Below the pieces are notes generated by a model. That model saw only the letters and a list, made by a program, of their open reading frames with translations, was not told where the DNA came from and did no database searches. A program made the translations under genes and the position numbers. DNA of 44,325 bases from a virus, in the IMG/VR virus record IMGVR_UViG_3300017714_000028, positions 1 to 44,325 of that record; one strand, 5' to 3'. Below, one piece after another: positions 1-44,325 of this stretch (positions within the stretch are counted from its first letter, which is position 1; every line of letters starts with the position of its first letter).

Positions 1-75
1 AACAAGGCTCACACACAGTCATCTGAAAGTGAAGCCGAGATTATTAACCTTAAAAAGTTAGCAGGTATCAAATAA
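1..75 (+). CDS. C-terminal end of a gene upstream of gp23 (possibly prohead scaffold gp22)
   Basis: The window opens inside a reading frame that runs 24 codons to a TAA at 73-75. The visible residues are charged and helical in character and end LKKLAGIK. In T4 and marine T4-like phages the gene before gp23 is usually the prohead core scaffold gp22, so position suggests gp22. The fragment is too short to confirm this from sequence. The stop codon overlaps the gp23 ribosome binding site (TAAGGAG, 73-79), implying co-transcription with gp23. Confidence 0.45.
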   Translation, partial: NKAHTQSSESEAEIINLKKLAGIK

Positions 76-88
76 GGAGTATACCAAA

Positions 89-1252
89 ATGACACAGAAT
101 CTATTTGAAAATTGGGACGTAACAAGAGAAGCCCTAACAGATGGTCTAGCTGGCAACAAGAAGGTGGTAATGGAATCAGTTCTAGAAAATACAAAGAGCT
201 ACCTTTCAGAATCAGCAGCAGCAGGCTCAACTATGGCAGGCAACATTGCATCACTTAACAAAGTGATCCTACCAGTAATTCGTCGTGTAATGCCAACAGT
301 TATTGCAAACGAATTAGTTGGTGTTCAGCCAATGACAGGTCCAGTGGGCCAAATTCACACTCTACGTGTGCGATACGGTCAAACAGCAGCTGGTGTATCA
401 GCTGGTGACGAAGCACTATCACCATTTGCAATCGCAAAAGGTTATTCAGGCGATGCATCAAACGGCACAGCAGACGCAACTGCAAACCTAGAAGCTGATG
501 CAGGACGTAAACTAAGCATCCAAGTTCTAAAGCAGACAGTGGAAGCTAAAACACGTAAGCTATCAGCACGTTGGACATTTGAAGCGGCACAAGATGCTAA
601 TTCAATGCACGGTCTAGACGTTGAAGCAGAAATCATGCAAGCACTTGCACAAGAGATTACTGCTGAAATCGACCAAGAAGTTCTAACATCACTACGCACA
701 CTAGCAGGTGCAGCAACTGACACATACGATCAAGCGAACGTATCAGGAACTGCAACATTCGTTGGTGATCAGCATGCGGCACTAGCAGTGCTAATCAACA
801 GAGCAGCAAACCTAATCGCGGCAAGAACACGCCGAGGCGCAGGTAACTATGTTGTTATCTCACCAACAATGCTAACTGTACTACAGTCAGCAACAACATC
901 AGCATTTGCACGTACAACTGAAGGTCCTTTTGAAGCACCAACAAATACAAAATTTGTAGGTACTTTAAACAACACAATGAGAGTGTTCGTAGACCAGTAT
1001 GCAGCAGACAACGCACCGCTTCTAGTAGGCTACAAAGGTGACGGCGAGATTGACGCAGCAGCATTCTACTGCCCATATATCCCACTAATGTCATCAGGCA
1101 CAGTCCTAGATCCAGCAACATTCGAACCAACAGTGTCATTCATGACACGTTACGGTTACGTAGAGCTAAACAACCAGGCTTCATCACTTGGTAATGCAGC
1201 AGACTACCTAGCTAAAATCGATGTTGACTCAGCAGCACTATCATTCCAGTAA
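89..1252 (+). CDS. 23: Major capsid protein, T4 gp23 family
   Basis: 387 residues. This is the subunit that builds the T4-type prohead shell. The N-terminal helical region is followed by a segment around residues 50-75 (NKVILPVIRRVMPTVIANEL) that is highly characteristic of gp23. The C-terminal half holds the capsid-fold core. An LSE tripeptide at residues 39-41 matches the (L/I)XE consensus of T4 prohead protease gp21, so maturation probably removes the first 41 residues; this is inference. It is shorter than T4 gp23 (521 residues), as in marine T4-like phages. TAAGGAG lies ten bases before the ATG. It is followed directly by a strong terminator and is probably one of the most highly expressed virion genes. 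No gp24 vertex paralog is seen here. Confidence 0.95.
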   Translation: MTQNLFENWDVTREALTDGLAGNKKVVMESVLENTKSYLSESAAAGSTMAGNIASLNKVILPVIRRVMPTVIANELVGVQPMTGPVGQIHTLRVRYGQTAAGVSAGDEALSPFAIAKGYSGDASNGTADATANLEADAGRKLSIQVLKQTVEAKTRKLSARWTFEAAQDANSMHGLDVEAEIMQALAQEITAEIDQEVLTSLRTLAGAATDTYDQANVSGTATFVGDQHAALAVLINRAANLIAARTRRGAGNYVVISPTMLTVLQSATTSAFARTTEGPFEAPTNTKFVGTLNNTMRVFVDQYAADNAPLLVGYKGDGEIDAAAFYCPYIPLMSSGTVLDPATFEPTVSFMTRYGYVELNNQASSLGNAADYLAKIDVDSAALSFQ

Positions 1253-1277
1253 GAATTACTTGGAATACAAAAACAAG

Positions 1278-1306
1278 AAAAGCAGGACTTCGGTCCTGCT
1301 TTTTTA
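1278..1306 (+). terminator. Intrinsic terminator after gp23
   Basis: The arms AAAAGCAGGAC and GTCCTGCTTTT pair perfectly around a TTCG tetraloop and run into a T tract. This is a textbook rho-independent terminator that closes the capsid transcript. Confidence 0.93.
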
Positions 1307-1329
1307 TTGATCTATTTTATTTTCTATGC

Positions 1330-1337
1330 TATAAATA
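1330..1337 (+). promoter_or_regulatory. T4-type late promoter TATAAATA
   Basis: Exact match to the T4 late -10 octamer, which is recognised by gp55-RNA polymerase. The expected start is near 1343, about 58 bases before the membrane-protein gene. A perfect inverted repeat (1338-1360) begins at the next base. Confidence 0.75.
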
Positions 1338-1360
1338 AAATGTAACATAATGTTACATTT
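1338..1360 (+). repeat. Perfect 10-bp inverted repeat spanning the predicted late start
   Basis: The arms AAATGTAACA and TGTTACATTT flank the 3-base spacer TAA. The repeat begins immediately after the late promoter and straddles its expected start at about 1343. It is either a 5' hairpin in read-through RNA or a DNA operator. Confidence 0.7.
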
Positions 1361-1400
1361 GTGAGCGATGGGGTAAAGCCATCAAGCAAAGGAGAAAATT

Positions 1401-2360
1401 ATGGAACTACTCACAGTATGGATGCTGGTAGGCTTTTTATTTGCGGCCTATGCAGTTATAGCAAATGATTCGGTGCAAACGTTGGGCACTTGGATTGCAT
1501 CAAACAACGAAAAATTTCATTGGAGAACAATGTGGGCCGCTGCTTCAGCGGTTTTAATATATACACTTTGGTATGGGTGGTATATGAACGGAGGCGACAT
1601 TAGTTATGGACGCTTAAATAAAATACCTTTTCAAGAAATAAAATGGTACCATGCAATGGCGCCTGGACTATTACTAATACTTACAAGGATAGGTGTACCA
1701 GTTAGTACAAGTTTCCTAGTATTGAGTGCATTTGCAAGTACATTTGTGCTAGAAAAAATGCTAATGAAATCTATGATGGGATATGCAGTAGCCGCAGTTG
1801 CAGCTTACACCATTTGGCTTGTAGTAAGCAAGTTACTCAACGAAGCAAAGCCAGTTAAAGAAGAACACAAACATTTGTGGCGCATTGGACAATGGATAAC
1901 AACAGGATTGTTGTGGTTTACTTGGTTGTCACATGATATGGCAAATATTGCTGTATTTTTACCACGTCAAATTCCTTGGGATTTAATGGTATTAGTAAGT
2001 TTAATATTTGTTGGTGGACTTTATTTTATGTTTCGAGAAGGTGGAGGCAAAATACAAAATATTGTCATTGAAAAACACAATACAAGATATGTAAGAAGTG
2101 CTACAATAATTGATTTAGTATATTGGTTAATACTTTGGTTCTTCAAAGAGCTAAATGATATTCCTATGTCAACGACTTGGGTGTTTGTTGGTTTGCTATG
2201 TGGTAGAGAATTAGCTATGGCAACAATGACAGGCAAGCACAAGTTTAAAACAGTGTTTCCACTTGTTACACGTGACTTCTTTAAAATGATGATTGGACTT
2301 GCAGCATCAGTTGGTGTTGTGCTAACAATTCATTATATAATTGTTCCAAACGGGCTTTAG
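1401..2360 (+). CDS. Multi-pass membrane protein resembling PiT/PHO4 inorganic phosphate permeases
   Basis: 319 residues with about eight to nine hydrophobic membrane segments. Near the N-terminus ANDSVQTLGTWIASN resembles the GANDVANAFGT signature of PiT phosphate transporters. RIGVPVSTSFLVLSAFAS resembles the 'PvSTTha' segment that follows it in that family. WLSHDMANIAVFLPRQ in the second half resembles the second, inverted-repeat copy (HGANDVANAI). This pattern supports a divergent PiT-type permease; substrate (phosphate, sulfate or other) is inference. AAAGGAG precedes the ATG. It lies downstream of gp23 behind its own late promoter and ends over another late octamer. Phosphate uptake genes are known cargo in marine viruses, but PiT-type genes are uncommon in T4-like phages. 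An alternative is an unrelated membrane protein with a chance motif. Confidence 0.62.
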   Translation: MELLTVWMLVGFLFAAYAVIANDSVQTLGTWIASNNEKFHWRTMWAAASAVLIYTLWYGWYMNGGDISYGRLNKIPFQEIKWYHAMAPGLLLILTRIGVPVSTSFLVLSAFASTFVLEKMLMKSMMGYAVAAVAAYTIWLVVSKLLNEAKPVKEEHKHLWRIGQWITTGLLWFTWLSHDMANIAVFLPRQIPWDLMVLVSLIFVGGLYFMFREGGGKIQNIVIEKHNTRYVRSATIIDLVYWLILWFFKELNDIPMSTTWVFVGLLCGRELAMATMTGKHKFKTVFPLVTRDFFKMMIGLAASVGVVLTIHYIIVPNGL

Positions 2361-2367
2361 ATAAATA
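2360..2367 (+). promoter_or_regulatory. Late-promoter octamer GATAAATA at the stop codon of the membrane protein gene
   Basis: It starts on the last base of the stop codon of the gene ending at 2360. The predicted start near 2373 falls in the 5' arm of the first hairpin in the 2372-2500 leader, upstream of the ferritin-like gene. Confidence 0.55.
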
Positions 2368-2371
2368 ATGG

Positions 2372-2500
2372 TGTAGCACAGAGTTGTGCTACATCATCAA
2401 TGATGGTTTACACTGATTATAACAGAGTTGTTATATTAAAGGGTGTGACTCATTTATTCATTAAAAATAAATGTTTTATTCATGGTTTACAAAAGTAAAC
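2372..2500 (+). repeat. Leader with three perfect hairpins, two sharing the loop AGAGTT
   Basis: Hairpin 1 (2372-2393) has arms TGTAGCAC/GTGCTACA around AGAGTT. Hairpin 2 (2418-2435) has arms TATAAC/GTTATA around the same AGAGTT loop. Hairpin 3 (2485-2500) has arms GTTTAC/GTAAAC around AAAA. None has a T tract, so they look like leader RNA structures and not terminators. They lie in the 170-base gap before the ferritin-like gene. Confidence 0.6.
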
Positions 2501-2530
2501 TTACATTAAGTCAAAATGGAGAATATTACA

Positions 2531-3232
2531 ATGACTACATCAACTGAATTTGTAGCACAGCTACAAAAAGACAACGAAGCACTTTTCACAGCTTCAAAAA
2601 TGAACGTTAAAGCATACTTTGAGTCAAAAGACAATTCAATGGAAGCTCTAGTTGAGCATTTCACTGGACGTATGGTTAACGAAAGAATGAACATGGTTGA
2701 GATTTCAGCACAAGTGGCTAACATGCCAGCTGATGCAGATCCTGTTGAATTACAAAACCTTTCAAAGCAAGCGATGGACGAAGCAATTCACTTCCGTATG
2801 GTAAAAGAATGCATCGAAAAAATCACTGGCGAAGAACTAGACGTTGCTGATGCTATGGCAAAAGAAGCGGCTAAGCCACAAGCTAAAGGTGCAGATCTAC
2901 TAGACGCATATGAAGCGGCAGAAGATCCAGCAGCTCTAGCTGTATATCAAATCGTTGCAGAAGGTCGTGCGGCAGCAGTATGGTCACAAATGGCAGAAAC
3001 AATTGAAGATTCATTCATTGCAAAGTCATATGCTAAAATTGCTAAAGACGAAGGATTCCATTCAACTATTGGTGCAATGAAATTAGAATCAATTGCAACT
3101 ACACCAGAAGTTCAAGCACACGTAACAAAAATCGTTGACGGTATGAGAAAAGACCTATTCGAAGTTTCATGTGAAAACACAGTTGAAGCATCTGGTTCAC
3201 GTGAACTAGTTAATGAAGCTTACGGTTGGTAA
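2531..3232 (+). CDS. Ferritin-like diiron-fold protein
   Basis: 233 residues, almost entirely helical. The four-helix ferritin-like metal pattern is visible: a Glu in NERMNMVE, an ExxH in DEAIHF, a Glu in EGRAAAVW, and a second ExxH in KDEGFHS. These are the usual ligands of a carboxylate-bridged diiron site. It could be an oxygenase, rubrerythrin-like or iron-handling protein; the sequence does not choose between them. The start at 2531 is preferred over the in-frame ATG at 2516 because GGAG at 2518-2521 sits correctly before it. A glutamine-amidotransferase-like gene follows after 12 bases with its own AAGGA, so the two are probably one operon. It is cargo, not a known virion part. Confidence 0.75.
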   Translation: MTTSTEFVAQLQKDNEALFTASKMNVKAYFESKDNSMEALVEHFTGRMVNERMNMVEISAQVANMPADADPVELQNLSKQAMDEAIHFRMVKECIEKITGEELDVADAMAKEAAKPQAKGADLLDAYEAAEDPAALAVYQIVAEGRAAAVWSQMAETIEDSFIAKSYAKIAKDEGFHSTIGAMKLESIATTPEVQAHVTKIVDGMRKDLFEVSCENTVEASGSRELVNEAYGW

Positions 3233-3244
3233 GGATTAATTGTA

Positions 3245-3802
3245 ATGAATATTGGGTTAACGCAACGCATATTCCATTACAATGATTTTGCGTATGATTG
3301 TTTAGAACATGGTTGGTACAACCTACTAAGCGATCATACGCTTTTTAATATAGCAAACAATCCAGAACAAGATTTTTCTAATGTAATCAAAGACTTAGAC
3401 ATGGTAATCTTTACAGGTGGCGATGCGAGTAGTCCTAGGATAATAACAGAAATAAGACTACTTACCGAGTGTTATAAACAAAAAAAACCTGTACTAGGAG
3501 TTTGCCACGGAGCATTTTTAATTAATCAACTTGAAGAAGGTATTAATATAGAATGTGAGGATCATTATAAAACGGAACATGAAGTTACAATGGATAATAA
3601 ATCTGTTGTAGTAAACAGCTATCATCAAAACAAAATTTTAAAATTAGCAGAGGGATTTTTACCTACTGCTATCACAAAAGAAGGTGACATTGAAGCATTC
3701 AAACATAATATTAATAAAGTATGGGGTATAGTTTGGCATCCAGAGAGAATGGAAAATCCTGTTCTGCCAAACGATCTAGAACAATTTATTAATAACATTT
3801 AA
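3245..3802 (+). CDS. Class I glutamine amidotransferase-like (peptidase C26-type) hydrolase
   Basis: 185 residues. The triad of the class I amidotransferase/gamma-glutamyl hydrolase fold is visible. The nucleophile elbow GVCHGAFLINQL carries the catalytic Cys at about residue 93. VWGIVWHPERMENP carries the His and Glu near residue 160. An oxyanion-type FTGGDAS segment lies near residue 57. No synthetase domain is attached, so it either releases ammonia for a partner or hydrolyses gamma-glutamyl compounds, as PuuD-type enzymes do. It follows the ferritin-like gene after 12 bases, suggesting a shared process. Such amidotransferase-like genes occur sporadically in marine phages; the substrate is unknown. 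Confidence 0.78.
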   Translation: MNIGLTQRIFHYNDFAYDCLEHGWYNLLSDHTLFNIANNPEQDFSNVIKDLDMVIFTGGDASSPRIITEIRLLTECYKQKKPVLGVCHGAFLINQLEEGINIECEDHYKTEHEVTMDNKSVVVNSYHQNKILKLAEGFLPTAITKEGDIEAFKHNINKVWGIVWHPERMENPVLPNDLEQFINNI

Positions 3803-3822
3803 AAAAAAAGTTTAAAAAAAGG

Positions 3823-3851
3823 TTGACATCCTGGTATAACTTTGTTATATT
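3823..3851 (+). promoter_or_regulatory. Near-consensus sigma70 promoter for a gene-free unit
   Basis: TTGACA (3823-3828), a 17-base spacer, and TATATT (3846-3851). The expected start is at about 3857-3859, exactly where a 5' hairpin begins (3858-3875). The next downstream gene has its own promoter, so this one appears dedicated to the RNA unit. Confidence 0.85.
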
Positions 3852-3857
3852 AGTAAC

Positions 3858-4058
3858 ATAACAAGACGTTGTTATACGGGTTGGCCGAATAAGTTCTAAC
3901 AAAGCGGAACTAAGGCAATGCCAAAGGAACTTAGCGGTTCGCCTTAGCGGGTGCAGGCAGGTAAGATGACAGTTAGCAGAACCAAGTTTTGTCGGTGCGT
4001 CTTTAGAGGGTGGTATCCTTTGCCCACTTTTAAAAACCTCACTTCGGTGGGGTTTTTT
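3858..4058 (+). ncRNA. Candidate small non-coding RNA of about 200 nt
   Basis: The region between a sigma70 promoter and an intrinsic terminator contains no credible reading frame. The 5' end can fold as ATAACAA/TTGTTAT around GACG (3858-3875). AGTTC/GAACT forms a second stem, and CTAAGGC pairs perfectly with GCCTTAG around 24 bases. A competing stem, CTAAG with CTTAG around an inner GGC-AAT-GCC hairpin, suggests two alternative folds. The base composition is visibly less AT-rich than the flanking genes. It does not match tRNA, tmRNA, 6S, RNase P or SRP RNA by eye. Function is unknown; a trans-acting or host-targeting RNA is possible. Confidence 0.68.
4033..4058 (+). terminator. Intrinsic terminator of the candidate RNA
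   Basis: AAAACCTCAC pairs with GTGGGGTTTT (one G-U pair) around a TTCG tetraloop, and the hairpin runs into six T's. It ends two bases before the -35 of the next promoter. Confidence 0.92.
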
Positions 4059-4059
4059 A

Positions 4060-4088
4060 TTGACTTGTAAATCTAAAAGTTGTATAAT
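4060..4088 (+). promoter_or_regulatory. Sigma70 promoter giving an apparently leaderless SGNH-hydrolase mRNA
   Basis: TTGACT (4060-4065), a 17-base spacer, and a perfect TATAAT (4083-4088). The expected start, six to seven bases downstream, coincides with the ATG at 4095. An in-frame TTG at 4080 lies inside the promoter and would not be transcribed. Confidence 0.8.
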
Positions 4089-4094
4089 AGAGAT

Positions 4095-4643
4095 ATGTAT
4101 TTTAATAATTGGAATCCCCCTACATCGGATAACTTTAGATCACTTATTGATTTTGATAACGGTGTATCTGCTTCATTTGGTTGTAGTTTTACAGAAGGTG
4201 TAGGTGTGTATGCTGATCAAACTTGGAGCTTTTTACTTAACATAGCTAATTGTGGATTAAATGGTGCTAGTAATGATAAAATATGCAGAACTGCAATAGA
4301 GTATTGTAACAAGTATAGTCCTGGAAAAATATATGTAATGTGGACTTTTAAAAATCGTAGAGAAGTTGTTGATGATACTGGAACATTTTTAAAGTTTAAA
4401 GCATTTGATCCTGGATCAAAAAATTATGTATGGCATAAAGCAAGTGCAGAACTGATCAATGATTATAGCGATCAATATAATTATGAAAAAAACAAATTAT
4501 TATTACAAAGTTTTTGTGAAATAAAAAATATACGTTTGTATAGCACAGATGTTAACTGTATACCAAATGATAAATTAGGCAATGATAATGCACATCCTGG
4601 TGTAGAATGGCATGAAAAAGTATACAATTTATTCAAAAAATAA
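4095..4643 (+). CDS. SGNH/GDSL-type hydrolase (first copy)
   Basis: 182 residues. The SGNH-hydrolase blocks are visible: the nucleophile motif GCSFTEG with Ser31, a GLNGASNDKI block supplying the Gly and Asn, and the C-terminal DNAHPG with Asp164 and His167. These enzymes cleave ester bonds, often O-acetyl groups on glycans. No signal peptide is present. The ATG at 4095 is chosen because the sigma70 promoter just upstream would start RNA at that base. There is no Shine-Dalgarno sequence. It sits between the candidate RNA and the fibre genes. A second SGNH protein at 18956 closes the same cluster, so the pair may act on host surface polysaccharide or decorate virion glycans; this is inference. 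Confidence 0.72.
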   Translation: MYFNNWNPPTSDNFRSLIDFDNGVSASFGCSFTEGVGVYADQTWSFLLNIANCGLNGASNDKICRTAIEYCNKYSPGKIYVMWTFKNRREVVDDTGTFLKFKAFDPGSKNYVWHKASAELINDYSDQYNYEKNKLLLQSFCEIKNIRLYSTDVNCIPNDKLGNDNAHPGVEWHEKVYNLFKK

Positions 4644-4668
4644 AACTATTATACTACAACAGAATTGT

Positions 4669-4676
4669 CATAAATA
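4669..4676 (+). promoter_or_regulatory. Late-promoter octamer CATAAATA
   Basis: One mismatch from TATAAATA, 27 bases before the ATG of the first structural gene of the fibre cluster. The expected start is near 4682. Confidence 0.6.
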
Positions 4677-4703
4677 AAACTATATAAAGGAAGTAAGGAA
4701 GCA

Positions 4704-5294
4704 ATGTCTACGCATGTAAAACCAGATGCTGATCGATTTGTAATTGAAAGTAGTCTCAATTTTAGCGATTTAAATAACGTTGACGTAAATAATCCAGAAT
4801 CTGCACTAATTGTAAAAGGTGGAGCATTTATTAACAACGATTTATTTGTAAATGGGACGCTAGTAGTAAACGGCGATGTAATAAGTTTAGGTAATACAGG
4901 CGGCACACTTACACTTAACAGTAATATATCGAGTAACGTAGAACCAAGTTCCACGGATACTTATAATTTAGGAAGCACAACGAAATACTGGAGCGCATTG
5001 TATGCGAATACAGTAAATATCTCACAATCATCTACTACAGATTTTACATCCAATAATACAGTCATAGAAATTAATGCATCAACAAATGCAGCAGTAACAC
5101 TGGCTGACACAACCAATGGGGATGTAAAAATTATTGTAACAACGGTGCAACCAACTGCGCCAGTTGTAGTAACACCAACTAATGCTAATAGTTTTGCAAG
5201 TGTTACATTTACAAATGTGGGAGACAGTGCTACATTGTTATTTGTAAATGGCTCTTGGAACATAATTTCTACCTTCCGAGCTAGTGTAAACTAG
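4704..5294 (+). CDS. Virion structural protein, fibre-like
   Basis: 196 residues, rich in Asn, Thr, Val and Gly with alternating beta-strand patterns (VKGGAFINNDLFVNGTLVVN) typical of trimeric fibre shafts. DTYNLGSTTKYWSALYA near the middle is a module also present in the 15007 protein (NTYDLGSPTKVWKDVYV) and common in marine T4-like fibre proteins. The last 60 residues form a short beta domain. AAGGAAG lies upstream, and a late promoter precedes it. It probably belongs to a tail or whisker fibre; its exact place in the virion is unknown. Confidence 0.65.
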   Translation: MSTHVKPDADRFVIESSLNFSDLNNVDVNNPESALIVKGGAFINNDLFVNGTLVVNGDVISLGNTGGTLTLNSNISSNVEPSSTDTYNLGSTTKYWSALYANTVNISQSSTTDFTSNNTVIEINASTNAAVTLADTTNGDVKIIVTTVQPTAPVVVTPTNANSFASVTFTNVGDSATLLFVNGSWNIISTFRASVN

Positions 5295-5379
5295 TAAAAT
5301 ACGTAAGAACCCAGAAGGGATGTTACAAAGAGGAAGTAGTAAAATGTCGTGTGACGTAAATTTTATAAAATGCCACAAA

Positions 5380-5397
5380 TACTCCAAACCAGGAGTA
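5380..5397 (+). promoter_or_regulatory. Hairpin containing the ribosome binding site of the PKD-repeat gene
   Basis: TACTCC and GGAGTA pair perfectly around AAACCA. The GGAG serving the ATG at 5402 lies inside the 3' arm, so it would be hidden in folded RNA. A 22-codon frame (5344-5412) with a GAGGAA leader runs through this hairpin and past the start codon, so translating it could open the site. Confidence 0.5.
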
Positions 5398-5401
5398 GTT
5401 T

Positions 5402-8400
5402 ATGGCAATTAATATTAATCATTCAACAGGCAAAATTTCATCTGAATCAGATTTAAAACTAGATGCTGGTGTTGGAGACAATATAGATGTTTCTACTAAG
5501 ATTGTAAAAAATGCATCAGATCCAGTTGATAATCAAGACCTTGTAACAAAAATTTATTTAGATAATGCATTAAGTGGTGCAACAGGTCAAGCAAATCTTT
5601 TGCTAGGTACACCACCGGATGGTCAATTTACTGATGGTGCATATCAAGGATTTGATTCTGCACAAACTCTCACAGAAGCTATTGATGATTTAAATGAAGT
5701 AATTGAAAATGTTCGTAATGATACATTTGTAAGAACAATTGATTTTTTAGCTAATCAAACTGTTGGCGGTGCAGGACTAACAACTACATTAACTATAACC
5801 ACAGAAGGCAATGCAAATAGGTATACTATTAATTGGGGTGATGGAGATGTTACAACAGCTACCACTGATAGTACACCAACACATACATATGCTAACAATG
5901 CTGGTAGTCCATATGATGTTCAAGTTACAGCATTTAATAATCAGGGTAGCGGTAGCGGATCTACTGTATCAAAACTAAGAGAAGATTATATTACTATCTT
6001 TACTGCTGATCCTGCGGTCAGTTTTGCAGTTTATGATGCACTAACTGGTGGTAATGCAATTACGACATGGGATGATGGTGATACTGTATACTTTGAAAAC
6101 ACAACTACAAATACCAATGGTGCAACAATTCAGTACACATGGGAATGGGGAGATGGTTCAAGTGATGATGTAATTACAGATGATACAGTAGCAGGCGGAG
6201 CAGATGGTGTAAGAATTTCTCATACCTTTGCAGCCAGCACAGAACAAGAAGTAACTAGACAAGTTACACTTACATTAGATAGTCATAGTACAGCAACACC
6301 AGGTATTGTTCCATTGGATGATGATACATCGTTTAAAATTTATGATACACATACACCAGATGTAAGTAGTGATATAACAACAGGTATAAATGAAGAAGCT
6401 AACAATGGATTAACAGTTACATTTACAAATAATACAGAAAATACAATTGGCAGCTATTCGCAATACGGTATACAATATATTTGGACATTTGGCGATGGTG
6501 ATACACAAACTGTAAATGTAGGCAGTGGGTCGTCGGGTGATACAAGTGGGTCTATTACACACAAATATACTTTATCAGGAAATAATACAGCAACAGACTA
6601 TACTGGAAATTTACAGGTTGTAAGTCAACATACAAATAGTCCATTTTTTAGTAGTGATTTTGTAATTCATGTTGAGCCAGATGTAAGAGCAAGTATAAAT
6701 GGTAGTGCTGATACTGTTAGCGATCGTAATGGAGATAACCAATATGATGTTTATGATGGTGTTGATTATAATGGCGTAAATCGTGCATTAGTTACAGTTA
6801 GTAATACAACACAACATGGTGATACTTTTGATTGGAATTGGAACGATGGTAGTGCCAACGATGCAACTTCAGATTTAAGTAGTGTAGCTCATGACTTTAG
6901 TGGAGTTGCTACAGGTAATTACCAACTTGTAATGACAGCAACAGGACAACCTGATATTACAACACAAACAGATACAGATACACTTACTTTTCAAGTTAAT
7001 GCTGTACCTAGCGCACCAAGTGGACTTAGTAGTAAAACAATACAACTAACAGATTCTGCACAAGGATATAGTCCTGCACTAGCACATGGGTTTACAGATA
7101 ATAGTGCAACATCTCCTTTGAGTTCTGGTGATAGTTTATCAACACCAACAGCAAGAAGATATATAAGTGGTACAATTGACACGTCTGTGGCACAAAATGC
7201 ATATAATGGGTTAAGTGGAACAGCCACAGCTATTGTAAATGGATCTGCAGATGGATCAAAAGCATTTACAACAGCATTAAATGAAAATGGAACATTTGAT
7301 AGTCTTGTAATTAGTGATCAGCGTGATGCAAATGACAGTATCAGCAGCACAACATATCCCACAGATTTTTATCAAACATTTGATGCTAAAATTACAAAAT
7401 CTTTTAGCGAATACACAACAGGTGTAAATGATCAAAGAATTGAACACAGTGAAACTGGCAATACAAACTATGTAACAGTGGTAAGTGATGACAACACTGC
7501 CGTTCCTACAGTAGATACATCAAGTGCTACTATGACAGAAAGCAACAGTGGCACATATAGATACATTAGTGGTATACCGTATTACAATTCAGGTAGTCCA
7601 CAAATTACTGTAAGTGGAATTACTATCAGTGATTGGATAGGACAAGCCTATAGAGATACTACAAGTGTATTAGAAATACAAAATGGCACCAACTATGAAA
7701 GCACTAGTGGTGCAACAATTAATACTCAGTATAAGACATATACTGATTTACAAGATACCCCATATTTAACCAGTGGTATTCCAAACGCAAACACGCTAAA
7801 CTATAGCTTTGCAGATCAAACAGTAGATATTACTAGTAGTAATATTGCTGCTGTTGAAGATATCAAAGTCAAAGCGTATAATGTAAACGGCACAAGCAAT
7901 TTTGAATCGCTTCCTACAAAACTGCAAGTACATACATCCAATCCGTTTGGTATTTTGGAGTTATCCATACCTGTAGAGTCATCGCTTGGTAATGGGGTTA
8001 TTACATCGGCTGGAACACGTGTTGCAGACTTTGTGAGTGACTCTACAGATACTCCAACAATTAATAGTTCTACAAACTATACTTCTACACCGTTTACAGG
8101 TGCAATTACAGTATCGGGTACGCAAGAAGCTACTGTAAGATGGGGTAACATTATACATGATACAACAGATTATAGTACAGGCTATTTGCCAGTAGGACCA
8201 GACAGAAGTTCAGATACTGGAACACAGTATTTTACTTTTGCCTTTCAAAGACAAGTTGTTGCCAATTTTGGCATTGATATTACAGCAACAGGTATTGAGG
8301 GATTGTGGATAGCAGCACCAGGAACTGCAATTGATAGTGCAAGCGGTCTAAATGGATGGATTGATTGTACAGTGCAGTATGCCGGTGTTGGTGTTCCAGG

Positions 8401-8611
8401 TAGCGACACAGCAAATGGGGGCAATGGTTCAGACGGTTGTGCATTTACTGGAGCAGATGTTGTTCCTACTAGCACAGGCTTGAATGGAACTTATACTATG
8501 ACATTAGGTAGTGAGAATATGAGTAATGCAACAAATAATGTTGTATTAGTTAGAGTTGCTATTTCAAGTGGACAACAAATTACAAATATTGATGTGGAGG
8601 ATGTTAGTTAA
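5402..8611 (+). CDS. Large PKD-repeat tail/adhesin protein
   Basis: 1069 residues, strongly beta and Asp/Thr/Ser rich. At least four PKD-like Ig-fold domains can be recognised by their W-x-(W/F)-G/N-D-G cores: INWGDG near residue 145, WEWGDG near 247, WTFGDG near 361 and a degenerate WNWNDG near 478. The N-terminal 100 residues hold a short fibre-like segment with 'DQNLVTKIYLDNAL'-type sequence. The C-terminal half is less repetitive, ending in a Gly-rich beta domain. PKD domains mediate protein or carbohydrate binding on cell surfaces and are found in marine phage tail proteins. It is likely part of the receptor-binding apparatus. Its stop codon overlaps the next ATG (TAATG), so the two genes are translationally linked. 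Confidence 0.75.
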   Translation: MAININHSTGKISSESDLKLDAGVGDNIDVSTKIVKNASDPVDNQDLVTKIYLDNALSGATGQANLLLGTPPDGQFTDGAYQGFDSAQTLTEAIDDLNEVIENVRNDTFVRTIDFLANQTVGGAGLTTTLTITTEGNANRYTINWGDGDVTTATTDSTPTHTYANNAGSPYDVQVTAFNNQGSGSGSTVSKLREDYITIFTADPAVSFAVYDALTGGNAITTWDDGDTVYFENTTTNTNGATIQYTWEWGDGSSDDVITDDTVAGGADGVRISHTFAASTEQEVTRQVTLTLDSHSTATPGIVPLDDDTSFKIYDTHTPDVSSDITTGINEEANNGLTVTFTNNTENTIGSYSQYGIQYIWTFGDGDTQTVNVGSGSSGDTSGSITHKYTLSGNNTATDYTGNLQVVSQHTNSPFFSSDFVIHVEPDVRASINGSADTVSDRNGDNQYDVYDGVDYNGVNRALVTVSNTTQHGDTFDWNWNDGSANDATSDLSSVAHDFSGVATGNYQLVMTATGQPDITTQTDTDTLTFQVNAVPSAPSGLSSKTIQLTDSAQGYSPALAHGFTDNSATSPLSSGDSLSTPTARRYISGTIDTSVAQNAYNGLSGTATAIVNGSADGSKAFTTALNENGTFDSLVISDQRDANDSISSTTYPTDFYQTFDAKITKSFSEYTTGVNDQRIEHSETGNTNYVTVVSDDNTAVPTVDTSSATMTESNSGTYRYISGIPYYNSGSPQITVSGITISDWIGQAYRDTTSVLEIQNGTNYESTSGATINTQYKTYTDLQDTPYLTSGIPNANTLNYSFADQTVDITSSNIAAVEDIKVKAYNVNGTSNFESLPTKLQVHTSNPFGILELSIPVESSLGNGVITSAGTRVADFVSDSTDTPTINSSTNYTSTPFTGAITVSGTQEATVRWGNIIHDTTDYSTGYLPVGPDRSSDTGTQYFTFAFQRQVVANFGIDITATGIEGLWIAAPGTAIDSASGLNGWIDCTVQYAGVGVPGSDTANGGNGSDGCAFTGADVVPTSTGLNGTYTMTLGSENMSNATNNVVLVRVAISSGQQITNIDVEDVS

Positions 8612-9846
8612 TGGCTATTTCCGACACACAAAAGGTAGACTACCTATTTAAGAAAGTTGGTTTTGGTGTAACTAAAACTGATACTAATGCTAATAAATTA
8701 GCACCAAACGAAAGTATTGCAAGTCCACTTTTACTACGTGGAGATAAAGTATGGGCAGAAGCTGGAGATATTCCAAGTGTAAAACCATCAAGTGACACTG
8801 ATCAAGTTAAACTTTATACTGCCGTAGAATGCACAGAAGATATTACTGCTACAGGTAATAGAACTTGGAAAACTGATATTACAGATTGGATTCCACCTGA
8901 GTTTGGATCTACATATCTAGTAAGTGTATATATTCATACAAGTGGAGACGCTGCAGGCGCTGAAGTTATTGCTAACAAAGTATTTGTTACAGGAACTAAC
9001 AACAATGATGAATGGTTCTTTGATTATCAATCTGGTGTTTTAAATTTTATTGGTACTAACTTACCTGACGGTAAAAGTTTTACAGGTAAAAGTGTTTACA
9101 TCACTGGTGCTACTTATGATGGAAGATTTGGCGTTGGTGATAGCAACGTAACAAATAATATTAATGCTGCATTAACTCAAGAAATTACAGATAGAACAAA
9201 TGCAGATACTAACTTACAAGATCAAATTGATGATCTTCTTAGTAATACTGATCCAGCAACACTTGATTCGCTTAGTGAAATTGTAACGGCTTTTCAATCA
9301 GCAGATACAGCATTTGCTACATCAACAGAGCTTACAACTCTAGAAGCAACACTTAGAAGTGATTTAGCAATTCCAGTTGCTACATATGAAGCACCTCAGT
9401 TTTTCTATGGAGATGGTAGCACAGTAGATTTTACTTTAAATGATACACCTGGACAAGTAGAAGCAATTGATGTTTATGTGAATAGCGTATTACAACACAA
9501 TGATGTATTTACTTTAAGTGGAGCAGTAATTACATTTAGCACTACACCTCTTACAGGTGACGAAATATATGTAAAGTATAGATCATCTCATGCCACAATT
9601 GCTGTTTTACCGGTAAACAGTGTAGACAATACAATGTTAAATTTAACATATACAAGTAATCAGTTTACAGGATCAAGCACAACAACTTACACTATACAAA
9701 CAGGTCATACAGTTGATAGCATTTTAGTTATCATTGATGGATTAATAATTTCACCAAATGAGTATTCAGTTAATGGAACAACATTGACGTTAAATACAAG
9801 TCCAAGCACAAGTGCAGTTATTGACATTAGGTACATGCCTATTTAA
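8611..9846 (+). CDS. Virion structural/fibre protein
   Basis: 411 residues. The N-terminus (YLFKKVGFGVTKTD) is a recurrent leader in marine T4-like structural proteins and may be an attachment domain. The middle contains a coiled-coil-like segment with 'DPATLDSLSEIVTAF', related to the 'LDTLNELAEALGDD' segments of the proteins at 15007 and 17698. Two C-terminal beta modules of the type 'vdvyVNgvlq...y...i.f...p..g..i.v.y' begin near residues 265 and 350. One such module also ends the 1641-residue fibre. The ATG overlaps the upstream stop by one base. It is a fibre or baseplate-accessory protein with unknown exact role. Confidence 0.68.
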   Translation: MAISDTQKVDYLFKKVGFGVTKTDTNANKLAPNESIASPLLLRGDKVWAEAGDIPSVKPSSDTDQVKLYTAVECTEDITATGNRTWKTDITDWIPPEFGSTYLVSVYIHTSGDAAGAEVIANKVFVTGTNNNDEWFFDYQSGVLNFIGTNLPDGKSFTGKSVYITGATYDGRFGVGDSNVTNNINAALTQEITDRTNADTNLQDQIDDLLSNTDPATLDSLSEIVTAFQSADTAFATSTELTTLEATLRSDLAIPVATYEAPQFFYGDGSTVDFTLNDTPGQVEAIDVYVNSVLQHNDVFTLSGAVITFSTTPLTGDEIYVKYRSSHATIAVLPVNSVDNTMLNLTYTSNQFTGSSTTTYTIQTGHTVDSILVIIDGLIISPNEYSVNGTTLTLNTSPSTSAVIDIRYMPI

Positions 9847-9915
9847 TTACAAAACTTTTTTTGTATCAGTCATTATCATAATACATAATCAATCACAAAA
9901 TTCGGTAAATATTGT

Positions 9916-9990
9916 TACACGGTTCTCCCGTGTAGTTATTAATTTAATAACTCTCGTATATAAAGATATATACGATCAAATATATTTGAT
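9916..9990 (+). repeat. Four consecutive perfect inverted repeats in the leader of the giant fibre gene
   Basis: A: TACACGG/CCGTGTA (9916-9934). B: AGTTATTAA/TTAATAACT around one base (9934-9952). C: CGTATATA/TATATACG around AAGA (9955-9974). D: the 16-base palindrome ATCAAATATATTTGAT (9975-9990), ending one base before the TGGAG that serves the ATG at 10004. The four lie back to back with at most two bases between them and have no T tracts. Confidence 0.8.
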
Positions 9991-10003
9991 TGGAGAAATC
10001 TAA

Positions 10004-13000
10004 ATGGCTTTTAGACAAATTAAGAGTCCTGCTCTAGCTGATCAGTCGGTCAACACGAGCAAACTAGACGTAAGCGCAATTTCAGGCCAAGGTGCTCTTA
10101 CAACTCTTATTGCAGCGGATGAATTCTTAGTTCACGATTCAGCTAATGGCGCGGTAAAGAAAATTACCTCAGCTAATCTGATCGGTGCTTATGATTCAGA
10201 TGATATTGCAGAAGGTTCTAGTAATTTATACTTTACCAATGCACGTGTTGAGTCAGCAGTAGATGCTTACATAACTGGCGGCACGGGTGTAGATGTCGCA
10301 AGTGGTGTGATAAGCATCGGACAGGACGTCGGTACAACAGAAGATGTTACATTTAACGATGTTACAGTTGACGGTGTTCTATCAACAGACGATTTAACTG
10401 CAACAAACGTTACTGCTTCTGGTAACATGATCGTTACAGGTAACTTAACTGTACAAGGTACTACAGTAACAGTTGATTCAACAACAGTTGCACTTGGTGA
10501 TAACATTCTTGAATTACAAAAAGACGCAACTGGCGCAGCATTAGATGCTGGTATTAGCGTTGTTAGAGGATCAGATGGAGACAAACGTTTCATCTGGAAT
10601 GAAACAGACGACCGTTGGACAACCGAGGGTGAAGACATAAAAGCTGGTAACTTTATTTTAGAAACAGGTGGACAGTTTATTGGTAACCTACTAGGTGACG
10701 TAACAGGCGATGTAACTGGTGATTTAACTGGTGACGTAACAGGTAATGTAACAGGTAACGTAACAGGTAACGTAACAGGCGATGTAACTGGTGATTTAAC
10801 TGGTGACGTAACTGGTGATGTAGCTGGTGATTTAACTGGTGACGTAACAGGTAATGTAACAGGTAACGTAACAGGTACAGTATCATCACTTGCTAACCAT
10901 GACACAGACGCATTAACAGAAGGTTCATCTAACCTATATTTTACTCAAGCACGTGCTGATGCACGTATTGCAGCAGCATCAATTGGTGCTTTATCAGATG
11001 TTGATATTACAGGTATCGCTTCAGGTAACACAGTTGTATGGAATGGATCTACATTTACAACAGCTGATCACTTTGATGGTGTAGACTTTAACAATGAGCT
11101 TGCATCAAAAGATACAGATGATCTAAGTGAAGGTGCAACTAACAAATACTTCACAACAGCTCGCGCACGTAATTCTATTTCAGCAAGTGGCGATCTTTCA
11201 TATGATGCAGGCACAGGTGTTGTATCATTTACAGAACGTACAAATGCAGAAGTAATTGGATTAGCAAGAGGCTCACTTTCAGCTACTAACACTGGCTCAG
11301 GACATGGTGCTATTTCATATACATCAGGAACAGGCGTAATTGATTTTACTCCAGTAACATCAGCAAACATTCGCAGCGAAATATCAGCTGTAGATGCTGG
11401 CGGTGACGGTTCTTTTGCTTATGATTCAGGCACAGGTGCATTTACATACACAGGTCCATCAGCAGCAGAAACACAAGCACACTTTGCTGCAGCTACTACA
11501 GGAACAGGTTTTGGTGATTTATCATACTCAGGTGGCACTTTTACATATACAAAAGTAACATCAGCAAACCTATTATCTCTATTCTCAGTTGCTAACGATG
11601 GTGATATGACTATTTTAACATACGACAGTGCAACAGGTGAGATTGCATCAGATCTTTCAGAAGCAGACATTACTGGTTTATTTTCAGCGTCCAATTCAGG
11701 AACATTTGGAACTAGTGCATTATCATTTAACGCTGGTGCTATTGACTTAACAATCAATAACACAGACATCACAGGCTTGTTTTCAGTAACAGACGCAGGT
11801 GGTGACGGTTCATTAACATACAACAATGCAACTGGTGCATTTACATATACAGGCCCATCTAAAGCTGAAGTATTAGCTCACATTTCAGGTGGAACTGGTG
11901 TAACAGTAAGCGGTGCTGGTGTAATTGCAATCGGTCAAGCTGTTGGTACTACAGATGATGTTACATTTAACTCAGTAACAGGTGACGTAACTGGTGATTT
12001 AACTGGTGACGTAACAGGCAATGTAACAGGTAACGTAACAGGCAATGTTACAGGAAACCTAACTGGTAACGTAACTGGCGATCTAACAGGTGATGTAACA
12101 GGTGACGTAACTGGCGATGTAACTGGTAATTTAACTGGTAACGTAACAGGTAATGTAACTGGCGATCTAACAGGTGATGTAACTGGTGATGTAACTGGTG
12201 ATTTAACTGGTAACGTAACAGGTAACGTAACAGGTAACGTAACTGGCAATCTAACTGGTGATGTAACTGGTGATGTAACTGGTGATTTAACTGGTGATGT
12301 AACTGGTGATTTAACTGGTAACGTAACAGGTAATGTAACTGGTAACCTAACAGGTAACGTAACAGGAACAGTATCAGACATTTCAAACCACGACACTGAT
12401 GCATTAGCAGAAGGTTCAACTAACCAATATCATACAACAACTCGCGCACGTAATTCAGTAAGCGGTGGTACAGGTGTAACATATACAGCTGGTACTGGTG
12501 TAATTGAAATTGGTCAAGATGTTGCAACAACAGCAAACGTTACATTTAACGATGCTACTTTTGATGGTGAAGTTACAATTGAAGGTGACTTAACAGTTAA
12601 AGGTACAACAACATCAGTTAACTCAAACGAAGTTAACATTGGTGACAATATCATTGTTCTAAACTCAGACGAAACAGGTGCACCATCACAAGATGGCGGT
12701 ATTGAAGTCGAAAGAGGTACATCAGGTAATGCAAGATTTGTATGGGATGAGACAAATGATCGTTGGTCAGCTGAAGTATTTGATGGCTCAGCATACGTAG
12801 CAGCTCCTGTTAACATGTCAGCGGTTGCAGCGGCAATGTTCACTGGTAATTTAACTGGCGACATTTATGCAGATGATGCAACAAATAAAGTTCTTGAAAA
12901 TGGAACAGATGGTACAGATGCTACATTTACAGGTGACGTAACTGGTGATTTAACTGGTGATGTAACAGGTGATGTAACAGGAAACCTAACAGGTAACGTA

Positions 13001-14929
13001 ACAGGTAACGTAACTGGTGATTTAACTGGTGATGTAACAGGTGACGTAACTGGAGATCTAACAGGTAATGTAACAGGTAATGTAACAGGTAACGTAACTG
13101 GAGATCTAACAGGTAACGTAACAGGTGACGTAACTGGCGATGTAACTGGAGATCTAACTGGTAATGTAACTGGTAATGTAACAGGTAACGTAACTGGTGA
13201 TTTAACTGGTGATGTAACAGGTAACGTAACAGGTGATTTAACTGGTGATGTAACTGGTGATTTAACTGGTAACGTAACAGGTAATGTAACTGGTAATGTA
13301 ACTGGTAATATTACATCAACTGGCACATCAACATTTACAACTGTTGATATCAACGGTGGTGCAATTGACGGAACAGCAATTGGTGCAACAACAACATCAA
13401 CTGGTGCTTTCACATCAATTAGTGCTTCAGGTCTTATCAGTGCAAACGGTGGTGTATCAGGTAATGTAACAGGTAACTTAACTGGTAATGTAACTGGCGA
13501 TGTAACAGGTAATGTAACTGGTGATTTAACTGGTGATGTAACAGGTGACGTAACTGGTGATTTAACTGGTGATGTAACAGGTGACGTAGTTGGTGATCTA
13601 ATTGGTGACGTAACAGGCACTGTATCAGACATTTCAAATCACGACACTGATGCATTAACAGAAGGCTCAGCTAACCTATACTTTACAGATGCAAGAGCAC
13701 GTGGTGCTATTTCTGTAACTGATTCAGGCGGTGACGGCTCATTAGCTTACAATAGTGCAACTGGTGTAATCACATACACAGGTCCATCACAAGCTGAAGT
13801 ATTAGCTCACGTATCAGGTGGTACAGGTGTAACAATCAGTGGCGTAGGTGTAATTGCAATTGGTCAAGATGTTGCTACATCAGCAAGTCCAACATTTGCA
13901 GGTGCAACAATGTCAGCAGATATTGCTATGGGAACAAACCAGATCACAGGTCTTGGTGCTCCAGTAAACAACACTGATGCAGCAACAAAAGGTTATGTCG
14001 ATGGTGAAGTTAACTCGCTTAACTCAACAATCGCAGCACTAGATACAGATGATATCGCAGAAGGTTCAAATCTTTACTTTACTAATGCACGTGCTGATGC
14101 ACGTATTGCAGCAGCATCGATTAATGATTTATCAGATGTAGATACTTCATCAGTAGCAGACGGTGAGATCCTTGTATATGATGCAGGTAACAGCGAATTT
14201 ACTACTGCAACTATCGGTTCACAGATTTCAGTTCTATCACTAAATGACGTAACTGATAACTCATTCTCAGGTAAGGATAACTATATCTTACAAGTTAATG
14301 ATGCAGAAGATGCGATGGAACTTGTAGATCCAGCAACAGTAGCATGGGCAGGTTACAACAGAACAACTATTGCGGGTAGCAACACAGCTACTTACTCACT
14401 AGGGTTCACAGCTAACCAAGCATATGCACAAGTATTTGTTGGTGGTATCATTCAGGATCCAACAACTCACTACACAATTACTGGTTCATCAATTACGTTT
14501 GCAGCAGCTATTCCAGTAGGAACAGCGGCAGTTGTAATTAACCCAACAGTAGCGTCGGTACCGTCACTACAAGCTGGGTCAGTTTCTTTTGATAAGTTTG
14601 CTACAAATATTAAAGCATACGTTCAGAAAACACCTACAACAGCAACTAACTCTGCAACAACAATTGATACATTTGATGGATCATCATATCGTTCAGCTAA
14701 GTATATCATTCAGGTAGACAACGGCAGCGGAGAATACGAAACACGTGAAGCACTAGTTGTGCATGACGGTTCTGCAGCATACATTACAGAATATGCACTT
14801 GTATACACAGGTTCAGCTCTGTTAGGTGATGCAACAGTAGCTATGAATGGCTCTAATGTAGAACTAAAATATACAACAGCTTCAGGTAACGCAACAGTGA
14901 AGGTTATTGCAACTTACATTGATGTTTAA
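10004..14929 (+). CDS. Giant tail-fibre protein with GDVT/GNVT tetrapeptide repeats
   Basis: 1641 residues. The N-terminus (AFRQIKSPALADQSVNTSKL) is a typical marine-phage fibre leader. Four arrays of the tetrapeptide G-(D/N)-(V/L)-T occupy residues 231-290, 660-787, 977-1104 and 1153-1204, with 15, 32, 32 and 13 units. The first, second and fourth arrays are followed by a shared module (GTVS..NHDTDAL.EGS.N.Y). Non-repetitive beta blocks with 'YDSGTGAFTYTGPS'-like motifs lie between them. Near residue 1330, GLGAPVNNTDAATKGYVD is a classic tail-fibre segment. The last 200 residues hold a beta module like that of the preceding protein. The regular four-residue period suggests a beta-helix or similar long shaft. 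Leader hairpins precede the gene, and a strong terminator follows. Confidence 0.85.
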   Translation: MAFRQIKSPALADQSVNTSKLDVSAISGQGALTTLIAADEFLVHDSANGAVKKITSANLIGAYDSDDIAEGSSNLYFTNARVESAVDAYITGGTGVDVASGVISIGQDVGTTEDVTFNDVTVDGVLSTDDLTATNVTASGNMIVTGNLTVQGTTVTVDSTTVALGDNILELQKDATGAALDAGISVVRGSDGDKRFIWNETDDRWTTEGEDIKAGNFILETGGQFIGNLLGDVTGDVTGDLTGDVTGNVTGNVTGNVTGDVTGDLTGDVTGDVAGDLTGDVTGNVTGNVTGTVSSLANHDTDALTEGSSNLYFTQARADARIAAASIGALSDVDITGIASGNTVVWNGSTFTTADHFDGVDFNNELASKDTDDLSEGATNKYFTTARARNSISASGDLSYDAGTGVVSFTERTNAEVIGLARGSLSATNTGSGHGAISYTSGTGVIDFTPVTSANIRSEISAVDAGGDGSFAYDSGTGAFTYTGPSAAETQAHFAAATTGTGFGDLSYSGGTFTYTKVTSANLLSLFSVANDGDMTILTYDSATGEIASDLSEADITGLFSASNSGTFGTSALSFNAGAIDLTINNTDITGLFSVTDAGGDGSLTYNNATGAFTYTGPSKAEVLAHISGGTGVTVSGAGVIAIGQAVGTTDDVTFNSVTGDVTGDLTGDVTGNVTGNVTGNVTGNLTGNVTGDLTGDVTGDVTGDVTGNLTGNVTGNVTGDLTGDVTGDVTGDLTGNVTGNVTGNVTGNLTGDVTGDVTGDLTGDVTGDLTGNVTGNVTGNLTGNVTGTVSDISNHDTDALAEGSTNQYHTTTRARNSVSGGTGVTYTAGTGVIEIGQDVATTANVTFNDATFDGEVTIEGDLTVKGTTTSVNSNEVNIGDNIIVLNSDETGAPSQDGGIEVERGTSGNARFVWDETNDRWSAEVFDGSAYVAAPVNMSAVAAAMFTGNLTGDIYADDATNKVLENGTDGTDATFTGDVTGDLTGDVTGDVTGNLTGNVTGNVTGDLTGDVTGDVTGDLTGNVTGNVTGNVTGDLTGNVTGDVTGDVTGDLTGNVTGNVTGNVTGDLTGDVTGNVTGDLTGDVTGDLTGNVTGNVTGNVTGNITSTGTSTFTTVDINGGAIDGTAIGATTTSTGAFTSISASGLISANGGVSGNVTGNLTGNVTGDVTGNVTGDLTGDVTGDVTGDLTGDVTGDVVGDLIGDVTGTVSDISNHDTDALTEGSANLYFTDARARGAISVTDSGGDGSLAYNSATGVITYTGPSQAEVLAHVSGGTGVTISGVGVIAIGQDVATSASPTFAGATMSADIAMGTNQITGLGAPVNNTDAATKGYVDGEVNSLNSTIAALDTDDIAEGSNLYFTNARADARIAAASINDLSDVDTSSVADGEILVYDAGNSEFTTATIGSQISVLSLNDVTDNSFSGKDNYILQVNDAEDAMELVDPATVAWAGYNRTTIAGSNTATYSLGFTANQAYAQVFVGGIIQDPTTHYTITGSSITFAAAIPVGTAAVVINPTVASVPSLQAGSVSFDKFATNIKAYVQKTPTTATNSATTIDTFDGSSYRSAKYIIQVDNGSGEYETREALVVHDGSAAYITEYALVYTGSALLGDATVAMNGSNVELKYTTASGNATVKVIATYIDV
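10694..10873 (+). repeat. Coding array 1: 15 units of 12 bp
   Basis: Units such as GGTGACGTAACA and GGTAACGTAACA encode GDVT, GDLT and GNVT. There are 15 complete units, including one GDVA variant. Confidence 0.95.
11981..12364 (+). repeat. Coding array 2: 32 units of 12 bp
   Basis: Exactly 32 in-frame 12-bp units encode G-(D/N)-(V/L)-T. Synonymous variation (GGTGAT/GGCGAT/GGTGAC, GTAACT/GTAACA) shows the array is old enough to have diverged. Confidence 0.95.
12932..13315 (+). repeat. Coding array 3: 32 units of 12 bp
   Basis: Again exactly 32 units, ending in a GNIT variant. It has the same length as array 2 but a different order of D/N and V/L units, so it is not a simple recent copy. Confidence 0.95.
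13460..13615 (+). repeat. Coding array 4: 13 units of 12 bp
   Basis: Thirteen units; two near the end are degenerate (GDVV, GDLI). The array leads into the third copy of the NHDTDAL module. Confidence 0.94.
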
Positions 14930-14938
14930 TTAAAGCCA

Positions 14939-14962
14939 GGGAGGGGGTAACCCCTCTCTTTT
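14939..14962 (+). terminator. Intrinsic terminator after the giant fibre gene
   Basis: GGGAGGGG pairs with CCCCTCTC (one G-U pair) around GTAA, followed by TTTT. Confidence 0.85.
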
Positions 14963-15006
14963 ACATAAACCACGAGGTTTACAAAATTCAAAAAGGAATT
15001 TGAAAA

Positions 15007-17109
15007 ATGGCACAGAAAAAATTTATTATCGATGGTGGCTTTGAAACAAACGACGATTCTGTAATCACTGGCGACCTAACGATGACAGGTGATATCCTGC
15101 CATCCGCTGATAATACATATGACCTTGGATCTCCAACAAAAGTCTGGAAAGATGTTTATGTTGGTCCGGGATCTTTATATGTTAACGGTAAGAAAGTTCT
15201 TGAAGATGATTCTGATACAATCACTATTTCAACAGATACTGATCAAGATCTTCGTATCACAACACACGGCACAGGTTCATTAGAACTTTTTGCACAAGGC
15301 ACAGGTAATGTGCAAATGAAAGCTACTCTTCAAATGGAAGATGGTAAGAAAATCACTAACTCAGCTGGTAACCCAGTTCAGTTCGGTGATAAAATTGACA
15401 TGGACAACAACCAAATGATTAACCTTTCTGCTCCAACAGCAGATGGGCATGCGGCGAACAAAACATATGTTGATACAAAAGCAGAAGCTTATACTGATAC
15501 AAGAGAAGCTGCAATTACAACAGCATATCAAGCATATGCTGACAGTGCAGTAGCAGACTTAGTTAACTCAGCACCAGCTGCGCTAGACACATTAAATGAA
15601 CTAGCAGAAGCACTAGGTGATGACTCAAACTTTGCTACCACAGTAACAACAAATATTGCATCTGCTCAAACAGCAGCTCAGAACTATGCTGACGCGGCCG
15701 TAGCAACACTACAGTCAGGTGGTGCTTCATTTACAGGTGGTAACGTAGCTCTTGGCACAGACGTTGATCTTACATTAGATACAACATCTCAAGCAAAATT
15801 TGGAGCATCAGTTATTGTTGGTGACGATCCAGACAATGCTGGTAACCCAGCAATTTGTGCGTCATCATTTCGTCCAACAGCAGGTCAAGCAGACCTTAAC
15901 CTAAAAGCAGGTTCAGGTGGTAATATTAACCTAGCAGATGGTGATGTTGAGTATGAAGGCGTAGGTATTGTTGGCGATGATCCAGATAATGGTGGTAATC
16001 CAACAGTATGTGCTTCTACATTCCGTCCAGTAAGTGGTCAAACTGATCTTAACTTACGTCCGGGATCAGGCGGTGCAATCACATTAGGCAGCACTGTTCT
16101 AAAAGGAGTAGCAACACCAGTAGCAACTACTGATGCAGCTAACAAAGCATACTCTGATGCGTCACAAGCGGCAGCAGAAGCTACAGCGGCATCTGATGCT
16201 ACAACTAAAGCAGATGCGGCACAAGCAGCAGCAGAAGCTACAGCATCAGCAGATGCAACAAGTAAAGCAGATGCAGCAGAAGCAGATGCTATTACAACAG
16301 CAGCGGCAGACGCAACTTCAAAAGCAGATGCGGCACTTGCATCAGCACAAACATATGCTGATTCAGCAGAAGCAGATGCTATTACAACAGCAGCAGCAGA
16401 CGCAACTTCAAAAGCAAACGCAGCACTTGCATCAGCACAAACATATGCTGATACAGCAGAAGCAGATGCAATTAATACAGCATCAGCAGACGCAACAAGT
16501 AAAGCAAATGCGGCACAATCAGCAGCAGAAGCTACAGCGGCGGCAGATGCAACAAGTAAAGCAGATGCGGCACAAGCGGCGGCTATTTCAGCAGTAACAA
16601 ACGGTGCAGGAGCAGCTTTTGATACATTAAAAGAAATCCAAGATGCTATGGCAACAGATGCTGAATTAACAGCAGCAATCAGTGGCTTAACAATTGGTGA
16701 CGGCACAATTACAATTACAGCAGGCAACGGTATGTCAGGTGGTGGAACATTCTCTACAAACCAAACTGGTTCTGGAAGTATTTCAGTTGCTATGTCAGGT
16801 TCATTCACTGGCGACTTTACAGCAACTGGTGATGTTACAGCATACTCAGATGATACACTAAAAACTAACGTTCAAGTTATTGATGGTGCATTAGGCAGAG
16901 TTGAAGCTATACGTGGTGTTACTTTTGATCGTATCGAAGACGGTTCAACATCAACAGGTGTTATTGCTCAAGAACTAGAAGCAGTATTACCACAGGCAGT
17001 TAAAACAGACGACAACGGAGTTCGTCATGTTGCTTATGGTAACATTACTGGTCTACTAATTGAAGCAGTAAAAGAACTATCTGCACAAGTAGCAGAACTA
17101 AAAAAGTAA
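15007..17109 (+). CDS. Tail-fibre protein with C-terminal Peptidase_S74 intramolecular chaperone
   Basis: 700 residues. The N-terminal module contains NTYDLGSPTKVWKDVYV, shared with the 4704 protein. A long Ala-rich coiled-coil-like region (about residues 378-540, many ADATSKADAA repeats) forms the shaft. The last 90 residues are a Peptidase_S74 (intramolecular chaperone auto-processing) domain: AYSDDTLKTNV supplies Ser614 and Lys619 of the expected Ser-Lys dyad, and GVIAQELEAVLPQAV and the terminal coil AVKELSAQVAEL fit the family. Such domains assist trimer assembly and then cut themselves off, releasing a mature fibre ending just before Ser614. AAGGA precedes the ATG. It is flanked by terminators on both sides, so it is probably its own transcription unit. 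Confidence 0.87.
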   Translation: MAQKKFIIDGGFETNDDSVITGDLTMTGDILPSADNTYDLGSPTKVWKDVYVGPGSLYVNGKKVLEDDSDTITISTDTDQDLRITTHGTGSLELFAQGTGNVQMKATLQMEDGKKITNSAGNPVQFGDKIDMDNNQMINLSAPTADGHAANKTYVDTKAEAYTDTREAAITTAYQAYADSAVADLVNSAPAALDTLNELAEALGDDSNFATTVTTNIASAQTAAQNYADAAVATLQSGGASFTGGNVALGTDVDLTLDTTSQAKFGASVIVGDDPDNAGNPAICASSFRPTAGQADLNLKAGSGGNINLADGDVEYEGVGIVGDDPDNGGNPTVCASTFRPVSGQTDLNLRPGSGGAITLGSTVLKGVATPVATTDAANKAYSDASQAAAEATAASDATTKADAAQAAAEATASADATSKADAAEADAITTAAADATSKADAALASAQTYADSAEADAITTAAADATSKANAALASAQTYADTAEADAINTASADATSKANAAQSAAEATAAADATSKADAAQAAAISAVTNGAGAAFDTLKEIQDAMATDAELTAAISGLTIGDGTITITAGNGMSGGGTFSTNQTGSGSISVAMSGSFTGDFTATGDVTAYSDDTLKTNVQVIDGALGRVEAIRGVTFDRIEDGSTSTGVIAQELEAVLPQAVKTDDNGVRHVAYGNITGLLIEAVKELSAQVAELKK

Positions 17110-17129
17110 TTTATATTACTTAACAATAT

Positions 17130-17161
17130 AGAGAGTGTGAGAAATTGCACTCTCTTTTTTT
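17130..17161 (+). terminator. Intrinsic terminator after the first S74 fibre gene
   Basis: AGAGAGTG pairs with CACTCTCT around a ten-base loop and is followed by seven T's. Confidence 0.9.
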
Positions 17162-17179
17162 ATAAACAAAGTATTTTAT

Positions 17180-17187
17180 GATAAATA
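17180..17187 (+). promoter_or_regulatory. Late-promoter octamer GATAAATA
   Basis: Lies between a terminator and the next structural gene. The expected start near 17193 leaves a 27-base leader containing GGAG at 17207-17210. Confidence 0.72.
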
Positions 17188-17219
17188 CATTATATTAAGT
17201 CCATTTGGAGAAAATATCA

Positions 17220-17669
17220 ATGACATTTAGAAAAATACAAACAACAAATCTTGTTAGCACAGAAACGGCTTTTACAGATCCTTTAATAATCCTTAACAAA
17301 GATGGCACCACAGCTACAGATGTTGGATTTTTAAGTAGAACAGGAAATGATACATATACAGGATTAATTAGAGATAGTGACACTTCTAAATATTATTTAA
17401 TTGATAGTATTGATATGACTAATCAAGCAACAAATGATATTAGTGCAACAGATTCATCAATAAGTAAAGCAACATTGGTATTAGATACTATAGAAGTAAC
17501 CTCATTAACTGCTGATAGTTCATTTGTTTTACCAAAAGGAACAGCAGCTAATAGACCAGCAAGTCCTGTAGAAGGACAAATGTATTTTAACACAGAAACT
17601 AAAATGTTTGAAGGTTATAACGGTACAGCATGGAAACAGCTAATACCGTCAGAATACCAAGAAACTTGA
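17220..17669 (+). CDS. Small virion structural protein
   Basis: 149 residues. The ATG at 17220 is preferred over an in-frame TTG at 17205, because GGAG at 17207-17210 overlaps the TTG and is correctly spaced for the ATG. FRKIQTTNLVSTETAFTDPL is a fibre-like leader. The C-terminal segment FVLPKGTAANRPASPVEGQM with 'YFNTETKMFEGYNGTAWKQL' is a common motif of phage fibre and collar proteins. It lies between the two S74 fibres under a late promoter and probably belongs to the same appendage. Its stop codon overlaps the next late promoter. Confidence 0.65.
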   Translation: MTFRKIQTTNLVSTETAFTDPLIILNKDGTTATDVGFLSRTGNDTYTGLIRDSDTSKYYLIDSIDMTNQATNDISATDSSISKATLVLDTIEVTSLTADSSFVLPKGTAANRPASPVEGQMYFNTETKMFEGYNGTAWKQLIPSEYQET

Positions 17670-17675
17670 TAAATA
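17668..17675 (+). promoter_or_regulatory. Late-promoter octamer GATAAATA overlapping a stop codon
   Basis: The octamer starts inside the TGA of the preceding gene. The expected start near 17681 gives a 17-base leader with GGAG before the ATG at 17698. Confidence 0.72.
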
Positions 17676-17697
17676 CATGTAACTTGGAGAAGACAAA

Positions 17698-18948
17698 ATG
17701 GCTTTTAAAATAGTAAATGATACAGTAATACACAATAATACAAATGTTCAGGTTGATAGTATGCCTGTATTAGTAGGCGATGGAGATCCTGCTACAAAAG
17801 TATTAGTACAAAACGTTATACTAGATGGTGCTACTGTTGATATGACACAGTCTATAGCATTACTAGATACAGACGATATTGCAGAAGGCGCAACTAATTT
17901 ATACTTTACTGATGCATTAGCGCAAGGAGCACTTGCGACAGATATTTCAACATTAAATACAGCAATAACAACAGGTGATGCTACTACACTAAGCACAGCT
18001 AATTCATACACAGATACAAGAGAAACTGCAATTACAACGGCATATCAAGCATATGCTGATGCAGCAGTTTCTACTACAACAGGCGCACTTACAACAGATG
18101 ATATTGCAGAAGCCAGCAATTTATATTATACAGATACAAGAGTTGATACCTACTTAACAGCTAATTCTTATGCTGATGAAAGTTATGTTGATACAGCAGA
18201 AACAGATGCAAAAGCATACACAGATACAAGAGAAACAGCTATAACCTCGGCATATACTACAGCAATTGCAAATAGTAGTAGTTCAAGCAGCACAACTTCA
18301 AATGCATACACAGATGCAGAAATAGCAACAGCAACAACTAATTTAGAAGCATACACAGATACAGCGGTAGCAAATGTTGTTGATTCGGCGCCAGCAGTAT
18401 TAGACACATTAAATGAACTAGCAGCGGCATTAGGCGATGATGCAAATTTTGCAACAACTGTAAGTAACGATCTTGGAACCAGAGTAAGCAAAGCCGGTGA
18501 TACTATGGCTGGAGCTTTAACACTTCCAGGTGCTCCAACAAATGCTAATCATGCCGCAACAAAATCATATGTCGATACTGCTTATACAGCAGGTAATGGA
18601 TTATCATTAAGTGGAACAGAATTTTTAATGAGTGGAAGTTACACAGGTGATTTTACAGCAACAGGAGATGTTACTGCGTACTCAGATAGAGCATTAAAGC
18701 GTAATATAGAGACAATAGAAAACAGTTTAGATAAAGTTATGCAAATGCGTGGAGTTACATTTGAGAAAGATCAAAAACAAGGACTTGGTGTTATTGCTCA
18801 AGAAGTAGAACTAATTATACCAGAAGTTGTAAAACAAGATCAACATGGAATGCGTAGTGTAGCATATGGAAACATTGTGGGTGTTCTTATTGAAGCAATA
18901 AAAGAACAACAAAAGCAAATTGAAGAATTAAAATCTAAAATTAAATGA
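17698..18948 (+). CDS. Second tail-fibre protein with Peptidase_S74 chaperone domain
   Basis: 416 residues. The shaft has Thr/Ala-rich coiled-coil-like repeats (YTDTRETAIT, AYADAAV) and an 'SAPAVLDTLNELAAALGDD' segment nearly identical to one in the 15007 protein. GAPTNANHAATKSYVD is a standard fibre motif. The C-terminal 90 residues form an S74 domain: AYSDRALKRNI carries Ser329 and Lys334, followed by GLGVIAQEVELIIPEVV and a terminal coil. It is therefore a shorter paralog of the 15007 fibre, with similar assembly and self-cleavage expected. Two paralogous tips could recognise different receptors or occupy different positions. The downstream SGNH gene begins seven bases after the stop. Confidence 0.86.
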   Translation: MAFKIVNDTVIHNNTNVQVDSMPVLVGDGDPATKVLVQNVILDGATVDMTQSIALLDTDDIAEGATNLYFTDALAQGALATDISTLNTAITTGDATTLSTANSYTDTRETAITTAYQAYADAAVSTTTGALTTDDIAEASNLYYTDTRVDTYLTANSYADESYVDTAETDAKAYTDTRETAITSAYTTAIANSSSSSSTTSNAYTDAEIATATTNLEAYTDTAVANVVDSAPAVLDTLNELAAALGDDANFATTVSNDLGTRVSKAGDTMAGALTLPGAPTNANHAATKSYVDTAYTAGNGLSLSGTEFLMSGSYTGDFTATGDVTAYSDRALKRNIETIENSLDKVMQMRGVTFEKDQKQGLGVIAQEVELIIPEVVKQDQHGMRSVAYGNIVGVLIEAIKEQQKQIEELKSKIK

Positions 18949-18955
18949 GGTTTAT

Positions 18956-19636
18956 ATGTCTAGACTAGTTACATTTGGTTGTAGTTTAACACAAGGTCAA
19001 GCACTCGAAGAAAACACTGAATTTTCAGAACTAAGCTGGCCTTATGTATTAGCAAAAAAATTAGATAAGACATGTGTCAATAACGGTGAAAATGGTGCTA
19101 GTGCTAAAAGAATATGGTATAATATTCTTGAAACTAATTTTGAACCAGATGATATAGTGGTAATTTTATGGACACATATGGATAGATGGTGTATTGTATA
19201 CGAAGACCATCGAGGTGATGTTGATTATCAAGATTGGGATATATATCCTAATCAAAAAGAAGAATATAGAAATACTACATCAAAAACAACTGTAGGCATG
19301 AAAAATTTAAACCCAGGTTTTTATAATGACGAAGACAAATTAATGCACATGTGGTATGAACATTTTCACACAGATCTCGATATGACTTTACAATATTATT
19401 TACATGTAGCACATGCAAATACCTGGCTTAATAATAGAGTATCAAAAGTATATAACCTAAAAGCATCTGAGCCAGACAGAGTTGCATCTTTTAATGAAGT
19501 GCCTTTCTTAAAAACAGATATGGATACTATGAGAGATAATTATCCTAAGGCATTAGATAATCATCATCCAGGTCCTTTAGCTATGGAAAAATTTGCAGAA
19601 TCAATTTATCAAGAAATACAAAATAAAAACTACTAA
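18956..19636 (+). CDS. SGNH/GDSL-type hydrolase (second copy)
   Basis: 226 residues. The N-terminus VTFGCSLTQG contains the nucleophile Ser10, NNGENGASAKRI supplies the Gly/Asn block, and DNHHPG gives Asp201 and His204. The order and spacing match the SGNH-hydrolase fold. It is longer than the copy at 4095 and only distantly similar outside the motifs. There is no signal peptide. It starts seven bases after the S74 fibre gene with GAGG upstream and is likely co-transcribed with it. That arrangement suggests a fibre-associated esterase or a protein that modifies a fibre or host glycan; neither is shown by the sequence. Confidence 0.72.
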   Translation: MSRLVTFGCSLTQGQALEENTEFSELSWPYVLAKKLDKTCVNNGENGASAKRIWYNILETNFEPDDIVVILWTHMDRWCIVYEDHRGDVDYQDWDIYPNQKEEYRNTTSKTTVGMKNLNPGFYNDEDKLMHMWYEHFHTDLDMTLQYYLHVAHANTWLNNRVSKVYNLKASEPDRVASFNEVPFLKTDMDTMRDNYPKALDNHHPGPLAMEKFAESIYQEIQNKNY

Positions 19637-19657
19637 CATTAGTTTTTATTCATAGTA

Positions 19658-19665
19658 GATAAATA
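19658..19665 (+). promoter_or_regulatory. Late-promoter octamer GATAAATA
   Basis: Lies 56 bases before the ATG of the 85-residue structural gene. The leader contains a small ATAGG/CCTAT hairpin and AAGGAG. Confidence 0.7.
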
Positions 19666-19721
19666 ACTGTAGATAGGTTTATCCTATGTTAACATTAATA
19701 AACTAACAAGGAGATTTAAGA

Positions 19722-19979
19722 ATGGCAGCATTACCAGGAACAGGTTCGACACTGTCAATGGGTACAGTTCGTAACTATTTTGGTTTAAGTGGAACTATCT
19801 CTATGTCGACACTCGGAAATTTTATTTCACCATCAGTAACAACAAACATAGCTCTTTCAGCTACGTTTGGCGGATGGCAAAACCCTAATGCTTATGGTAC
19901 AGCATCAGGTGTAGATCCAGCAAACGACGAAGGGCCAGGAGCAGTTTACCCAACACCGGACGGCGTAAACACAATCTAA
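19722..19979 (+). CDS. Small structural-type protein
   Basis: 85 residues. The N-terminus LPGTGSTLSMGTVRNYFGLS resembles the 'LP.sG.isls.ir.efg' leader of small marine-phage virion proteins. The rest is rich in Gly, Ser, Asn and Pro with no catalytic motif. It has its own late promoter, an AAGGAG site and a strong downstream terminator, which point to a separately and strongly expressed late gene. A fibre-tip or collar accessory role is possible. Confidence 0.55.
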   Translation: MAALPGTGSTLSMGTVRNYFGLSGTISMSTLGNFISPSVTTNIALSATFGGWQNPNAYGTASGVDPANDEGPGAVYPTPDGVNTI

Positions 19980-19996
19980 TATTCCCGATAATCTAT

Positions 19997-20035
19997 AATC
20001 ACTGTCAAAAAAACACTTGACAGTGATTTATTTTT
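19997..20035 (+). terminator. Terminator sharing bases with the next promoter
   Basis: AATCACTGTCAA pairs perfectly (12 bp) with TTGACAGTGATT around an eight-base loop and is followed by TATTTTT. The first six bases of the 3' arm are the -35 box of the downstream promoter. Confidence 0.85.
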
Positions 20036-20045
20036 CATTTAAAAT
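20017..20045 (+). promoter_or_regulatory. Sigma70 promoter TTGACA-N17-TAAAAT
   Basis: TTGACA at 20017-20022 and TAAAAT at 20040-20045. The expected start is near 20052, ahead of GGAG and the ATG at 20090. Confidence 0.75.
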
Positions 20046-20089
20046 ACAACTAAATATATGTACAAGTAAACTCAACACAGGAGAAAACT

Positions 20090-20506
20090 ATGAGTATTAG
20101 AACAAAATATGAAATTGAAACATTTGTTTTAGGAGCACATCCGTCCATTGCACGTAAAGCAATGGCATTACAAACTGAACTAATGTCAGCACGTGCGTCA
20201 AGTCATCCAGACTTAGCTGTCTTAGAATTAGTAGCAACAAACTTTGAATCTGAAAACGGTTCGATTGATTCGCTTATTGCTAATGTTGAAGAAAGCGAAG
20301 AAGAATACTGGGTAAATCGTTTAGCAAAATTAGCAGCTATTGATATTTTAACAATTGGTAAAGTTCAACCAGAACATATGTCATACATGGCATCAATGTC
20401 AGATGAAGCATTTGCTGCAACAGTAAAATCTGCAACTGCTCTTGCAAAATCACTTAATACAAGTGTTCAAGAAATTGAAGCAGAACTAGAATCAGAATTA
20501 GCATAA
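20090..20506 (+). CDS. Unrecognised 138-residue helical protein
   Basis: No family is recognised. The protein is acidic, predicted mostly helical, with a Glu-rich tail (EIEAELESELA) and a conserved-looking core around EEEYWVNRLAKLAAIDILTIGK. It has no signal peptide, membrane segment or metal-binding motif. ACAGGAG precedes the ATG. A host-type sigma70 promoter drives it, in contrast to the late promoters of the preceding structural genes, so it may be early or middle expressed. The glycosyltransferase-like gene at 20519 follows after 12 bases without its own clear ribosome binding site, suggesting coupled translation. Confidence 0.6.
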   Translation: MSIRTKYEIETFVLGAHPSIARKAMALQTELMSARASSHPDLAVLELVATNFESENGSIDSLIANVEESEEEYWVNRLAKLAAIDILTIGKVQPEHMSYMASMSDEAFAATVKSATALAKSLNTSVQEIEAELESELA

Positions 20507-20518
20507 CATATAATAATA

Positions 20519-21169
20519 ATGGTAAGTATACCTAATCATTATTACAAAACTGATAAATCCGCAAATGTAGCAATTTGCGTTCCTGTGCGTGATACAGTTA
20601 CAGCGGTTTTTGCACATAGTCTCGCTATGCTTATGAAAAAGTGTGGCGAGACTGGTTTATCTACTACCTTACATTTTAACATGGGTAGTGAAGTAGCTAT
20701 GCAAAGACAGCAACTAGTAGATCAAGCATTACAAACAAGTTGTTCACATATTATGTGGATAGATTCAGATATGCAGTTTCCCGTAGATGTATTAAATATG
20801 CTACTAAGCCATAAAAAAGATATTGTAGCAGGAAATTATTCAACAAGAGTTCCTCCGTATAGGCCAGTTGCCTTTACAAATCCAAAAGATTTAGATAGTA
20901 GATGTTTTCTAGGAACAGGTCTCGAAGAAGTTTGGGCAGTAGGTAGTGGTATGATGCTTGTAAATAGAAAAGTATACGAAGACATACCAAAGCCTTTTTA
21001 TAAAATTGAATACGATGAAAATTATAATAGCCTTGTAGGAGAAGATGTTTACTTCTGTAATAGCGCACATAAATATGGTTATACAGTATTTGTAGATCAC
21101 GCATTAAGTGATAAAATTGCACACGTAGGTACACGTGCATTTACAATAAAGGATGATTGCAATGATTAA
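20519..21169 (+). CDS. GT-A family glycosyltransferase-like protein
   Basis: 216 residues. NVAICVPVRDTV at residues 16-27 is the first beta strand of a GT-A (family 2-like) nucleotide-sugar fold. HIMWIDSDMQFP contains the DSD metal/nucleotide-sugar motif at residues 82-84. GEDVYFCNSAHKYGYTVFVD followed by IAHVG resembles the acceptor-side 'ED' motif and final strand. It would transfer a sugar to DNA, a virion protein or host glycan; substrate unknown. No Shine-Dalgarno is evident, so translation probably depends on the upstream gene. It overlaps the next gene by a few bases. Confidence 0.72.
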   Translation: MVSIPNHYYKTDKSANVAICVPVRDTVTAVFAHSLAMLMKKCGETGLSTTLHFNMGSEVAMQRQQLVDQALQTSCSHIMWIDSDMQFPVDVLNMLLSHKKDIVAGNYSTRVPPYRPVAFTNPKDLDSRCFLGTGLEEVWAVGSGMMLVNRKVYEDIPKPFYKIEYDENYNSLVGEDVYFCNSAHKYGYTVFVDHALSDKIAHVGTRAFTIKDDCND

Positions 21170-22241
21170 TATGAAAGAGTTCCAAGGACAAAGTGTAGTA
21201 ACACCTTGGGACAGGTTAAAAAAATATATTTTTAATTCATACCCTATAGTTAGAGTTGATAAAAGAGCAACAAGAGACGATACACTTCTTACATTAGCAA
21301 ATGAGCATAGAGATAAAAGTGAAATGGTTTGGGTTGTAAATGATAGTGCAAATATAAGAAAAGATTTTCCTTGGCATTATAGACCAAGTGGAGATGGTAG
21401 AAATTACATACATAAATTTCCAACAGTAACAAAAAGAACCAAATCTACATTACTACACGGAGATATATATTTGGTTCCAACAGGTAGCTTATATCTGGGC
21501 AGTTACAAAAATAGAATTATTGCTTCTTATCAAAAAACAGACTTTGATGTGTTTATGATTAGTTATCATGAAGCAGAAGCAGATGCAAACTTTATAAAAC
21601 TAAAACAAAAATTTCCTGATGCAAAACACGTAAAAAATGTAGAAGGTATTGCAAATGCACATAAAGAATGTGCTAAACAATCTGAAACAGAAATGGTTTA
21701 TATAGTTGATGCTGATGCAGATATTGTTGATGATTTTTATTTTAATTATCTTCCACCTATGAGCAAACGTAACAATACAACATATGTATGGAGCGCACGT
21801 AACCCAATTAATGGATTAGAATATGGATATGGTGCTGTAAAATTATTTCCAAGACAACAATTGTTAGATATGGGACATGAACTTCCTGACTTTACAACAG
21901 GTGTTGCATTTTATCAACCTGTTGCTGATGTAAGCAATTATACAAGATTTAATAGAGATCCTTATAGAACATGGCGTAGTGCATTCCGTGAATGTGTTAA
22001 ACTTGCATCAAGTGTAAATCCAAATCAAAAACAAGACGAAACAGATGCTAGACTTGAAACATGGACAACTGTAGACAATGGAGAACGTTTTGGTCGTTAT
22101 TGTATAAAGGGTGCATTAGAAGGAAAAGCATACGGATTAGAACATAAAGGTGATGTTGAAGCTCTTAGCAAGATTAATGATTTTGATTGGTTGCGTGAGC
22201 AATTTGTTGCTAGTATGAAAAAACGTATTACAGAAAATTAA
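21162..22241 (+). CDS. Second glycosyltransferase-like protein
   Basis: 359 residues from the ATG at 21162. This start is chosen over 21153 because AAAGGA at 21147-21152 is correctly spaced for it. MVYIVDADADIVDDFYFNYL in the middle looks like the DxD strand of a GT-A fold. NPINGLEYGYGAVKLFPRQQ and a final basic segment follow. The first 120 residues resemble no domain I can name. It overlaps the 20519 gene and probably works with it in one glycosylation step. It ends two bases from the convergent Nudix gene with no terminator between them. The glycosyltransferase assignment rests on the DxD region and the neighbour. Confidence 0.55.
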   Translation: MINMKEFQGQSVVTPWDRLKKYIFNSYPIVRVDKRATRDDTLLTLANEHRDKSEMVWVVNDSANIRKDFPWHYRPSGDGRNYIHKFPTVTKRTKSTLLHGDIYLVPTGSLYLGSYKNRIIASYQKTDFDVFMISYHEAEADANFIKLKQKFPDAKHVKNVEGIANAHKECAKQSETEMVYIVDADADIVDDFYFNYLPPMSKRNNTTYVWSARNPINGLEYGYGAVKLFPRQQLLDMGHELPDFTTGVAFYQPVADVSNYTRFNRDPYRTWRSAFRECVKLASSVNPNQKQDETDARLETWTTVDNGERFGRYCIKGALEGKAYGLEHKGDVEALSKINDFDWLREQFVASMKKRITEN

Positions 22242-22242
22242 T

Positions 22243-22686
22243 CTACTCAGCTTTATGAGTTTTATAAATTATTTTAACTTTTTTATTAAATTCATTATCT
22301 CTTAATTGTATATTAGCACCAGGATGCAATGGATTAGGATAGTTTCCTATTTTAACCCAAGCATATCCATTACTTTCGTCATTTAGAATAGGAATAAATT
22401 CTTTTTGTACAATAGATACAAAACTATGATATTCAAATTTTTTATTTGGCGATGTAAATTTGTTTAAAGGTATTACTTTTATTATACTCGGTAAAGTTCC
22501 TAATTCTTCATAAATTTCTCTATAAAGTGTTTCGCTTGGTCTTTCGTTACCTTCGCTTTTGCCACCAAAAAAGCCCCAAGTGTTTGGGTGCTTTACTTTA
22601 CTTCCTCGTTGTTGTAATAAAATTCTTCCAGTATTTAAACTTAAAAAAATACAGCCACTTGCTTCAATCATAGATACAATCGCCAA
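22243..22686 (-). CDS. Nudix hydrolase
   Basis: 147 residues. The Nudix box is intact: Gly42-x5-Glu48-x7-REIYEELG (residues 56-63), preceded by the usual WGFFGGK. These enzymes hydrolyse nucleoside diphosphates linked to another group, such as oxidised dNTPs, ADP-ribose or RNA caps. T4 itself encodes NudE. Its start overlaps the end of gp15 by 19 bases, and it is the last gene of the only minus-strand block. It could clean nucleotide pools or act on host signalling nucleotides; the sequence does not specify which. Confidence 0.87.
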   Translation of the reverse strand: MAIVSMIEASGCIFLSLNTGRILLQQRGSKVKHPNTWGFFGGKSEGNERPSETLYREIYEELGTLPSIIKVIPLNKFTSPNKKFEYHSFVSIVQKEFIPILNDESNGYAWVKIGNYPNPLHPGANIQLRDNEFNKKVKIIYKTHKAE

Positions 22687-24026
22687 TACCCTGCGTTATA
22701 CACGCCTTCGTTACTATTTAACCATTCGGATCCGTTCCATTCTAGTTGATCGTTGTTTGCAACGTTAGTAACATATTCAGTGGTATTTATTGACGAGCTA
22801 TCAAATGTTATAGTCCAGTTTGTTCCATCATATTGAATTATATCAAATCTATTTGCAGTTAGACCTCCCCAATATGAATTAACTGGTAAATCATTTAGTA
22901 AGAGATATCGCTGTCCTGAAATTTGTGCAGGAACTGTTCCATCTCCAGGATAATTATTTGTTGGATCTACTAATGCATTAACTGCAACTACTGTGTTTGC
23001 TGGTAATGTTGTTAAATCAATATCAACATTTAATATATTTATATTTCCTTGATTAATACTTACTTTACCTACAATATCATTTGATTTATCACTAGGATCT
23101 GACCCATTTTTTCTTAACCTTACTTGACTTATTCCGTCTCTTATCACGCCAAAAGGTTTAGTTTCTTCTGCCCAATTGAGAGGTTGTCCGTTATCATTTA
23201 AACTAGTTCCATCTTTATTTAAAAGGAATAGTTGTGCGTTTTCAAATCTGGATTTTTTATCTTCATATGTAACAATTGTGTATTCTAGTGTATTTTTGTT
23301 AAAAGGTAAATTTTCTTTAAAGTCTTCTAAGTCTTCATCTGTAAGACTATATAATTCATTAATTACTGTATGTATTAATCTTTGTCTTTGTATTTTTGCA
23401 GGTGGGTTTATAAACACTGGAATGTCAAAACTTAAAGTGCTTACATCTATAATATCATCTATACTTGATCCAACACTTCTACTAGACCAGTTTGTGTTTG
23501 TCATTTCCACATGTGATAAAGCACTCCAGTCTACTATATTATTGCTTGTTCTAATGTCTAATGTTGGATTAAATAATACTAGTATCTGTTCCAATAATTG
23601 TAATTTTTGATCTGTATTAGAAGTCCAAACATCACAATTCATCTGGAGCATATAAGGTACAGGTGCATGTCTTTCAACGGTGTAATTATTACCACGTTCG
23701 TTTATATACTCGTTTGTGTCTTCGTCAAATTTCTTTTCATACACTTGCATTTTTTCAGTGTAATCTTGATATGTTCTTCTTTCTGGTAGCATGTTTAGTG
23801 CAGTTACGTAACAACTTATAAATGGAACACTGTTAACAACATTTTCACTGTTTTCACGTGTAATATGTGCTGCCATACGATTTATATCGCCATATCTTAC
23901 AGGAACTTTTTGATATATAGGTAAACTTTCATCGTCTTTGCCCATTTGAACATTAAAGCCGCTAAACAGTCTAATGAACTGTTGAATATATCTTCTTATT
24001 TGTTTGTCGTAAAAATATTGTGCCAT
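22668..24026 (-). CDS. 15: Tail sheath stabiliser, T4 gp15 family
   Basis: 452 residues. The N-terminus AQYFYDKQIRRYIQQFIRLF aligns with T4 gp15 (GYFYNSSFRRYATLMGDLFS), and VPVRYGDINRMAAHI matches its VPITYAS segment. In T4, gp15 forms the hexameric ring that caps the finished tail and meets the neck. The family domain covers about residues 1-260. A C-terminal beta-rich extension of about 190 residues, absent from T4 gp15 (272 residues), includes 'GEWYLLNDLPVN'-like fibre-type sequence and ends in NAGYWRLYL. The extension may decorate the neck. It shares one base with the stop of gp14 (TAATG), so the two are translationally coupled. Confidence 0.82.
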   Translation of the reverse strand: MAQYFYDKQIRRYIQQFIRLFSGFNVQMGKDDESLPIYQKVPVRYGDINRMAAHITRENSENVVNSVPFISCYVTALNMLPERRTYQDYTEKMQVYEKKFDEDTNEYINERGNNYTVERHAPVPYMLQMNCDVWTSNTDQKLQLLEQILVLFNPTLDIRTSNNIVDWSALSHVEMTNTNWSSRSVGSSIDDIIDVSTLSFDIPVFINPPAKIQRQRLIHTVINELYSLTDEDLEDFKENLPFNKNTLEYTIVTYEDKKSRFENAQLFLLNKDGTSLNDNGQPLNWAEETKPFGVIRDGISQVRLRKNGSDPSDKSNDIVGKVSINQGNINILNVDIDLTTLPANTVVAVNALVDPTNNYPGDGTVPAQISGQRYLLLNDLPVNSYWGGLTANRFDIIQYDGTNWTITFDSSSINTTEYVTNVANNDQLEWNGSEWLNSNEGVYNAGYWRLYL

Positions 24027-25093
24027 TATTCAAAATCACTTTTTGGTTTAAGCGCCTGTGATAGAGATTGACGCTCAGGAAATTCTTGATTATCAACTAC
24101 AGTAGTTGAATTGTTGTTTATAAACGAGCTAGCATTATATGTTCTATCACTCCATGTGTCGTCTGTAACATTATCGTATAATCTATGCCATCTGCTGCCT
24201 CGAAATACAAATAATCTATTAGGTGTAAAATCAGTTCTTACAAAATAATCACTATCATTTGGATTTTGTGGAAATTGATCACCTGTCTCTAATGTTTCTC
24301 CGTGATCGTATTCGTTATTTTCACTATCAACACCAAATAAATGATCTGCAAGTGGTAGTCCAGTTGGATTAGCTGCTTCTGCACTAGCAACAATTGCATT
24401 TGAAATATTAAGTTCTGTTTTATAAGAACTTATATCATTCTTAAGTGAGTTTTCATCTGCGGCTGTGCCTAATATATCTGCATATTCTTGTGTATCTGTC
24501 AATGGTGCTACTTTCACTCTCCAAATGTGTGGATACCATGTTTGAGAAAATCCTTCAGCACTTCTTGCAGCATCTTGAACAACATAAAATTTGTTAATTG
24601 CATCTTTTTCGGCTGTAAGTAACAGTTCGTCACGTAAGTGAGGTAATTCTAAAACATCTCCTGGCATTAATTTTCTGTTTAATCTTTCAATCATATCGTT
24701 GATATGAAATGTTATAAACAATGTATCGTTTGTAAGGAATAATCCAAACTGTGTAAGATCAAAATCATTATCACTTACATTATATACACCACGTAATTCA
24801 TAAATATCAGGATCATATTTACGATCTCTGTTTTCCATAAACAGTAGATCCTGTATTTGTGTTTCGTCAATAAGACCTTCTGGATTTATTTCTTCTCCAG
24901 TTATAAAATCTTTTTCTAATCCACTTCCATAATTTGGTTCACTAGGATCTTCATTATTTGATTGTGGACTTGGACCTAAGTATTTATGAACATGTATTGC
25001 TGTTCCACCAATGTCAAATTGTTCACGGACGCCTCTGTCCATAAATTTAAAGTCATTGCCTTTGTATGGTTTGTATAAACTGAGTCTTGGCAT
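24026..25093 (-). CDS. 14: Neck protein, T4 gp14 family
   Basis: 355 residues. The block DLLFMENRDRKYDPDIYELR and the following 'FGLFLTNDTLFITFHINDMI' and GDVLELPHLRDELL are characteristic of gp14 neck proteins of marine T4-like phages. gp14 with gp13 closes the filled head and binds the tail. The C-terminal third contains a linker-like acidic region and a short domain with RLFVFRGSRWHRL. AAGGA precedes the ATG, and a CATAAATA late octamer lies about 20 bases upstream. It is the first gene of the minus-strand block; its usual partner gp13 is on the plus strand at 28635. Confidence 0.8.
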   Translation of the reverse strand: MPRLSLYKPYKGNDFKFMDRGVREQFDIGGTAIHVHKYLGPSPQSNNEDPSEPNYGSGLEKDFITGEEINPEGLIDETQIQDLLFMENRDRKYDPDIYELRGVYNVSDNDFDLTQFGLFLTNDTLFITFHINDMIERLNRKLMPGDVLELPHLRDELLLTAEKDAINKFYVVQDAARSAEGFSQTWYPHIWRVKVAPLTDTQEYADILGTAADENSLKNDISSYKTELNISNAIVASAEAANPTGLPLADHLFGVDSENNEYDHGETLETGDQFPQNPNDSDYFVRTDFTPNRLFVFRGSRWHRLYDNVTDDTWSDRTYNASSFINNNSTTVVDNQEFPERQSLSQALKPKSDFE

Positions 25094-25113
25094 AATAATT
25101 CCTTAATATAGTG

Positions 25114-25121
25114 TATTTATG
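25114..25121 (-). promoter_or_regulatory. Late-promoter octamer CATAAATA for the gp14-gp15-Nudix block
   Basis: On the minus strand the octamer ends 20 bases before the gp14 ATG, with AAGGA in between. The expected start is near 25108. Confidence 0.62.
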
Positions 25122-25144
25122 ACAATGTGTATATAAAAATTTAC

Positions 25145-25172
25145 TTGACAATTCTTTAATTTCGTTTACAAT
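25145..25172 (+). promoter_or_regulatory. Sigma70 promoter TTGACA-N16-TACAAT for the SbmA-like gene
   Basis: TTGACA at 25145-25150 and TACAAT at 25167-25172, with a 16-base spacer. The expected start is near 25179, before AAAGGAAAA and the ATG at 25208. A host-type promoter implies expression early in infection. Confidence 0.72.
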
Positions 25173-25207
25173 AATAACATCTAGATAAGAAAAGAAAAGG
25201 AAAACAT

Positions 25208-26194
25208 ATGTTTAGGTTTTTTAAGAACCGAAAATGGTGGTTATGGAGTTGGCTAGGGTCAGCTGCAATTTTAAGTTCACTATGGGTTCAAGTAGAAATT
25301 GATGTAAAAATCAATGAATGGTTTGGAACGTTTTACGATATGATTCAAAAAGCACTAGCCACACCAAATGCAATTACTATGGGTGAATATTGGAGTAGTT
25401 TAATTGAATTTATATATCTAGCAGGTATATATGTACTAATTGCTGTGATAGTAAGTTTCTTTACAGCTCATTATCTATTCCGTTGGAGAACGGCTATGGT
25501 AGAGTGGTATCATAGTGTATATGATAAAGCAAGAACCATAGAAGGTGCCGCACAAAGGGTACAAGAAGATACGATTAAATTTAGTCGTATCATGGAAGGA
25601 CTTGGAACAAGTTTCATCGAAGCAATAATGATTCTTATTCAGTTTGTTCCAATTTTATTAGGACTAAGTGCAGGACTAACTATTATGTTCTTTGGAGAAT
25701 GGCAATATGGACTTGTTACAGGTGCTCTACTTTGGAGTATAGGTGGCACACTATTCCTTATTGGATTAGGATGGGCATTTCGTTTAGTTGGAATCGAATA
25801 TGATTTACAAAAGAAAGAAGCTGCTTATCGAAAAATTCTAGTGATTGCAGAAGACGATGAAAAAATTCGTCCTAAATCAATTGAAGAATTGTTTGATGGG
25901 GTGCGTAGTATACACTTTTTAAGTTATATACGTTATCTTTACTTTAATGTGGGTCGTATTGCATATTTACAAGCAAATGTGCTAAGTGCCTATGTATTCT
26001 TAGCACCGGCAATTGTAACAGGTGCAATTACATTAGGTGTAATGCAACAAATTATACGTGCATTTGGTCGTGTTGAAGGTAGTATGCAATATTTACTTAA
26101 AGCGTGGCCTACAATTATTGAATTAATGAGTGTATATAGACGTTTAAGAGAATTTGAACGCCAAATTGAAGAAAAATCAAAAGTAGCTATGTAA
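25208..26194 (+). CDS. SbmA/BacA family inner-membrane peptide transporter
   Basis: 328 residues with several membrane segments. Long stretches match E. coli SbmA: HYLFRWRTAMVEWY, IEGAAQRVQEDTIKF, GVSFI/GTSFIEAIM, EAAYRKILVIAEDD, YFNVGRIAYLQ, AGTITLG/TGAITLGVM and a terminal ELMSVYRRLREFE. SbmA/BacA are proton-driven inner-membrane importers of peptides and related antibiotics. The phage protein lacks about 75-80 N-terminal residues of E. coli SbmA but keeps the conserved core. A sigma70 promoter and terminator make it a separate unit, immediately upstream of a small-gene cluster. A transporter of this class in a lytic T4-like phage is unusual. Peptide scavenging, detoxification or superinfection control are possible roles, all inferred. 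Confidence 0.88.
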   Translation: MFRFFKNRKWWLWSWLGSAAILSSLWVQVEIDVKINEWFGTFYDMIQKALATPNAITMGEYWSSLIEFIYLAGIYVLIAVIVSFFTAHYLFRWRTAMVEWYHSVYDKARTIEGAAQRVQEDTIKFSRIMEGLGTSFIEAIMILIQFVPILLGLSAGLTIMFFGEWQYGLVTGALLWSIGGTLFLIGLGWAFRLVGIEYDLQKKEAAYRKILVIAEDDEKIRPKSIEELFDGVRSIHFLSYIRYLYFNVGRIAYLQANVLSAYVFLAPAIVTGAITLGVMQQIIRAFGRVEGSMQYLLKAWPTIIELMSVYRRLREFERQIEEKSKVAM

Positions 26195-26222
26195 TTTTTT
26201 TAAAAAAAATTATAAGTTATTG

Positions 26223-26252
26223 AAAGCGCAGGATTTTATCTTGCGCTTTTTT
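26223..26252 (+). terminator. Intrinsic terminator after the SbmA-like gene
   Basis: AAAGCGCA pairs with TGCGCTTT around an eleven-base loop, followed by more T's. The -35 of the next promoter begins two bases later. Confidence 0.88.
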
Positions 26253-26253
26253 G

Positions 26254-26282
26254 TTGACAAGCAAGACATCTTAGTGTAAGCT
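26254..26282 (+). promoter_or_regulatory. Promoter of the small-gene cluster, paralogous to the one at 26599
   Basis: TTGACA (26254-26259), then a 17-base spacer ending at a weak -10, TAAGCT. The sequence aligns closely with the 26599 promoter, including the imperfect palindrome AGCAAGAC-ATCTTAGT in the spacer and a shared TATATAAGTTG downstream. The weak -10 makes it the less certain of the pair. Confidence 0.55.
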
Positions 26283-26310
26283 ATATATAAGTTGCAAATA
26301 AGGATATAAC

Positions 26311-26436
26311 ATGTTAGCAATAGATCATAAAACGTATTTAGATTATGTAGCATACAACCGTGCTAAAGGTTATGGCGCATTTCCAGAAGATCTTTGGAAT
26401 GCATTAAAAGAACAGGAGGAAGAATTATGCAATTAA
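26311..26436 (+). CDS. 41-residue small protein
   Basis: No family recognised. The peptide runs MLAIDHKTYLDYVAYNRAKG and ends with an acidic EQEEELCN. AAGGA lies upstream. It follows a dedicated promoter and overlaps the next gene by ten bases, with that gene's AGGAGGA site inside its 3' end. This compact arrangement supports a real early small gene. Confidence 0.6.
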   Translation: MLAIDHKTYLDYVAYNRAKGYGAFPEDLWNALKEQEEELCN

Positions 26437-26579
26437 ATACTGCAATTAATGTTCTAACAAAAAGAGCAGAAGATTTTTATGGTAAGTCGTTTAATTGGTT
26501 GGTCGATGCTATGGATAATGGCTTTGATGAAAATAACAGTATTACTAAAGCATACAAGATTTACAAGAAGAAGAATTAG
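26427..26579 (+). CDS. 50-residue small protein
   Basis: No family recognised. The ATG at 26427 is supported by a strong AGGAGGA at 26413-26419. The protein has a likely amphipathic helix (NVLTKRAEDFYGKSFNWLVD) and a basic C-terminus (KIYKKKN). It lies between two paralogous promoters. Small basic or amphipathic proteins of this kind in phage early clusters often act on host machinery; that is inference. Confidence 0.6.
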   Translation: MQLNTAINVLTKRAEDFYGKSFNWLVDAMDNGFDENNSITKAYKIYKKKN

Positions 26580-26598
26580 AAAATAATTAAAAAAAAGG

Positions 26599-26627
26599 TT
26601 GACAAGTAAGATATCTTACTATATAGT
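26599..26627 (+). promoter_or_regulatory. Sigma70 promoter with a perfect 16-base palindrome in its spacer
   Basis: TTGACA (26599-26604), 17-base spacer, TATAGT (26622-26627). The palindrome AGTAAGATATCTTACT at 26605-26620 fills the spacer almost exactly, a location where a bound protein would block RNA polymerase. Confidence 0.75.
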
Positions 26628-26656
26628 AGTTATATAAGTTGAAAAAGGAACAAACA

Positions 26657-27031
26657 ATGAAATATCAGATATTACAAATTCGTGCTACAGACGCTGAAAT
26701 TGATCTTTTTAATTCAAGTGAAGATTATGATGCTGTTCCAAAAATTAAAGCAAGACGTGATATGTCTTTTCCTATACTTGTAAAATCAACTGTAGAAGCT
26801 CTTGCAAAAGATGCATTTAATAGCGGATTTTATACACATGTTGCAAACATTACTGCAAGCGATTTAGAGCATGTTTTTGAAATCGGTAACATTGGTCCTG
26901 AAGAAAACATTGAACGCCTTGATCGTATGGCAAGTATTAGTGTAGGTGATATTGTCATTGATGGAAACAATATTGTCTGGGTTGTTGCAGATTATGGTTT
27001 CAAGGAAGTAATGGAACTACAAACTGTATAA
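26657..27031 (+). CDS. Unrecognised 124-residue phage protein
   Basis: The ATG at 26657 follows AAAAAGGAA. The protein begins with a beta strand (MKYQILQIRATDAEIDLFNS), continues KIKARRDMSFP, and ends with a beta-rich segment (SVGDIVIDGNNIVWVVADYG) that looks like a small barrel-type domain. Proteins of this build occur in marine phage early regions, without an assigned role. It is the first gene behind the palindrome-bearing promoter. Its stop shares one base with the next ATG (TAATG), so the small genes are coupled. Confidence 0.7.
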   Translation: MKYQILQIRATDAEIDLFNSSEDYDAVPKIKARRDMSFPILVKSTVEALAKDAFNSGFYTHVANITASDLEHVFEIGNIGPEENIERLDRMASISVGDIVIDGNNIVWVVADYGFKEVMELQTV

Positions 27032-27156
27032 TGAAAAAAATAACTTCATATTCCAAATACAGTGATTATTTAAAAGACTGTATAAGATTTGGAATTGAAC
27101 CCATATCTCGTAATTTATGGAACTATGAATGTATGAAAGATACTTATGATAACTAA
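27031..27156 (+). CDS. 41-residue small protein
   Basis: Starts at the TAATG overlap with the previous stop. The peptide (MKKITSYSKYSDYLKDCIRF...) is polar with many Tyr residues and shows no known motif. Support is position and coupling alone. Confidence 0.5.
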   Translation: MKKITSYSKYSDYLKDCIRFGIEPISRNLWNYECMKDTYDN

Positions 27157-27169
27157 TACGGAGTAAATA

Positions 27170-27319
27170 ATGGAATATATAAAACAACTTCTTCAAACTT
27201 ATCAAGCACAGATGGCTGGTCAATGGCCTGGCGATGAAAATGAAACACTTGACAAAATTGAAGAAGTATGTAATGCTCTTAATATTAGCGTAGAAGATGC
27301 GTTTGAATGGATAGATTAA
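27170..27319 (+). CDS. 49-residue acidic small protein
   Basis: CGGAG precedes the ATG. The acidic peptide contains two likely helices (EYIKQLLQTYQAQMAG and ETLDKIEEVCNALNISVEDA) separated by QWPGDEN. The helix-turn-helix-like spacing suggests a small folded domain, but no family is recognised. It ends 12 bases before the 422-residue gene and is probably co-transcribed. Confidence 0.58.
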   Translation: MEYIKQLLQTYQAQMAGQWPGDENETLDKIEEVCNALNISVEDAFEWID

Positions 27320-27331
27320 TAGGAGATAGAA

Positions 27332-28600
27332 ATGGCACGTAAACCTGTAAAAGCAAAAGCACTTAAAAAAATACGTAAAGGTGCATTACAAGATCCATCG
27401 TGGGCTGGATATGAAACATGGACTGGTTTAGAGTTCCATCGTGCTAAACAAGCCGCTAGCGATTATTATTATAGAAATTATAAAGCAAGTGATCTAAACG
27501 AGTTTACATATAAATGGATGATCAATAACGGCTATACTAGAGAAGATGTACGTTGTGCTAAAGCAGATAAGAGTTACAATATATCACAGCCAGTAGGATA
27601 TGTATGTCGTATGCTTGATTGTGGTATGCCTGATTATTATGAGCCACATAATGAGCATTGGAAATCTTGTCCAGGTACAAGTGGAGAAATCCAACCTTCT
27701 ATTCCATGGATTAAGCAAAAAATTGAAGCTGCAATCGAAGGCGGTAAACCGTATGTAGAAGAAGCAAAAGCAAAAGCAGATGCTGAAAAGTCTAAAAAAC
27801 CTTACAAGCCTAGCATTCAAGAACTCATGTTTGAGGCTAGTTGTGCTATGACTGAAGGTATTGAAGAATTCCTTGATGATTTTGTCCGTAATACAGATCC
27901 TAGTGTAGTAAAAGATTTTGAGCCTGTAAAAATTTTACGTGGTGTAGGATGTAAAATGGGTCATGCGAGACAAATTCGTAAATTTTACGAAGGTGAACTA
28001 GAAGAAGCAGTAGAACTTAATACAAAAGTTGGTAAGCGTGATATGGATGATATGCGTGAACAACTTGAAGAAGGTTATTCGCATTTAGATGCAAAACAAA
28101 AAAAAGCATGGTTAGAAGTTTATCGTAAAGTTATAGATGCTTGTGATATTATTATTGCAGAAAGTAAAGCAACAAGGAAGCCTCGAAAAGCAAAAGTTAG
28201 AACTGCAAATGATGTTGTAAAGAAACTTAAATTTAAAGCAAGTGATAGCACATATGGAGTTGCAAGTATTCCAGCAACAGATATTGTTGGTGCAAATATA
28301 CTTGTAGTTTTTAATACAAAGAATCGTAAACTTGGATTATACTATGCAAGTAATATTGATCCTAAAGGACTACAGCGAGATGGTACAGGACTAAGTGTAA
28401 AAGGTACAACTATTATTGGTTATGATGAAAAGAGAAGTTTACAAAGAACTATACGTAAACCTAGTGAATTCTTGCCACAGGTAAAGAAAACAACTCGTGC
28501 AAAAACAGAAAAACTGTTTGATAGTATAAAAACTACAGAAACAAAGCTCAATGGACGTATGAATAGTGAAACAATTTTGATTGCGGCGTTTAACAAGTAA
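27332..28600 (+). CDS. Unrecognised 422-residue phage protein
   Basis: No function can be assigned. The N-terminus is strongly basic (ARKPVKAKALKKIRKG) and is followed by a compact region with several Cys/His/Trp residues (about 78-115, including VCRMLDCGMPDYYEPHNEHW). The central part is helical and acidic (about 150-285), with a Lys/Arg-rich linker near residue 285. The C-terminal 130 residues look like a beta domain (KLKFKASDSTYGVASI, ILVVFNTKNRKLGLYY, GLSVKGTTIIGYD). The basic ends suggest nucleic-acid binding. GGAGATAG precedes the ATG. It closes the small-gene cluster and is followed by a late promoter. Similar C-terminal sequences recur in marine T4-like phages as hypothetical proteins. 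Confidence 0.7.
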   Translation: MARKPVKAKALKKIRKGALQDPSWAGYETWTGLEFHRAKQAASDYYYRNYKASDLNEFTYKWMINNGYTREDVRCAKADKSYNISQPVGYVCRMLDCGMPDYYEPHNEHWKSCPGTSGEIQPSIPWIKQKIEAAIEGGKPYVEEAKAKADAEKSKKPYKPSIQELMFEASCAMTEGIEEFLDDFVRNTDPSVVKDFEPVKILRGVGCKMGHARQIRKFYEGELEEAVELNTKVGKRDMDDMREQLEEGYSHLDAKQKKAWLEVYRKVIDACDIIIAESKATRKPRKAKVRTANDVVKKLKFKASDSTYGVASIPATDIVGANILVVFNTKNRKLGLYYASNIDPKGLQRDGTGLSVKGTTIIGYDEKRSLQRTIRKPSEFLPQVKKTTRAKTEKLFDSIKTTETKLNGRMNSETILIAAFNK

Positions 28601-28605
28601 AAGTC

Positions 28606-28613
28606 GATAAATA
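28606..28613 (+). promoter_or_regulatory. Late-promoter octamer GATAAATA for gp13
   Basis: The expected start is near 28619, inside the 5' arm of the 28612-28634 inverted repeat and 16 bases before the ATG. Confidence 0.75.
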
Positions 28614-28634
28614 CAATGTAGGAGATACATTGTA
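28612..28634 (+). promoter_or_regulatory. 9-bp hairpin with the gp13 ribosome binding site as its loop
   Basis: TACAATGTA (28612-28620) and TACATTGTA (28626-28634) are perfect inverted repeats. The five-base loop is GGAGA, the Shine-Dalgarno sequence, and the ATG follows the second arm immediately. RNA started at the overlapping late promoter would lack most of the first arm. Confidence 0.8.
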
Positions 28635-29372
28635 ATGACGGCAAGAAATAAATTATCAAAAGAAATAGAACTTCGTTTAGGCGGAGGTATGGTTGATGTA
28701 GAACTTGATCCCGAGCACTACGAACTTGCTACTGATAAAGCACTTGCAAAATATCGTCAACGTGCAGAAAATGCAGTAGAAGAGAGTTTTATAATTCTCG
28801 AAATGCAAAAGGAACAAAGTGAATATACACTTCCAAAAGAAATTATAGAAGTAAAAGACATTTATCGCAGAACAACAGGTATTAGTAGTGGGACGGGTAA
28901 TAATATTGAACCGTTTCAAGCTGCATATATGAATACATATCTTCTCGGATCTAGTAGAAATGGTGGACTTGCTACTTTTGACTTTCTACAACAAAACAGA
29001 GAAACAATGGGTAAACTATTTGGTGCTGAAATTATGTTTACTTGGCGTCCACAAGAAAGTCGTCTAATACTTCATCGTAAAATAAAAGCACCAGATACAG
29101 CGGTGTTACATGTATACATGAATAGAATTGACGAAGACTTATTAACTGATCATTATGCGGCACCATGGATTAAAGATTATTCATTTGCTCATGCTAGATT
29201 AATGCTTGCTGAAGCACGTGGTAAGTTTACACAAATTGCAGGTCCGCAAGGCGGAACTACAATGAACGCAGATCAGTTACGTACTGATGCATTACAGGAA
29301 ATTGACAAGCTAGAAACTGAACTTACAGTATACAATGATGGGTCAGCAGGCTTAGGTTTCATAATAGGCTAA
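28635..29372 (+). CDS. 13: Neck protein, T4 gp13 family
   Basis: 245 residues. The C-terminal block (WIKDYSFAHARLMLAEARGK, then GPQGGTTMNADQLRTDALQE and 'YNDGSAGLGFIIG') is characteristic of gp13-type neck/head-completion proteins in marine T4-like phages. gp13 forms a ring under the portal that seals the DNA-filled head and joins gp14. It is preceded by a late promoter and a ribosome-site hairpin that may delay translation until late infection. Its stop overlaps the next ATG (TAATG). The usual partner genes gp14 and gp15 are 4 kb away on the opposite strand. Confidence 0.82.
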   Translation: MTARNKLSKEIELRLGGGMVDVELDPEHYELATDKALAKYRQRAENAVEESFIILEMQKEQSEYTLPKEIIEVKDIYRRTTGISSGTGNNIEPFQAAYMNTYLLGSSRNGGLATFDFLQQNRETMGKLFGAEIMFTWRPQESRLILHRKIKAPDTAVLHVYMNRIDEDLLTDHYAAPWIKDYSFAHARLMLAEARGKFTQIAGPQGGTTMNADQLRTDALQEIDKLETELTVYNDGSAGLGFIIG

Positions 29373-29695
29373 TGGAATTTTTATTTAAGGCTTTAATAAG
29401 CGGACTTATTGTTGCGACAGTAAGTTCACTATCTTTAAAAAATGCAACCATTGCAGCAGTAGTTATGGGAATTCCTTTTACAGCATTACTGAGTATGGCA
29501 TTTATGTATTACAACGGTGTTGATTCGAACACATTTGCACAATTTAGTTTTCAAACGATATACTTTGTCTTGACAAGTTTAGTTTTTTTTGTTATATTTG
29601 GATTAGGAATTGGTAAACTAGGTTTTTGGCCAAGTATGGGACTTGGTATCTTAGTTACAATAATTTTATTTAATATTGTTTTGAGGATTTTATGA
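29372..29695 (+). CDS. Small DUF3147-like membrane protein
   Basis: 107 residues with four predicted membrane helices. The pattern of 'KALISGLIVATVSSLSLKN', GIPFTALLSMAFMYY, TSLVFFVIFGLGIGKLGFWP and a final hydrophobic helix resembles the DUF3147 family of bacterial inner-membrane proteins of unknown function. It lies between gp13 and the dNMP kinase gene, overlapping both by one to four bases, so it is translated as part of that operon. It is cargo by position; a holin role is possible for a small four-helix protein, but there is no charged C-terminal tail to support it. Confidence 0.65.
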   Translation: MEFLFKALISGLIVATVSSLSLKNATIAAVVMGIPFTALLSMAFMYYNGVDSNTFAQFSFQTIYFVLTSLVFFVIFGLGIGKLGFWPSMGLGILVTIILFNIVLRIL

Positions 29696-30318
29696 AAAAA
29701 GTTGTAGGTATTTGTGGGTTAATAGGACACGGTAAAGATACAGCAGCAGGTTTTTTAATTGAACAAGGATATCAGCGTATTAGTTTTGCTGGTGTATTAA
29801 AAGATGCCTGTGCTAATATTTTTAGTTGGGATAGAATATTACTAGAAGGCAATACAACAGAATCTCGTGTATGGAGAGAAACAGTAGACGAATGGTGGGC
29901 TGATAGATTAGGCATTGAAAATTTTACTCCTAGGTATGCTTTACAATATATAGGCACAGATGTTTTAAGAACACACTTTCATCCTGATATATGGGTAGCG
30001 GCATGCGAGCGTCAAATAGAAATGACAAATAGAAATGTTGTAATTAGTGATTGTAGATTTTTTAATGAACTTGGTGTAATAAAAAAATTAGGAGGAACTA
30101 CTGCGGTAGTGTGGAGATTAGATAAACCTGATTGGTGGGCTACCGCTTGTGGTGTAAACAAAGCAGGAACACCTAGTTCAAATAATTCAATGAATATTGT
30201 ATTCCCCGAAGTACACCCAAGTGAATGGAGTTGGGCAGGTTGGAATTTTGATTATAAAATAAACAACACTGGAACATTAGAAGATTTGCAATCAAGAACT
30301 CTTGAAGTTTTTGTCTGA
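29692..30318 (+). CDS. 1: Deoxynucleoside monophosphate kinase, T4 gp1 family
   Basis: 208 residues. The Walker A loop GLIGHGKDT (residues 9-17) opens the protein, as in T4 gene 1 dNMP kinase. FAGVLKDAC, the conserved 'YALQYIGTDVLRTHFHPDIW' segment (two short parts around residues 83-102) and NVVISDCRFFNE match that family. The enzyme phosphorylates dTMP, dGMP and hydroxymethyl-dCMP in T4 to feed DNA synthesis from degraded host DNA. It overlaps the preceding membrane-protein gene (ATGA) and precedes gp18, as a nucleotide-metabolism gene inserted in the virion cluster. Confidence 0.87.
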   Translation: MKKVVGICGLIGHGKDTAAGFLIEQGYQRISFAGVLKDACANIFSWDRILLEGNTTESRVWRETVDEWWADRLGIENFTPRYALQYIGTDVLRTHFHPDIWVAACERQIEMTNRNVVISDCRFFNELGVIKKLGGTTAVVWRLDKPDWWATACGVNKAGTPSSNNSMNIVFPEVHPSEWSWAGWNFDYKINNTGTLEDLQSRTLEVFV

Positions 30319-30321
30319 TTT

Positions 30322-30329
30322 GATAAATA
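30322..30329 (+). promoter_or_regulatory. Late-promoter octamer GATAAATA upstream of gp18
   Basis: The first of two late octamers in the 100-base gap before the sheath gene. Confidence 0.6.
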
Positions 30330-30372
30330 TAGACTCTATAATTCTGTAACCACCCCTTTTTACCCAATAGCG

Positions 30373-30380
30373 AATAAATA
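30373..30380 (+). promoter_or_regulatory. Second late-promoter octamer AATAAATA for gp18
   Basis: The expected start, near 30386, falls in the 5' arm of the inverted repeat AGTTAGAA/TTCTAACT (30382-30402), which precedes AAAGGAG (30406-30412) and the ATG at 30421. Confidence 0.65.
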
Positions 30381-30420
30381 CAGTTAGAAAATGATTCTAA
30401 CTAGTAAAGGAGCTATTATT

Positions 30421-32856
30421 ATGGCAAATCTTGTTTCACCTGGAGTCCAGGTTACTATCTCAGACGAATCAGTTTACGGTCCAGCTGGTGCAGGCACTGT
30501 ACCAATGTTATTCATTGCTACAGGTGCAGACAAGGTGGATCCTACTGGTACGGAAGTTGACGGTATTGCAAAATATACCAAGTCAGCGGAAGCCGGCAAA
30601 CCAATTCTAGTTACATCACAAAGAGAGCTAACACAATACTTTGGTAATTGTGATTTCCGCAAAGTAGCGGGCTCAGTAATGCAAGGTGATGAAACTAACG
30701 AATATGGTCTGCTAGCAGCTTACTCATTCTTAGGTCAAAGTGCGGCGGCATATATTGTTCGTGCAAACACTGACTTAACATCTTTACGTCCACAGGCAAC
30801 AGCGCCAGTGGGTAATCCAGCTAATAACACATATTGGTTGAACCCTTCAGCAAGTGACTGGGGTATTTTTGAATACAGCGCAAGCGGCTGGACAGCAAAA
30901 ACACCAACTGTTGAAATCGTAGCTAGCGGTGCACCAACAGTAGCAGCAGTTAACGGTTCATACCTGGTGCTTATTATAAATTCAACTACATCTACAAAAG
31001 TAGAATACTATATCGGCGAAGGCGGTGCATGGGAAAATCTCGACTCAGGTTGGGGAACAGGTACAGCTACACTAGCGCCACATTATTCAGTTCCATCATC
31101 ACCTTCAGCAGGTGACGTATGGATAAAAACAACACGCCCAGGTGCAGGTACAGAACTTGACATAGGCTTGTTTACAACAACAGCGGGTGCATTTGTAAAA
31201 CAAAGTGTAGTATATGCACAAGCAACTACACCAGCAGGCACTACATCAGATACATTTGCAGACGGCACAGCAGCCACTGCACGTAGTTTTGCAGAAGGCG
31301 AACTATGGATGGATTTAGGTGACGGTAGTTTTGAAATCAAACGTTATGACAGTGTTCAATCACAGTGGGACGATATTGCAACTGATAGCTCAGTAGCAAC
31401 AGGCGGCTATGTAATTACAGTACAAATAGCAGAGCCAACAGGTAATCCAGTAGATGGCACAATTTGGTTTGATCCAGATGTAAACGATCTAGCAATTTAC
31501 GAAGTTGCATTAGATAGCGGTGTCCAAAAATGGAAACGTATGACTGATATTCAATATAGTACACAAGCACCAACAAGCGATTCAGGTGGTGCAGCATTAG
31601 CAGATGGTGATTATTGGATTGATACAGATGCAGATGGATATCCAGCAATGTATCGTCATAACGGCTCGGCATGGGTTCGTAAAGATAACACAGATCAATC
31701 AACATCAAATGGTATTGTATTTGGCGACATTACAGCAAATGATACATCAGCAGGCACTTTTGAAGCTACTCTATTAGCAGGCGCTCCAAACCCATTACTA
31801 TACCCAGTGGGAACAAGTGCAGTTAATATGTGTCGTTCAGCAAACACTGTAAGAATGTACGATGCAGACGCTAGCACAACTTGGAAATGGCGTAACCACG
31901 CAGGTAATCAAGCTGACGGCTCAGGCTCGTTTGGTAGACTTGCACAGCGTAAAGTTGTAGTAGCAGCGATGCAAGCAAGTGCATCAGGTTCTGAACTACG
32001 TGAAGATACAATTGCAATGCGTTTACTTGCAGCTCCAGGTTATCCAGAAATGATGGATGAAATGGTCGCATTAAACAGCGACCGTGACGAAACAGGTTTT
32101 GTTATTGTTGACGCACCATTCCGCTTAAATCCAACAGAAGCAGTAGCATGGATTAAAGGTAACGGTGCAGCAGAAAATGGAGAAACCGGGTTACTTACAA
32201 ATAATACATATGCAGCAACATATTATCCTCATGTTCTTGCAACAAACCCTGTAACAGGTGATAGTGTAGTTGCACCAGCATCTCACTCGGCATTGTTTAC
32301 ATTTGCATTTTCAGATAACATCAGCTTTCAGTGGTTTGCTCCAGCAGGTTTAACACGTGGTGTTGTTCAAAACGCAGCAGGTGTTGGTTACATTAACAGT
32401 GAAGGTGAATTTACACCAGTATCATTAACACAAGGTGCTCGTGATGCAATGTATGAAGCAAAATTAAACCCAATTGCTAACTTCCCATCAGATGGTATTG
32501 TTATTTTTGGTCAGAAGACTTTACATTCGGGCGCAAGCGCACTGGACCGCGTCAATGTTGCTCGTTTAACAGCATACCTAAGAGAACGTTTTGCAGTAAT
32601 TGCTCGTCCATTCTTATTTGAAGTAAATGACGAACTAACAAGAACAAATGCAAAACAGGTTTTTGATGGTTTCTTAGGAAACATTATGCAACAGCGTGGT
32701 TTATATGACTTTGCAGTAGTATGTGACGAAACAAACAACACTCCAGCAAGAATAGATGCTAATGAATTCTACATTGATGTAGCTATTGAGCCTACAAAAT
32801 CAGCAGAATTTATCTACATTCCAATTCGTATTGTAAATACTGGAGAACTTGGCTAA
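30421..32856 (+). CDS. 18: Tail sheath protein, T4 gp18 family
   Basis: 811 residues. The N-terminus ANLVSPGVQVTISDESVYGP is the sheath signature. The C-terminal domain contains IVIFGQKTL, LDRVNVARLTAYLRERFAV and FEVNDELTRTNAKQVFDGFL, typical of gp18. The sheath contracts to drive the tube through the cell envelope. A middle insertion of about residues 130-480, with repeated 'G..wid...g.l...y' motifs (GDVWIKTTRPG, GTIWFDPDVND, GDYWIDTDADG), makes it longer than T4 gp18 (659 residues) and probably decorates the sheath surface. The start at 30421 is set by AAAGGAG at 30406-30412; the in-frame ATG at 30391 lies inside a hairpin. It is followed by a very strong terminator. Confidence 0.95.
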   Translation: MANLVSPGVQVTISDESVYGPAGAGTVPMLFIATGADKVDPTGTEVDGIAKYTKSAEAGKPILVTSQRELTQYFGNCDFRKVAGSVMQGDETNEYGLLAAYSFLGQSAAAYIVRANTDLTSLRPQATAPVGNPANNTYWLNPSASDWGIFEYSASGWTAKTPTVEIVASGAPTVAAVNGSYLVLIINSTTSTKVEYYIGEGGAWENLDSGWGTGTATLAPHYSVPSSPSAGDVWIKTTRPGAGTELDIGLFTTTAGAFVKQSVVYAQATTPAGTTSDTFADGTAATARSFAEGELWMDLGDGSFEIKRYDSVQSQWDDIATDSSVATGGYVITVQIAEPTGNPVDGTIWFDPDVNDLAIYEVALDSGVQKWKRMTDIQYSTQAPTSDSGGAALADGDYWIDTDADGYPAMYRHNGSAWVRKDNTDQSTSNGIVFGDITANDTSAGTFEATLLAGAPNPLLYPVGTSAVNMCRSANTVRMYDADASTTWKWRNHAGNQADGSGSFGRLAQRKVVVAAMQASASGSELREDTIAMRLLAAPGYPEMMDEMVALNSDRDETGFVIVDAPFRLNPTEAVAWIKGNGAAENGETGLLTNNTYAATYYPHVLATNPVTGDSVVAPASHSALFTFAFSDNISFQWFAPAGLTRGVVQNAAGVGYINSEGEFTPVSLTQGARDAMYEAKLNPIANFPSDGIVIFGQKTLHSGASALDRVNVARLTAYLRERFAVIARPFLFEVNDELTRTNAKQVFDGFLGNIMQQRGLYDFAVVCDETNNTPARIDANEFYIDVAIEPTKSAEFIYIPIRIVNTGELG

Positions 32857-32873
32857 AAATAGTTAAAAAATAC

Positions 32874-32910
32874 AAAAGAGACCGTGGTTTTTAAGCGGTC
32901 TCTTTTTTTT
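32874..32910 (+). terminator. Intrinsic terminator after gp18
   Basis: AAAAGAGACCG pairs perfectly with CGGTCTCTTTT around an eleven-base loop and continues as T's. Confidence 0.94.
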
Positions 32911-32921
32911 GGCCAAACTTT

Positions 32922-32929
32922 GATAAATA
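32922..32929 (+). promoter_or_regulatory. Late-promoter octamer GATAAATA for gp19
   Basis: Eleven bases after the terminator. The leader of about 34 bases can form a bulged hairpin (TATAACAA with TTGTTTATA) just before TAGGAG. Confidence 0.75.
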
Positions 32930-32968
32930 CATAGTATAACAAACTAGATTGTTTATAGGAGATATAAA

Positions 32969-33577
32969 ATGCCAGTTATTTCAAACTTTGGTGTGCCGGT
33001 TAATGGAAACGATGGCACAACATTAATGCCAAAACTACAGTATCGCTTTCGTGTGATATTTAATGGTATTGGTAAAGCAGGAAATGCTAAAAAAGAGCTT
33101 ACACAAAATGTAATTAGTGTATCTCGTCCAAATATGTCACACGAAGAAGTGATAGTAGATTCATACAACTCAAAAACTTACCTTGCTGGTAAGCATACAT
33201 GGGAACCAGTAACAGTTGTTTTCCGTGATGATATGACATCAAATGTAATTAAAGCACTAGGTGAACAACTTAACAAGCAAGTAGACCACAGTGACCAAGC
33301 TTCGGCAATTGCAGGCGAAGGTTATAAGTTTGGTGTTGAAATTCAAACACTAGATGGTAACAACGGTCAAAACTCTGCACCAGCACAATTTGATAATTGG
33401 AAACTAATGGGTTGTTTTATTCAAAACGTTCAATATGGTGATTTAAATTATGCTACATCTGATATGGTTCAGGTAACACTTACTTTACGTTACGATCATG
33501 CAGAACATATTATCGATTCAACTGATGTGTTAAGTAAAGAAACACGTAGCGCAGACGGTGAATTCGCTCAAGGTTAA
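32969..33577 (+). CDS. 19: Tail tube protein, T4 gp19 family
   Basis: 202 residues. LMPKLQYRFRVIFNGIG, VISVSRPNMSHEEVIVDSYN and 'HTWEPVTVVFRDDM' are characteristic of gp19 of T4-like phages, as are the strands near the C-terminus (DMVQVTLTLRYDHAEHI). Hexamers stack into the inner tube, which carries DNA and is driven through the envelope by the sheath. TAGGAG precedes the ATG. The gene has its own late promoter and is followed after 13 bases by a second tube-like gene. Confidence 0.93.
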   Translation: MPVISNFGVPVNGNDGTTLMPKLQYRFRVIFNGIGKAGNAKKELTQNVISVSRPNMSHEEVIVDSYNSKTYLAGKHTWEPVTVVFRDDMTSNVIKALGEQLNKQVDHSDQASAIAGEGYKFGVEIQTLDGNNGQNSAPAQFDNWKLMGCFIQNVQYGDLNYATSDMVQVTLTLRYDHAEHIIDSTDVLSKETRSADGEFAQG

Positions 33578-33590
33578 TAGGATATAGCCA

Positions 33591-34364
33591 ATGGGTTTAG
33601 GTAGTAAAGCACACGAAGTATACGGTCAGAATCTGACAGTTGGATCAGTGACACTAGTTCCAAGATCTAAATTTAACTTTACAGTAAATATGACTCATCG
33701 AAATCCATCAGCTTTAGGTGGACTAGTTACTACTGATTTTGAGCGTATTGCTAGTATCAGTATGCCTGGCTATAATAAAAAAGCACAAACACTGAACCAG
33801 TATAATAAGAAAAGAGTAATACAAACGGGTATTGATTATGCTCCTATTACTATGCTCGCTTACGATACCAGAGATGGCGAATTTGAAATGTTTTTAAAAC
33901 AATACTCTGAATATTATTATGCTGGATCAATGAATTACGGTAGTAGTTTTGTTGAATTTAATAATGCACTTGCTGGTACTAAATTACAACAAGATAAAAA
34001 TTATATTACTGAACTATCTATTATTAGAGTAAACAGTAATGAAGACACAAATATCATAAAAGTATATAATCCAATGATTACTAATATTGATGCTGATACA
34101 CTTGATTATAGTGAAAGCGGGCTAGTTCAATATAGAATTACATTTATATACGAGGGATATGATATTAAATCAAACAATAATCCTATTTTAACAGAGCAGA
34201 TATATGATCCAGGTAATAGAGGTTTTACTCCTGAAAGAGGTTTTATTACTCAAGACGACAGATTAGCAGGTACTGATGTAACCAATGGACAAGAACAAGG
34301 AGCATTAGTTGGTATAGATGCTCCAGTTACAGATGAAAACGTATTTGACACCAAAGGCGAATAA
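33591..34364 (+). CDS. Second tail-tube-like protein (gp19/gp54-type fold)
   Basis: 257 residues. The general layout repeats that of tube proteins: SKFNFTVNMTHRNP as a first strand, DFERIASISMPGYNKKAQTL with the 'v..v..P......v' pattern, YAPITMLAYDTRDGEFEMFL as the 'w.p..i.f.D' strand, and a final VQYRITFIYEGYDI. Sequence identity to the gp19 above is low. T4-like tails use gp19-fold proteins at the tube start (gp54, gp48) as well as along the tube, so this may be the initiator at the baseplate or a minor tube ring. AGGATAT is the upstream site. It lies between gp19 and gp4. Confidence 0.6.
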   Translation: MGLGSKAHEVYGQNLTVGSVTLVPRSKFNFTVNMTHRNPSALGGLVTTDFERIASISMPGYNKKAQTLNQYNKKRVIQTGIDYAPITMLAYDTRDGEFEMFLKQYSEYYYAGSMNYGSSFVEFNNALAGTKLQQDKNYITELSIIRVNSNEDTNIIKVYNPMITNIDADTLDYSESGLVQYRITFIYEGYDIKSNNNPILTEQIYDPGNRGFTPERGFITQDDRLAGTDVTNGQEQGALVGIDAPVTDENVFDTKGE

Positions 34365-34367
34365 CAA

Positions 34368-34808
34368 ATGCCAAAGTATCAAAGTGGCAAATATGCTCCA
34401 ATAAATCCAGATAAGTATTTAGGTAAGCGTGTTCCGCATTATAGAAGTGGATGGGAGCTTGCTGTATTTCGTATGTGTGATAATCATCCTGCTATATTAG
34501 GTTGGGGGTCAGAAACACATAGAGTGCCATATCGTAATCCTTTAACAGGTAAGCAAAGCACATATGTTCCTGATTTGTTAATAGTATACAAAGATAGAAA
34601 AGGTAGAAATCATGCAGAAATTGTAGAAATTAAACCAGCAAGTCAAACATTAGGTGAAGCGAGAACACAGGCACAAAAAGCAGCAGCAATTGTAAATCAA
34701 GCCAAGTGGGAAGCTGCAAATGTATGGGCAAAAAGCAATGGACTACGATTTAGAGTAATAACAGAAAATCAAATCTTTAATAGGCCCAAAAAAGGCAAAA
34801 AGAAATGA
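34368..34808 (+). CDS. 4: Head completion nuclease-like protein, T4 gp4 family
   Basis: 146 residues. HYRSGWELAVFRMCDNHPAI, YVPDLLIVY and EIVEIKP give the E...PD...ExK layout of a PD-(D/E)xK/TnsA-like nuclease fold, as expected for the T4 gp4 (gp50/65) head-completion family. In T4 gp4 acts with gp2 and gp64 at head completion, before tail joining. Length (T4 150 residues) and motif spacing fit. It begins three bases after the tube-like gene and overlaps the next small gene by ATGA. Confidence 0.85.
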   Translation: MPKYQSGKYAPINPDKYLGKRVPHYRSGWELAVFRMCDNHPAILGWGSETHRVPYRNPLTGKQSTYVPDLLIVYKDRKGRNHAEIVEIKPASQTLGEARTQAQKAAAIVNQAKWEAANVWAKSNGLRFRVITENQIFNRPKKGKKK

Positions 34809-34981
34809 CAAAAAAATACTTTCACGAAGTATGGCCTGCCATTGAAGAAGAGCTTAGAATTAGTTTAGAAACATCTAAGTTAAATACAGAAGAACGTAGA
34901 CAACAGAAAAAACAAAAACATATGGAAAAAAGAAAGGGTAAATTTTACCCTAAAACTAATAGACCAGGTAAAAGAAAATGA
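34805..34981 (+). CDS. 58-residue basic small protein
   Basis: It links gp4 and gp16 by four-base ATGA overlaps at both ends, which is strong positional support. The N-terminus is acidic helical (YFHEVWPAIEEELRISLETS) and the C-terminus very basic (RRQQKKQKHMEKRKGK, then KTNRPGKRK), suggesting nucleic-acid binding. Its place between head completion and terminase genes fits a packaging or head accessory role. No family recognised. Confidence 0.68.
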   Translation: MTKKYFHEVWPAIEEELRISLETSKLNTEERRQQKKQKHMEKRKGKFYPKTNRPGKRK

Positions 34982-35523
34982 CAAAAAAACTAGAAGAAGA
35001 ATTAGATTTACCAGCAATTGAAGATATGCTTCCAAAAGATGAAGAACAGGAAGTAGAGCCAACTGCTGAAGAAATTCAAGCAAATATTGTAGAATATCAA
35101 GGTGATATGGGTATGCTAGATCGTGTTGATGCTGCATTACCTACAGTAGAAGGTTTGCAAGAATTAGACAGAGAAATGGATCAGTATGCACAAAAGGCAA
35201 TGGATACATTTGATGATCTAGTTGATTTAGGAAAAAACGTAGAAGATAGACATGCAGCACCTATTTTTGATAGTGCGGCTAAAATGATTACAGCAGCATT
35301 ACAAGCAAAGACTGCAAAATTAGATAAAAAAATGAAAATGCTTGAGCTACAACAGCGTCAACATAAACTTGAAAAAGAAAGTGAAAAAATTGATGCATAT
35401 GTTGCTGCTCGCAACAAAGAAATTGGAATAGAAGATCCAGAATCAGTTGAAGGCAAGTTTATAGGCGATAGAACTGCTATGCTTGCTGAAATTATGCAAA
35501 ATATAAAAGAAAACGATAAATAG
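34978..35523 (+). CDS. 16: Terminase small subunit, T4 gp16 family
   Basis: 181 residues. The central helical block LDREMDQYAQKAMDTFDDLV with the following HAAPIFDSAAKMITAALQAK corresponds to the gp16 family core ('r.ny..l...g..al..ll..a..s..pR..Ev...l'). A long coiled coil (KLDKKMKMLELQQRQHKLEK) follows. The first 55 residues are acidic and disordered. gp16 oligomers recognise DNA and stimulate gp17 cutting and ATPase during packaging. It overlaps the small gene before it (ATGA) and lies three genes ahead of gp17. Confidence 0.78.
   Translation: MTKKLEEELDLPAIEDMLPKDEEQEVEPTAEEIQANIVEYQGDMGMLDRVDAALPTVEGLQELDREMDQYAQKAMDTFDDLVDLGKNVEDRHAAPIFDSAAKMITAALQAKTAKLDKKMKMLELQQRQHKLEKESEKIDAYVAARNKEIGIEDPESVEGKFIGDRTAMLAEIMQNIKENDK
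35515..35522 (+). promoter_or_regulatory. Late-promoter octamer GATAAATA over the gp16 stop codon
   Basis: The expected start is near 35528. ATAGT (35520-35524), partly inside the octamer, is complementary to ACTAT (35536-35540), placing TAGGAGA in the loop. RNA from this promoter would lack the first arm. Confidence 0.66.
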
Positions 35524-35543
35524 TATTATAGGAGAACTATGCT

Positions 35544-36035
35544 ATGAAATCATATCTACAATATCTACAAGAATCAAAACAAACGTGGAAATTTAAAATC
35601 AAATCAGTGACTCAACTTAGCGATGATGATGCTGATAGAATAGAAAAGCACCTAATGAAATACGACTCAAAAGGACTCGGTGCTGAGAAGAAAACAATGC
35701 TGCAAAGCACACCACGTGATTTTCCAAGCCATAGAGGCTATGAAGTTTTTACATACGAATTTGAAACTGCACTACCTGTGAGTAGTCATCAAATAAAAAT
35801 TGAAATAGGCAATATGCTAGGACTAAGTGACTCAGTTTTTAAAGTAAAAGGCGATCATGAAGTAGATCCAGATGAAAATGTAGAGCAAAAAGATGTTGAA
35901 AGTGTTTTAGCCGATGGCGAATACAAAGATGCAGAAAAAGTAGATAGTGAAGATTATTATGGCGATAAGTTTAACACAAGTTTTGTGCAAGAATTATTAA
36001 AGCTGCGTAAACAAAAGGAGAAAGACAGTGAGTGA
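35544..36035 (+). CDS. Unrecognised 163-residue conserved-type phage protein
   Basis: No function assigned. It begins with a helix (MKSYLQYLQESKQ) and continues with alternating strands and helices (WKFKIKSVTQLSDDDADRIE, then YEVFTYEFETALPVSSHQIK and IEIGNML), which looks like a ferredoxin-type alpha-beta domain of about 110 residues. The acidic C-terminus (residues 110-163) appears disordered. TAGGAGA sits before the ATG at 35544. It lies between gp16 and gp17, suggesting a role in head assembly or packaging, but no T4 counterpart is recognised. Its end overlaps the next gene by eight bases. Confidence 0.65.
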   Translation: MKSYLQYLQESKQTWKFKIKSVTQLSDDDADRIEKHLMKYDSKGLGAEKKTMLQSTPRDFPSHRGYEVFTYEFETALPVSSHQIKIEIGNMLGLSDSVFKVKGDHEVDPDENVEQKDVESVLADGEYKDAEKVDSEDYYGDKFNTSFVQELLKLRKQKEKDSE

Positions 36036-37035
36036 TTTAGATAGATTAGTAGCACTAGCTGGACTAGCTACAGATAACGTAGCTCAGGGTGCAACAAATG
36101 AAACAACAATAGAAGAAAGTGACTGCGATTGTGATTGCGGAGAATCACCATGTAATACATGCGGTGAAGACCATCACAACGTAAAAGAAGGCAGAATGGC
36201 TGATTTAGCAGATATTGATGCAGCATGGCCAGAAATCTCTGCATTAAAAATGAAGTTGCATGATCAAGGTATGGAACCTGAAGAAGCACAAGATGAAGCT
36301 GCAGAACAATTAGGTTATGATCCTGAAATGGTTGATCATTACCTTGAATACAAATTTGCAGAAGAAGTTGAAGAAACCGAAGAAGAGACTACAGTAGAAG
36401 CAGTAGGCGATGCAGCTGAATGTTTTTATGATATGCAAGATGCATTTGCAGGCGGCGAAGCAGAAGGCGCACACAAATCTCTTATTGATGAACTAGTACG
36501 CTACCTAAGCGGCGACCAACTTGAAGATTTTTGTGATGACTTTAAAAGACATCACGACATGGGCATGAACGAAGCAGAAATTGATGAAGCAGACATTGAT
36601 GAAAATGCTTTTAATCAGGCAGCAGCGGCAGCATCTCGTGCAGGAAAAGATACATTTGAATTTGGTGGTAAAACACATAAAACTACAATGAAAAAAGATA
36701 CTGCACACAAACTAGACGATGATGTCAACACAGAAGTTAATGAAGCTCCAACAATGGGTACAACACAGTTAATTAATCTTCAAAATTTACTTAAAAATTC
36801 AGGTTTAAGTGAAGAATTTATTGAACAAAAAATTAATGAATGGGCAAACACACCATCGCCAGAATTAGTAGGCGAACAAGAGCCAACAGCGCATGGTGAT
36901 GCATATGATTTTGCACAAGGTGTTAATCTAAGTCTAAAGCGTTATTTAGATGCCGAAGATATGAAAGTTGGTCTCAAAGAGCATAAAGTAGAAGATTTAA
37001 AAGCTGCTTACAAGGCAAGCAAAGATGAAGGCTAA
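36028..37035 (+). CDS. Unrecognised 335-residue acidic protein with a Cys/His cluster
   Basis: GTG start with AAAGGAG, overlapping the previous stop by eight bases. Residues 33-50 form a Cys/His cluster (CDCDCGESPCNTCGEDHH) that probably binds metal. A very acidic region follows. Near residue 200 NQAAAAASRAGKDTFEFGGK with THKTTMKKDTAHKL resembles a short module seen in other marine-phage head-region proteins. The last 50 residues are helical. It is highly acidic overall, a feature of scaffold or DNA-mimic proteins, but neither is shown. The gene lies between gp16 and gp17, and a small basic gene overlaps its end. Confidence 0.62.
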   Translation: MSDLDRLVALAGLATDNVAQGATNETTIEESDCDCDCGESPCNTCGEDHHNVKEGRMADLADIDAAWPEISALKMKLHDQGMEPEEAQDEAAEQLGYDPEMVDHYLEYKFAEEVEETEEETTVEAVGDAAECFYDMQDAFAGGEAEGAHKSLIDELVRYLSGDQLEDFCDDFKRHHDMGMNEAEIDEADIDENAFNQAAAAASRAGKDTFEFGGKTHKTTMKKDTAHKLDDDVNTEVNEAPTMGTTQLINLQNLLKNSGLSEEFIEQKINEWANTPSPELVGEQEPTAHGDAYDFAQGVNLSLKRYLDAEDMKVGLKEHKVEDLKAAYKASKDEG

Positions 37036-37177
37036 TGAAATAATTGAAAATCTTGCCAACGATAGTGCAGTAAAGCCAAATGCAAAATTTGGTCCTAATG
37101 CTAAAAAAGTTGTTGGCGAGAAAAAACGTAAAAGACAACCAGGAAAAAAGACTCATCTAGATATGAGTAAAAAATAG
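37025..37177 (+). CDS. 50-residue very basic small protein
   Basis: It overlaps the end of the acidic 335-residue gene in another frame and ends just before a terminator. After a short acidic start (MKANEIIENLANDSA) it is strongly basic (KKVVGEKKRKRQPGKKTHLD). A highly basic small protein encoded directly after a highly acidic one may bind it or DNA. Support is composition and compact spacing. Confidence 0.55.
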   Translation: MKANEIIENLANDSAVKPNAKFGPNAKKVVGEKKRKRQPGKKTHLDMSKK

Positions 37178-37191
37178 AATCCCCCCAGCAG

Positions 37192-37226
37192 AACGGTGTA
37201 GTTATAATTAACTGCGCCGTTTTCTA
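37192..37226 (+). terminator. Intrinsic terminator before gp17
   Basis: AACGGTGTAGTTA pairs with TAACTGCGCCGTT (13 bp, two G-U pairs) around TAAT, followed by TTCTATT. It separates the gp16 operon from gp17. Confidence 0.82.
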
Positions 37227-37227
37227 T

Positions 37228-37235
37228 TATAAATA
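37228..37235 (+). promoter_or_regulatory. Perfect late promoter TATAAATA with predicted start on the gp17 ATG
   Basis: The T4 late start lies six bases after the octamer, which is position 37241, the A of the gp17 ATG. No Shine-Dalgarno sequence is present, so the late mRNA appears leaderless. Confidence 0.75.
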
Positions 37236-37240
37236 GTGTT

Positions 37241-38797
37241 ATGGCAGTAAATGATAAATTAACCAAAACACCATACAAAACAGAAAAGTATACAGAACAA
37301 CAGTTGGTTGAACTTGCAAAGTGTGCTAATGATCCAAAATATTTTATGAGGGAACATTGCTATATTCAACATCCAACAAAAGGACGTATGAAGTTTGATT
37401 TGTATGATTTTCAGGATGATCTAGTAGATTGTTATCATAATAATAGATATAGTATTGCAATGCTTGCTAGACAAATGGGTAAATCAACATGTGCAGCAGG
37501 ATACTTATTATGGTATGCAATGTTTAATCCAGATCAAACTATTCTCATTGCAGCACACAAATATTCTGGTGCTAGCGAGATCATGCAACGTATAAGATTT
37601 GCATATGAAACACTTCCTGATTTTATTCGTGCAGGAGTTACAGCATACAACAAAGGTAGTTTAGAGTTTGATAATGGATCTCGTATAGTTGCACAATCAA
37701 CAACAGAAAATACCGGACGTGGTTTGAGTATTTCGTTAGCATACTTAGACGAGTTTGCATTTGTGCGTCCTAATATTGCAAAAGAATTTTGGACTTCGCT
37801 TTCGCCAACACTTGCAACAGGTGGTAAATGTATAATTACATCAACTCCCAACATGGATGATGATCAATTTGCACAAATTTGGATGGAAGCTGAAAAGAAA
37901 ATTGACGAATATGGTAATGAACGTACCGAAGGTCGCAATGGGTTTGCTAACATACTTGTTAAATGGGACAAACATCCAGAAAGAGATCAAGATTGGGCTA
38001 CTGTTGAAGAAGGTAAAATAGGCGAAGAAAGATTTAGACGTGAACACAATTGTGAATTTATTGCTTTTGATGAAACACTTATAGACAGTATTAAACTAAG
38101 CAATATGGAAGCACGTGATCCGTATGCAACATTAGGACAAGTACGTTGGTATCGTCCTATTGCAAAAAATCATGTTTATACTATTGCACTTGATCCAAGT
38201 TTAGGTACAGGCGGAGACAATAGTGCAATACAAGTATATCAAATGCCCGGTATGAAACAAGTTGCAGAATGGATGCACAATAGAACTACTGTACAAGGAC
38301 AGATTAAAGTATTACGTGAAATAGCACAATATATAGAAACTGAAACAAGTGGACAATGTGAAATTTATTATAGTGTTGAAAATAATACACTAGGTGAAGC
38401 TGCACTTGTTGTTATAGAAGAACAAGGCGAAGAGACTATTCCTGGTACATTCTTATCAGAAAGTAAGTCACATGGAAATGCAAGACGTTATAGACGAGGA
38501 TTTACTACAACACACAAATCAAAAATTACCGCATGTTCAAAGCTCAAGCATTGGGTAGAAACAGAAAAATTAGAAATTGCAAGTAAAAACTTACTACGTG
38601 AATTAAAAACATTTATTAGTAGAGGAAATAGCTATGCTGCAAAAGATGGAGAACACGATGACTTGGTAATGTCTTTAGTATTAGTAATACGTATGTGTAT
38701 GGAAGTAAGTCGTTACGAAGAAGCTGCATTTGATTACCTACAGGACGATTTTGAAGACGATGACGGTATGGAACCAATGCCGTTTAGTTTACTCTAA
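37241..38797 (+). CDS. 17: Terminase large subunit, T4 gp17 family
   Basis: 518 residues. The ATPase half has a Q-type motif (FDLYDFQDDLVD, about 52-63), Walker A LARQMGKST (75-83) and Walker B ISLAYLDEFAFV. STPNMDD is the coupling motif. The nuclease half shows the RNase H-like acidic residues in IALDPSLGTGGDNS, in YSVENN, and in GEHDDLVMSLVLVI. It pumps DNA into the head and cuts concatemers. It is a little shorter than T4 gp17 (610 residues). The start at 37241 lacks a Shine-Dalgarno sequence but coincides with the predicted late transcription start; no better start precedes the conserved region. Confidence 0.95.
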   Translation: MAVNDKLTKTPYKTEKYTEQQLVELAKCANDPKYFMREHCYIQHPTKGRMKFDLYDFQDDLVDCYHNNRYSIAMLARQMGKSTCAAGYLLWYAMFNPDQTILIAAHKYSGASEIMQRIRFAYETLPDFIRAGVTAYNKGSLEFDNGSRIVAQSTTENTGRGLSISLAYLDEFAFVRPNIAKEFWTSLSPTLATGGKCIITSTPNMDDDQFAQIWMEAEKKIDEYGNERTEGRNGFANILVKWDKHPERDQDWATVEEGKIGEERFRREHNCEFIAFDETLIDSIKLSNMEARDPYATLGQVRWYRPIAKNHVYTIALDPSLGTGGDNSAIQVYQMPGMKQVAEWMHNRTTVQGQIKVLREIAQYIETETSGQCEIYYSVENNTLGEAALVVIEEQGEETIPGTFLSESKSHGNARRYRRGFTTTHKSKITACSKLKHWVETEKLEIASKNLLRELKTFISRGNSYAAKDGEHDDLVMSLVLVIRMCMEVSRYEEAAFDYLQDDFEDDDGMEPMPFSLL

Positions 38798-38799
38798 AT

Positions 38800-38807
38800 G
38801 ATAAATA
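38800..38807 (+). promoter_or_regulatory. Late-promoter octamer GATAAATA for the 38826 gene
   Basis: The expected start near 38813 falls in AAAGGAG (38812-38818). ATAGT (38805-38809) is complementary to ACTAT (38823-38827) at the start codon, with the ribosome site in the loop, as at 35515. Confidence 0.68.
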
Positions 38808-38825
38808 GTATAAAGGAGCAACACT

Positions 38826-40097
38826 ATGACTCTAGCAGAAGAACTTTTTAATATATTAAAAGGCGCTAATTTAAAATTACGTCTATTTGACACAAATGGA
38901 CAGAAAACATTGGATGAAGATTCAGCTGCTCGTCTTTATGCTTATGAAGATGATATGCTGTTAACAATTCGTATGAACGAAGACGATAGCGCAGAAGTTG
39001 TTGTTCAAGTTGGTACAGATTTTGTATACAATGCACATAAAAAAATGCTAGAGCAAATTAAACAAGTTGCACATAATCACATGTCAGAATATAATATTAG
39101 AAAATTTAGCAAAAAAATTGCTCCAAAAGATTTCGCACAAGACGTTGTGGCAGAAGCCTATAGTAAAGCACATGGTTCAATTAAAACCAGTTACATAAAT
39201 CTGCCAGAGGCAAGGATAGTAATTAAACACTCTAAGGGGGTGAATGAAGAAATACGTGGAGCACGTTCACGCAATATTAAATCACTGTTCATTGAAAATG
39301 CAGCAGGTGAGCGTTTTGCGTTTCCACACAGATACCTACAAGGTGCTAAGGCTATGGCAAAACATGTAAGCATGGGTGGAACACCATATGATGCAATTGG
39401 TGAATCAATCCTAGATACATGTAAACAAATTGTAGAATGCAATCAGTTCTTAAGACATGTAAGAACTAATAAACTGGTTAACGAAGGCAACGAAAATGTT
39501 GTAGAAGCAGTTCGTAGCAAACTACAAGAAATGAAGAATAATATACGAAGTCTGCAAACTTCTAGAGGTTATAACGAATTTGAGGTTTCTGCAATTGTAG
39601 AAGATGATAATCAGGTTGACGTATCAGGAAAATTCCTATATAATACATTTGAAACTGCCAATATGGACGCAGTTTTATCTACAGTTGCACGTATTGTAAA
39701 AGAGAGAGATAGCATGGCAGACATGAACAAAGAAAAAGTTATTGCACTTTATAATATGATTAAAGACAAAGCTGACTTTAACATGAATATTGATATAAAC
39801 GACCCAGAGCATCCAAACAACGAAGATCCTACTAAGTACAGTGGATCTTCTGGTGTAATGGCAAAACTTAGTTCACTGCTATCTTTCTTAGCAAAGTCAA
39901 CTAAAAATGATGAAGCATTTAATTTACTAGCACACATATCGGGTGTAGTACATGATTTACCAAAAGATCAGCTATCAGCTGTGATAAAAATGGTCAATTA
40001 CTTAGTTAACAATGCAGGTAAAACTGCAAAGAAAGAAGATGTTGGAGAAAACATTGTTGAAACAGCAACAATGACTCTACGTAGAAAAATTTCTTAA
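38826..40097 (+). CDS. Conserved marine-phage structural-type protein
   Basis: 423 residues, function unassigned. The segment SRNIKSLFIENAAGERFAFP followed by HRYLQGAKAMAKHVSMGGTP and YDAIGESI is a block I associate with large hypothetical or virion proteins of marine T4-like phages. The N-terminal 120 residues form an alpha-beta domain. The C-terminal half is helical, with an acidic linker near residue 320. A late promoter and AAAGGAG precede it, and it lies directly after gp17, so a virion or packaging role is likely. It is followed by the sigma70 promoter of gp32, marking the switch from late to replication genes. Confidence 0.68.
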   Translation: MTLAEELFNILKGANLKLRLFDTNGQKTLDEDSAARLYAYEDDMLLTIRMNEDDSAEVVVQVGTDFVYNAHKKMLEQIKQVAHNHMSEYNIRKFSKKIAPKDFAQDVVAEAYSKAHGSIKTSYINLPEARIVIKHSKGVNEEIRGARSRNIKSLFIENAAGERFAFPHRYLQGAKAMAKHVSMGGTPYDAIGESILDTCKQIVECNQFLRHVRTNKLVNEGNENVVEAVRSKLQEMKNNIRSLQTSRGYNEFEVSAIVEDDNQVDVSGKFLYNTFETANMDAVLSTVARIVKERDSMADMNKEKVIALYNMIKDKADFNMNIDINDPEHPNNEDPTKYSGSSGVMAKLSSLLSFLAKSTKNDEAFNLLAHISGVVHDLPKDQLSAVIKMVNYLVNNAGKTAKKEDVGENIVETATMTLRRKIS

Positions 40098-40114
40098 ATT
40101 TTTCAAATACTTGC

Positions 40115-40143
40115 TTGACATTTGAGCAAATAAAATATACAAT
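40115..40143 (+). promoter_or_regulatory. Sigma70 promoter TTGACA-N17-TACAAT for gp32
   Basis: TTGACA at 40115-40120, TACAAT at 40138-40143. The expected start, near 40150, gives a 70-base leader, as expected for an early or middle replication gene. Confidence 0.8.
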
Positions 40144-40219
40144 GTAATGGCAAATAAAGGCAAAAGCGATCAATAGATTGCAAACAAGACTATTAAAGGC
40201 TAATATAGGAGAAAACATT

Positions 40220-41227
40220 ATGGCAACTTTGGCTGAAATTCGTGCTAAACTAGCACAACAAGAACAGGGTGCTCAACGCACTCAATCAAGTGGCGGTGAT
40301 AACGCTATTTTTGCACACTGGAATATTCCAGAAGGTACAAGTGCAACACTAAGATTCCTACCAGACGCAGACGACACTAACACGTTCTTTTGGAAAGAAC
40401 GTCAAATGATCCGTTTGAGCTTTCCTGGTGTAAAAGGTCAAGACGAAAATAAACAAGTAACTGTACAAGTTCCTTGTGTTGAAATGTGGGGCGAACAATG
40501 TCCTGTGCATGCAGAGATTCGTCCTTGGTTTAAAGATCCAGCTATGGAAGATATGGGTCGTAAGTATTGGAAAAAACGTTCATACGTATTCCAAGGCTTT
40601 GTAACACAAAGCGAACATCAGGAAGATACTGTTCCTGAGAATCCTATTAGGCGCTTTGTAATCTCTCCACAAATTTATAAAATTATTTCGAGCGCACTTA
40701 TGGATCCTGAGTTTCAAGAGATCCCAACTGATTATGAAGCAGGCACTGACTTTATTATTAAAAAGTCTACAAAAGGTCAATATGCTGATTATTCAACTTC
40801 TAATTGGGCACGTAGAGAACGTAGTTTAGATCAAGCAGAACGTGATGCAATTGCATCAAATGGTTTGTTTACTCTAAATGACTTCCTTCCTAAGAAACCA
40901 GGAACAGAAGAATTAAATGCTATCTTTGAAATGTTTGAAGCAAGTGTAGATGGACAAATGTATGATGTAGAGCGTTTTGGCGCATATTATCGTCCATATG
41001 GTGTTGATGCACCAACAGGAACAGCAACTAGCACTCCTGTAACAAATACTGCGCCAGCACCAGTTGTTGAAGCGGCACCTGCAGAGGCACCGTCTATTGT
41101 AGCTGATCCAGCGCCAGCACCAACGCCAGAAGCTCAACCAGAGCCAGCTATGGCAACAGCAGGTGGCGACGATCAGCCAAGCGCACAAGATATTCTTGCA
41201 GCAATTCGTTCACGCAAAAGTGAATAG
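40220..41227 (+). CDS. 32: Single-stranded DNA-binding protein, T4 gp32 family
   Basis: 335 residues from the ATG at 40220, supported by TAGGAGA; the in-frame start at 40178 has no site. The N-terminal basic helix (ATLAEIRAKLAQQEQGAQR) corresponds to the cooperativity domain. The core includes FWKERQMIRLSFPG and a metal-binding cluster with Cys86, Cys94 and His97 (PCVEMWGEQCPVH), as in gp32. The C-terminal 75 residues are Pro/Ala/Glu rich and end in an acidic-to-basic tail, the partner-protein docking region. gp32 coats ssDNA in replication and recombination. A host-type promoter drives it, and it is the first gene of a gp32-uvsX-uvsY run. Confidence 0.92.
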   Translation: MATLAEIRAKLAQQEQGAQRTQSSGGDNAIFAHWNIPEGTSATLRFLPDADDTNTFFWKERQMIRLSFPGVKGQDENKQVTVQVPCVEMWGEQCPVHAEIRPWFKDPAMEDMGRKYWKKRSYVFQGFVTQSEHQEDTVPENPIRRFVISPQIYKIISSALMDPEFQEIPTDYEAGTDFIIKKSTKGQYADYSTSNWARRERSLDQAERDAIASNGLFTLNDFLPKKPGTEELNAIFEMFEASVDGQMYDVERFGAYYRPYGVDAPTGTATSTPVTNTAPAPVVEAAPAEAPSIVADPAPAPTPEAQPEPAMATAGGDDQPSAQDILAAIRSRKSE

Positions 41228-41249
41228 TTTATAATATAGGAGATTGCAG

Positions 41250-42362
41250 ATGGCAAAACCATTTGACGTGAGCAAATTCCGTAAAAGCATTACTAAGTCC
41301 GTTCCAGGGCTTAGTGTAGGCTTTAATGATCCAGATACATGGATCTCTACAGGAAATTATACTCTCAATAAATTAATTAGTAATGACTTTAATAGGGGTG
41401 TTCCTCTTGGAAAAGTAACAGTGCTAGCCGGAGAATCCGGTGCAGGTAAATCATATATTGCAAGTGGCAATATTGTAAAAGCTGCACAAGAGCAAGGCAT
41501 TTTTGTAGTCCTTATTGATAGTGAAAATGCACTAGATGAAAAATGGCTACATGCACTAGATGTAGATACAAGTGAAGAAAAACTACTAAAACTAAACATG
41601 TCAATGATTGATGATGTAGCAAGAACAGTATCAGATTTTATGAAAGACTACAAAGCAGAATATGCTGAGAAAGATTCAGAAGATCGACCTAAGGTATTGT
41701 TTGTAGTTGATTCTTTAGGTATGCTACTAACACCAACAGATGTTGATCAGTTTCAAAAAGGTGACATGAAAGGTGATATGGGTCGTAAGCCTAAAGCACT
41801 AACTGCACTTGTTCGTAACACGGTAAATATGTTTGGTGAATTTAATGTAGGTATGCTTTGTACTAACCACACTTATGCATCACAGGATATGTTTGATCCA
41901 GATGATAAGATATCAGGTGGACAAGGATTTATCTATGCATCAAGTATTGTTATTGCAATGCGTAAACTTAAACTAAAAGTAGACGCAGATGGTAACAAGA
42001 CATCACAGGTACATGGTATTAGAGCGGCATGTAAAGTAATGAAAACACGATATTCTAAACCATTTGAAAGCGTACAAGTAGAAATTCCTTACGAAACAGG
42101 TATGAGTCCGTATAGTGGATTAACTGAATTTTTTGAAGCAAAAGGCGCTTTAAAAAAGTCTGGAACAAGACTTGAATATATAAGTCCTGTAACAGGTGAA
42201 GTAATTACACAATTTCGTAAAGTATGGGATCGTAATGATAATAATTGTCTCGATCTTGTAATGGAGGAATGGGAAAAGCAACCTGAAGATGTTCAGGATG
42301 CTATGGGCGAAGAGCAGATTGCAATGGCCGAAATAGAGGAGCCAGTATATGATTCTAAGTGA
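41250..42362 (+). CDS. uvsX: RecA-like recombinase UvsX
   Basis: 370 residues from the ATG at 41250, chosen over a TTG at 41244 because TAGGAG (41237-41242) is correctly spaced. Walker A GESGAGKS lies at residues 61-68, Walker B is KVLFVVDSLGML, and NHTYAS followed by GGQGFIYASSIVIAMRKL matches the UvsX/RecA core. UvsX catalyses strand exchange for recombination-dependent replication and repair, with gp32 and UvsY. The acidic C-terminus (EEQIAMAEIEEPVYDSK) resembles that of RecA-like proteins. The end overlaps the next gene by 14 bases. Confidence 0.94.
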   Translation: MAKPFDVSKFRKSITKSVPGLSVGFNDPDTWISTGNYTLNKLISNDFNRGVPLGKVTVLAGESGAGKSYIASGNIVKAAQEQGIFVVLIDSENALDEKWLHALDVDTSEEKLLKLNMSMIDDVARTVSDFMKDYKAEYAEKDSEDRPKVLFVVDSLGMLLTPTDVDQFQKGDMKGDMGRKPKALTALVRNTVNMFGEFNVGMLCTNHTYASQDMFDPDDKISGGQGFIYASSIVIAMRKLKLKVDADGNKTSQVHGIRAACKVMKTRYSKPFESVQVEIPYETGMSPYSGLTEFFEAKGALKKSGTRLEYISPVTGEVITQFRKVWDRNDNNCLDLVMEEWEKQPEDVQDAMGEEQIAMAEIEEPVYDSK

Positions 42363-42618
42363 TGGTGATTTTGAGTTTATTTTTAGTATGTATGATGCTG
42401 CTATTGGTGCTATTCCTGAAAAGGATAAACTTCAATATGCTACAGACGTTGTTGATATTTTGTTGGACAATGGCGTTGAACTAAAAGATTACGTTAAAGA
42501 AATCTCAGACCATTGCGAATACCTTAGTGAGGCTGTTGATTCTCATTTTCAACAAATAGAAGAAGACGAAGACATTTTTGAAGAATGGAACGAAGATGAG
42601 CTCGAGGATTGGGGATAA
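42349..42618 (+). CDS. 89-residue acidic protein between uvsX and uvsY
   Basis: Strongly acidic and helical, ending IFEEWNEDELEDWG. No family recognised. GAGGAG inside uvsX precedes the ATG, and the stop is adjacent to the uvsY ATG, so the three genes are translated as a unit. An acidic tail of this kind resembles the partner-docking tail of gp32, so it may modulate UvsX or UvsY; that is inference from context. Genes of similar size at this place occur in marine T4-like phages. Confidence 0.68.
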   Translation: MILSDGDFEFIFSMYDAAIGAIPEKDKLQYATDVVDILLDNGVELKDYVKEISDHCEYLSEAVDSHFQQIEEDEDIFEEWNEDELEDWG

Positions 42619-43077
42619 ATGAGTGTTTGGTATAGCAAGGTAACTGCTAACATGGGAGAGATAGTTAACGCTATCTCTCACTATGAAAAAGAAATAGATC
42701 AAGCAAAGTTTGAATGCGGTATGAAAGGCAATTTAGAAAAACAAAGTCGAGACATGCCTGGTATTGTTGAACATCGTTTTAATCAATTGCAAGAAGTTGA
42801 AGCAATACTAGAATATCTAAATACAGAAATGCGTAAATTACGTAGTAATATATTCCGCAAATATTTAGAAAATTATAATAGAGCATTAAGTAGTAGAGAT
42901 GCGGAAAAGTTTGTAGATGGTGAAGATGATGTAGTTAATCTTCAATATTTAATAAATGACTTTAGTTTAGTTCGTAATAAATTTATTGGAATAATTAAAG
43001 CATTAGAAGCAAAACAATTTCAAATAAACAATGTTGTAAAATTAAGAGCGGCAGGATTAGAGGATATAAGTTTATGA
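42619..43077 (+). CDS. uvsY: Recombination mediator, UvsY-like
   Basis: 152 residues, helical and charged. The C-terminal half (DGEDDVVNLQYLINDFSLVR, IIKALEAKQFQINNVVKLRA) follows the pattern of T4 UvsY's C-terminus (SLQYWGILLDFCSGALDAIKS...FAIKHIQDMRAFEAG). The central EYLNTEMRKLRSNIFRKYLE fits its basic helix. UvsY loads UvsX onto gp32-coated ssDNA. The assignment is helped by the uvsX neighbourhood. The ATG directly follows the preceding stop, and its own stop overlaps the rpiB ATG (ATGA). Confidence 0.72.
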   Translation: MSVWYSKVTANMGEIVNAISHYEKEIDQAKFECGMKGNLEKQSRDMPGIVEHRFNQLQEVEAILEYLNTEMRKLRSNIFRKYLENYNRALSSRDAEKFVDGEDDVVNLQYLINDFSLVRNKFIGIIKALEAKQFQINNVVKLRAAGLEDISL

Positions 43078-43505
43078 TTATAGCAATAGGATGTGATCAT
43101 GGAGGATTTGAAGCAAAACGTGAAATTATTAGATGGATTACAGAAAAACGTATTTCAAGTTTCATGGACTTTGGCACACACTCTGGAGAAAGCTGTGATT
43201 ATCCAGATTTTGCAAAAAGTGTTTGCGAGGATGTAGCATCTAAACAATCTCATTTTGGTATTCTTATTTGCGGTACAGGTATTGGTATGAGTATAGCTGC
43301 TAATCGTAATCCATTAATACGTGCAGGTTTATGTAAGGACGTAGAAACTGCTAAATTAACAAGACAACACAATAATGCAAATATATTATGTTTAGGTGCT
43401 CGTGTTACACCAATAGATCAAATAGTAGATATATGCGAAACATTTATTAATACAGAATTTGAAGGTGGAAGACACGAAAATAGGATTGAGAAGATAAATA
43501 ACTAG
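43074..43505 (+). CDS. rpiB: Ribose-5-phosphate isomerase B
   Basis: 143 residues, a near-complete RpiB/LacAB-type enzyme. AIGCDHGGFEAKREI carries Asp8-His9 of the phosphosugar site, ESCDYPDFA is the family's DYPD motif, GILICGTGIGMSIAANR carries Cys66, the catalytic base position in RpiB, and TRQHNNANILCLGARV holds the conserved His/Asn segment. It interconverts ribulose-5-phosphate and ribose-5-phosphate, the precursor of PRPP and nucleotides. It overlaps uvsY by ATGA, so it is made with the recombination genes. Phage-borne RpiB fits a push toward nucleotide synthesis. It is intact, with no sign of decay. Confidence 0.92.
   Translation: MIIAIGCDHGGFEAKREIIRWITEKRISSFMDFGTHSGESCDYPDFAKSVCEDVASKQSHFGILICGTGIGMSIAANRNPLIRAGLCKDVETAKLTRQHNNANILCLGARVTPIDQIVDICETFINTEFEGGRHENRIEKINN
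43493..43500 (+). promoter_or_regulatory. Late-promoter octamer GATAAATA at the end of rpiB
   Basis: It lies inside the last codons of rpiB; the expected start is near 43506. It would serve the AsxRS-like gene. Confidence 0.58.
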
Positions 43506-43519
43506 ATGACTTAAAATCT

Positions 43520-43547
43520 CTCAATTTTTTTTGAGCAAATTTTTTTT
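43520..43547 (+). terminator. Probable terminator after rpiB, followed by a palindrome
   Basis: CTCAA and TTGAG pair around six T's, followed by CAAATTTTTTTT. The stem is short. The palindrome TTGGCTAGCCAA (43546-43557) begins at its end and leads into AGAGGAG. Confidence 0.5.
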
Positions 43548-43569
43548 GGCTAGCCAAGAGGAGAAAAAA

Positions 43570-44325
43570 ATGACACAGCTAATTAATCCAACAAAATTTA
43601 CAAACACAGTAGGCCTTTTAAGGTCTTTTTTTTTAGAAAAAGGTTTTGAAGAAGTTCATACACAAAACCGTTTATCAATACTTGCTGCATGCGAAGATCC
43701 ATTTAATGTAGCAACATACAATTATGCAGGCCAAGTTTGGCCCTTGCCCCAAACAGGCCAGATGTGGTTAGAACATGAATTATTAAGTAGCCCCGATAGT
43801 AAGGGGTTTTTTTGTGTGTCGACGTCTTATAGACAAGAGCCGAACGCTATACCGGGTAGACACGACATTATATTCCCTATGTTTGAATTTGAAATGCCTG
43901 GCAGTGTAGATGATCTCAAAGCAATGGAATATGAACTATGCGAATACTTAGGCTTTGATACACTAACAGAAAAAACATATGCAGAATGGCAACAACACTT
44001 TGGTATTGGTGCAGATGTAGAAATGGATGCACAACACGAACTAGATATGCAAGCACAATTTGGTAGCAGTTTGATTACCAACTTCCCTGAAATGACAAGT
44101 CCATTTTGGAACATGAGTAGAAATGATGATGGTGTTACTGCTAAGAAGATGGATGTTATCTTAGGTGGTATGGAAACTATTGGATCAGCAGAACGCTCAT
44201 GTGATGTTGATATGATGCGTGACACATTCCATAGTATTACTGATGGCGAATACAGTGAGTTACTTTACAAACTATTTGGTAAAGAAAGAGTAGAAGCAGA
44301 ACTAGAAAAGTTTTTAGAGTTTGAT
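43570..44325 (+). CDS. Class II Asp/Asn-tRNA-synthetase-like enzyme lacking the anticodon domain (partial, runs off the window)
   Basis: 252 residues visible, no stop before the window end. The start has AGAGGAG (43557-43563). The class II motif 2 region is CVSTSYRQEPNAIPGRHDII followed by FPMFEFEMPG. FGSSLITNFPEMTSPFWNMS and DVILGGMETIGSAERSCDVD correspond to the amino-acid/ATP region of AspRS/AsnRS. The protein begins at the catalytic domain with no N-terminal OB-fold. In archaea such AsnRS paralogs without the anticodon domain act as asparagine synthetases (the AS-AR type), so amino-acid or small-molecule ligation is likelier than tRNA charging. Similar genes occur in other marine T4-like phages. 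Two terminator-like elements lie within its first 85 codons. Confidence 0.78.
   Translation, partial: MTQLINPTKFTNTVGLLRSFFLEKGFEEVHTQNRLSILAACEDPFNVATYNYAGQVWPLPQTGQMWLEHELLSSPDSKGFFCVSTSYRQEPNAIPGRHDIIFPMFEFEMPGSVDDLKAMEYELCEYLGFDTLTEKTYAEWQQHFGIGADVEMDAQHELDMQAQFGSSLITNFPEMTSPFWNMSRNDDGVTAKKMDVILGGMETIGSAERSCDVDMMRDTFHSITDGEYSELLYKLFGKERVEAELEKFLEFD

Follow-up and report, generated by a model that had tools for sequence, protein, structure and literature searches.

The closest described system is the manA class of RNAs, which was described in 2010 (Weinberg et al. 2010, PMC2864571) and placed in potential 5' UTRs (PMC2864571; PMC9964418). Marine phage contigs often carry such RNAs, which Rfam files as cis-regulatory; in the literature searched, we found no functional test of them. 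Another structured RNA, wcaG, is reported to lie close to manA in phage S-CREM1 (PMC9964418). The window analysed here is a whole stretch of 44,325 nucleotides of viral DNA (IMG/VR record IMGVR_UViG_3300017714_000028), in which a first-pass annotation had pointed to a self-contained small-RNA unit at 3823-4058, in a phage cargo block, with a promoter of host type and no RNA class that it could recognise. The unit holds up, as does its accessory position, and two related phages carry units of the same layout; the lack of a class does not, as both the Rfam manA model (RF01745, 35.7 bits) and an independent model (R1, 37.1 bits) find a divergent manA-type RNA. Judged by sequence, the window RNA shares ancestry with manA-type RNAs and is a far-diverged variant of this already known class, carried by a T4-like marine phage. 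The best explanation, to which we give a probability of about 0.72, is a divergent manA-type RNA that forms a transcription unit by itself at an accessory site of that phage and presumably acts in trans.

The sigma70 promoter that had been proposed was recovered with its extended -10 (Table 1), as were the hairpin at the predicted +1 (P1, a 7-bp helix that starts 7 nt past the -10), the TTCG-capped terminator, whose stem body has a pair probability of at least 0.96 in the ensemble fold, and a composition less AT-rich than the surroundings (GC of 0.47-0.49 in the unit and 0.28-0.35 in the flanks). Eight sites in the window match the sigma70 consensus at 11 or more of 12 positions, all on the + strand, compared with 2.3 +/- 1.7 in shuffles. 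Between P1 and the terminator lie about 150 nt of structured sequence. A scan of the sense frames agreed that the RNA holds no credible ORF, and a short-ORF reading was dropped: the sole sense ORF of at least 20 aa, and hence the longest, is a 39-aa GTG frame (3951-4070) that crosses the terminator. ARAGORN, run over the window, found no tRNA. The folding energy is only mildly unusual by itself (z = -1.67), so the case must rest on comparison.

Table 1. Positions of the RNA unit, its parts and the adjoining genes in the window.
Feature	Position	Strand	Remarks
Gene weakly like ribonucleotide reductase small chain	2516-3232
Class-I GATase gene	3245-3802
Sigma70-type promoter, TTGACA-N17-TATATT	3823-3851	+	11/12 match, extended -10 TG; predicted +1 at ~3858
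Divergent manA-type structured RNA, whole element	3858-4026	+	Window-free model R1 and Rfam manA covariance model, both full length
P1, 5'-terminal hairpin, AUAACAA-GACG-UUGUUAU	3858-3875	+	Pair probabilities 0.80-0.94; GACG loop as in the family
Closing stem, 5' strand, GGGU	3878-3881	+	Pairs with GCCC, 4022-4025
Core strand UGGCCGAAUAA, invariant	3882-3892	+	UGGC.GAAUAA columns in the relatives' alignment; also in the Rfam consensus
P2 hairpin, GUUC...GAAC	3893-3910	+	Sits between the core strands; 4/4 pairs covary in the family
Core strand UAAGGCA, invariant	3911-3917	+	GGC pairs with GCC, 3884-3886
P3 domain, poorly conserved	3918-3959	+	Closing by UGCC/GGCA tentative
P4 stem AAGAUG/CGUCUU, with inner hairpin	3963-4003	+	Pair probabilities 0.67-0.97; covarying helix
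P5, terminal 5-bp hairpin, AGAGG/CCUUU	4005-4021	+	Covarying helix 7; closing stem 3' strand directly after
Intrinsic terminator, UUCG loop, AAAAACCTCAC-TTCG-GTGGGGTTTTTT	4032-4058	+	11 pairs, -13.3 kcal/mol
Second promoter of sigma70 type, TTGACT-N17-TATAAT, serving the next gene	4060-4088	+	11/12; begins 2 nt past the terminator
Next gene, SGNH-like	4095-4643	+	Named by motif only (GCSFTEG)

At its gathering threshold, Rfam gave no match in the window. At a relaxed threshold, the manA model aligned over model positions 1-192 to 3859-4030 (E = 7.8e-8). Because the score lies under the gathering score of 55.2 bits, we call the window RNA a divergent relative of manA and not a member. Relaxed matches to istR, RNAI, rsmX and rimP were dropped, since the terminator hairpin accounts for most of each match; BLASTN against phages returned only fragments of the terminator and promoter. 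With a pattern made from the manA core, 119 viral stretches were retrieved, and all 20 of them that were scanned carry manA, at 170-197 bits. Together with weaker members at 77.5 bits (L080) and 51.9 bits (L108), these scores describe a gradient of divergence. A first pattern intended for divergent members gave five stretches without a manA match, which were dropped as chance, and a second brought in further, more divergent manA-type members. The covariance model R1, whose E-values are rough, derives from an alignment of ten divergent phage RNAs of manA type with the window left out. With filters off, its single match in the window is full length, at 3858-4026 (rough E = 3.3e-10); the runner-up reaches 8 bits. 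Moreover, R1 recovers classical manA RNAs (46-65 bits) as well as divergent loci, and decoys with the core pattern from 28 bacterial genomes score at most 14.7 bits. The collections searched, which may omit close copies of the window genome, yielded no second RNA nearly identical to that of the window.

Support for the fold comes from the relatives. In the alignment of the ten divergent members, again with the window left out and with the structure read from one of the ten, the covariation score is 0.60 versus 0.21 in shuffles (0 of 500 reach 0.60), and sliding of the partners abolishes the signal. A combined alignment of 36 distinct sequences has 91% of its cells paired and a covariation of 0.67 versus 0.18; being fitted to the model, it leans towards the model. 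In P1, both partners of all seven helix pairs change among family members. The closing stem, of which four of five pairs form in the window, covaries in relatives (GGGAG/CUCCC, GGGUA/UACCC, GGGAA/UUCCC and GAUAG/CUAUC), and at the first pair of the core stem divergent members differ from classical ones by a G-C to A-U exchange (24 GC, 12 AU). The window RNA itself forms 28 of the 32 model pairs, 14 of which are changed on both sides relative to the commonest pair. Covariation was measured in relatives and not within the window RNA's own subgroup, because no close sequence to it was found. The string at 3882-3892 was part of the search pattern that fetched the relatives and, as most loci were fetched by a core-containing pattern, conservation of the core letters in that set is partly due to selection, which does not touch the Rfam consensus or any stem that lies outside the pattern. 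The UGCC/GGCA closing helix of P3 is a guess, given a pair probability of 0.01. Neither a conserved short ORF nor stems devoid of covariation turned up, two of the outcomes that the first-pass annotation had named as counting against its proposal.

The free-energy minimum of the window RNA is -60.2 kcal/mol and becomes -59.0 kcal/mol with the family helices imposed, which places the shared fold within 1.2 kcal/mol of the minimum. Two competing folds had also been suggested, and the pairings on which they depend, CTAAGGC/GCCTTAG and CTAAG/CTTAG, do exist; the corresponding energies are -55.8 and -52.3 kcal/mol, above those of both the family fold and the minimum. Since each of them needs the CUAAGGC strand, which in the family serves as the invariant core strand, a bistable fold of the RNA, though permitted by the energy rules behind the predictions, is not supported.

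Close relatives of the window phage were found via the gene at 2516-3232 and the GATase gene. Two of them (L240 and L241) carry a GATase that is 97-99% identical, followed directly by a different gene, with no RNA unit there. On the same contigs, a unit lies about 2.3 kb further on (L174 and L172), upstream of a homologue of gene 4704, and its layout is that of the window unit: TTGACA-N17-TATATT ending just before P1, the RNA, and a terminator. The closing stem is GATAG/CTATC and the terminal hairpin GTTGG...CCAAC. Both RNAs match the Rfam manA model at full length, below threshold (L174:6968-7255, 37.4 bits, E = 2.2e-8; L172:6966-7255, 45.8 bits, E = 6.6e-11), and about ten pairs are changed on both sides between them. 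In L275 and L278-L284, the gene 4704 homologue is present and the RNA unit is absent upstream. As these other relatives are without it, the unit is best regarded as accessory cargo, yet recurrent. A nearly identical promoter, GGTTGACATCCTGGTTTAGTTTTGTTATATTA, stands behind a different gene at L171:5990-6039 (same contig as L246), and that contig ends at the predicted start, just past the promoter copy; a search of other viral contigs found the same promoter only in L171/L246. The computation establishes common ancestry with manA-type RNAs, a fold that covaries in relatives, and a layout of promoter, RNA and terminator that is found again in two related phages.

The gene that follows the unit (4095-4643) has no Pfam, PHROG or phage match, and a search for close copies via its protein gave one distant match only. 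Its ATG falls at the +1 predicted for the second promoter (4060-4097), so its mRNA may be leaderless. Boxes resembling T4 late promoters, (T/G)ATAAATA, occur 16 times on the + strand of the window and 4 times on the - strand, and stand 12-70 nt before many + strand structural genes; sites on the + strand include 1331, 4670 (before gene 4704), 17181, 17669, 28607, 32923, 37229 and 38801. With such boxes at the structural genes, the promoter of the RNA differs in type from those of most of its neighbours. Also among the structural genes are auxiliary metabolic genes for an RpiB-type isomerase (43074-43505), a NUDIX protein (22243-22686) and the GATase (3245-3802), and 10004-14929 encodes a 1641-aa protein with long GNVTGDLTGDVTG repeats.

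For the window unit, we take the stand-alone reading to be the most likely one, on the grounds that the terminator is formed in nearly the whole ensemble and that the next gene has a promoter of its own; we do not claim it for the whole manA family. The layout suggests that at least some manA RNAs work alone and not as switches before a gene. Against this, most classical manA RNAs precede ORFs closely (gp32, transaldolase, thyX and Hsp20, by sequence reading), and a terminator close behind the RNA is also expected of a transcription-terminating riboswitch. Such a riboswitch is the rival that survives best: metabolite sensing would control read-through of the terminator at 4032-4058 into gene 4095. 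A cis-regulatory role, possibly that of a riboswitch, is assigned to manA by Rfam and by Weinberg et al. (2010, PMC2864571), and classical members stand before a limited set of genes. Moreover, the terminator of the unit lies 6 nt past the closing stem, and for 24 of 120 manA elements a terminator occurs no more than about 130 nt away. Nevertheless, we consider a riboswitch unlikely here. The terminator stem has a probability of about 1.0 in the ensemble and no comparably strong antiterminator was found; gene 4095 has its own 11/12 promoter immediately past the terminator; and relatives keep the downstream tail-type gene without the RNA. Nor did the fold ensemble of the window RNA show a mutually exclusive pairing (expression platform) of similar strength.

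Some manA elements adjoin tRNA genes. In four (L005, L044, L094, L103), the tRNA lies upstream, a tRNA-Thr that ends where P1 starts, and in seven, a tRNA begins 4-14 nt downstream of the closing stem (L014, L023, L036, L065, L069, L110, L137); in all eleven the tRNA gene is on one side and the spacing is compatible with discrete ends. This proximity is one of the points in favour of a tRNA-derived or tRNA-mimicking RNA, a reading prompted by the likeness of the core to a tRNA D arm and by the way in which the terminal hairpin joins the closing stem, as a T arm joins an acceptor. The closing stem would be the acceptor, the core a D arm whose loop holds a hairpin, and P5 the T arm. Indeed, a two-nt spacer is followed by D-arm-like UGGCYGAAU..UAAGGC, and the 5-bp P5 is joined directly to the 3' strand of the closing stem. 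However, G18G19, a canonical T loop and CCA are all missing, and the closing stem has 4-5 pairs. In addition, a tRNA covariance model (R2, filters off) scored a true tRNA at 69.6 bits and matched neither the tested manA-type elements nor the window element. A tRNA origin or mimicry is thus quite improbable. Two further arrangements were seen among the fetched loci. At L127:3700-4530, ARAGORN calls a tmRNA beside a manA-type RNA with a perfect TTGACA-N18-TATAAT promoter, and in L129, L131, L136, L138, L151, L153 and L156 a second manA-like core (such as ATGACTGAATAAACTAAACTCTGAGAGTTAAAGTAATG) lies about 190 nt past the first, in a tandem-like arrangement.

We regard it as very unlikely that the RNA is a 5' leader or mRNA stabiliser, with P1 protecting the downstream mRNA and a leaky terminator. 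P1 does begin at +1, as stabilising 5' hairpins do, and many classical manA RNAs stand shortly before ORFs, but the terminator is strong and is followed by a second promoter, an invariant internal core is unnecessary for a stabilising role, and the members bracketed by tRNA genes are not directly followed by an mRNA of their own. Chance, meaning that promoter and terminator happen to stand in an AT-rich intergenic stretch devoid of any functional RNA, would fit the z of only -1.67 and the manA match under the gathering score, but is disfavoured as highly improbable by the independent model match (E = 3e-10) and by two relatives with the same layout and full-length manA matches.

In the preferred reading, that of a divergent manA-type RNA expressed from its own unit, unmodified host RNA polymerase would use the sigma70-type promoter to make an RNA of about 200 nt (3858-4058). 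The RNA would be transcribed early in infection and the neighbouring structural genes late. It would act in trans, and its junction core, UGGCCGAAUAA / UAAGGCA, may bind a host or phage protein, which is the most tentative step. Such a protein would most likely belong to the RNA or translation machinery, a partner proposed because relatives lie in tRNA clusters. A wider proposal is that manA-type RNAs are at root a widespread kind of stand-alone phage RNA, early, made discrete by processing or termination, cloverleaf-like and acting in trans on the host tRNA or translation machinery, so that their label as 5' UTR riboswitches would be a by-product of gene-dense genomes; this we hold to be doubtful. 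The present analysis extends the manA family to members under the Rfam cut-off and demonstrates a compensatory change in the core stem. Moreover, the compact promoter-RNA-terminator unit, present in three related phage records, is a natural construct for testing the RNA alone.

Among known systems, the glnA riboswitch and the wcaG RNA of cyanophages resemble the window RNA in being structured RNAs of T4-like marine phages, and glnA elements lie near several manA loci in the scanned viral stretches; both are separate families, for which Rfam gave no match in the window. We know of no function for the T4 species 1 and 2 RNAs (rnaC and rnaD). These (NC_000866) are likewise small, stable RNAs, each encoded by a separate phage gene, and many manA-type RNAs, too, lie in tRNA clusters. 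In contrast, the window RNA lies outside any tRNA cluster, no core alignable with rnaC or rnaD was seen, and it has no counterpart of the canonical tRNA T-arm in the 3' part of rnaC. From manA (RF01745; PMC2864571), the window RNA differs in its score, below gathering, and in having G-C for A-U at the first core pair. Its P3 region (3918-3959) gives no confident alignment with the manA P3 of three hairpins and an ACCA loop, and in place of the terminal loop GGUA...AAUCC of the family its P5 has a shorter one of 7 nt, GGUAUCC, from which the CAG part is absent. It also differs in position, which is not that of a 5' UTR: it has its own promoter and terminator, and the terminator and a separate promoter precede the next ORF. 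What it shares with manA is the full-length alignment and the layout, namely the 5' hairpin P1 with its GACG loop, the multi-branch closing stem, the UG.C.GAAUAA / UAAGG core, P4 and a terminal hairpin that abuts the 3' strand of the closing stem, together with its occurrence in T4-like marine phages.
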